From NCBI GenBank assembly GCA_003223295.1, contig QHYM01000250.1, positions 1 through 34,606 on the forward strand: DNA of 34,606 nt, given 5' to 3'. The position numbers and the translations under genes were made by a program. This stretch comes from Acidobacteriota bacterium. GTDB taxonomy: Bacteria; Acidobacteriota; Terriglobia; Acidiferrales; UBA7541. Each line of letters starts with the position of its first letter. The first letter of the stretch is position 1. Below the pieces are notes generated by a model, which saw only the letters and a program-made list of their open reading frames with translations, did no database searches and was not told the origin of the DNA. Shown piece after piece: positions 1-34,606 of this stretch.

Positions 1-468
1 AAAATCCGCGCCATGATCACTTTTGACGCAGGCATTGGCCGCGTGACCGGTTATTCCCTCGGCGGCCGCCGCGACACCGAAGCCGGCGTGCGTGAAGTCC
101 TGAAGCCGCTCGAATCTTGGGGCGCCAACAATCACACCTATGACGCTTCTTTTGGCACAGACAATATGGATTTCCTGCTGGAAGGCGTGCCCACGCTCGT
201 CGCCAATCAGGAAGAGGCCAACTACCTGGCGAACTATCACGCCGCTTCCGACACACTCGACAAGGTGGACATGCGCGAGCTAAAGCTCCACACCGTGCTC
301 GCTGCGCTCACCGCCTGGGGTATCGCCGACCGCGGCGAGCCGCTCGGCAAGCGTCTCACTCGCTCCGAAATTGAAACCCAAATGAAAGAGACCGGCCTCG
401 ACCAGCAAATGAAGCTGCTCGGCTACTGGGACGCTTGGCAATCCGGCGCCCGCGGCCGCAAGCCTTAG
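1..468 (+). CDS. M28-family zinc aminopeptidase, C-terminal part (5' end outside window)
   Basis: The frame is open from base 1, so the start lies outside the window; the internal ATG at 13 is not a credible start. About 155 residues remain. The fragment has the C-terminal signature of M28 (aminopeptidase Y/Q-type) metallopeptidases: an FGTDNMDF stretch followed by LEGVPTL, then NYHAASDTLDKVD, whose His is the usual last zinc ligand of the YHxxxDTxDK motif. Family members are usually exported and release N-terminal amino acids from peptides using two zinc ions; export cannot be judged here because the N-terminus is missing. Its stop codon overlaps the stop codon of the convergent VWA remnant. 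The family call is firm; the substrate is unknown. Confidence 0.85.
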   Translation, partial: KIRAMITFDAGIGRVTGYSLGGRRDTEAGVREVLKPLESWGANNHTYDASFGTDNMDFLLEGVPTLVANQEEANYLANYHAASDTLDKVDMRELKLHTVLAALTAWGIADRGEPLGKRLTRSEIETQMKETGLDQQMKLLGYWDAWQSGARGRKP

Positions 469-1022
469 TTGCGGCCCGAACCAACAACTTCCGCATTGCA
501 ACTGATCATAGTGTCCGGGTAGGTGATGTGCGCGTCCTTCCATTGATGGCGCGCAACACTCGAAAGCCTTAGCTCCCAATGCTCGCTCTTGGCAATCGGG
601 AATGGCAGCTCGACCTCCAGCAGGTTGGGGGTTGTCTCCAAGAATCACTTGGTGACCACATCCGTCTTGACGTATTTCTGGTCCTCCGCAACCTGGTTTA
701 ACTTGACGCCGACTGCCGAATTTCCCTGGGAAAAATCGATAACATCGTTGACCTGATCGTTAAAAAACAACAAGGCAATTTGAGATCTTTGACGATTGGC
801 ATCAAAGAAATACCGGGCAAGAGACAATTCCAAGTTCCATAGTGCCCGTTCGTCCTCGCTGCTGCCCATGCTGCCACTGATGTCCAGGACAAGAACGAGC
901 CGGTGCGGGCGTGGATCCGGTTCAAGGGAAACAATTCTTACCGGCTTTCCGTGGACCCGCGCTTCCAAGGCACTAATCGAAACGTTCAGAGGCGGAAGAG
1001 ACCAACTAGATAGCACTGGCAA
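465..1022 (-). pseudogene. VWFA-related protein remnant with in-frame stop
   Basis: On the minus strand a von Willebrand factor A domain is readable: PHRLVLVLDISGSMGSS carries the MIDAS motif DxSxS, followed by ALWNLELSLARYFF and a hydrophobic strand IALLFFND. The frame is stopped by TGA at 645-647, but the same frame continues without further stops to TAA at 465-467, adding about 59 residues that look like the usual tail of these proteins (WELRL, then WKDAHITYP). Upstream of the TTG at 1020-1022 the frame meets a stop (about 1029-1031), so the N-terminal half of a normal family member of about 300 residues is absent. Family proteins are typically secreted or membrane-linked and common in Acidobacteriota. 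I read this as a truncated and stopped gene. Nothing suggests that the TGA is recoded: the neighbouring residues are not a redox site. Confidence 0.65.
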
Positions 1023-1226
1023 TGGTCTTTACGCAACCTCGCGTATCGCTAGCGAAGCTCCCACTTATCGCTTGACAAGAACGCCGTAACGAAGTATTTC
1101 AGCCCACGCACCCAGGCTCCCGGCGTGGCTCGCGGAATTCAGGGCACATCCCTTTCCCGGGAACTTGCGTCAATCCTTGCTGCCGGCACACCTGATGCAA
1201 CCGCATCGCTTCCTGGAGGCCTCTCC

Positions 1227-2951
1227 GTGACCTGGACACAAGTTTACGACCCCCTCGGACATTGGTGGCTCTCCGCCCTGGTTGCCGCGCTCCCCATTAT
1301 TGTTTTGTTCACGTTGCTGGCCGGCTTGCGCGTGAAACCCCACTGGTCCGCTTTAGCCGGAGCCGCTGCTGCCATCCTCGTCGCGATCTTGGTCTTTCAT
1401 ATGCCCGCTCTTCTCGCTGGCGAAAGCTTCCTCTACGGCGTGGCCACAGGGCTAATGAACATTGTATGGATCGTAGTCGCGGCTGTCTTTCTCTACGATA
1501 TTTCGGTCAACACCGGAGACTTCGAAATCATGAAGTCTTCCGTCGGTGGTATCTCCCCCGATCGCCGTCTGCAATTGCTGCTGGTGGCTTTCTGCTTTGG
1601 CGCATTTATCGAAGGTTGCGCCGGATTCGGATCTCCCGTGGCCATCGCAGGAGCCTTCATGATCGGCTTGGGATTCAAGCCCTTCCATGCCGCCGCACTG
1701 AACCTCATCGCTAACACAGCGCCCGTGGCCTGGGGCTCCATTGGCACGCCTGTGCACATGTTGGCTGCCGTGACGGCGCTGCCGGAGGCCGACTTGAACG
1801 CCATGATCGGCCGGATCCTTCCTTTCACCGCCATCCTTGTTCCCTTCTGGCTCGTGCGCGCCATGGTCGGATGGAAAGAGACTTTCGAAGTTCTCCCCGC
1901 AATCTTGGTTGTCGGGATCTCCTTCGCTTCCATGCAGTTCTTCTGGTCCAACCACGTTGATAGCAATCTCGTGGACATTACTGCAGGCCTCTTTTCCCTC
2001 CTTTGCACCGTCCTATTTCTGCTTTTCTGGAAGCCCAAGAGAATCTGGCGCTTTGCAGAAGATCCCGCGATTAAGCGGGTTGACGCGTTACCGATTGGCG
2101 CGGCACAACCCTCAGTGCCGGACAGCCCCACTCGCCGCTACAGCAAGAGCCAAATCCTGAAGGCTTGGATTCCATTTCTGATTCTCTCCGTCTTTGTTTT
2201 CCTCTGGGGTTACAAACCGGTAAAGGACTGGATGAATGTGCACACCACCCCGGCGTGGCTAACCGCAGATAGCAAGCCCAATGGGGGCTGGACCACCCCG
2301 CTGCATCGTAAGATTTCTCGCGACGCCCCGGTCGTCCCTAAGCCGGCTCCGGAAGCCGCCAAGTTTCCCTTTATCTGGCTCTCCGCCACAGGAACCAGTT
2401 GTTTCCTGGCGGCCGTTGTGGGCGGATTGATTCGTGGGGTCCGCCCCGCAAAATTGCTAAAGATTTTCGGACTCACGCTGTTTCGCATGCGTTTTGCCGT
2501 GTTGGCGATTTCCGGCATGCTGGGCTTAGGTTTCGTCACGCGCTACTCGGGGACTGACGCTGTTTTGGGCCTGGCGTTTACCCATACTGGGTGGTTTTTC
2601 CCTTTCTTCGGAACTTTCCTGGGATGGCTCGGTGTAGCCCTCACGGGCAGTGACACCTCCTCGAACGCCCTTTTCGGCAGCTTGCAGCGCATTACCGCGG
2701 AACAGTTGCACTTGGACCCCGTTCTTATGACTTCCGCCAACAGCGCGGGCGGAGTGATGGGCAAGATGGTTGACGCGCAGTCAATTTGCGTGGCCACTGC
2801 TGCGACCAATCAGTTGGGCAATGAAGGCATCATCTTTCGCTTCGTCGTTTGGCATTCGATTGCGCTTGGCGCGATTGTTGGCATCATCGTGATGCTGTAC
2901 GCCTATGTCTTTCCCCATCTTGTGCCCCATGGTTTGACCTTCATCCACTGA
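1227..2951 (+). CDS. lctP: L-lactate/glycolate permease, LctP family
   Basis: A 574-residue inner-membrane protein of the LctP (LldP/GlcA) family, which imports lactate and glycolate, probably with protons. The GTG at 1227 is preferred because GGAGG (1215-1219) stands 7 bases before it and the protein then begins TWTQVYDPLGHWWLS, matching the start of E. coli LldP; the frame stays open upstream to another GTG at 1125. Family landmarks are FCFGAFIEGCAGFGSPVAI, LNLIANTAPVAWGSIGTP, GSDTSSNALFGSLQ and ANSAGGVMGKM. A hydrophilic loop occurs around residues 330-400. It is followed at 107 bases by glcD, so uptake and oxidation of 2-hydroxy acids are probably linked. The family call is certain; lactate versus glycolate preference is not visible. 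Confidence 0.93.
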   Translation: MTWTQVYDPLGHWWLSALVAALPIIVLFTLLAGLRVKPHWSALAGAAAAILVAILVFHMPALLAGESFLYGVATGLMNIVWIVVAAVFLYDISVNTGDFEIMKSSVGGISPDRRLQLLLVAFCFGAFIEGCAGFGSPVAIAGAFMIGLGFKPFHAAALNLIANTAPVAWGSIGTPVHMLAAVTALPEADLNAMIGRILPFTAILVPFWLVRAMVGWKETFEVLPAILVVGISFASMQFFWSNHVDSNLVDITAGLFSLLCTVLFLLFWKPKRIWRFAEDPAIKRVDALPIGAAQPSVPDSPTRRYSKSQILKAWIPFLILSVFVFLWGYKPVKDWMNVHTTPAWLTADSKPNGGWTTPLHRKISRDAPVVPKPAPEAAKFPFIWLSATGTSCFLAAVVGGLIRGVRPAKLLKIFGLTLFRMRFAVLAISGMLGLGFVTRYSGTDAVLGLAFTHTGWFFPFFGTFLGWLGVALTGSDTSSNALFGSLQRITAEQLHLDPVLMTSANSAGGVMGKMVDAQSICVATAATNQLGNEGIIFRFVVWHSIALGAIVGIIVMLYAYVFPHLVPHGLTFIH

Positions 2952-2980
2952 AGGAGCAAGCTTGTCCCGTGGGCAGCGGT

Positions 2981-3016
2981 TGTCATTCTGAGGGCGCGAA
3001 GCGCTCGAAGAATCTC
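2981..3016 (+). repeat. dispersed intergenic repeat (TGTCATTCTGAG...GAAGAATCTC type)
   Basis: Between lctP and glcD lies a 36-base element that begins TGTCATTCTGAG, has a GCG-rich centre and ends GAAGAATCTC. Related elements occur at 4584-4625 and 8923-8993, and in reverse orientation near 29524-29592. The ends are conserved and the middles differ. It contains no reading frame. This is the look of a small non-autonomous, REP-like repeat; its role is unknown. Confidence 0.6.
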
Positions 3017-3057
3017 ACATCCTCGCTCACCCGGATTGAATGAGGTAGGCTCCCTTC

Positions 3058-4506
3058 ATGAACGCCTCCATCCTCAACGAATTTCGTTCCATCGTCGGTG
3101 ATCGCGGTCTCGTCTCGTCGCTCGAAGAACGCCACACCTACGAATGCGATGGCCTCACGAATTTTCGCGTCCTCCCTTGCGCCGTCTTGCTTCCTACTTC
3201 CATCGAGCAAGTTCAATCCATCCTGCGTCTCTGCCACCGCGAAAAAATTCCTTTCGTCGCGCGCGGTGCCGGCACCGGGCTCAGCGGCGGCGCACTCCCA
3301 GTCGAAAACGGGATTGTCCTCAGCCTTGCTCGCATGAACCGCATTCTCGAAGTGGACATTCCCAACGCTCGCGTTACCGTCGAACCCGGCGTCATCAATC
3401 TCGACGTCACCAGCCGCGTCCAGCCCCACGAATATTTCTACGCGCCCGATCCTTCTTCGCAATCGGTCTGCAGCATCGGAGGCAACGTCGCGGAAAACGC
3501 CGGCGGCGCGCATTGCCTGAAGTACGGCTTCACCACCACCCACGTCATCGGCCTCGAAGTCGTTCTTCCCGACGGCTCGCTCGTTCATCTCGGCGGAAAA
3601 ACGCTCGATACTCCCGGCTACGATCTCGCTGGCGTCTTCGTTGGCTCCGAAGGCACGCTCGGCGTAGCGACGAAAATCATTCTCCGCATCGTCAAGCGTC
3701 CCGAATGCGTCCGCACGCTCCTCGCCGCGTTTCCTTCCACCAACGAAGCCGGCGCCGCAGTCAGCGGTATCATCGCCGCCGGCATGCTCCCCGCCGCCAT
3801 TGAAATGATGGACCATCTCGCCATCCAGGCCGCCGAAGCCGCCGTCCACGCCAACTATCCCGACTGTGGCGGCCTGCTTCTCGTCGAGCTTGATGGCCCG
3901 CTCGCCGAAGTCGAGGCCCTTCTCGCGCACGTTGACGAAATTTGCCGTTCGAATGGCGCCTGGGAAATTCGCGTCGCCCAATCCGACGCCGAGCGCGCAC
4001 TCGTCTGGAAAGGCCGCAAAGCCGCGTTCGCTGCAATGGGCCGTATTTCTCCCAACTACATCGTTCAGGACGGCGTGATTCCCCGCACTGCTCTTCCTCG
4101 AGTGATGAGCGAGATCGCGCGGCTCAGCAAAGAAAACGCCTTGCGCGTTGCCAACGTTTTTCATGCTGGCGACGGCAATCTCCATCCACTCGTTCTCTAC
4201 GACCGCCGCATTGCCGGCCAGGAAGAAGCCGCTCTCGCACTTTCGATGAAAATTCTCGAACTTTGCCTCGCCGCAGGAGGCTCCATCACCGGTGAACACG
4301 GCGTGGGCGAAGAAAAAAAGTGCATGATGGCCAAAATGTTTGCCGAACCCGATCTTGCCACCATGCAGCGTGTCCGCTGCGCCTTCGATCCGTTGCAGCT
4401 TTCGAATCCCACAAAAGTTTTTCCCACGCCGCGCCTCTGCGGCGAGAAGCCCGGCGAATACATCTCCCATGCACTCGAATCCGCCGGCCTTGCGGAGCGC
4501 TTCTGA
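3058..4506 (+). CDS. glcD: glycolate/D-lactate oxidase subunit GlcD (FAD-linked)
   Basis: A 482-residue FAD-binding oxidoreductase. The N-terminal FAD_binding_4 domain is marked by VARGAGTGLSGGALP (residues about 68-82), VTVEPG, APDPSSQSVCSIGGNVAENAGG and VGSEGTLGV. The C-terminal domain has the family signatures HAGDGNLHP and TGEHGVGEEK. GlcD is the catalytic subunit of the membrane-associated glycolate oxidase, turning glycolate into glyoxylate; close relatives oxidise D-lactate. A GAGGTAG Shine-Dalgarno sequence precedes the ATG. The glcE and glcF genes follow on the same strand, and the lctP permease precedes, so D-lactate or glycolate is the likely substrate. The length is normal for the family. 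Confidence 0.95.
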   Translation: MNASILNEFRSIVGDRGLVSSLEERHTYECDGLTNFRVLPCAVLLPTSIEQVQSILRLCHREKIPFVARGAGTGLSGGALPVENGIVLSLARMNRILEVDIPNARVTVEPGVINLDVTSRVQPHEYFYAPDPSSQSVCSIGGNVAENAGGAHCLKYGFTTTHVIGLEVVLPDGSLVHLGGKTLDTPGYDLAGVFVGSEGTLGVATKIILRIVKRPECVRTLLAAFPSTNEAGAAVSGIIAAGMLPAAIEMMDHLAIQAAEAAVHANYPDCGGLLLVELDGPLAEVEALLAHVDEICRSNGAWEIRVAQSDAERALVWKGRKAAFAAMGRISPNYIVQDGVIPRTALPRVMSEIARLSKENALRVANVFHAGDGNLHPLVLYDRRIAGQEEAALALSMKILELCLAAGGSITGEHGVGEEKKCMMAKMFAEPDLATMQRVRCAFDPLQLSNPTKVFPTPRLCGEKPGEYISHALESAGLAERF

Positions 4507-4522
4507 TGTGTCCGCCGTCTCG

Positions 4523-4550
4523 TGTAGGGGCGCAGCAATGCTGCGCCCTC
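4523..4550 (+). repeat. hairpin repeat (TGTAGGGG plus perfect 10-bp stem)
   Basis: After the glcD stop, TGTAG is followed by GGGCGCAGCA (4528-4537), one base, and TGCTGCGCCC (4539-4548): a near-perfect palindrome with a 10-bp stem. The GCGCCCCTACA phrase, read on the minus strand, resembles the CCCGCCCCTACA phrases at 29361-29377 and 29414-29429. It lies inside the glcD-glcE spacer and has no U-run, so it is not a clear terminator. Confidence 0.55.
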
Positions 4551-4583
4551 TTGCTCGGTTTTCGCCGAAAACAACCGAGTGCA

Positions 4584-4625
4584 TGTCATCCTGAAGGCCG
4601 CGTTGTTTGCGGTCTTAAGGATCTC
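4584..4625 (+). repeat. dispersed intergenic repeat (TGTCATCCTGA...AAGGATCTC type)
   Basis: Second member of the family seen at 2981-3016. It starts TGTCATCCTGAAGG and ends TTAAGGATCTC, with a variable centre. It ends only nine bases before the glcE start and so may shape translation or RNA stability of glcE; that is inference. Confidence 0.55.
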
Positions 4626-4634
4626 AATTGATTC

Positions 4635-5927
4635 GTGGACGCTGCCGCCCAATCCGCCTCTCCCGTTCTCTCTGCCGCCTTCCGCGACAAGCTAGCCGCA
4701 CTCCTCGGTACGGATCAAATCCGCCCCGCCTCTCCCGCCGACGCCATCTTCGGTGTTCAACCGCATCTCATTCTCGAACCCGCCACCGAACAACAACTCG
4801 CAACGGCCCTGCACTTCGCCAACGAAGCCGGCCTCGCCGTCATTCCTCGCGGCGGAGGCACAAAAGTCGCTTGGGGCAATCCGCCCTCCCGCGCCGATCT
4901 CATCCTTTCCGCCGCGCGCCTGAACCGCATCATCGAACATGCCTGGGCCGACCTCACCGTCACCGTCGAAGCAGGCTGCACCATGCAAACTCTTCAACAA
5001 ACGCTCGCTCAGCACGGCCAGCGCCTCGCCCTCGATCCTCTGTGGCCTGAAAAAGCCACCGTCGGCGGCATCCTCTCCACGAACGACAGCGGCGCGCTTC
5101 GTCTGCGATTCGGCTCACTTCGCGATCTCATCATTGGCGTCACCATCGCTCTTCCCGATGGCAAGCTCGCTACGAGCGGAGGCAAAGTCGTCAAAAACGT
5201 TGCCGGCTACGACCTCCCCAAACTTGTCACCGGCGCTCTCGGCACCCTCGGCATCATCACTCGCGCCGTCTTCCGCCTCCACTCCGTTCCGCGCTATGCA
5301 CGTTCCTATTCTATTTCCACCGTGAACGCCGAAGAGGCACAAAGGCTCGTCCTCGCCATCCAAGACTCCCAGCTAGCCCACGCCGCGCTTCAATCCCATT
5401 TCTCCAGCGACGCCTCACCTACTTCCGATATTCTTTTCGAAGGCACCGAAGCGGGCCTCGAGGCGCAAGCCGTCCATTTGCGCGCGCTCTGTCGGTCGGC
5501 GCAAATGTCCGAAGCCCCCCCTAACGCCTGGAACGCCCGGCAGGAACTCTGGTCATTCTCTGATCCTGCATCCACCGCCATCGCCAAAGTCAGCATTCTT
5601 CCCACCGACATCGTCCGCACCATCGAGCTGTTCCGCCGAACCGCCGAGCCGCATCGCCTTCGCTGGAAATCGCTCGTGTACGCCACCGGCCTCGGCTGGC
5701 TTCGCGTCGAAGGCCCTGCCGAAAATCTACACCGTGCGCTGAGTAGCTTGCGCGCCGAACTTGAAAAAATGGGCGGCTCCTTCGTCCTCCTCTATCGCCC
5801 CGCCGAACTCTCCTCTTTCGACGCCTGGGGCTCCCCCGGCGATTCCCTGCCCCTCATGAAAGCCATCAAGCATCAACTCGATCCCGCCTACACCCTCAAT
5901 CCTGGCCGTTTCCTCGGCGGAATCTAA
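4635..5927 (+). CDS. glcE: glycolate oxidase FAD-binding subunit GlcE
   Basis: A 430-residue protein with one FAD_binding_4 domain: VIPRGGGTKVAWGNPP (about residues 73-88), ADLILSAARLNRIIEH, LTVTVEAGCTM, ATVGGILSTNDSGALR and VKNVAGYDLPKLVTGALGTLG. This is the standard GlcE pattern. GlcE forms the glycolate oxidase complex with GlcD and the iron-sulfur subunit GlcF. It is longer than the roughly 350-residue E. coli protein, mostly in the C-terminal half. The start is GTG at 4635; no strong Shine-Dalgarno sequence is seen, since a repeat sits directly upstream. It lies 128 bases after glcD on the same strand. Confidence 0.9.
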   Translation: MDAAAQSASPVLSAAFRDKLAALLGTDQIRPASPADAIFGVQPHLILEPATEQQLATALHFANEAGLAVIPRGGGTKVAWGNPPSRADLILSAARLNRIIEHAWADLTVTVEAGCTMQTLQQTLAQHGQRLALDPLWPEKATVGGILSTNDSGALRLRFGSLRDLIIGVTIALPDGKLATSGGKVVKNVAGYDLPKLVTGALGTLGIITRAVFRLHSVPRYARSYSISTVNAEEAQRLVLAIQDSQLAHAALQSHFSSDASPTSDILFEGTEAGLEAQAVHLRALCRSAQMSEAPPNAWNARQELWSFSDPASTAIAKVSILPTDIVRTIELFRRTAEPHRLRWKSLVYATGLGWLRVEGPAENLHRALSSLRAELEKMGGSFVLLYRPAELSSFDAWGSPGDSLPLMKAIKHQLDPAYTLNPGRFLGGI

Positions 5928-6192
5928 CGCTCGAATCGCGTTCTCAAGAAAATTACGCAGTGCCAGAGGTGCCGCGCGTCAAAATGACTCTCCGCGGCTG
6001 GGCAGTACTATTGCCTGCAGCAAAGCGGGTTGGTACATTGCGGTGGCATTCTAGCGTCCAGCCTCAATCCCTGAAGACGTAGCGAATGCCATCAGCCCAA
6101 CCGGGTGTCGGCCATTCTCGAACACTGCTTGGGCTAACTTTCGGTTTTACCTCTGGCATCTCGCGAGCGTCGCTTTGTGAAGGGAGACCTTG

Positions 6193-7380
6193 ATGAAATT
6201 CCGATCCTCGTTGAGCCTCTGTGCCTTGACCGCTTCATTCGCCCTGTTCTGGCCCCTTCCCGCGATCGCGGCGGATGCACCACAACTCGTCGTGGACGAC
6301 GACAAAGTGGAATGTCCGAACGCCACGTTCACCCGAATTCAAGACGCCGTGGATGCGGCGTCTCCTGGCGCGACAATTCGTGTTTGCAAAGGGAATTACG
6401 CCGAGCAAGTGGCTATCGGCAAACCGCTGACCATCGCTGCGGATAGCGGCGCCGTTCTGATGCCCGGCACGATGCAGCAGAACGCCGCGAGCTTGCTCGA
6501 TGGCTCTCCCTTTGCTGTGGCGATCCTGGTGTCCGGCACGACCGGAGTCTCCATCAATGGCTTGATCGTGGACGGTGCCAACAACGGTCTATCCCAGTGC
6601 GCACCGCGGCTTTTCGGAATCGCTTTCCAAAACGCGTCAGGCGAAATTAGCCATGTGGCGATTCGCAATTTCCAGCTAGGCGCGGCTCTCGGAGGTTGCC
6701 AGAGCGGCACGGGCATTTTTGTCCAGAGCGGCGGGGGTGGCATCTCCAAGGTCGAAATTGACAACTCGACCGTCCACGATTTTCAGAAAAACGGAATCAC
6801 TGCCAACGAGGCCGGAACGCTTGTGTCCGTGCACGACAATGTCATCACCGGCATCGGCCCCACTTCCGGAGCGGCTCAGAACGGCATCCAGATCGGTTTT
6901 GGCGCGGGAGGCGCCATTTCCACAAACACGGTAACGAACAATCTGTGGTCGCCATGCACCGCCGTGGACACATGCCAGGCCGTGGCGACGAACATCCTGG
7001 TCACCCAGTCCGATGGAGTGCAAGTCAGTAACAACCGCGTGGGAATCAGTCAGGTGGGTATCTTCATTCACGGAAACCAGGGGCTCGTCACGGGCAACGC
7101 AACATTTGCCAGCGCCGTCTTTGATGGCATTCGCCTCGAAGGCGACGGCAATCGCGTCCGTCAGAACCAGGTTTTCAACGGCGCGGAATCCGGCATTTTT
7201 GTCAGCGGCAATAACAGCGCAATCCAGCAGAACACGATCACGGAGGCTTCCGTCGGCATTCTCAAGCAGACGGGTTCCCTCGACAATCTGATCCGGTTGA
7301 ACGATGTCTTCGACACTTTGGTTGCCGTGCAGGATCCCGCTTCCCCGGGTTTGGCAGGCGTCGTTTCCCCCGAACGCTAG
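6193..7380 (+). CDS. secreted right-handed parallel beta-helix protein
   Basis: A 395-residue protein with a clear signal peptide (MKFRSS, then a hydrophobic stretch ending PAIAADA, cleavage probably after AIA). The ATG at 6193 follows AAGGGAG. The mature part has NosD/PbH1-type repeats: FTRIQDAVDAASPGATIRVCKGNYAEQV is the usual entry turn of pectate-lyase-like folds, followed by many rungs with N-G-I and NN(R/T)V patterns such as KNGITANEAG, NGIQIG, SDGVQVSNNRV and GIFVSGNNSAIQQN. It is probably periplasmic or extracellular, and may bind or cut polysaccharide. No catalytic residues can be assigned. It sits between glcE and glcF, an odd place for it, with over 170 bases of spacer on both sides. 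Confidence 0.8.
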   Translation: MKFRSSLSLCALTASFALFWPLPAIAADAPQLVVDDDKVECPNATFTRIQDAVDAASPGATIRVCKGNYAEQVAIGKPLTIAADSGAVLMPGTMQQNAASLLDGSPFAVAILVSGTTGVSINGLIVDGANNGLSQCAPRLFGIAFQNASGEISHVAIRNFQLGAALGGCQSGTGIFVQSGGGGISKVEIDNSTVHDFQKNGITANEAGTLVSVHDNVITGIGPTSGAAQNGIQIGFGAGGAISTNTVTNNLWSPCTAVDTCQAVATNILVTQSDGVQVSNNRVGISQVGIFIHGNQGLVTGNATFASAVFDGIRLEGDGNRVRQNQVFNGAESGIFVSGNNSAIQQNTITEASVGILKQTGSLDNLIRLNDVFDTLVAVQDPASPGLAGVVSPER

Positions 7381-7552
7381 ACAGATCTGGGCGCTTCGAC
7401 TGCTCGTATAACGCGCGGGTGTCCCCGCGTCGGTCGTGGGTGCCGCCCTCAGCCGCTGGCGCCTGAACCCAGCTTCGACTTTCCTCTCGCCATTGCCTCA
7501 CGGCCCTCCTTCAAGTACCTTCGGAACTGCCACCTGGTTTCAGAGTGCCGCC

Positions 7553-8875
7553 ATGACCACCACTTCTAACCCGCTGCCTTCCGCCTTCGACGCGCATCAT
7601 CCGCCCTCCGCGGAAATCATCGACAAGTGCGTGCACTGCGGCTTCTGCCTACCCGTCTGCCCAACCTACGTCCTGTGGGGCCAGGAAATGGATTCGCCGC
7701 GCGGCCGCATCTACCTGATGAAGCTTGCTGCCGAAGGCGCCGCGCAGATCAACCCCAAGTGGGTCAGCCACTTCGATACCTGCCTCGGCTGCATGGCTTG
7801 CATGACGGCGTGCCCCTCCGGCGTGGACTACGGCAAACTCATCGAAGCCACGCGCGCGCAAATCGAACGCAATTTCTCCCGCTCTTCCACCGAGAAACGC
7901 CATCGCCATTTTCTCTTCGAGACGTTCACCCGCCCCGATCGCCTCCGCCGCTTGCGCGCGCCCCTTCTCGCCTATCAAAAATCCGGTTTGCAGGCTCTCG
8001 CGCGCGGACTCGGTCTGCTCAAGCTGCTCCCGAAACAATGGCAGACCATGGAAGCGCTGCTTCCCAAACTCACGGCGCAAGAAGCGGTTCCCGAAGTTAC
8101 TCCAGCCGTCGGAACCAAGCGCCGCCGCGTCGGCTTGCTCCTTGGTTGCGTGCAGCGCGAATTTTTCTCCCAGGTCAATGCCGCTACCGTCCGCGTGCTT
8201 GCCACGGAAGGCTGCGAAGTCGTCGCCCCGCAAGCTCAGACTTGCTGCGGCGCGCTGCTCGTCCACGCGGGAGAAGAAACCGCTGCGATCGACCTCGCCA
8301 AAAAAACAATTGATGCCTTCGAGAGCGCCAACGTTGAAACGATTGTCACCAATGCGGCCGGATGCGGTTCCAACGTGAGGGAGTACGGACACCTGCTCCG
8401 TGACGATCCTGATTACGCCGAACCCGCGAGAAACTTCTCAGCAAAGTGTAAGGATATCACCGAAGTTCTTGCCGACCTCGAGCCACGCAGCCCGCGTCAT
8501 CCGGTGAAGCTACGCGTGGCCTTTCACGACTCCTGCCATTTGCAGCACGCGCAAGGCGTTCGCGCGCAGCCTCGCGCTTTGCTCTCCAGCATTCCCGGGT
8601 TGGAACTCGCCGAAATTCCCGAATCCGCCATCTGCTGTGGCTCCGCGGGCATCTACAACCTCGTGCAGCCCGACGCCGCCCAATCCCTTGGCGATCGCAA
8701 AGCCGAATTGGTTTCCCATCTCAGAGTCGACGTCGTCGCTACGGGCAATCCCGGCTGCATCCTGCAACTCCAGTCCGCTCTCGCCCGCCAGCATCATAAA
8801 ACGCCCGTAGTGCACACCATTCAAATCCTCGATGCTTCTCTCCGCGCTCAGTCGCCCGACTCTTTGCGAAGCTGA
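7553..8875 (+). CDS. glcF: glycolate oxidase iron-sulfur subunit GlcF
   Basis: A 440-residue protein. Two [4Fe-4S] ferredoxin motifs are visible at C26-x2-C29-x2-C32-x3-C36 (KCVHCGFCLPVCP) and C77-x2-C80-x2-C83-x3-C87 (CLGCMACMTACPSG). The C-terminal half has two CCG domains, with the Cys pairs at C231-C232 (CCGALLVHAGE) and C361-C362 (CCGSAGIYN). This is the complete GlcF layout; the subunit passes electrons from the GlcD/GlcE flavins to the quinone pool. The ATG at 7553 is chosen because the family N-terminus begins shortly before the first cluster; the frame is open further upstream to 7436. It is separated from glcE by the beta-helix gene. Confidence 0.93.
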   Translation: MTTTSNPLPSAFDAHHPPSAEIIDKCVHCGFCLPVCPTYVLWGQEMDSPRGRIYLMKLAAEGAAQINPKWVSHFDTCLGCMACMTACPSGVDYGKLIEATRAQIERNFSRSSTEKRHRHFLFETFTRPDRLRRLRAPLLAYQKSGLQALARGLGLLKLLPKQWQTMEALLPKLTAQEAVPEVTPAVGTKRRRVGLLLGCVQREFFSQVNAATVRVLATEGCEVVAPQAQTCCGALLVHAGEETAAIDLAKKTIDAFESANVETIVTNAAGCGSNVREYGHLLRDDPDYAEPARNFSAKCKDITEVLADLEPRSPRHPVKLRVAFHDSCHLQHAQGVRAQPRALLSSIPGLELAEIPESAICCGSAGIYNLVQPDAAQSLGDRKAELVSHLRVDVVATGNPGCILQLQSALARQHHKTPVVHTIQILDASLRAQSPDSLRS

Positions 8876-8922
8876 TCCTTAAGCGCGCTCCATCACCACA
8901 TTCGCAAACACGCAAGACTTGC

Positions 8923-8993
8923 TGTTATCTTGAGCCTGCCTGCGGCAGGCAGGCGTGGCGACCGAAGGTTCGGGCCTTGCCGGAAAGCATCTC
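8923..8993 (+). repeat. dispersed repeat with inner palindrome
   Basis: A longer relative of the 2981 and 4584 elements. It starts TGTTATCTTGAG and ends AAAGCATCTCA. Inside is the palindrome CCTGCCTG-CGG-CAGGCAGG at 8935-8953 (8-bp stem). The same inner palindrome, slightly decayed, is seen at about 29532-29550. It lies between the convergent glcF and dehydrogenase genes; no T-run follows the stem. Confidence 0.55.
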
Positions 8994-9048
8994 ACCTGGA
9001 ACAAAGACTAGCTCAGTCCGCTGTTGCAAACTTCTACTTGCTCACGTT

Positions 9049-10140
9049 TCAATCGAAGGGAATCCCCGCCTTCTTCGAAATCTCACGCAATTCTTCGATT
9101 ACCGGCCGGATCAGCGGCACGCCATTTTTTCGTCGCTCTTGTTCCGCTTCTCGTTCCGGATCGCCGGGGATTAGTGGACCGTTCGTGCCGGGCGCCGGCT
9201 TCGTCGCGCGGAACACGCGAATGTACTCATCGATCTGTCGCTTGAATTCCTCCGCGTCAATGAAACCGTCAATGCGCATCGCGCCAAAAAAGTGCCCTAT
9301 CCCCTTCCCCACGCTGCGCTTCGGAATTTCCTGCCGCAGCGCGAACGGCGGCGCAAACGGCCCCCAGTTCGCTCCGCTCAAGGGACCGCACAGAATGTCC
9401 ACCATCATCGCCAGCGCGTACCCTTTGTGGCCGCCGCGCTCGCGTTCTGATCCCAGCGGCAACATCGCCCCGCCGTCGATCAATTCGTCGGGATTTGTCG
9501 TATTGCGGCCTTCGCGATTGATGGCCCAGCCCTCCGGAAGGGGTTTGCCCTTTCTTCGCGCGATTTCGATTTTTCCGTACGCGGCCGCGCTGGTCGCTAA
9601 ATCAATTACGATCGGCGGCTCTTCCTTCCCGGGAAATGCAATCGCAATGGGATTTGTGCCCAGCATGCGCTGCGCGCCCCACAGCGGCGCAACTAGCGCT
9701 GTGGAGTTGGTCATCGCCCACCCGATCAGATCGCGCTCCAGCGCTTGCAAAACGTAGTACCCCGCGATCCCGAAGTGATTTGTGTTGCAAACGCCGACCC
9801 AGCCTGAGCCGCATTTTTCGGCCATGTCCACGGCGATGCGATTCGCTTGCGGCCCCACGACCAGGCCCAGACCGTTGTCGCCGTCCACGGTCGTTGTGCT
9901 CGGTGTCGAGCGCACGATTTTGATTTCCGGCTTCGGATTGATGTGGCCTTCGCTGAGCATGCCGAAATAGCTGTACATCCGCGCGACGCCGTGCGAATCA
10001 ATGCCGCGCAGGTCCGCGCAGGCCAATACTTCAGCGGCTTGCGCGGCATCGTCTTTCGGCACGCCGCAATGCACAAATACGCGGATGCAAAATTCGCGCA
10101 GCTTCTCGATGGGAAAAATCTTGGATTCGACTTCGGTCAT
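9049..10140 (-). CDS. malate/L-lactate dehydrogenase family (Ldh_2) oxidoreductase
   Basis: A 363-residue NAD(P)-dependent 2-hydroxy-acid dehydrogenase of the Ldh_2 (YlbC/AllD/ComC) superfamily, unrelated to classical LDH. Signatures are ADLRGIDSHGVARM (residues about 42-55), with the family's conserved RGxxSHG motif, VDGDNGLGLVVG, NTNHFGIAGYY, MTNSTALVAP and GTNPIAIAFP. Members reduce or oxidise malate, lactate, sulfolactate or ureidoglycolate. It starts 18 bases downstream of the MFS gene on the same strand, so the two are probably co-transcribed and the carrier may bring in its substrate. It is convergent with glcF. The exact substrate cannot be read from sequence alone. Confidence 0.9.
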   Translation of the reverse strand: MTEVESKIFPIEKLREFCIRVFVHCGVPKDDAAQAAEVLACADLRGIDSHGVARMYSYFGMLSEGHINPKPEIKIVRSTPSTTTVDGDNGLGLVVGPQANRIAVDMAEKCGSGWVGVCNTNHFGIAGYYVLQALERDLIGWAMTNSTALVAPLWGAQRMLGTNPIAIAFPGKEEPPIVIDLATSAAAYGKIEIARRKGKPLPEGWAINREGRNTTNPDELIDGGAMLPLGSERERGGHKGYALAMMVDILCGPLSGANWGPFAPPFALRQEIPKRSVGKGIGHFFGAMRIDGFIDAEEFKRQIDEYIRVFRATKPAPGTNGPLIPGDPEREAEQERRKNGVPLIRPVIEELREISKKAGIPFD

Positions 10141-10158
10141 GTTTCACCAGACGCAGCG

Positions 10159-11478
10159 CTATGCGGGCAGGCATTCTCCGCGGGTTTCTGCGCCAAAGGG
10201 AACGAGCAGCAAGCCAATCGCGAAGGCCATCGAAGTCAACGCGACAGGGATTCCCAGCGAACCGTACCGCTGCACGCCCGCGCCCACAAGAAACGTAATC
10301 CCTGCACCCGCAAAGCGCGCCAACGAAGTGGAAAAGGCGAACGCGCTGGCGCGACATTCCGTCGGATACTGCTCCGGCAGCCACAGCGTGTACACCGCAA
10401 AATTCGCCCCGCCAAATCCCAGAAAGAACAGGCACGCGAAAAACCAGGGCAGCGCGTCGGCCCCGAGATAGAAAACTTTACCAAAAGTCAGAGCGATAAA
10501 TGCCAGCATCAATGAAAAATAGAATCCCAACGCACCGCGGCGCCCGAATTTCTCCGCGAGCCAAGGCATCGCCAGGCAGCCGAGAATCGTCGCGAACGAA
10601 ACCAGCATGGCTGCGCGCGAAGCGAGTTGCGCCGCCGCTGGACCGATTTTCCCTGCCGCTTCCGCCAGCGCCGTCACCGCCGCCGGCACATAAACCGTCC
10701 CCGCCCACAATCCGCAAATCGAGGCCAGCATGAACAGCGAATTCAGAATCGTTCTGCGCCGCAGCGTGTTCGAAAAGAGCACCGTGAACGGCTGCCAGAT
10801 TCGCCAGGAACTCACGACGGCTTCTTTCTGCTTCCAGCGTTCCGGCTCGGTCACACCGTGCCGCACCCACGCGAGCAACAGGGCCGGCAACCCACCAACT
10901 GCAAACATCACGCGCCACGCGAATCTTCCAAAATAACTGCCGATCAAGAAATTCAACATCGCCGCTAAAAAAACTCCGACGTAATAGCCCGTGTGCATGT
11001 ATCCCGCCCCGGCGCGCCGCCGTTCTTCGGGCCACTCTTCCGCCACGAAAGTTCCGCCCATGGCCCACTCGCCGCCGATGCCGATTCCCGCGAGCAGCCG
11101 CAGAATCGCCAGCTGCCAAACGCTGGTGACGAGCGCGCTAAGAAAGGTGAACACCGAATACCACACAATCGTCAGCATGAGCGTTCGAACGCGCCCGAAT
11201 TTATCTCCGACTGGCCCCCACAAAAACGCCAGTCCCCACCCAAACAAAAATAACGCAAACAGCAATCCGCCGTAAAAGCCAACGTTGCCCTTCGTCGCAG
11301 CAATGCCGGATCGTGGCAGCAGATCGCGCAGCGAAGGCACCAGCACCAGCGCATAAATAAACGAATCCATGCCATCAAGCGCCCAGCCGCCCCACGAAGC
11401 CCAGAATCCGCGAATCTGATTTCGCGTCAGCGAAGCCGGCGGGACCGATTTCGTGTTCGAAGGCGCGGCGACATTCAT
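10159..11478 (-). CDS. MFS transporter (organic acid/sugar-acid type)
   Basis: A 439-residue, 12-helix major facilitator protein. Motif A is readable between helices 2 and 3 as GPVGDKFGRVRTL, followed by LLAGIGIGGEWAMGGTFVAEEWP, typical of the metabolite:H+ symporter and aromatic or sialic acid branch. The N-terminus SWGGWALDGMDSFIYAL fits that group (usually GWxLDxxDxF). I prefer the ATG at 11478 (MNVAAPSN) to the TTG ten codons earlier. It is the first gene of a two-gene unit with the Ldh_2 dehydrogenase, which suggests a carboxylate substrate. The family is certain and the substrate is inferred. Confidence 0.88.
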   Translation of the reverse strand: MNVAAPSNTKSVPPASLTRNQIRGFWASWGGWALDGMDSFIYALVLVPSLRDLLPRSGIAATKGNVGFYGGLLFALFLFGWGLAFLWGPVGDKFGRVRTLMLTIVWYSVFTFLSALVTSVWQLAILRLLAGIGIGGEWAMGGTFVAEEWPEERRRAGAGYMHTGYYVGVFLAAMLNFLIGSYFGRFAWRVMFAVGGLPALLLAWVRHGVTEPERWKQKEAVVSSWRIWQPFTVLFSNTLRRRTILNSLFMLASICGLWAGTVYVPAAVTALAEAAGKIGPAAAQLASRAAMLVSFATILGCLAMPWLAEKFGRRGALGFYFSLMLAFIALTFGKVFYLGADALPWFFACLFFLGFGGANFAVYTLWLPEQYPTECRASAFAFSTSLARFAGAGITFLVGAGVQRYGSLGIPVALTSMAFAIGLLLVPFGAETRGECLPA

Positions 11479-11535
11479 GGCAGCGGGGACTATATCAAAG
11501 CAATACAAAGTGCGTCCAAATATTGTCGGCGTCGG

Positions 11536-11600
11536 TTACTGGATCAGTTTGAATTTTCTTGCTCGTGACAATAGGTGTCAAAATTCAATGACCCGCTACC
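11536..11600. repeat. hairpin repeat, copy A (TTTGAATTTT...AAAATTCAA)
   Basis: Inverted repeat with the left arm ending CAGTTTGAATTTT, a centre containing CGTGACAATAGG, and the right arm AAAATTCAATGACCCGCTACC. It is the imperfect member of a family with copies at 12467-12520 and 15842-15907 and a half-copy at 29597-29618. It lies between the minus-strand MFS and TauE/SafE genes. It carries no gene. Confidence 0.65.
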
Positions 11601-11641
11601 TCAGCGTGACTGCTGACCCGTGACTTGGGACTCGTGGGCTT

Positions 11642-12409
11642 CTAACGATAGCCGCGCCAGAAGAAAACAATCGTCATGGCCATACCCACAAGAATGACAA
11701 ATCCCTTCACCCAGGATTGCGGCAGCTTTTGCGCATAATGCGCGGTGGAATAACCTCCTAGAACCGAGCCGGCCGTCATAAGAATCGCCTGCGGCCAGTA
11801 AATCGCCTTCGTCACCACGAACGTTACCGTGGCAACGCCATTGATCACGCCGCCGAGTCTCACCTTGAGTTTGTTCATGGCGTGAATGTCCGTCATGCCC
11901 AGCGCTGAAAGCATGGCCAGGTTCATGATGCCGATTCCTCCGCCAAAATAACCGCCGTACACGGCCACGAGCAGTTCGAAGAGAGAGGCGCCCGCCACTG
12001 CCGTGTTGCGGGCGTCATGCGAAATTCCCGCCGAGATGCGTCCGGTAAGGTGCTTGCCAAACGCGAAGAGCAGCGTGGCGCCTAGCAACAACCATGGAAT
12101 CACGCGAAGAAAAGTCTTCGGCGGCGTGTGAATCAGGAGAATCGCTCCGGCCAGACCGCCGACGAGGCTGGTGATTACCAAAGGAATCAGAATGCGCGCG
12201 GGGATGTCGAGCTTTTGCGGATAGGCGCCGCCACTCGCAGTGGTTCCCACCCACAAGGCTAGCGTGTTGGTCGCGTTCGCAGGAACCGCCGGAACGCCAG
12301 TGAACAGAAGCGCTGGAAACGCGACAAAGCTGCCGCCCCCGGCCACGGCATTGATCCCGCCACCGAGAGCGCCGGCAAAAAAGAGAAAGATGGCAGTCTG
12401 CAGGTTCAA
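11642..12409 (-). CDS. TauE/SafE (TSUP) family membrane permease
   Basis: A 255-residue integral membrane protein with about eight hydrophobic segments. The two halves carry the typical TSUP repeats: GALGGGINAVAGGGSFVAFPALL with ANATNTLALWVG at the N-terminus, and AVYGGYFGGGIGIMNLAMLSALGM with LKVRLGGVINGVATVTFV in the second half. The family (YfcA, TauE, SafE) exports or imports sulfur-containing or other organic anions such as sulfite or sulfoacetate. The start is TTG at 12409, the only start before an upstream stop codon; no strong Shine-Dalgarno sequence is seen. Copies of one hairpin repeat flank it on both sides. No neighbouring gene indicates a substrate. Confidence 0.87.
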   Translation of the reverse strand: MNLQTAIFLFFAGALGGGINAVAGGGSFVAFPALLFTGVPAVPANATNTLALWVGTTASGGAYPQKLDIPARILIPLVITSLVGGLAGAILLIHTPPKTFLRVIPWLLLGATLLFAFGKHLTGRISAGISHDARNTAVAGASLFELLVAVYGGYFGGGIGIMNLAMLSALGMTDIHAMNKLKVRLGGVINGVATVTFVVTKAIYWPQAILMTAGSVLGGYSTAHYAQKLPQSWVKGFVILVGMAMTIVFFWRGYR

Positions 12410-12466
12410 GCAGAGGTTCTATCACGATTCCCGGTTGACCCTCCAGTCAGGGAATACATCGTTAGG

Positions 12467-12520
12467 CGTCGGTTTGAATTCTCTTTATCGTGACAATAGG
12501 GGTCAAAATTCAAATTAACC
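12467..12520. repeat. hairpin repeat, copy B
   Basis: GGTTTGAATTCT, a centre with CGTGACAATAGG, then AAAATTCAAATTAACC. It has the same arms and the same conserved centre as copies A and C, with more drift in the left arm. It stands upstream of the TauE/SafE start. The rest of the gap 12410-12713 holds two further small stem-loops (12610-12633 with ATGGCGG arms, and CTTCGC-AAAC-GCGAAG at 12676-12691) and no gene. Confidence 0.6.
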
Positions 12521-12713
12521 AACTATCAATACACCGAGGGGCTTCTTCACGGAATCAGTAATTTAAGTCTAGAGGAACATGAGTGCGAAATTGATTTGCA
12601 GAAATGCGAATGGCGGCCCGAGGAGACCGCCATCCTTCGACCGAATCACATTAACTCAACGACTCCGTGAGCCTACTTCGCAAACGCGAAGCCGACAATC
12701 GCGCCGCGCTAGG

Positions 12714-13283
12714 TCATAAAACGTCTATGACAGAGGTATCCACCGTGATACGTTTCGCTTCGATCTGGCCAACCAGGTGAACCAGCAGGTTCCCCGCTTG
12801 ATCATACTGATCAATCGTAAAGGTTCCTGTGAAGGTGTTCCCGTCGTGGCTCAGTGTGACGTCTTCTCGAATATTGGCTGGTCCGAGCAAGGCTCCGTTG
12901 GCCCAACTGATGGCAAAATGGTTCAGTTTGTAGTGGGAGTGCCCGATCTTATTCCACACGCCGAGGCAAAAACTCTGAGTTTCAGGTTCGCGTGAAGAGT
13001 TCAAGATTTCCGTTCCGTCGCTGTGCCACTGAGAGTATCCCGCGTCCAATACGACGTCATCAGGTATACCTGCATTTCCTTTGGAGACAAGCTTCACCTT
13101 CCAGAAACCGACGATGGGGTCGTCGTCCCTAGAGTCCCCCCCGCCAGACCGTTCTTGCCACAAAGCTGCTCCGGTGCCTAGCCTGTCGATCTTTCCACAT
13201 CCGGCCGAGGCGACCGGGACGAGCATCGCCGCAACGATGACCATAGCGAGGCCCGCGATGACTATTCCTGCCTTCGTTTTCAT
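12714..13283 (-). CDS. secreted protein of unknown function
   Basis: A 189-residue protein with a signal peptide (MKTKAG, a hydrophobic core, VPVASAGC). The ATG at 13283 follows AAGGA. The mature part begins with a charged low-complexity stretch (GGGDSRDDDP), then IVGFWKVKLVSKGN, YSQWHSDGTEI, SFCLGVWNKIG, YKLNHFAISW, TLSHDGNTFTGTFTIDQYD and VGQIEAKRITVD. Short alternating strands of this kind suggest a small lipocalin- or cupin-like beta-barrel; that is inference from pattern only. I do not know a named family for it. It is divergent from the TPR regulator gene across a 300-base spacer. A lipoprotein is less likely, because the residues before Cys do not form a normal lipobox. Confidence 0.75.
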   Translation of the reverse strand: MKTKAGIVIAGLAMVIVAAMLVPVASAGCGKIDRLGTGAALWQERSGGGDSRDDDPIVGFWKVKLVSKGNAGIPDDVVLDAGYSQWHSDGTEILNSSREPETQSFCLGVWNKIGHSHYKLNHFAISWANGALLGPANIREDVTLSHDGNTFTGTFTIDQYDQAGNLLVHLVGQIEAKRITVDTSVIDVL

Positions 13284-13583
13284 AGAATTGTCCTTTTCGC
13301 GTTACGAGATTCCGTCCGTCAGACAGGCGAGCGAATTCGAGCCGGGACGCACTCGGCCTCGTTGCGTACATCTGTTCCGGAAAACGGAGCCCAATCATCG
13401 GGCGAGCAGCATTTGAGCGAATCAATCATTGAAGGGCAATCCTTTGCCGCGCTGTTTCCACTCCTTTGTGAATCATCGTGCAAGCCTCTGGATTTAAGCG
13501 AGATACGCGGCTTTTGACCAGTCTGGCCAAGGTTTGCGGCAGCCTCATGCTACAATCCCATTCACTTTTTCGGGAGTGACCGA
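13284..13583. other. divergent intergenic region
   Basis: Three hundred bases separate the minus-strand secreted protein gene from the plus-strand TPR regulator. It must hold both promoters. I see the two Shine-Dalgarno sequences (AAGGA before 13283 on the minus strand, GGGAG at about 13571-13575 on the plus strand) but no convincing -35/-10 pair, hairpin or small gene. Confidence 0.5.
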
Positions 13584-15521
13584 GTGGAAGTTTCGCGCCC
13601 ACGGGAAATCGTCCGCTTTGGCCCCTACGAAACTCGTCTGCGCACTCAGGAACTCTTTAAGCACGGATTGCGGCTCAAGCTGGCCCCCCAGGCTTTCCAG
13701 GTGTTGCGCATCCTGCTGGACCGGCCTGGAGAGCTGGTCACCCGCGAGGATCTCCATCAGGCCTTGTGGTCCGCCGACACCTTCGTCGATTTTGACCATG
13801 GACTCAACAATGCCATCAAACGAATTCGTGACGTCCTAGGCGATTCCGTTGACGCTCCACTTTATATTGAGACCTTACCGCGTCTCGGCTATCGCTTCAT
13901 TGGGCAGATCACGGAGAACGGCAATGAAACGGCAGCACCCATTGCCGGCGATCCGACACCCTCGGTCAATGTGCCCAACTCGGTTGATTCCTCAGACGAT
14001 TCGATGCCGCTGGCGCCTCAGGAAAGCCGGCGACCTCGGTCTCGCATGTTGGCTTTCGCCAGCGCACTCATGCTTGTGCTCACTCTTGTCGGCTACTTTG
14101 GCTGGCGGAGAACACATTCTGTCCAACTCTACAACTCGGGCCGCGTGATGCTGGCAGTGCTTCCCTTCGAAAACCTGAGCGGGGACCCCAACGAAGAGTA
14201 TTTCAGCGACGGACTCACGGAAGAAATCATTACCCAGCTTGGAGCACTAAGCCCGGATCAGCTCGGTGTAATCGCACGAACGACTTCAATGGCTTACAAG
14301 CGCACATCGAAAAGCGCGCAGCAGATTGCCCGAGAATTGGGGGTCGATTACATCCTCGAGAGCAGCATTCGGCGCGATGCGGACCAGGTGCGCATCAGCG
14401 CCCAACTCATCCGTACCCGGGACCAGGTTCATGTCTGGGCGCACAGCTATGACCGCCAAATCAGTCACTCCATTGCTTTGCAGGAAGAGGTGGCCATGGC
14501 GGTCGCTGAACAGATCAGAATAAAACTCAATCCGGCTTACAGTGGTCCTCCCAGTCCGCGCCCTCTTGATCCGCAAGCAAACGAAGCTTATCTGCGAGGA
14601 CGGTATTTTGGAAACCAATTCACCGTAGCCGGTTACGGGAAAGCGATCGCCTATTTCCAGCAAGCCATCGATCGGCAATCCAGTTTCGCAGAAGCCTATT
14701 CGGGACTAGCGGATTCTTATTATTTTCTGGTCGTCACCGATGCCCTATCACCGCAGGACGGAGTGTCCAAAGCTCACGACGCTGCGCGCCAAGCCGTAGC
14801 CCTGGGTGGAGGATTGGCTGAATCACACAACGCCATGGGCAGCGTGATGCTTGGACTATGGGACTGGTCGCAAGCAGAGGCTGAGCTCAGGCGTGCCATC
14901 GAGTTGAATCCGAGTTACTCCACCGAGCACCGCGTGTACGCGGCGCTCCTCGCGACTCTAAGGCGGCATGACGAGGCTTGGGAGCAGATTAACCAGGCGA
15001 TGCGGCTGGACCCGCTCTCCCTCCCCAACAACGCCGAGGTCGTTCGCACGCTTTACTATGCCCGAGACTACGATCGGGCCATCCAACAGAGCCAGAAAGC
15101 CTTACAGCTCAATCCGGACTACTATCGAACCCATTTCTGGCTCGCGCGCGTCTACGCCCAGAAGAAACTGTACGCGGAAGCCATCGCAGAATCACACAAA
15201 GTCCTGCAAGCAATGCCGGATAGCACTGTTGGATTGACAGAGCTTGCGTACAGTCTAGCTGCGGCAAGTCGCCAGCCGGAGGCTCGAAGGATTCTCCAGC
15301 GCTTGAAAGAGAAATCGAAGCGCGATTTCGTTCCCGCCTACAACTTGGCGGTCATTCACATTGCCCTTAACGAGAAAAACGCGGCCTTGACCTATCTGCA
15401 GAAGGCTTATCAGGAACGGGATTGGGCCATGATGGTTCTCGCGGTCGAACCGCGCCTCGACCCGCTACGGGACAATCCCAGCTTCCGCGCACTTTTGGCA
15501 AAAAGCAGATTGCCTCTGTGA
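13584..15521 (+). CDS. winged-helix / TolB-like / TPR membrane regulator
   Basis: A 645-residue protein. Residues 1-105 form an OmpR/CadC-type winged-helix DNA-binding domain (VRFGPYETRLRTQELFKHG, LTREDLHQALW-like VTREDLHQALW, HGLNNAIKRIRDVLGD, YIETLPRLGYRF). A membrane helix follows at about 155-176. The periplasmic side has a TolB/adenylate-cyclase-associated domain (VLPFENLSGDPNEEYFSDGLTEEI), then TPR-like helices from about 330 to the end (for example AIELNPSYSTEH, ALQLNPDYYRTH). This one-component, membrane-tethered layout is very common in Acidobacteriota. The start is GTG with GGGAG eight bases before. No target gene can be named; the divergent secreted-protein gene is the nearest candidate. 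Confidence 0.88.
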   Translation: MEVSRPREIVRFGPYETRLRTQELFKHGLRLKLAPQAFQVLRILLDRPGELVTREDLHQALWSADTFVDFDHGLNNAIKRIRDVLGDSVDAPLYIETLPRLGYRFIGQITENGNETAAPIAGDPTPSVNVPNSVDSSDDSMPLAPQESRRPRSRMLAFASALMLVLTLVGYFGWRRTHSVQLYNSGRVMLAVLPFENLSGDPNEEYFSDGLTEEIITQLGALSPDQLGVIARTTSMAYKRTSKSAQQIARELGVDYILESSIRRDADQVRISAQLIRTRDQVHVWAHSYDRQISHSIALQEEVAMAVAEQIRIKLNPAYSGPPSPRPLDPQANEAYLRGRYFGNQFTVAGYGKAIAYFQQAIDRQSSFAEAYSGLADSYYFLVVTDALSPQDGVSKAHDAARQAVALGGGLAESHNAMGSVMLGLWDWSQAEAELRRAIELNPSYSTEHRVYAALLATLRRHDEAWEQINQAMRLDPLSLPNNAEVVRTLYYARDYDRAIQQSQKALQLNPDYYRTHFWLARVYAQKKLYAEAIAESHKVLQAMPDSTVGLTELAYSLAAASRQPEARRILQRLKEKSKRDFVPAYNLAVIHIALNEKNAALTYLQKAYQERDWAMMVLAVEPRLDPLRDNPSFRALLAKSRLPL

Positions 15522-16057
15522 ACGACTGGTCACACCACCGCGACTCAGAAGTTTGCCAGGAGACCAGGCATTTCTGGTCCCAGTCGCTTGATGGCCACCA
15601 GGCCATTTGCTGCGTCTTGGGTGGCGGCTCGGAGTTGACCAGCCCCAGTTGCCGCCCGCCGAGCGCCAGTGCGGCAAAGCAATGGCTCACGAGATCAGAT
15701 CTCTATCATTCTTCAAAAGTAGATGAGCTTTGCTATTCAATGTGATGTTGAATAGCGCGGTTTTGAGCGCCGTATCCATTGACCTGACGAAAAGGCTCTT
15801 TCGCACTCTATTTTTCTTCTTGGGAGGCCGTACGCATTATCGGTAGTGGGTCAGTTTGAATTTTCTTAGTCGTGACAATAGGTCAAAATTCAAACTGACC
15901 TACCACCACCCGAGTTGAACGATTGACGAGCGCCCTTGCGCAGTAGCATTATTTTTCAAGGACGAGCTTCTTCTAACCTTCGAGTGAGCGCGCCCGAACC
16001 AGACTGTCCCTCGTCGTTGCGTCAAGAGCGAATCGAGCTTCCAAGGGAGCCGCCACC
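15522..16057. other. gene-free region before acs
   Basis: Over 500 bases with no supported gene on either strand. It contains hairpin copy C (15842-15907) and, at its end, the AAGGGAG ribosome-binding site of acs. The stretch 15522-15750 has short frames on both strands with no recognisable protein. No terminator with a T-run is seen after the regulator gene. Confidence 0.5.
15842..15907. repeat. hairpin repeat, copy C (best preserved)
   Basis: Left arm GGTAGTGGGTCAGTTTGAATTTT, broken here for reading as GGTAGTGG-GTCAGTTTGAATTTT, pairs with the right arm AAAATTCAAACTGAC-CTACCA. Fifteen consecutive bases (GTCAGTTTGAATTTT) pair perfectly. The loop contains CGTGACAATAGG, also present in copies A and B. 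There is no coding capacity. It has the form of a small MITE or REP-like element. Confidence 0.7.
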
Positions 16058-18181
16058 GTGGCCACACCGCGTCAGAAACTGAACAACAAAGAACACAAGA
16101 GCAAGCACAAAGTCAGTGAAGCGCAGATTGCAGTCCACTGGAAAGAAGAAGCCTATTGCCGCCCGCCGGCAAAATTCATCGGGCAGGCGAATCTGCACGA
16201 TCCGGATTTTGTGGCGAAGTTCGACGAGAAGAATTTCCCGGAATGCTTCCGTCTGTATGCGGCGCTGCTTGACTGGGACCAGTATTGGCATACGACTTTA
16301 GATACCGAGCGTCCGCCCTTCTGGAAATGGTTTGTGGGCGGAAAACTCAACGCCTGCTACAACTGCGTGGACCGTCATCTCGCCAAGTACAAAAACAAGG
16401 CGGCGATCATTGCTGTACCGGAGCCCGAAGGCGAAGCCGCCACGGTGATCACCTATCAGGAGCTTTATAAACGCGTGAACGAAACGGCCGCGCTGCTCCG
16501 GGACTTTGCCGGGCTGAAGACCGGCGACCGCGTGACCATTCACATGCCCATGATTCCCGAGCTACCCATCACCATGCTCGCGTGCGCGCGCCTCGGCGTG
16601 GTGCATTCCGTGGTGTTTGGCGGGTTCAGCGGCGAGGCCTGCGGTCTGCGTGCCGCCGATTCCGGCAGCCGCGTGCTGATTTACGCCGACGGCTACTGGC
16701 GCAACGGAAAGTGGGTGGATCACAAAGCCAGCGCCGATATCGCGGTGCGGACGGCGCAAAAGGAAGGGCAGAAGATCGACAAAGTTCTGGTTTGGAAGCG
16801 CTACGCAGGCAAGTACAGCTCCGAAACGCCCATGGTCATGGAGCGCGATTATTTTATCGATGATGTTTTGAAGGACTATCGCGGCCAAATCGTGGAGCCC
16901 GTTTCCCAGGATGCAGAAGCTCCGCTCTTCCTGATGTACACCAGCGGCACGACCGGGAAACCGAAAGGCTGCCAGCACCGCACCGGCGGTTACCTGGCGT
17001 ACGTAACGGGCACGGCCAAGTATTACCAGGATATTCATCCGGAAGACGTCTACTGGTGCATGGCCGATATCGGCTGGATCACCGGCCACTCCTACATCGT
17101 TTACGGACCGCTGGCGCTGGCGGCGACCAGCGTTTTGTACGAAGGCGTGCCGCAATTCCCGGACGTCGGCCGGCCCTGGCGCATCGCGGAACGGCTGGAC
17201 GTCAATATTTTCCACACTTCTCCGACCGCCATTCGAATGCTGCGGAAAGCCGGCGCGGATGAGCCGAAAAAATACAATTACCACTTCAAGCATATGACCA
17301 CCGTCGGCGAACCCATCGAGCCGGAAGTCTGGCAGTGGTATCACGAAGTCATCGGCAAGGGCGAAGCGGTGATTGTCGATACCTGGTGGCAAACCGAAAC
17401 CGGCGGTTTCCTCTGCACCACGAAGCCCGCTCTCGATCCGATGAAGCCAGGAAGTGCCGGGCCGCCCGCGCTCGGGATTTATCCAGTGATTTGGGACGAA
17501 GACGGAAACGAAGTGAAGGCCGGTTCGAACGCCGCCGGAAACATCTGCATTCGAAACCCCTGGCCCGGAATCATGCAAACAATCTGGGGCGATCCCCAGC
17601 GCTTCGTCACTCAATATTATTCGAAGTATTGCAAGAACGCGAAAAGCAAGGATTGGCGCGATTGGCCTTATTACGCTGCGGATGGCGCGGTGCTTCCTGC
17701 CGATGGCTACTACCGCATCCTCGGGCGCGTGGACGACGTCATCAACGTCGCTGGCCACCGCCTCGGCACCAAGGAAGTCGAATCAGCCTGTCTCACCATC
17801 CCCGAAGTCGCCGAAGCCGCCGTTGTTCCCGCCGTCGACGAGGTCAAGGGTCGCGTTCCCGTCGTCTATATTTCTCTGAAGCCCGGAGTGTTGCCGAAAA
17901 AGGCCATCCAGGAGAAAGTGACTTCCACGATCGAAACCATGATCGGCAAAATCGCGCGGCCCAAGAATATTCACATGGTTCCGGACATGCCCAAAACACG
18001 CTCCGGCAAAATCATGCGCCGCGTGCTAGCCGCCATTTCGAATCACATGGATACGGGAGACATTACGACGCTGGCAAATCCCGACATCGTCGAGCAAATC
18101 CGCGAGCTGGTACAGGGCCGCGCCGCGGTGAAGCTGCAAGAAGGTCCGGAAGACATCAAGCGTTTTGGGCAGGAATCTTAG
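16058..18181 (+). CDS. acs: acetyl-CoA synthetase (AMP-forming)
   Basis: A 707-residue cytoplasmic enzyme that activates acetate to acetyl-CoA through acetyl-AMP. Adenylate-forming motifs are in order: YTSGTTGKPKG (from residue 294), ADIGWITGHSYIVYGPL, VDTWWQTETGG (from 440), GRVDDVINVAGHR and PKTRSGKIMRR, whose Lys651 is the conserved catalytic lysine and, in relatives, the site of regulatory acetylation. The tryptophan in WWQTETGG is the usual acetate-pocket residue. The start is GTG with AAGGGAG upstream. The N-terminus (about 30 residues, rich in Lys) is slightly longer than in E. coli Acs. It stands alone, with long spacers on both sides. Confidence 0.97.
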   Translation: MATPRQKLNNKEHKSKHKVSEAQIAVHWKEEAYCRPPAKFIGQANLHDPDFVAKFDEKNFPECFRLYAALLDWDQYWHTTLDTERPPFWKWFVGGKLNACYNCVDRHLAKYKNKAAIIAVPEPEGEAATVITYQELYKRVNETAALLRDFAGLKTGDRVTIHMPMIPELPITMLACARLGVVHSVVFGGFSGEACGLRAADSGSRVLIYADGYWRNGKWVDHKASADIAVRTAQKEGQKIDKVLVWKRYAGKYSSETPMVMERDYFIDDVLKDYRGQIVEPVSQDAEAPLFLMYTSGTTGKPKGCQHRTGGYLAYVTGTAKYYQDIHPEDVYWCMADIGWITGHSYIVYGPLALAATSVLYEGVPQFPDVGRPWRIAERLDVNIFHTSPTAIRMLRKAGADEPKKYNYHFKHMTTVGEPIEPEVWQWYHEVIGKGEAVIVDTWWQTETGGFLCTTKPALDPMKPGSAGPPALGIYPVIWDEDGNEVKAGSNAAGNICIRNPWPGIMQTIWGDPQRFVTQYYSKYCKNAKSKDWRDWPYYAADGAVLPADGYYRILGRVDDVINVAGHRLGTKEVESACLTIPEVAEAAVVPAVDEVKGRVPVVYISLKPGVLPKKAIQEKVTSTIETMIGKIARPKNIHMVPDMPKTRSGKIMRRVLAAISNHMDTGDITTLANPDIVEQIRELVQGRAAVKLQEGPEDIKRFGQES

Positions 18182-18331
18182 AAGATAAAGTTGCCGAACA
18201 GGCGCTCTGCACCGTGGCGTCCATCATATGCAAGTCATTTATTTACAACTACTTAGAAGCAAGCCGCTGATGCTGTCGGATACCCCTTTCCTCGGTAATG
18301 GCATGTTCTTCGCGGCCTATCTTTTTGAATT

Positions 18332-18350
18332 GTCCTAGTACCTCAGTACT
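18332..18350. promoter_or_regulatory. candidate operator GTACTAGGAC (minus) within AGTAC/GTACT inverted repeat
   Basis: GTCCTAGTAC at 18332-18341 is the reverse complement of GTACTAGGAC found at 20164-20173 upstream of the beta-barrel gene. Here it also forms an inverted repeat AGTAC-CTCA-GTACT (18337-18350). It lies about 90 bases before the PilZ gene start. A shared binding site is inferred from two instances only. Confidence 0.3.
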
Positions 18351-18439
18351 TCTCAGCATTGAATCGATTTTGTATCGGGAGTTCTATTGTTCGCTAGGCC
18401 ATACCCAGATACACTTTGGCTTCACTCAGGAGGACTGTC

Positions 18440-18772
18440 TTGACGGGTTCCGAACGCCGCACCACTCAACGTTTTACCATGCGGCTGCCGCTCACGGTTC
18501 GCTGGACGACAGGCGCGGCTGTGGGCGAAACCAGCACTGAATCGCGCGACGTCAGCTCTCGCGGCGTCTACTTCTACCTTTCCAAGGACGTCAAAGAAGG
18601 CTCGCCGGTCGAGATTCTGCTGACGCTGCCCAACGAAATTACCATGGCTGGTCCCGTGCGCGTCCGCTGCCTTGGCCGCGTCCAGCGCACCGAGCCACGC
18701 GACGAAGGCGCCGTCGGCGTAGTTGCCGCGATCGAGCGGTACGAGTTTCTCCGCGGCGACGAAAACAAATAG
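18440..18772 (+). CDS. PilZ domain protein (c-di-GMP receptor)
   Basis: A 110-residue single-domain PilZ protein. Both c-di-GMP-binding motifs are present: R7-x3-R11 (RRTTQR) and DVSSRG (D/N-x-S-x-x-G) about 30 residues later. The rest follows the PilZ barrel: VYFYLSKDVKEGSPVEILLTLP, then VRCLGRVQR, and GVVAAIERYEFL at the end. The start is set at the TTG at 18440 because a perfect AGGAGG (18428-18433) stands six bases before it; an earlier TTG at 18416 has no such site. Such proteins bind c-di-GMP and act on motility, export or transcription. It is transcribed alone, after a 258-base spacer from acs. Confidence 0.87.
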   Translation: MTGSERRTTQRFTMRLPLTVRWTTGAAVGETSTESRDVSSRGVYFYLSKDVKEGSPVEILLTLPNEITMAGPVRVRCLGRVQRTEPRDEGAVGVVAAIERYEFLRGDENK

Positions 18773-18928
18773 ATTTTTGCTGCGCGCGAGTCCGCAACTC
18801 CCCCGGCTCGCCGCGCGTAACCAGTTAGGTCTAAAACCCGCAGGATTCCGACCCTGAATTTTGCGCCACCCTGCGGCAAACAGATTTCCCGGGTTTCTTG
18901 CTCGCACACTGCGGAGGCGGGCAGGATC

Positions 18929-18967
18929 AGCCGGGGTGCCTTGGCCCCTCAGCGAAGCGCCCCGGCT
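18929..18967. repeat. intergenic stem-loop
   Basis: AGCCGGGG (18929-18936) pairs exactly with CCCCGGCT (18960-18967) over a 23-base loop. It lies between the PilZ gene and the gene fragments on the minus strand. No T-run follows on the plus strand, so it is not a clear intrinsic terminator. The remainder of 18773-18985 shows nothing else. Confidence 0.4.
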
Positions 18968-18985
18968 CAGTTTTTTAATCGCGCT

Positions 18986-19123
18986 TCAAGTCCGAACCAA
19001 TCTGACCAGCAGCCCAGTAATCGCATCATGCCAGGCGTGAACCATAATGCCTGGTCGCAAACTCTTCCGCATCTCGGCCAGAATTCCAAACAGCACACCA
19101 TAAACCCCAATGACGATCGCGTG
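18986..19123 (-). pseudogene. CPBP-family intramembrane protease, C-terminal fragment
   Basis: Forty-five residues readable on the minus strand begin HAIVIGVYGVLFGILAEM, continue RKSLRPGIMVHAWHDAITG and end LLVRLVRT before a stop. This looks like the last conserved block of CPBP (CAAX protease/bacteriocin-processing) membrane proteases, where the HxWxD-like motif supplies the third active-site element. The other motifs (EExxxR and FxxxH) are absent. It begins abruptly where a DinB-like gene start ends, in another frame. It is a gene fragment left by a deletion. Confidence 0.5.
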
Positions 19124-19125
19124 TT

Positions 19126-19242
19126 TGCCAGCCCGCCCCCCGAGAGGGCGCGGAGCAGGTTGACCAGGATGGTGTTGTTGCGGTCCCAGGAGTCCAGCAG
19201 AGCTTCCAGCAGGCCTTGGTCTTGTGCGTCGGACATATCCAC
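19126..19242 (-). pseudogene. DinB-like protein, N-terminal fragment
   Basis: The first 39 residues contain MSDAQDQGLLEALLDSWD and NNTILVNLLRAL, which resembles the first helix of DinB/YfiT-superfamily four-helix metalloproteins. The similarity ends at about GGGLA (19126) and the sequence passes directly into the CPBP fragment in another frame. No metal-binding histidines remain. I judge it a truncated gene; the family call rests on one helix and is moderate. Confidence 0.45.
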
Positions 19243-19281
19243 ACCCCGTTTGTTGTTGGGAAAAATCGTCAGGAATTAACT

Positions 19282-19567
19282 TCAATCTTTTGGCGGCCAT
19301 TTCTGGGCGCCGTGGATAACATTTGCAATTTCCACACCATCTTCTCGGACCCGGTAAAACCACCACGAAAGGAAGCGGCGGCAAGGGAAGTTCACGAGTC
19401 CCTTCCACACGGCCCGTCCTGCCTTTGTTTGGGAAAGACTTCAACGAACCGGCACTTTCGTAGATGGTCTTAGCAATGCGTTGAGCGGCAACCGGATTTT
19501 CTTGCTGGATGTACTCGATAACTCGGAAAAGATCTTCAGCGGCGACGGGTGCCCAGCGGAGCTGCAT
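19282..19567 (-). pseudogene. parE: ParE/RelE-type toxin, one-base frameshift
   Basis: The frame starts MQLRWAPVAAEDLFRVIEYI, typical of ParE toxins (W-x-x-x-A-x-x-D-L-x-x-I), and goes on to GRVEGTRELPLPPLPFVVV. It then shifts: with one base removed from the A-run at 19356-19359 (T-run on the coding strand) it continues YRVREDGVEIANVIHGAQKWP and ends PKD at 19282. That is exactly the expected ParE C-terminus, giving 94 residues. ParE toxins inhibit DNA gyrase. The start ATG directly follows the antitoxin stop (TAAATG). As written, the toxin is inactive; an indel error in a homopolymer would equally explain it. Confidence 0.75.
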
Positions 19568-19791
19568 TTACTTGCGAAACATTTGATCGATATGGGCGGC
19601 GACTTCTTCGTGAGTCAGGAATTCCCCTCGGCCGAGCTGCTCCAGGCCTCTTGTCACCTGCTGGCGGAACCAAGCGTCATGGTCTACGTAGTGTTCCACG
19701 AGCTGCTTCACGTTTCCTCCGCGTCGCTCTTGTTCTCGGCAGCGGCCCGGTCGACTTTCGCTTGCAGCTCTGGAGAAAGATGCACTTCCAT
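19568..19791 (-). pseudogene. parD: ParD-type antitoxin, one-base frameshift
   Basis: Starting at ATG 19791 the frame reads MEVHLSPELQAKVDRAAAE, then NKSDAEE, and stops at once. If one base is restored at about 19711-19716 it continues with a Tyr codon, then VKQLVEHYVDHDAWFRQQV and TRGLEQLGRGEFLTHEEV, ending in MFRK at 19568, 74 residues in all. This is the pattern of the ribbon-helix-helix antitoxins that precede ParE toxins. The N-terminal strand would bind the operator and the C-terminal helices the toxin. Gene order, size and the direct junction with the toxin gene are all normal for a parDE operon. Confidence 0.7.
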
Positions 19792-20211
19792 AATTTCTTA
19801 GGCTAGGTTTACAGAGCGCCACTCTCAAGGGACAGCCCTTCATCCGGCCCCTAAGCTGTCATCTCAACGGCAGCGGCTCGCTGTTTTTCTCGCCACTTCC
19901 TCATAACCGGTGCGCCACGCAATTCAAGAAACCTGCCCCACCCGCCCAGGGCATGCGTTTGGTCTGCGGCGGACGAAGTTTCCGATAACCGGATGGCCTC
20001 AATTGGTGGAGACGTGGCTGGCGACAATTGGCATGATTCCGAAGTGATTCGTATTTGAATTTCCCAGCGATGGAACGCCACCGCTGACCTAACGGACAGG
20101 GTTATCGTCAGGCGACACGGCAGGGAGCGAGGCTTGTCAGAGCACCCGCCCACTAGCAGTATCGTACTAGGACCATATCCAACGGGGATAGTTCTATCAA
20201 GGAGGGTAAGA
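19792..20211. other. gene-free region before the beta-barrel gene
   Basis: About 420 bases between the antitoxin start (minus) and the beta-barrel start (plus). It should carry both promoters. Near its right end are CTAG-CAGTATCGTA-CTAG (20153-20170), the GTACTAGGAC site at 20164-20173, and the AAGGAGGG ribosome-binding site at 20199-20206. A frame on the minus strand (19851-20303) has no recognisable protein and I do not accept it. Confidence 0.45.
20164..20173 (+). promoter_or_regulatory. candidate operator GTACTAGGAC
   Basis: The ten bases GTACTAGGAC, followed by CAT, recur in inverse orientation upstream of the PilZ gene (18332-18341), where AAT follows. In both places an AGTA stands just before. 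The site is 38 bases before the beta-barrel ATG, where an operator or a promoter element would fit. Function is inferred. Confidence 0.3.
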
Positions 20212-20754
20212 ATGCGTAAATTGCTCATTCTGTTTGGGTTCATCTTATTGGCGGCGACTTCCGCCAAGGCCCAGGAAAACCGAGGATTCGAGATTACTGG
20301 CAATTATCAGTATGTTCGCTTCAACCCAGGCAATGGCGCTTCCGGCATAAACTGCCAAGGCGGCTCCGGCTCGGGTGCGGCGTATCTCAAGGCCTCGTTT
20401 GGTATCGTTGGCGAGTTCGGCGCGTGTAAGTTCACCGGCCTGCCTTCCGGCGCGAACGCTCACGCGATGAGCTTCCTTTTCGGTCCCAGGGTGTACTTCC
20501 ATGCTCATGGACGTGTCAATCCGTTCGTCCAGGGGCTCTTCGGCAGCGACCGCTTCTCTGCCGGTTTCACCGGTGTCGGCTCGGGGTCGACCAATGCCTT
20601 TGCCATGGCTTTGGGCGGCGGAGCAGACATAACCCTGACACGCCACGTCTCCTTGCGTGCCCTGCAGTTCGACTACCTTTACACGCATTTCGGTGGCGCT
20701 TCACAGAATAACTTCAGGTTGCAGAGCGGTATCGTGTGGCGCATCGGCAGGTAG
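20212..20754 (+). CDS. outer-membrane beta-barrel protein
   Basis: A 180-residue protein with a signal peptide (MRKLLILFGFILLAATSAKAQ, cut after AKA). The mature part has short alternating strands of the eight-stranded OmpA/Omp_b-brl type: FEITGNYQYVRFN, SFGIVGEFGACKF, SFLFGPRVYFHAHGRVNPFVQGLFG, AFAMALGGGADITLTRHVSLR and FDYLYTHF. It ends in an amphipathic strand (NFRLQSGIVWRIGR). The ATG at 20212 follows AAGGAGGG at good spacing. It is a single gene closed by the terminator at 20791-20823. A structural or adhesive role is possible; no specific function can be assigned. Confidence 0.85.
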   Translation: MRKLLILFGFILLAATSAKAQENRGFEITGNYQYVRFNPGNGASGINCQGGSGSGAAYLKASFGIVGEFGACKFTGLPSGANAHAMSFLFGPRVYFHAHGRVNPFVQGLFGSDRFSAGFTGVGSGSTNAFAMALGGGADITLTRHVSLRALQFDYLYTHFGGASQNNFRLQSGIVWRIGR

Positions 20755-20790
20755 TTCGCGTCCGAAGCACCTTAGTTGAGAATCAAGCGA

Positions 20791-20823
20791 TAACGGCGGG
20801 CTTTTTGCCCGCCGTTATTTTTT
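20791..20823 (+). terminator. intrinsic terminator after the beta-barrel gene
   Basis: AACGGCGGGC (20792-20801), loop TTTTT, GCCCGCCGTT (20807-20816), then ATTTTTT. The ten-pair GC-rich stem with a T-run is a textbook Rho-independent terminator for the plus strand. It lies between the convergent beta-barrel and STAS genes; on the minus strand no T-run follows. Confidence 0.9.
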
Positions 20824-20852
20824 CGCCCGAATTTCCATTTTCGGCGACGGCC

Positions 20853-21194
20853 TCAGAAACTCGCAACGGCCGCAGTTTCACTCGGACAGGTTTCGAATAT
20901 TGGCAGCAGCCGGGCCATTTCCAACGCTTGCTTCAAGTTCGGGCGGAGATGACATAGCTTGAGGCCTCCGCCTTTGGCTTTGGTCTTCCGATGCATTTCG
21001 ATGAGTGCGCCGAGGCCCGCGCTGTCCACGTAATTGACTTGCTCCAGATTCAGGACAATCCGCGTGGCACCGGATGCGAGCAGATTGTCGATCATTGTAA
21101 GCAACCCAATGCTCTCTTCTCCGAGCACGAGACGCCCTTTGAGCGCCAGAAGATAGATTCCATTCGTCTCACGCTGCGTTATTTCCAAAGGCAT
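20853..21194 (-). CDS. STAS-domain anti-sigma factor antagonist (SpoIIAA/RsbV-like)
   Basis: A 113-residue single STAS domain. The order is LEITQRETNGIYLLALKGRL, TRIVLNLEQVNYVDSAGLGAL and then MHRKTKAKGGGLKL. The DSAGL motif contains the serine that partner kinases phosphorylate in SpoIIAA and RsbV. In the unphosphorylated state such proteins bind an anti-sigma kinase and free its sigma factor. The ATG at 21194 is chosen because GGGGGAGG stands six bases before it; the longer frame adds only nine residues. The partner kinase is not in the window. An Mla-type lipid role for STAS proteins is excluded by the lack of ABC neighbours. Confidence 0.87.
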   Translation of the reverse strand: MPLEITQRETNGIYLLALKGRLVLGEESIGLLTMIDNLLASGATRIVLNLEQVNYVDSAGLGALIEMHRKTKAKGGGLKLCHLRPNLKQALEMARLLPIFETCPSETAAVASF

Positions 21195-21761
21195 CGTTGG
21201 CCTCCCCCAAAAGCTATTCAAGGACCGTTACGCGGATTCGCGAATGCATCCATAATAGCCTGCGGATTCCCCCTAGCGAAAGAAGCAGTCGAGGCTGAAA
21301 AACAGAAGTCCGGTTACCCCGAGTAGTCTTGCGAGGGGCTACTTCCTCTCCTTCGTTGCCCCGCCCCATCCCCGCCCCGCGCGGCCTCCTGGCCTTCGCT
21401 TAAGAGTCAAAGACCGCACCCTTTGAAACACCAACCCCCAAAGGGTGCGCCACCCACCCGAGCCTGTCGTGGGGCCGGAGGTCGCTACAACGTCGGACGC
21501 AGAAAGCAACGCGCTGTTCCTTTTCTAATTCCTATTTTCTGGTTTGAATTTCAGGGTGGACTTCTGAGGAGTTACAAGGCGCTTGTCCAGTAACCGCGGT
21601 AGGGAACCCTCTAGAATGTCGAGCACGTGGATACCGCATTTCTTAGGCCTGGAGGTAGGACGTAGGAATCGAACGGCATTTATGCTGCGCTGTGAATATT
21701 ACGCTTGGGGCAGTGTCCCGATGATACGCTCTTTAGCAGAATTTCATTTGCTGAGGATGAT
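21195..21761. other. gene-free region with a hairpin
   Basis: About 570 bases with no supported gene. A perfect ten-pair stem is formed by GCACCCTTTG (21416-21425) and CAAAGGGTGC (21439-21448), followed by GCCACCCACCCG. This GGGTGGCGCACCCTTT form looks like another small dispersed repeat. A 74-residue frame at 21583-21807 has no family features and overlaps the PilZ-like gene on the other strand; I reject it. Confidence 0.45.
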
Positions 21762-22088
21762 TTATGTGCCGTCATATCTCCGTATGATGGACCAGGTGAC
21801 GGGGTGATCCTCGAAGTTCACTCCGATACTGTAGCGGTCGTCCGGCAGTCTCTGACAGTAAACCACCTTCCCGCAGGCCGGATATCCGTTCAGCGGGGTA
21901 ACCCGTAACGCGTCGCCAGGTTGCCAAGCGTGTCTAGAGAATATGCGAGCGCCGCGTGGACTGATGTTATCCGTGTAGGTCTTCTCTTCTCCATCGCCCC
22001 CCGCAGGCGCACAGTGCGAGAGGCGCACAACTACAATGATCAGCAGCCGCCTTTCCATCCTGCCAGTGAGCCAGTGGTCCAAAGGCAT
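21762..22088 (-). CDS. PilZ-like domain protein
   Basis: A protein of about 108 residues that resembles a PilZ barrel: RRLLIIVVVRLSH, then KTYTDNISPRGARIFSRHAW with an NxSxxG motif (NISPRG), QPGDALRVTPL, ACGKVVYCQRLPDDRYSIGV and NFEDHPVTW. The first c-di-GMP motif (RxxxR) is not clearly present, so it may be degenerate or non-binding. The start is uncertain: ATG 22088 is used here, with ATG 22058 and TTG 22112 as alternatives. Its neighbours are poorly structured spacers on both sides. It is the second PilZ-type gene within 4 kb. Confidence 0.65.
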   Translation of the reverse strand: MPLDHWLTGRMERRLLIIVVVRLSHCAPAGGDGEEKTYTDNISPRGARIFSRHAWQPGDALRVTPLNGYPACGKVVYCQRLPDDRYSIGVNFEDHPVTWSIIRRYDGT

Positions 22089-22525
22089 TTCGCTCAGACC
22101 TCGATTGGGCAAACCTGAGGCGTTGTGGCGCTCCGACTTGGCTAGGAAACGTACAACCTGATCTTCGGCGGGAGGGATTTGAGCTGGTGTAGCGGTAGTT
22201 CCTCTGTCTGCTTTCCGACGATCGGCCCCTTAGTCCGTCTCCTGAAACGTCGTGAGCTACTCCACGTATCCGTTTTGGATATCATTCGCCTGGGCCCAGA
22301 GCAATCGAGTCAAGACCTTAAAGCTTTATCCGCTGACTGCCTTAGTACTTAGTTTCATGGTTGTCCTGATTACGGCTTCCGTCTGAAGAAGCCCTCGGGT
22401 CATTTCCGGCTGACCTATATTTATCCCCACGGGTCCTCTCCTTCTTCCATGGGTAGTATTGAATTGGCCCATTTTGATGCGAAGGTGGAAGACAACCACA
22501 AGAAGTAATGAATAGGGGACGGTGG
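22089..22525. other. gene-free region
   Basis: About 440 bases between the divergent PilZ-like gene and the unknown gene at 22526. Frames here are short and on the minus strand only, with no recognisable content. A TAGTACTTAG stretch at about 22343 is a weak relative of the GTACTAGGAC sites. AGGGGA at 22514-22519 serves as ribosome-binding site for the next gene. Confidence 0.4.
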
Positions 22526-23131
22526 ATGATGAGTTTTGATGTTGTGGAATGGACTGATTTTGCTTCCGACGATTGGCAAAAGGCGATGCAGAAGCACTTG
22601 GGCGCGGGTTCCAAACGTTGCCTGGAGACACTAGCGTCATGGCAGAAAGCAGCGAATGCGGCGGCCGTCGATGCGAGCTACCAACCGCCCACGGAAACAG
22701 TTCACATAGCTAAGGCAGCGTTCGCAACGTCAGCGTTGACAGCCACACCGCCGGAAACAGGCGGTTTGATCGAGCTGCTCTTCGACAGCTTTTCCCACGC
22801 GGCCCTGGCTGGCATACGCTCGGCTGCCATGAGCATCCGACAGATGCTCTATCGGGCTGAGCCCGATCAGATCGATATCCAGCTAGAAGCGCAGCCGGAG
22901 CGCAATCGCCTCCTCGTCACTGGACAATTGTTGGACGTTAGCCATCCGGAGGTCGTTGGTCGCGAAGTGCAAGTCACGCTCTCGGATGGCCGGGAAAGCG
23001 TCGTCAACACGATGACAAATCAGTTTGGCGAGTTTCGCGGCGAGGTTGAAAACTCCGGAGATTTGGAGCTTTCCTTCCTTGGCCTCAGTGGAAAACCCAT
23101 CGTCATTCTGCTCCGACGGGCGCTGGGTTGA
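22526..23131 (+). CDS. protein of unknown function with carboxypeptidase-regulatory-like C-terminal domain
   Basis: A protein of about 201 residues. The N-terminal half is helical and Ala-rich with no signal peptide. The C-terminal part (about residues 125-200) reads IDIQLEAQPERNRLLVTGQLLD, broken here as IDIQLEAQPERN-RLLVTGQLLD, then VVGREVQVTLSDGR, NTMTNQFGEFRGEV and GDLELSFLGLSGKPIVILL. That is the pattern of a Greek-key CarboxypepD_reg-like beta-sandwich, with the TNxFGEF turn as its best mark. The start is set at ATG 22526 after AGGGGA; ATGs at 22508 and 22529 are alternatives. It lies before a terminator and the pentapeptide-repeat gene. I cannot name its function. Confidence 0.65.
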   Translation: MMSFDVVEWTDFASDDWQKAMQKHLGAGSKRCLETLASWQKAANAAAVDASYQPPTETVHIAKAAFATSALTATPPETGGLIELLFDSFSHAALAGIRSAAMSIRQMLYRAEPDQIDIQLEAQPERNRLLVTGQLLDVSHPEVVGREVQVTLSDGRESVVNTMTNQFGEFRGEVENSGDLELSFLGLSGKPIVILLRRALG

Positions 23132-23274
23132 TTGTCTGGAGCGATATGTCTCGCTGGCGCGTGGCCGCGGCTTCCGCCACTATTACCGCAAAGAGGACTG
23201 TAATGACCAGATAAGCTGTGCTCACGGGAAGCCCTTCAACGCGGAAAATCATACGGCAGAAAGGTCCACGAAAC

Positions 23275-23310
23275 AGGCCCTCACAGCGCTAGCGGCGAAG
23301 GGCCTTTTTC
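23275..23310 (+). terminator. intrinsic terminator
   Basis: AGGCCCT (23275-23281) pairs with AGGGCCT (23299-23305) and TTTT follows. It stands about 145 bases after the unknown gene and before the pentapeptide-repeat gene, in the 420-base gap 23132-23553 that otherwise shows no gene. Confidence 0.65.
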
Positions 23311-23553
23311 TTACGTGCTCATCTCTTTACCTCGTCTTTTCATCTTCCCGCGAGCCCCGTTACCCGTGGCGCAACCTGTACCTTGGGTCAGGCGATTTCC
23401 ACATCCCAAGTGAGAGAGGATGTACCCAGCCCAGCGGCCGTCACTCGAACGCAAAAGTGGGGGACTGGCGTTGCGCGGATTCAAATGCCGATTCCGCGGC
23501 CTGGCGCGCGTATGGGCGAGAGAGAAAGAAATCAGTCGGGGGAAAGAGTTCGC

Positions 23554-25611
23554 ATGGCTCCGGATATCCACGCAATCAAAGAAATTGAAGAGTTGAAGAC
23601 CGAAATCGCAATCGATGCGAAGCCGAAAGAAAAATCTTCGGCCGTTGCGGAAGCTCCCAGCGGAGAAGGCACGATCGGAATTTCTCTCATCGATCTCGCC
23701 GAGATTCTGGATCAGCACAAACAGTGGGTGGAATCGGGCGGAGAAACCGGAAACAAGGCCGACCTCTGCGGCATCAATCTTTCGAAAGCCGACTTGACCG
23801 GCGTCAATTTGCAGGCCGCTCATTTACATCGAGTAAATTTATCCGGAGCGGATTTGTCGATGGCGAATTTGCGGGGAGCCAGCCTGGTCCGCGCCAATTT
23901 ACAGAATGCCAACTTATTAGGTACGGAACTAAGAGGTGCTAATTTGATGGGCGCGAATGTTTATGGCGCTGACGGCTTGTGGTTCGGCCGCCTCGGTGGA
24001 ACAAATTTATTTGACGCCGTGCTCCCCGAATCGATTTCCGCCATGGACAGTTCGAAAGCGATTGGCGATGCAACCAAGGTGGCGCGCTGGTTTTATTTTC
24101 TGACCGTCGGCCTCAGCATGGTCTGCTGCCTGCTGATCGCCTACACCAACGATGTGCGTTTGCTAATAAACTCATCGGCCCTGCCTTTTGCAAAGCTGGG
24201 TAATCTCCTGCCGATGACCGGCCTTTATCTTGGTGGTCCAATCGTTCTTCTGATCCTATCTTTGCGTTTTCATTTTCTGCTTTTGCGGTTGTGGGGAAGC
24301 ATGGCCGCATTGCCCGCGGTATTTCCCGACGGACAGACGCTCGAAAAAGACGGCCCGTGGTATCTGATGGGCCTTGTGCGGCGGCATTTCCGCTGGCAGG
24401 GGGAAGCGCGCGCGGCGATGACCGCGTTCGAATCGGTGCTTTCGACGCTGCTTGCGTATTGGATCGTTCCAGCCACGCTCTTCTTCTTCTGGCTGCGCTA
24501 CTTGACGCGCCAGGATTTTCGCGGCACGTTGCTTCACGTTTTTCTGATGACCATTGCCGTCGCCACCGCCACAAGTGTTCCGTTTGTGGTTTCGCGCGTG
24601 CTCCGGCCTGGCGATATTCGGTTGCCAAAATCCAAAAATATTTTGCGCATGATTCTGGGCACCACGCGCGCGGCGCTCGCAGTAGGATGCATTCTCTTTG
24701 TCATTTCTCTGGGCGTGAACCGCGGCCTGCCTTCCGACCGAACGGCCACGAAAGTCTCTCCCGCCGATCCACGCCGCTGGGCCGCCACCGTTTTTCAGTC
24801 GGTGGGCTACCGGCCGTATGCGGACTTGACCGAAGCCTCGCTTTCGACTTCGCTTCCCAAGGGAACGCCGTGGACGGACGAAAACATTGCGAAAATCCAG
24901 GGCGCGCACCTAAATGAAATGAATTTGCGCTATGCCCGTGCGTACCATGCGTTTTTGGTGAACGCGAAATTGTGGCGCGCCAACCTTGAGGGGATTTATT
25001 TGTCCGAAGGGGACTTGCGAGGCGCCAACATGAGAGAAACTCTGCTCCGCTCCGGAATTTTCGATCGCGCCCAGCTTTCGCATGCGGTTTTGGTTTCCGC
25101 CAACGCCACTGGCGCGAATTTTGCAGCTTCTGATTTGCGCTTTTCGGATCTTTCCTACGGAATTTTTGAGAACGCGGTGCTTTCGAACGCCAGAATTTCC
25201 GGCGCCTCGCTCTACGCTGTGGATTTGATCAACGCGCAACTTTTGCGCACCGATCTTTCGCGCACGGACATGCGGGACACCCGGCTCGAGCGCGCTGTGC
25301 TTTCCTTCGCCAACTTGGAGCAGACGGACCTGTCCTCAGCCCGGCTGGCCGAAGCCGATCTGACGGGCGCGCTGTGCAAGGGAACTATTTTTTTAGACGC
25401 GGATTTGAAGAAAGCGGATTTGCGGGGAGCAAATTTGGCAGGCGCGGTTTTGCGGGGAGCGGAATTGGATGGCACGAATTTGACAGGCACCGACTTGCGC
25501 GGGGCTTTGGGGCTAACTTCGCTGCAGGTTTGTTCCGCGCAGAATGGCCGAACAGCGGTGATGGATCCCGATCTTGCGGCGGAAGTGCAGGTTCGCTGCG
25601 GATCTCATTAG
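23554..25611 (+). CDS. membrane protein with pentapeptide repeats on both sides of five TM helices
   Basis: A 685-residue protein. Residues about 68-155 are pentapeptide repeats A(D/N)LxX (KADLTGVNLQAAHL, SGADLSMANLRGASLVRANL). Residues 179-400 hold five hydrophobic helices (beginning WFYFLTVGLSMVCCLLIAY; GGPIVLLILSLRFHFLLL; WIVPATLFFFWLRYL; FLMTIAVATATSVPFVV; ALAVGCILFVISLGV). Residues about 448-655 are a second, longer set of pentapeptide repeats (AKLWRANLEG, EADLTGALCKG, KKADLRGANLAGAVLRGAEL). Each set would fold into a right-handed quadrilateral beta-helix. The ATG at 23554 follows a GGGGGA stretch. With an odd number of helices the two repeat domains would lie on opposite sides of the membrane, unless one helix is re-entrant. 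The role is unknown. Confidence 0.85.
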   Translation: MAPDIHAIKEIEELKTEIAIDAKPKEKSSAVAEAPSGEGTIGISLIDLAEILDQHKQWVESGGETGNKADLCGINLSKADLTGVNLQAAHLHRVNLSGADLSMANLRGASLVRANLQNANLLGTELRGANLMGANVYGADGLWFGRLGGTNLFDAVLPESISAMDSSKAIGDATKVARWFYFLTVGLSMVCCLLIAYTNDVRLLINSSALPFAKLGNLLPMTGLYLGGPIVLLILSLRFHFLLLRLWGSMAALPAVFPDGQTLEKDGPWYLMGLVRRHFRWQGEARAAMTAFESVLSTLLAYWIVPATLFFFWLRYLTRQDFRGTLLHVFLMTIAVATATSVPFVVSRVLRPGDIRLPKSKNILRMILGTTRAALAVGCILFVISLGVNRGLPSDRTATKVSPADPRRWAATVFQSVGYRPYADLTEASLSTSLPKGTPWTDENIAKIQGAHLNEMNLRYARAYHAFLVNAKLWRANLEGIYLSEGDLRGANMRETLLRSGIFDRAQLSHAVLVSANATGANFAASDLRFSDLSYGIFENAVLSNARISGASLYAVDLINAQLLRTDLSRTDMRDTRLERAVLSFANLEQTDLSSARLAEADLTGALCKGTIFLDADLKKADLRGANLAGAVLRGAELDGTNLTGTDLRGALGLTSLQVCSAQNGRTAVMDPDLAAEVQVRCGSH

Positions 25612-25832
25612 TTGAGGCATCTGTTCATTTCAAGCTGCTAGCGTTTCGCGGAATCGTCCGTCACATCACCAAATAAGATAAATACGATTCATTTCTTGAA
25701 TGCCGCTCGCCGGTTTCTTCCAAAATTCTTAATCGAAGCCAACGGAACTTTGCGTTTGCCTTGCGGCAAACGAGAGTGCCAGCATGGTTCACCAGCTGGA
25801 GAGGCTTCCCGCGCCACTCCGAGGTAGTCATT

Positions 25833-27509
25833 ATGGAAAGCTTTCAAATTTCGCCTAAGGCGGACGCGCCATTCGTGGCGAGTCAATGCGCTACTCCTTC
25901 GAACGCCGTTGAGGGATACAAAGCGTCCATGGATGGCGACGGGTTGCGCATCCTCGAACATTTGCCGCAAATGATTGGGCGTGGCGTGGAATCGCTGACT
26001 CCCGCGGAAAAAGAATTGTTGAAGTGGGTTGGGATTTTCTACCGCAGGCCGACACCGGGCAAATTCATGATGCGCATTCGAATGCCCAATGGCTTCGCGA
26101 GGAGTGAGCAACTGCGCGCCATTGCGGAGCTCTCGCGCCGGCTAGGCAATCAGGTAGTGGACATCACGACGCGGCAGCAAATCGAGTTACGGGGATTCAC
26201 GCTCGATAGCGCGCCGGAAATCTGGGAGAAGCTGCGCGGCGTCGATCTCCATTCACTGCAAACCGGCATTGACAACGTTCGAAACATCAATGGCTGCCCG
26301 CTCGCGGGATTGAACCAGCACGAATTGCTGGATGCCTCTCCCCTGGTGCAGGATTTGGACCGCATGATTGTCGGCGATCACGGCAACCCAGAGTTCACCA
26401 ACCTGCCGCGCAAGTTCAACATTACTGTGACTGGCTGCCTGGACAATTGCACGCACGCAGAGTCGCAAGACATTGCTCTGGTTCCCGCGAAAAAGGCCGG
26501 TCGCATCGGTTTCAACGTGCTGGTGGGCGGAAAGATGGGCTCGGGAGGGTTTACCGTTGCCTCTCCGCTGAACGTCTTTGTAGAAGTTTTTCAAGCGGCC
26601 GCGGTGGTCGTAGAACTGACCAAAATCTATCGTGATTACGGGCCGCGCGAGGCTCGTTCGAGATGCCGTTTTGCTTTCCTGATCGAAGAGTGGGGCTTGT
26701 CGCGTTTGCGCGCGGAACTCATCGAACACCTGGGACACGAATTGGCGTTTCAAGGCCGGGACATGCGCAGCTCGGCGCATGCCGACCATCTCGGCGTCAC
26801 GCGGCAAAAGCAAGAGGGGTTTCGTTCCGTTGGACTTTGCATTCCCACGGGCAGAGCCAATCCTGAACAACTTGATGAACTCGCGCGGCTTTCTGAAATT
26901 TACGGGAACGGCGAGATTCGACTCACCACGGCGCAGAACACCATCATTCCCAACGTCCCGGCGGACTACGTCGGCGGTCTTCTCGCAGAACCCTTGCTTC
27001 GGGAGTTCTCGCCGCGCCCTTCCCCATTTTTGCGCGGGATGGTGGCCTGTGTCGGAACGGATTACTGCAATCTCGCCCAGATTGAAACGAAAAGCCGGGC
27101 CATAGAACTTTCCGAAGCTCTCGACAAAAAGCTTGGCGAGACCGGGAATCCTCTGACGATTCATTGGTCCGGATGCCCGGCCGGATGCGGAAACCATCAA
27201 GCCGCAGATATCGGCTTTCGCGGATTCAAGACAAAGCTCGACGGAAAACTGGTGGACGCGGTGGCCATTTATGCCGGTGGTCAAACTGGGCCGCACGCGG
27301 TTGCCGGCGAAGAAATTGTGGAAACCGTGCCGTGCGATGAGAATTTGCCGGAAGTAGTCGCCAATGTGATCGAATCGTATCGCTTCGAAAAGGAAGCGAG
27401 GGAGCACGCCGCATTGAGCGATCCACTGTGCGCCGCGGCAGCAACCGCGGGACTGGCTTCCTGGCATTCGCCCCGCCCGATTCCGTCTTCCTCACTGAGT
27501 ACAAACTGA
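25833..27509 (+). CDS. nirA: ferredoxin-dependent nitrite (or sulfite) reductase, siroheme/[4Fe-4S]
   Basis: A 558-residue cytoplasmic assimilatory reductase that takes six electrons to turn nitrite into ammonium. It has two ferredoxin-like half domains (MRIRMPNGFARSEQLRAIAEL; VGLCIPTGRANPEQLDELARL). The siroheme and 4Fe-4S ligands are C406-x5-C412 (CVGTDYC) and C448-x3-C452 (CPAGC). VVDITTRQQIELRGF, NINGCPLAGL and TGCLDNCTHAESQDIAL are further family blocks. The ATG at 25833 follows GAGGTAG. A formate/nitrite channel gene follows 26 bases later, which favours nitrite over sulfite as substrate. The C-terminal 60 residues beyond the siroheme domain are poorly conserved in appearance. Confidence 0.88.
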   Translation: MESFQISPKADAPFVASQCATPSNAVEGYKASMDGDGLRILEHLPQMIGRGVESLTPAEKELLKWVGIFYRRPTPGKFMMRIRMPNGFARSEQLRAIAELSRRLGNQVVDITTRQQIELRGFTLDSAPEIWEKLRGVDLHSLQTGIDNVRNINGCPLAGLNQHELLDASPLVQDLDRMIVGDHGNPEFTNLPRKFNITVTGCLDNCTHAESQDIALVPAKKAGRIGFNVLVGGKMGSGGFTVASPLNVFVEVFQAAAVVVELTKIYRDYGPREARSRCRFAFLIEEWGLSRLRAELIEHLGHELAFQGRDMRSSAHADHLGVTRQKQEGFRSVGLCIPTGRANPEQLDELARLSEIYGNGEIRLTTAQNTIIPNVPADYVGGLLAEPLLREFSPRPSPFLRGMVACVGTDYCNLAQIETKSRAIELSEALDKKLGETGNPLTIHWSGCPAGCGNHQAADIGFRGFKTKLDGKLVDAVAIYAGGQTGPHAVAGEEIVETVPCDENLPEVVANVIESYRFEKEAREHAALSDPLCAAAATAGLASWHSPRPIPSSSLSTN

Positions 27510-27535
27510 AGCGTTGCGATGAAGGAGCAAGCGTG

Positions 27536-28423
27536 ATGACCGACTACGTTGGCCCCAAGGAACTGCTCCAGGAAGCCGTGCAATTGGCAAAGAAAAAGTC
27601 AGAACTATCTGTGCCGGATATGCTGATTCGCGGATTGCTCTCCGGGGCGTTTCTTGGATACGCCACTTCTCTGGCGGTTTTGGTGACTTCGCAAGGGCTC
27701 CCGCCGATTGTCGGCGCGATTCTTTTTCCAGCGGGCTTCGTGATGCTGGCGCTGCTCGGACTCGAGCTGGTCACGGGCAATTTTGCGGTGCTTCCCGTAG
27801 GCGCCCTTGCGGGAATGGTGCGCTTGGGGCGATTGCTTCGCAATTGGGCCTGGGTGTACCTGGGCAACTTGATTGGCAGCCTGCTTTACGCCGGGCTGTT
27901 TTATCTGGCGATCACCAATTGGCATACGGGAGACGGCGGCGCGGTCGCGGATCTTCTGAAGCAGGCGGCACAAAAGAAGACTCTGGGCTACGCGGCACTG
28001 GGCGGAAGTGGCTGGGCTTTGGCGTTCGTGAAGGGCATTTTGTGCAACTGGATGGTGACGATTGGGGCGGTGCTGGCGCTGGTGTCACGGTCCACGGCCG
28101 GAAAAATCGCCGCGATGTGGCTTCCGATCATGACTTTTTTCGCGCTGGGTTTCGAGCATTCCGTGGTCAATATGTACGTCTTACCTTCCGGCATGTTGCT
28201 TGGCGCGCCCATCTCCGTGGCCCGGGCAATTTTCTGGAATCTCCTTCCTGTTACACTCGGAAATGTGGTTGCAGGCACACTTTTCACCGGCGTGGCCCTT
28301 TACGCTACATACGCCGCCAAGCCCGCACTACTTGTTAGTTCCGCCCAACTCCCCGTCGAGACGCCCGCGCCCACTGAGCAGGCCGCAGCCTTCGCAGGTG
28401 CAGGCAGAATGCATTCGATGTAA
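27536..28423 (+). CDS. formate/nitrite transporter (FNT) family channel
   Basis: A 295-residue inner-membrane protein with six hydrophobic segments. It has the FNT features GAFLGYATSLAVLVTSQG, GLELVTGNFAVLPVG (the usual (E)LxTGN block), RNWAWVYLGNLIGSLL (the NxxGSL block), KGILCNWMVTIG (KGIxCNxxV) and GFEHSVVNMYVLPSGM (the GFEHSVxNM block). The ATG at 27536 follows AAGGAG. It sits 26 bases after the nitrite reductase gene, so nitrite import for assimilation is the likely role; NirC-like function is inferred. FocA-type formate transport is an alternative of interest because a formate dehydrogenase lies 3 kb downstream. Confidence 0.9.
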   Translation: MTDYVGPKELLQEAVQLAKKKSELSVPDMLIRGLLSGAFLGYATSLAVLVTSQGLPPIVGAILFPAGFVMLALLGLELVTGNFAVLPVGALAGMVRLGRLLRNWAWVYLGNLIGSLLYAGLFYLAITNWHTGDGGAVADLLKQAAQKKTLGYAALGGSGWALAFVKGILCNWMVTIGAVLALVSRSTAGKIAAMWLPIMTFFALGFEHSVVNMYVLPSGMLLGAPISVARAIFWNLLPVTLGNVVAGTLFTGVALYATYAAKPALLVSSAQLPVETPAPTEQAAAFAGAGRMHSM

Positions 28424-28523
28424 TCCCAGTAATTTTTCCCCACACATTTCGAACGATGAGTCTGGCAGTGGTGTCTGTATCCATGAAGGCGCAAAACTGC
28501 GTGCTTCAAGGAGAACCACCGCC

Positions 28524-29078
28524 ATGAAGAAAACAGGAATCGTGTTTGCTTTGTTTGCCATCGTTCTCACGACGGGCGCCGGGGCACGCGCACAAAGGCC
28601 GAGCCTCAAGACCTCGCTAGTCACGCAGGGGCCGGTCACTCAGGCGCCCGATCTCTCGAAGCTTAATATCGACAAGATTCTCCAGCAATTGCAAACCACA
28701 AAAGTTCAACCGAGCAGCGAAGAAACTTTTTTGCAAGTGGTGGCTGAGTTCCTGCAACTGAGCCCAAGTCAGATAAGCGAATTGGAGCAGTTGCTGCAAA
28801 CGCGCCAGGCGAAGCTAGTGCCGCTTTTCCAGAACGCGCAGGCTTTGACCCAACAGTTGGGAGTCATGCTGAGTTCCGGCGGAAACCCGGCGCAGGTCGG
28901 AACCGTAGTAATCCAAATCCACGCGTTGCAGCAGCAGATGGCGCAGGCGCAACAGGCTTTCCTGACACAATTCATTGCCACGCTCGTCCCGGAACAATTG
29001 CAAAGGCTTCAGGCCGTCCAGATCGCCGTGCAACTGCAACCTATACTTCCGGTGTTTCAGTCGATTTTTCTGTTCTGA
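28524..29078 (+). CDS. periplasmic Spy/LTXXQ-like helical protein
   Basis: A 184-residue protein with a signal peptide (MKKTGIVFALFAIVLTTGAGARAQ). The mature part is helical and Gln/Leu-rich: FLQVVAEFLQLSPSQISELEQLLQ, broken as FLQVVAEFLQL-SPSQISELEQLLQ, then KLVPLFQNAQALTQQLGVML, HALQQQMAQAQQAFLTQ and TLVPEQLQRLQAVQ. The LSPSQ and LVPEQLQRL turns recall the LTxxQ repeats of Spy/CpxP periplasmic chaperones. AAGGAG precedes the ATG by about ten bases. It lies about 100 bases after the FNT gene. A second protein of similar kind is at 30742-31182. The function is inferred from pattern only. Confidence 0.7.
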   Translation: MKKTGIVFALFAIVLTTGAGARAQRPSLKTSLVTQGPVTQAPDLSKLNIDKILQQLQTTKVQPSSEETFLQVVAEFLQLSPSQISELEQLLQTRQAKLVPLFQNAQALTQQLGVMLSSGGNPAQVGTVVIQIHALQQQMAQAQQAFLTQFIATLVPEQLQRLQAVQIAVQLQPILPVFQSIFLF

Positions 29079-29103
29079 CCCTGAATTCCGAAGTTGAGCA
29101 GGT

Positions 29104-29159
29104 GCCGGGCTTCCCGACACACGTCGTCGGGACCCCCATAAACCAGGGGAAAGCCCGGC
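29104..29159. repeat. branched (three-way junction) inverted repeat
   Basis: Outer stem GCCGGGCTT (29104-29112) with AAGCCCGGC (29151-29159), nine perfect pairs. Inside are two stem-loops: CCCGAC (29113-29118) with GTCGGG (29126-29131), and CCCC (29133-29136) with GGGG (29146-29149). No coding capacity and no T-run. Confidence 0.55.
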
Positions 29160-29437
29160 GCGACATGCAACCCGCGCCGGATGACCGTTTGGGGTGGTGT
29201 TCGCGGTGAGCGTGCCAGAGCTTAGGTCAAGCCACGATCCCTTAGGCCTGAAGGCCTGAGCTCCAGCGCTCGGGATGACAGAGGGGGAGCGGGCGTTCTT
29301 ATTGCACGGCTCCCGGACGTAAGTTCCGCCCGAAAGGAGCGAGGGATAAGAAGCGAGTCTGAAGACCCGCCCCTACAACGGTACAAAGCTTGAAGCGAGA
29401 GGAGGGACGAGCTGAAGCCCGCCCCTACACGGCAAAG

Positions 29438-29490
29438 CGGCGGCAGAGCCGCCGTACTCTAAACAAGTGCCGGGCTAAAAGCCCGGCACT
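29438..29490. repeat. pair of perfect hairpins
   Basis: CGGCGGC-AGA-GCCGCCG (29438-29454, seven pairs) is followed by AGTGCCGGGCT-AAA-AGCCCGGCACT (29466-29490, eleven pairs). Both are fully complementary with three-base loops. The GCCGGGCT arm is shared with the outer stem at 29104. These belong to a small GC-rich repeat family that recurs through the spacers. Confidence 0.6.
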
Positions 29491-29701
29491 ACATGAGGCG
29501 AAGAGCAGGCCGAAGGAATGAAAAACAGATCCCTGCCTGCGGCAGACAGGCCTCACCGCCGTTCGCAGAAGGCGCGACCGGGTTCGGGATGACCAGAAAA
29601 TTCAAACTGACTCGCTACGGGCGTGTTATTTTCTTGAACGTATTATTTTCTTGAACGAGCGGGAGTGCGGCGGTGTCTATTCATAAAGGGGCAAGCGAAG
29701 C

Positions 29702-30240
29702 GTGACAGGCACGTACGTGAGTGCGTTGATTGCCAAAGCCGAAGCGCAGACTACCGACGCGGGATTTGGCGAGCGCATCGCTGAGAATCAGCGGCGCGTT
29801 TTCAGATTGCCTTCAGCGTCCTGCGCAATTCCGCGGACGCGGAAGACGTGGCCCAAGAAGCGTTCCTGCGCGCTTACCGGAAGTTGGACTCGCTGCGGGA
29901 AGCGGAGAAATTTCGCGCCTGGGTAAACCGCATCGTTTTCCGGCTGGCGCTCAACCGCAAGAGAGGACACCGCCGGGGAATGGCGCGCGACATGGCTTGG
30001 CAGATCACTGAGGTTCCCACGGTCGTGGACGGTGCAAAGGAAGCGGAGAAGCAAGTGATGCTGAACCAATTGCGCAGAGAAATCGAATGCTTGCCGGGAA
30101 AACTTCGGAGCGTCTTGCAGCTTTCCTTGGTGGAAGAAATGGACGCCGGCGATGTGGGCGCCGTGCTTGGGATTCCCGCCGGCACGGTGAGGTCGCGGCT
30201 GCATACCGCGAGAAAGGTTTTGTTGGAAGTGATGCGATGA
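29702..30240 (+). CDS. ECF-type RNA polymerase sigma factor (frameshifted in this sequence)
   Basis: Two frames together make one sigma-70 family protein of about 179 residues. From GTG 29702 (AAGGGG upstream) the first frame reads through region 2 to ENQRRVF, at about 29801. Adding one T to the run there restores QIAFSVLRNSADAEDVAQEAFLR, broken as QIAFSVLRNSADAEDV-AQEAFLR, and then the second frame: KFRAWVNRIVFRLALNRKRG (region 2.3-2.4), LPGKLRSVLQLSLVEEMDAG, and AVLGIPAGTVRSRLHTARK (region 4.2 helix-turn-helix). The stop overlaps the anti-sigma start (ATGA). A single lost base in a T-run fits either a recent mutation or a sequence error; the intact partner genes favour error. The translated product as written would be two fragments. 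Confidence 0.8.
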
Positions 30241-30740
30241 CGAAAGCGTGTGAGAAATGGAAAGATCAGTTGCTGGAGGCTGCGCTGACCGGAGCAAGGC
30301 CTAAAGATCTCCAAGTCCATCTGCAAAGTTGCAGGGATTGCACTACGGAACTGCGGGACCTTGAGGCGCTCCGGGCACGACAGGACTCTATGCTGCCGCT
30401 GTTGGTCAAAGGCTCGCAACCCTCCACGGGTTTTCGAGCGCGCGTACTTGCTGCCGCCGAGGCGTCTGGCGAACGCAAACTGGGGATGCGCTGGCGTTCA
30501 TGGAAGTTGGCCGGGGCGATGGCCACGGCGGCGACGGTGCTCACAATTGGAGCAATTTGGTATCGCGCGACGGCTCAAAAGATCTCAGATGACGAACTCG
30601 CCGCCGCACAGAAGCTGGCGGAATGGCGGGCACCGAGCGACTCCCTGCTGGCAATTCCAGGACAGGAAATTCTGCGCACGACGCCCAAGCTGGGCGAGTC
30701 GTATTTGAATGTCCCCATGAGCAAAGTTGAGGAGGAGTGA
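30237..30740 (+). CDS. zinc-finger anti-sigma factor, membrane-anchored
   Basis: A 167-residue protein. The N-terminus carries the ZAS-type motif H28-x3-C32-x2-C35 (HLQSCRDC), which in the family binds zinc and clamps the cognate ECF sigma factor. A membrane helix follows at about 90-109 (AGAMATAATVLTIGAIWY). The outer part is about 55 residues. ATG 30237 overlaps the sigma stop codon in ATGA, the usual sign of translational coupling. The next gene (periplasmic Spy-like) follows after one base with GGAGGAG inside this gene's end. It most likely holds the sigma factor inactive until an envelope signal arrives. Confidence 0.85.
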   Translation: MTKACEKWKDQLLEAALTGARPKDLQVHLQSCRDCTTELRDLEALRARQDSMLPLLVKGSQPSTGFRARVLAAAEASGERKLGMRWRSWKLAGAMATAATVLTIGAIWYRATAQKISDDELAAAQKLAEWRAPSDSLLAIPGQEILRTTPKLGESYLNVPMSKVEEE

Positions 30741-30741
30741 A

Positions 30742-31182
30742 ATGAGAGGGCGAGTTCTCTGCCTTTGCGCCATGTTCATGCTCGCGGCCGGAGCAGTCCG
30801 CGCACAACAGCCCGATCAGGATCCCGTGGGGCAGAGTTTCTTTGCCCCCGAACTGGTGATTCAGCATCAGGAAGCGATTGGGCTGAGCGGCGAGCAAAAG
30901 GATTATTTCAAGGGGGAAATCCGCCAGGCGCAGCTTAAATTCACAGAGTTGCAATGGAAGCTGCAGGATGAAATGGAAAAGCTGCTTTCGCTTGTCAAAC
31001 AGCCGCGAGTGGACGAGCAGCAGGCTCTTGCGCAACTCGACAAAGTGCTGGCCGCGGAGCGCGAAATCAAGAAAGAGCAAGTGACGCTGCTCGTGCGCAT
31101 CAAGAACAAACTGACGCCTGAACAACAGAGTAAGCTCTCGGAGCTGCGAGGCAAGCAGGTAGCGGCGGGCAACGCTATCTAG
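30742..31182 (+). CDS. periplasmic Spy/CpxP-like stress protein
   Basis: A 146-residue protein with a signal peptide (MRGRVLCLCAMFMLAAGAVRAQ). The mature part is long alpha helix: FAPELVIQHQEAIGLSGEQKDY, broken as FAPELVIQHQEAIG-LSGEQKDY, then FKGEIRQAQLKFTELQWKLQDEM and a final NKLTPEQQSKLSELRGKQ with the LTPEQ motif of Spy, CpxP and ZraP. Family members are ATP-independent periplasmic chaperones or metal-stress sensors. The ATG at 30742 follows GGAGGAG (30731-30737). It is the third gene of the sigma/anti-sigma operon, so it is either the main output or a feedback sensor of that system. Confidence 0.82.
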   Translation: MRGRVLCLCAMFMLAAGAVRAQQPDQDPVGQSFFAPELVIQHQEAIGLSGEQKDYFKGEIRQAQLKFTELQWKLQDEMEKLLSLVKQPRVDEQQALAQLDKVLAAEREIKKEQVTLLVRIKNKLTPEQQSKLSELRGKQVAAGNAI

Positions 31183-31331
31183 TTCCGCAGGAAACCAAAC
31201 TCATTTAGCATCGTGTGGAATCCTCTGGACGTGCGCGCAACGCCAGTACTCCGCGCTGAAATAGAAGTTTGTGCGCATGAAGAGGCATAATAGGCGGCAC
31301 AGAAGCAGAGGAATGGCGGGAGAGGCAAGCC

Positions 31332-33233
31332 ATGGACAGCACGAACAAAGATCGGCTAAAGACGCCGTTGATTCGGGAGAACGGTAAGCATCGTCCGGCG
31401 ACTTGGGACGAGGCACTGGACCGCGTTGCTGCAGGATTCCGCAGGCAAGTCGAAAAACACGGGCCGCGCACGTTCGGCATGTTCAGTTGCTCGAAGACCA
31501 CCAATGAGCTGAACTACGTGGCTCAGAAATTCGTGCGCTCGGTGATCGGCACGAACAACATCGACAGTTGCAACCGGACTTGACACGCCCCTAGCGTCGT
31601 CGGTCTGGCGACGGTTTTCGGGGCGGGGGGCGGGACGAGTTCGTACCGCGAAGTCGAAGAGACGGACGTAATTTTGCTTTGGGGCTCGAACGCGCGCGAG
31701 ACGCACCCGATTTTCTTCCATCACGTACTGAAAGGGATTCGCAACGGCGCGAAGCTGTGCGTGATCGATCCGCGGCGGACGAGTTCTGCGCAATGGGCCG
31801 ATGTTTGGCTGGGACTCGAAGTGGGGAGCGACATTTCGCTGGCAAACGCGATGGCCAGGGAAATTATTCATTCGGGCCTGGCCAACGAGGAGTTCATCCG
31901 GCACGCGACGAGCGGATTCGATGCTTATCGCGCTTGCGTTGAAAAGTACACGCTGGAGCGCGCCGAACGTGAGACCGGCGTGCCTACACAAGTGATTCGC
32001 CAAACGGCCCATGCCTATGCCAAGGCGAAACGCGCGCAGATTTGCTGGACGCTCGGTATCACCGAGCATCACAACGCCGTAGACAACGTGCTGGCGTTGA
32101 TCAATCTTGGCCTGCTCACTGGACATGTCGGGCGCTATGGCAGCGGCCTCAACCCGTTGCGTGGGCAGAACAATGTACAGGGCGGCGGCGACATGGGCGC
32201 GATTCCCGACCGCTTGCCAGGCTTTCAGCACGTGGAGAACGGGGAATTGCGCGCGAAATTCGAACGCGCGTACGGTGTGAAACTCGATCCCAAGCGCGGC
32301 TGGCACTTGAGCGCGATGTTCGAAGCCATGGAGCACGGCGAACTCACGACTCTTTACGTTCTGGGCGAGAATCCCGTGGATTCGGAAGCGGACCGCCACC
32401 GCGCGGTGAAGCTCATGAGCGGGCTGGAATTCCTGGTCGTGCAGGATCTCTTTTACACGAAGACGGCCGAACTCGCTCACGTCATCTTGCCCGGGTCCGC
32501 CGGCTGGTGCGAAACCGAGGGCACCGTGACGAGCAGCGAGCGCCGCGTGCAGCGCGTGCGCGCCGCCGTGCCGCTGCCGGAAGGCGTGCGCGACGACATG
32601 GAGATTATTTACGAACTCGCGCGGCGATTTGGCCGCGACTGGGGCCAGCCGCACGCGGAAACGATTTGGAACGAGCTGCGCCAGTTGAGCCCCATGCATG
32701 CGGGCATGAGTTACAAGCGGCTCGAGGAGCTGGGCGGAATCCAGTGGCCTTGCTACGATGAATGGCATCCGGGCGAGCTGTATTTGCACAGCCGGCTTTG
32801 GCGTGAACCGCTCATTGGGCCGCGCGCGCCTTTTAGTGTGGTCGAGTTCGAACCACCAGTCGACGTACTCAATGACGAATATCCGATTCGCTTAACGACC
32901 GGGCGACATCTGGATTCGTACAATACCGGCGAGCAGAGCCGGCGCTTCCCTTCGCCGCTGCGCCGCGCAGCAACGCTTGACCTCTCGCCGGAAGACGGGA
33001 AGCGCTACCGCGTGAGCGAAGGCGAGCAAGTGCGCGTGAGTTCACGACGGGGATCGGTGCTCGCGCCCGTGCGCTTTGACCCTGGCTTGCGGCCGGGGCT
33101 TGCTTTTCTCTCCGTCCATTTTCACGAGCAAATCTCGACGAATGATCTCACCATTGACGCGGTGGATCCCAAGTCCGGAACGTCGGAATTCAAAGCGACG
33201 GCCATTCGCATCGAGAAGTGCGTGGAGCACTGA
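31332..33233 (+). CDS. fdhA: selenocysteine-containing formate dehydrogenase catalytic subunit, short form
   Basis: A 633-residue molybdopterin/tungstopterin enzyme read through an in-frame TGA at 31581-31583 (residue 84). The context NNIDSCNRT-Sec-HAPSVVGL matches the active site of formate dehydrogenases, where Sec or Cys binds the metal. It continues LLWGSNARETHPIFFHHVLKG, LNPLRGQNNVQGGGDMG, LGENPVDSEADR, VQDLFYTKTAELAHVILPG and the C-terminal molybdopterin-binding domain. It oxidises formate to CO2. ATG 31332 follows GGGAGAGG by six bases. It begins at the point that matches RLKTPMIR of E. coli FdhF, so the N-terminal [4Fe-4S] domain (four Cys) is missing; upstream in frame a stop occurs at 31278 and no Cys is found. 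The NuoE-NuoF fusion starts directly after its stop codon. Usual gene finders would split or truncate it at the TGA. Confidence 0.88.
31584..31625 (+). promoter_or_regulatory. bacterial SECIS element
   Basis: Directly after the TGA, CGCCCC (31586-31591) pairs with GGGGCG (31620-31625) and CGTCG (31595-31599) with CGACG (31609-31613). The nine-base apical loop TCGGTCTGG contains GGTCT, the same as in the E. coli fdhF SECIS, where the loop G and U contact SelB. The apical GG lies 18 bases after the TGA, inside the known range. Coding and structural constraint coincide here. Confidence 0.88.
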
Positions 33234-34606
33234 GTGGACCTGCATCTGACGGACGCCAAAGCTAGTGCTGAAGAAAAAACCGCCATTGACGCGGTTCTCG
33301 GCAAAGCGGAAGCCAATCGGGATGGAGGGGAGCGGGACGTTGCCAGCGAGGTCCGCGCTACTTTCAACGGACCGCCCACGCATTCGAAACGTCACCTGCT
33401 CCTTCCTGTCCTGCATGTGATTCAAGAACGCATCGGATGGATCAGTCCCGGAGCACTTAATTACGCTTCCTTGTGCTTGGGTGTGCCGCCCGCCGAAGCG
33501 CATGGCGTCGCGTCGTTCTATGAAATGTTTTCGCTGGCGCCGCGTCCTGCCGTCACCGCACACGTGTGCGACGACATTGCCTGCATGACGCGCGGCGCCG
33601 AAGCACTCTGTGCCGAGGTTGAGCAGAGGCTTGGGCCTGCGGGAAAACCGTGCTCCGGCGGAAAAGCAATTTGGCAACGCAGCTCGTGTTTGGGGCTTTG
33701 TGAACGTGCACCCGCCACGTTAATCACCGCAGCGGGAGAAGATCCGCGCGAACGCGTGATTGCCCCGGCAACCGCGAAAAACGTCTCGGCCGCGATGGCT
33801 GAGGCAGGGAGCATGAAGCTCTCGGGCAAGATCGATGCATTGGAAACGGCAGTTTCTGTTCCTCAAAGTGGACAATCACAATTGCGCCTGTTGCGCCGCG
33901 TGGGGCAGGTGCATCCAGCCGGTCTCGATGATTACTGCCGGATGGGCGGCTACGACGCGCTGAAAAAGGCATTCGAATGGGGTCCCGAGCGTGTGATTCA
34001 CGAAGTCATCGAGTCGAAACTCCTGGGACGTGGCGGCGCGGCGTTTCCTGCCGGGAAAAAATGGGAGGCCGTGCACCTTCAGCGCGATTCGAATCGCCCG
34101 CACTACGTGATTTGCAACGCTGACGAATCCGAGCCGGGCACGTTCAAGGATCGCATCCTGATGGAGGGCGATCCGTTCGCCATTTTGGAAGGCATGACGA
34201 TTGCGGCGTTCGCGGTTGGCGCAAGAAAAGGCTACGTTTATATTCGCGGCGAATATCCATTTGCGACAAAGCAGATGGAAAAGGCGATCCAGGCGGCGCG
34301 GGCGCACAATTATCTTGGCGACAATGTTTTGGGCAGCGGATTCTCGTTTGATATTGAAATCCGGCGCGGCGCGGGCGCGTATATTTGCGGCGAAGAAACC
34401 GCGCTGTTCAATTCCATCGAAGGATATCGAGGCGAACCGCGCAATAAACCGCCGTTTCCCACGCAGAGCGGATTATTTCGCGATCCTACCGTGGTCAATA
34501 ACGTCGAAACACTTGTCAACGTTCCAGAGATTATTTTGGGCCGTGGTGCAGACTATGCACGCATAGGCACGGCAAATTCAACCGGGTATCGGCTGTTCTG
34601 TGTCTC
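33234..34606 (+). CDS. NuoE-NuoF fusion, NADH-side subunit of formate dehydrogenase (3' end outside window)
   Basis: The frame is open from GTG 33234, directly after the fdhA stop (TGA-GTG, GGAG at 33224-33227), to the window end: 457 residues. Residues about 50-170 are a NuoE-type thioredoxin-like [2Fe-2S] domain with C112-x4-C117 (CDDIAC) and C152-x3-C156 (CLGLC). From about 235 follows NuoF: GRGGAAFPAGKKWE (from 265, NADH), CNADESEPGTFKDR (FMN), then YIRGEYPF and GAGAYICGEETAL. The C-terminal SLBB and [4Fe-4S] parts lie beyond the window. With fdhA it should form a soluble NAD+-dependent formate dehydrogenase: formate electrons pass to [2Fe-2S]/FMN and on to NAD+. The fused NuoE-NuoF arrangement is also known from hydrogenase and FDH diaphorase subunits. 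Confidence 0.9.
   Translation, partial: MDLHLTDAKASAEEKTAIDAVLGKAEANRDGGERDVASEVRATFNGPPTHSKRHLLLPVLHVIQERIGWISPGALNYASLCLGVPPAEAHGVASFYEMFSLAPRPAVTAHVCDDIACMTRGAEALCAEVEQRLGPAGKPCSGGKAIWQRSSCLGLCERAPATLITAAGEDPRERVIAPATAKNVSAAMAEAGSMKLSGKIDALETAVSVPQSGQSQLRLLRRVGQVHPAGLDDYCRMGGYDALKKAFEWGPERVIHEVIESKLLGRGGAAFPAGKKWEAVHLQRDSNRPHYVICNADESEPGTFKDRILMEGDPFAILEGMTIAAFAVGARKGYVYIRGEYPFATKQMEKAIQAARAHNYLGDNVLGSGFSFDIEIRRGAGAYICGEETALFNSIEGYRGEPRNKPPFPTQSGLFRDPTVVNNVETLVNVPEIILGRGADYARIGTANSTGYRLFCV

Follow-up and report, generated by a model that had tools for sequence, protein, structure and literature searches.

A widespread membrane pentapeptide-repeat protein with predicted beta-helix rods on both sides of a five-helix core

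The window analysed here, a stretch of 34,606 nucleotides from a soil bacterium of the phylum Acidobacteriota, encodes a 685-aa membrane pentapeptide-repeat protein (PRP; 23554..25611, + strand) in which a short and a long predicted beta-helix are separated by five membrane helices. This two-rod membrane architecture is widespread and not peculiar to the window, and a literature search found no description of a membrane core flanked on either side by pentapeptide repeats. The function proposed for it, with a confidence that falls somewhat short of an even chance, is that of an inner-membrane scaffold or tether.

The 685-aa ORF is a real gene. Its start is placed at the ATG at 23554, from which the close orthologues align, though the longest ORF begins further upstream. 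When the N-terminal, membrane and C-terminal parts were compared separately with three orthologues, dN/dS was 0.04-0.12 in eight of the nine comparisons, dS being not computable in the ninth and near saturation in several. The Pfam family Pentapeptide (PF00805) matches PRP at E 1.1e-58 in nine stretches, and the protein holds about 18 plus up to 46 repeats of the A(D/N)LXX type, the superfamily being recognised by at least eight contiguous ones. The right-handed quadrilateral beta-helix typical of these repeats is predicted for PRP from strands that recur every five residues in the AlphaFold2 (AF2) model and from the structural match of this model to HetL (3du1, Z 30.3).

The AF2 model of the full-length protein was built from an alignment of 47 sequences (L079, L106, L123, L124 and L127 were skipped as incomplete, and L102, L120 and L126 were also omitted). 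It has a mean pLDDT of 87.9 and a pTM of 0.78, and aa 20-39 form the only run of three or more residues with pLDDT <50. According to this model and the alignment, an N-cap with the motif LDQHKxWVESGGxxG (aa 44-69, 23683..23760, with an AF2 helix at 45-61) opens the N-terminal repeat domain, a beta-helix of 88 residues and about 18 pentapeptides (aa about 70-157, 23761..24024) that is predicted to be cytoplasmic. Five helices of 29-32 residues each follow, in agreement with hydropathy: helix 1 (aa 166-197, 24049..24144), helix 2 (aa 221-251, 24214..24306), helix 3 (aa 288-319, 24415..24510), helix 4 (aa 322-350, 24517..24603) and helix 5 (aa 360-390, 24631..24723). A linker with the conserved sequence GYRPYADLTEA..S in the alignments (aa 413-450, 24790..24903) leads into the C-terminal beta-helix, which is predicted to be periplasmic and comprises 230 residues and up to 46 pentapeptides, interrupted near 442-446 (aa about 424-653, 24823..25512). 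The protein ends in a two-helix C-cap (aa 654-685, 25513..25608), and all these features lie on the + strand. The layout proposed in an earlier sequence-only reading, of about 18 repeats, five hydrophobic helices and about 40 further repeats, is thus confirmed by AF2, Pfam and hydropathy.

The same reading depended on the helices being odd in number, and this is what is predicted. All five hydrophobic cores have a mean Kyte-Doolittle (KD) value of at least 1.0 in 43 of 43 sequences, a set formed by the window and 42 relatives that omits L079, L090, L100, L102, L104, L106, L110, L114, L115, L121, L124 and L127. The membrane module folded alone (43 sequences) retains the five long helices, with pLDDT 88.0 and pTM 0.86. 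An extra hydrophobic stretch, 241-257, is not counted as a sixth helix because it reaches a mean KD of 1.0 in only 14 of the 43 sequences (the window, at 1.64, is one of them) and is in part an extension of helix 221-251 in the model.

The distribution of charges points to an N-in topology. Lys and Arg are more numerous in the loops of the N-terminal side in 43/43 sequences by count and in 38/43 by density (0.146 vs 0.101 per residue), and when other boundaries were used the count favoured N-in in 45 of 47 sequences, with one against and one tie. Contrary to this bias, the short loop 3-4, which would lie outside, is rich in these residues (0.170 per residue). In the C-cap, Cys660 is present in 40/47 and Cys682 in 43/46 sequences; the N-terminal domain has a cysteine of its own, Cys72, but this is found in only 6/47. 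The lumenal protein Rfr32 also carries paired cysteines in its C-cap, where they form a disulfide according to an excerpt of PMC8145042. From the odd helix count, the modest charge bias and the conserved C-terminal cysteine pair, we infer that the N-terminal rod is likely cytoplasmic and the C-terminal rod periplasmic. The arrangement put forward from the sequence, with two beta-helix rods on opposite faces of the membrane and a five-helix core between them, is therefore supported by the AF2 prediction, the constant helix count, the charges and the cysteines.

Two features mark the proteins of this family, the five helices and the hallmark RLWxxLAxLPAVFPDG, placed where helix 2 ends. The window protein has both, the hallmark being RLWGSMAALPAVFPDG (aa 245-260, 24286..24333, + strand). 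Six of the eight invariant columns of a 16-row alignment across phyla fall within this motif, and the 47-sequence alignment has 13 invariant columns, of which 5 are in aa 247-260. Nowhere else in the protein do invariant positions stand as close together across phyla, and they include W, P, F, P and G. Taken overall, conservation is lower in the membrane part than in the rods (mean majority fraction 0.53 vs 0.67 and 0.64), and a conserved face was looked for on the rods, with none standing out. As the strictest cross-phyla element in an otherwise less conserved part of the protein, the hallmark is what speaks most for a role that may go beyond that of a scaffold.

In the taxonomic family of the source organism, the PRP module was found in 60 of 89 genomes, or 36 of the 50 good ones (own genome included in both cases), as a single locus in 59 of the 60 positive genomes and as two loci in G040. 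Within the genus it is present in 31/36 genomes, again counting its own, and absent from G001, G003, G009, G022 and G028. Since no match was obtained in two genus genomes with completeness of 95% and 99%, PRP must be dispensable. In a sample of 297 genomes of the phylum, searched with a single-sequence query, the window's own genome was the only match.

A scan of contigs from 84,980 species yielded at least 54 PRP loci from 100 pattern matches, a lower bound because only two peptide patterns were used. Going by their record titles, 43 of these loci are from Acidobacteriota and 11 from other lineages, namely Proteobacteria (5), Planctomycetes (2), and Verrucomicrobiota, Obscuribacterales, Nitrospinota and Nitrospirota (1 each). 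Twelve distant loci (these 11 and L108) were read by eye, and repeats occur on both sides of the membrane part in nine of them, although they are short in L122 and L126; the exceptions are L120, whose N-terminal part is only short, L127, without a C-terminal part in-frame, and L124, a fragment. Genome searches with profiles, in which at most 9 to 12 candidates were scored per genome, gave matches in at least 14 of 249 genomes of a Proteobacteria sample (including the source genome of L094 and one spurious match), in at least 2 of 199 genomes of a planctomycete sample (own source included), and, with at most 9 candidates per genome, in 1 of 244 genomes from the phylum to which the Obscuribacterales locus belongs, this one being its own source. 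Fourteen loci were then read, 13 from the Proteobacteria sample and one from a Salinibacter plasmid. Nine of them encode the membrane part first and have C-terminal repeats only, N-terminal repeats are present in L140 and L143, L149 and L153 are incomplete or without visible repeats, and L154 is spurious.

Some of these relatives reside on plasmids. The one on Salinibacter ruber plasmid pSR10 (L140:2068-3294) ends soon after the hallmark region, and Mesorhizobium plasmid pOM4 (L178:1-5300) carries a TM-first pentapeptide protein beside genes annotated as phospholipase-D-like and as a trypsin-like peptidase. The pOM4 genes may form a defence locus, although the matches from PADLOC were weak and confined to the peptidase. 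A phage or plasmid origin of PRP itself was considered and rejected. The module of the window has no plasmid match, and that of L094 has no phage match and a single plasmid match, to a truncated copy; a query with the whole L094 protein, which matched 4293 plasmids, was uninformative because of its repeats.

The reading of PRP best supported by these data is that of a scaffold or tether of the inner membrane. The five-helix module would hold a short N-terminal beta-helix on the cytoplasmic side and a long one on the periplasmic side, with RLWxxLAxLPAVFPDG where helix 2 meets the cytoplasm. Each rod would offer partner proteins a docking place on its own face, and the partners would be held in register across the membrane. 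The role would be a steady envelope function, comparable with that of HglK at cyanobacterial septa. This proposal accords with the presence of PRP in most of the genus, mostly as one locus per genome, with the lack of a conserved neighbour and with the lack of a match of the window's membrane module to any enzyme family. Against it stand the modest size of the charge bias, the K/R-rich loop 3-4, the dispensability of the protein and the invariance of the hallmark, which a plain scaffold would not explain.

Those invariant columns, together with ordered domains on both faces in the AF2 model, would also suit a transmembrane sensor or transducer, in which one rod binds a ligand or an envelope component and the five-helix core relays the change to the other rod. 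A genomic hint in the same direction is a PilZ-domain gene upstream of PRP in the window (18416..18772, + strand; PF07238, E 2.7e-6), here treated as a neighbour and candidate link only. PF07238 is a c-di-GMP family. In 20 of 21 genus loci a PilZ gene precedes PRP on its strand; the remaining locus has just 542 nt of upstream sequence. However, the distance from PilZ to the first possible PRP start, while within 650 nt in 13 of the 20, ranges from 171 to 6024 nt, so that the two do not form a tight operon, and PilZ was found in 0/19 PRP loci of other genera at E≤0.01 (with one or two queries, by which diverged PilZ genes would be missed). Of the 54 loci of the contig scan, 17 have a PilZ match, many of them being records of the same genus. 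A literature search on pentapeptide and PilZ proteins gave no relevant link, and PilZ as an operon partner was rejected given gaps of up to 6 kb and the lack of a match in the 19 loci.

Also against a sensor, neither a kinase nor a regulator nor any other output gene is conserved next to PRP. In a survey of 40 chosen loci, based on a greedy choice of at most two ORFs of 120-700 aa per side, the commonest Pfam families appeared in only 4 of 70 upstream ORFs (PilZ and response-regulator domains, 4 each) and 6 of 74 downstream ORFs (DeoC-type aldolases), and no downstream family other than these aldolases and transporters reached 4. The BLAST step of this survey did not pick up L093. Neither the neighbourhood survey, which had been suggested for the homologues, nor the PilZ searches found a partner gene conserved beyond the genus. 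The sensor is considered unlikely. Nitrite reductase, FNT transporter, nitrate reductase-like and acetyl-CoA synthetase genes, present in 5, 3, 3 and 12 of the 40 loci, were discarded as neighbours with no firm link. In the window, a molybdopterin oxidoreductase-like reading made by eye (31332-33233) is split over two ORFs, 31332-31583 and 31674-33233. In two loci of another genus (L062:10978-13697 and L063:954-3639), the genes directly upstream of PRP seem to be dnaN- and dnaA-like, judging from two Pfam members each and the ORF sizes.

A broader form of the same idea would see in these proteins transmembrane beta-helix transducers that make up a family not yet described and spread over several phyla, with the two rods coupled via a five-helix core of unmatched fold that relays or gates a signal between the cell interior and the envelope; we hold this to be quite unlikely.

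The gating of a membrane pore has also been contemplated, by analogy with HalA. This effector of the Hailong anti-phage system works with a partner enzyme and has a single repeat domain, which is joined to a membrane part, a combination that recalls PRP. PRP would then be a gated effector or channel, whose membrane part opens when a nucleic acid or protein signal binds to the repeats. In the PDB, HalA is listed as a 371-aa chain with oligodeoxyadenylate (9nyi). It is not among the fold matches listed for the full model or the module, and no family of the nucleotidyltransferase HalB is among the best 25 of 68 upstream or the best 25 of 81 downstream Pfam families. The membrane part of L108 (7431-9329) gives a sub-threshold match to the mechanosensitive-channel membrane domain MscS_TM (PF12794; E 0.0014, 18.0 of 28 bits), and the TM-first branch includes members on rhizobial plasmids, of Bradyrhizobium barranii and Mesorhizobium onobrychidis among others, one of them being that of pOM4 with its phospholipase-D-like and peptidase neighbours. 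Nevertheless, MscS_TM was not seen in the window module, L094 or L116. The HalA model NF051894 is not among the families at E≤1 for PRP and has no match in the whole genome, and the PRP profile reaches HalA only at E 0.98 and in the repeats. PADLOC (2023 library) gave no match for the module of PRP, whose gene is solitary and occurs in most of the genus rather than sporadically. A channel of this kind is very doubtful.

The invariant W, P, F, P and G of the hallmark might alternatively serve a membrane module that transports, flips or processes a substrate while the rods position it. The module was searched on its own, as the earlier reading had advised, and matched no named family in Pfam, NCBIfam, PADLOC (2023 library) or PHROGs, the matches of the whole protein falling in the repeats; a weak TIGR04554 match (E 0.04) was obtained for L155. 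Neither a transporter nor an enzyme family was therefore recognised, and the comparison with PDB folds by Foldseek gave nothing at E≤0.001 (best 0.36). The best hit in VIA was a designed helical protein with Z 9.5, within the range that the tool regards as a common arrangement, and the best E against PDB sequences was 0.52. A transporter or enzyme is accordingly rated as improbable, lower again than the channel.

The region between the PilZ gene and PRP differs from locus to locus. Homology with four close loci ends at about 18976 and restarts at 23357, and the roughly 4.4 kb between has no blastn counterpart in any of the four: in L034 and L036 no more than 250 nt separate the two ends, and in L035 and L037 there is other DNA of 2.5-2.9 kb between them. 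Window 18977-23356 is on this basis a variable stretch. It includes two ORFs assigned by Pfam, one to a ParE-like toxin (PF05016) and one to a beta-barrel protein (PF13505), the uncharacterised gene 22508-23131, and what we take to be a STAS gene and a second PilZ gene. Gene 22508-23131 encodes 207 aa and presumably resembles the regulatory-like domains found beside ECF sigma genes. A partial copy of it, 96% identical, is found at G000:C381:3343-3501. The sequence-only reading had linked this gene (as 22526-23131) with PRP in an undescribed system, and a two-gene system is scarcely credible, for although both genes share the strand and are 0.4 kb apart in the window, the gene lies in the stretch that the four close loci lack, has no match in the 40 PRP orthologue loci, and has its relatives elsewhere, in 23/61 family genomes with up to six matches per genome, the PRP-negative G009 included. 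Its role as a partner is therefore largely refuted.

With regard to proteins already described, the statement that pentapeptide proteins are mostly soluble or carry terminal helices only overlooks HalA as well as HglK and SV2, both covered in the excerpt of PMC8145042. HetL is soluble. It aligns to the PRP model at 1.8 A over 218 residues, nearly all of them in the C-terminal rod (model range 199-657), ties there with a designed solenoid and, unlike PRP, has no membrane module. In a comparison with viral structures, the top named matches were repeat proteins. PRP also stays below the NCBIfam equivalog cut-offs of Qnr (72.9 bits vs 240) and MfpA (65.7 vs 360). In the proteobacterial TM-first proteins, the membrane module is weakly related to that of PRP and repeats follow it at the C-terminal end, but there is no N-terminal repeat domain. 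SV2A/B/C are reported in the same excerpt to be polytopic membrane proteins whose pentapeptide beta-helix sits across the membrane, on its far side; in contrast to PRP, they are putative transporters with 12 TM segments and one small repeat domain.

Another of the nearest known proteins is HglK from Nostoc sp. PCC 7120, which is described in the excerpt of PMC8145042 as a protein of 727 aa with four N-terminal TM regions, repeats from aa 501 and a septal or envelope role. Both are membrane proteins of similar length with a long C-terminal pentapeptide domain. The comparison was made through two proteins of the cyanobacterial phylum (L166:2367-4505 and L167:2071-4269), identified with HglK by layout only, which hold an RDD domain (PF06271) and C-terminal repeats. 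PRP has no RDD domain, and the PRP module gave hhalign E 0.43 against these proteins (a two-sequence profile) and best domains <0 bits in hmmsearch (full-sequence E 0.044 and 0.02, in a one-sequence database). Together with the single match among the 244 genomes, this led to the rejection of PRP as a member of HglK on its membrane part, and HglK looks like an analogue rather than kin. The definition of the PRP family sets these proteins apart from HglK, with which, by layout, they could be confused, and the hallmark and a confident model make their topology, partners and function testable.
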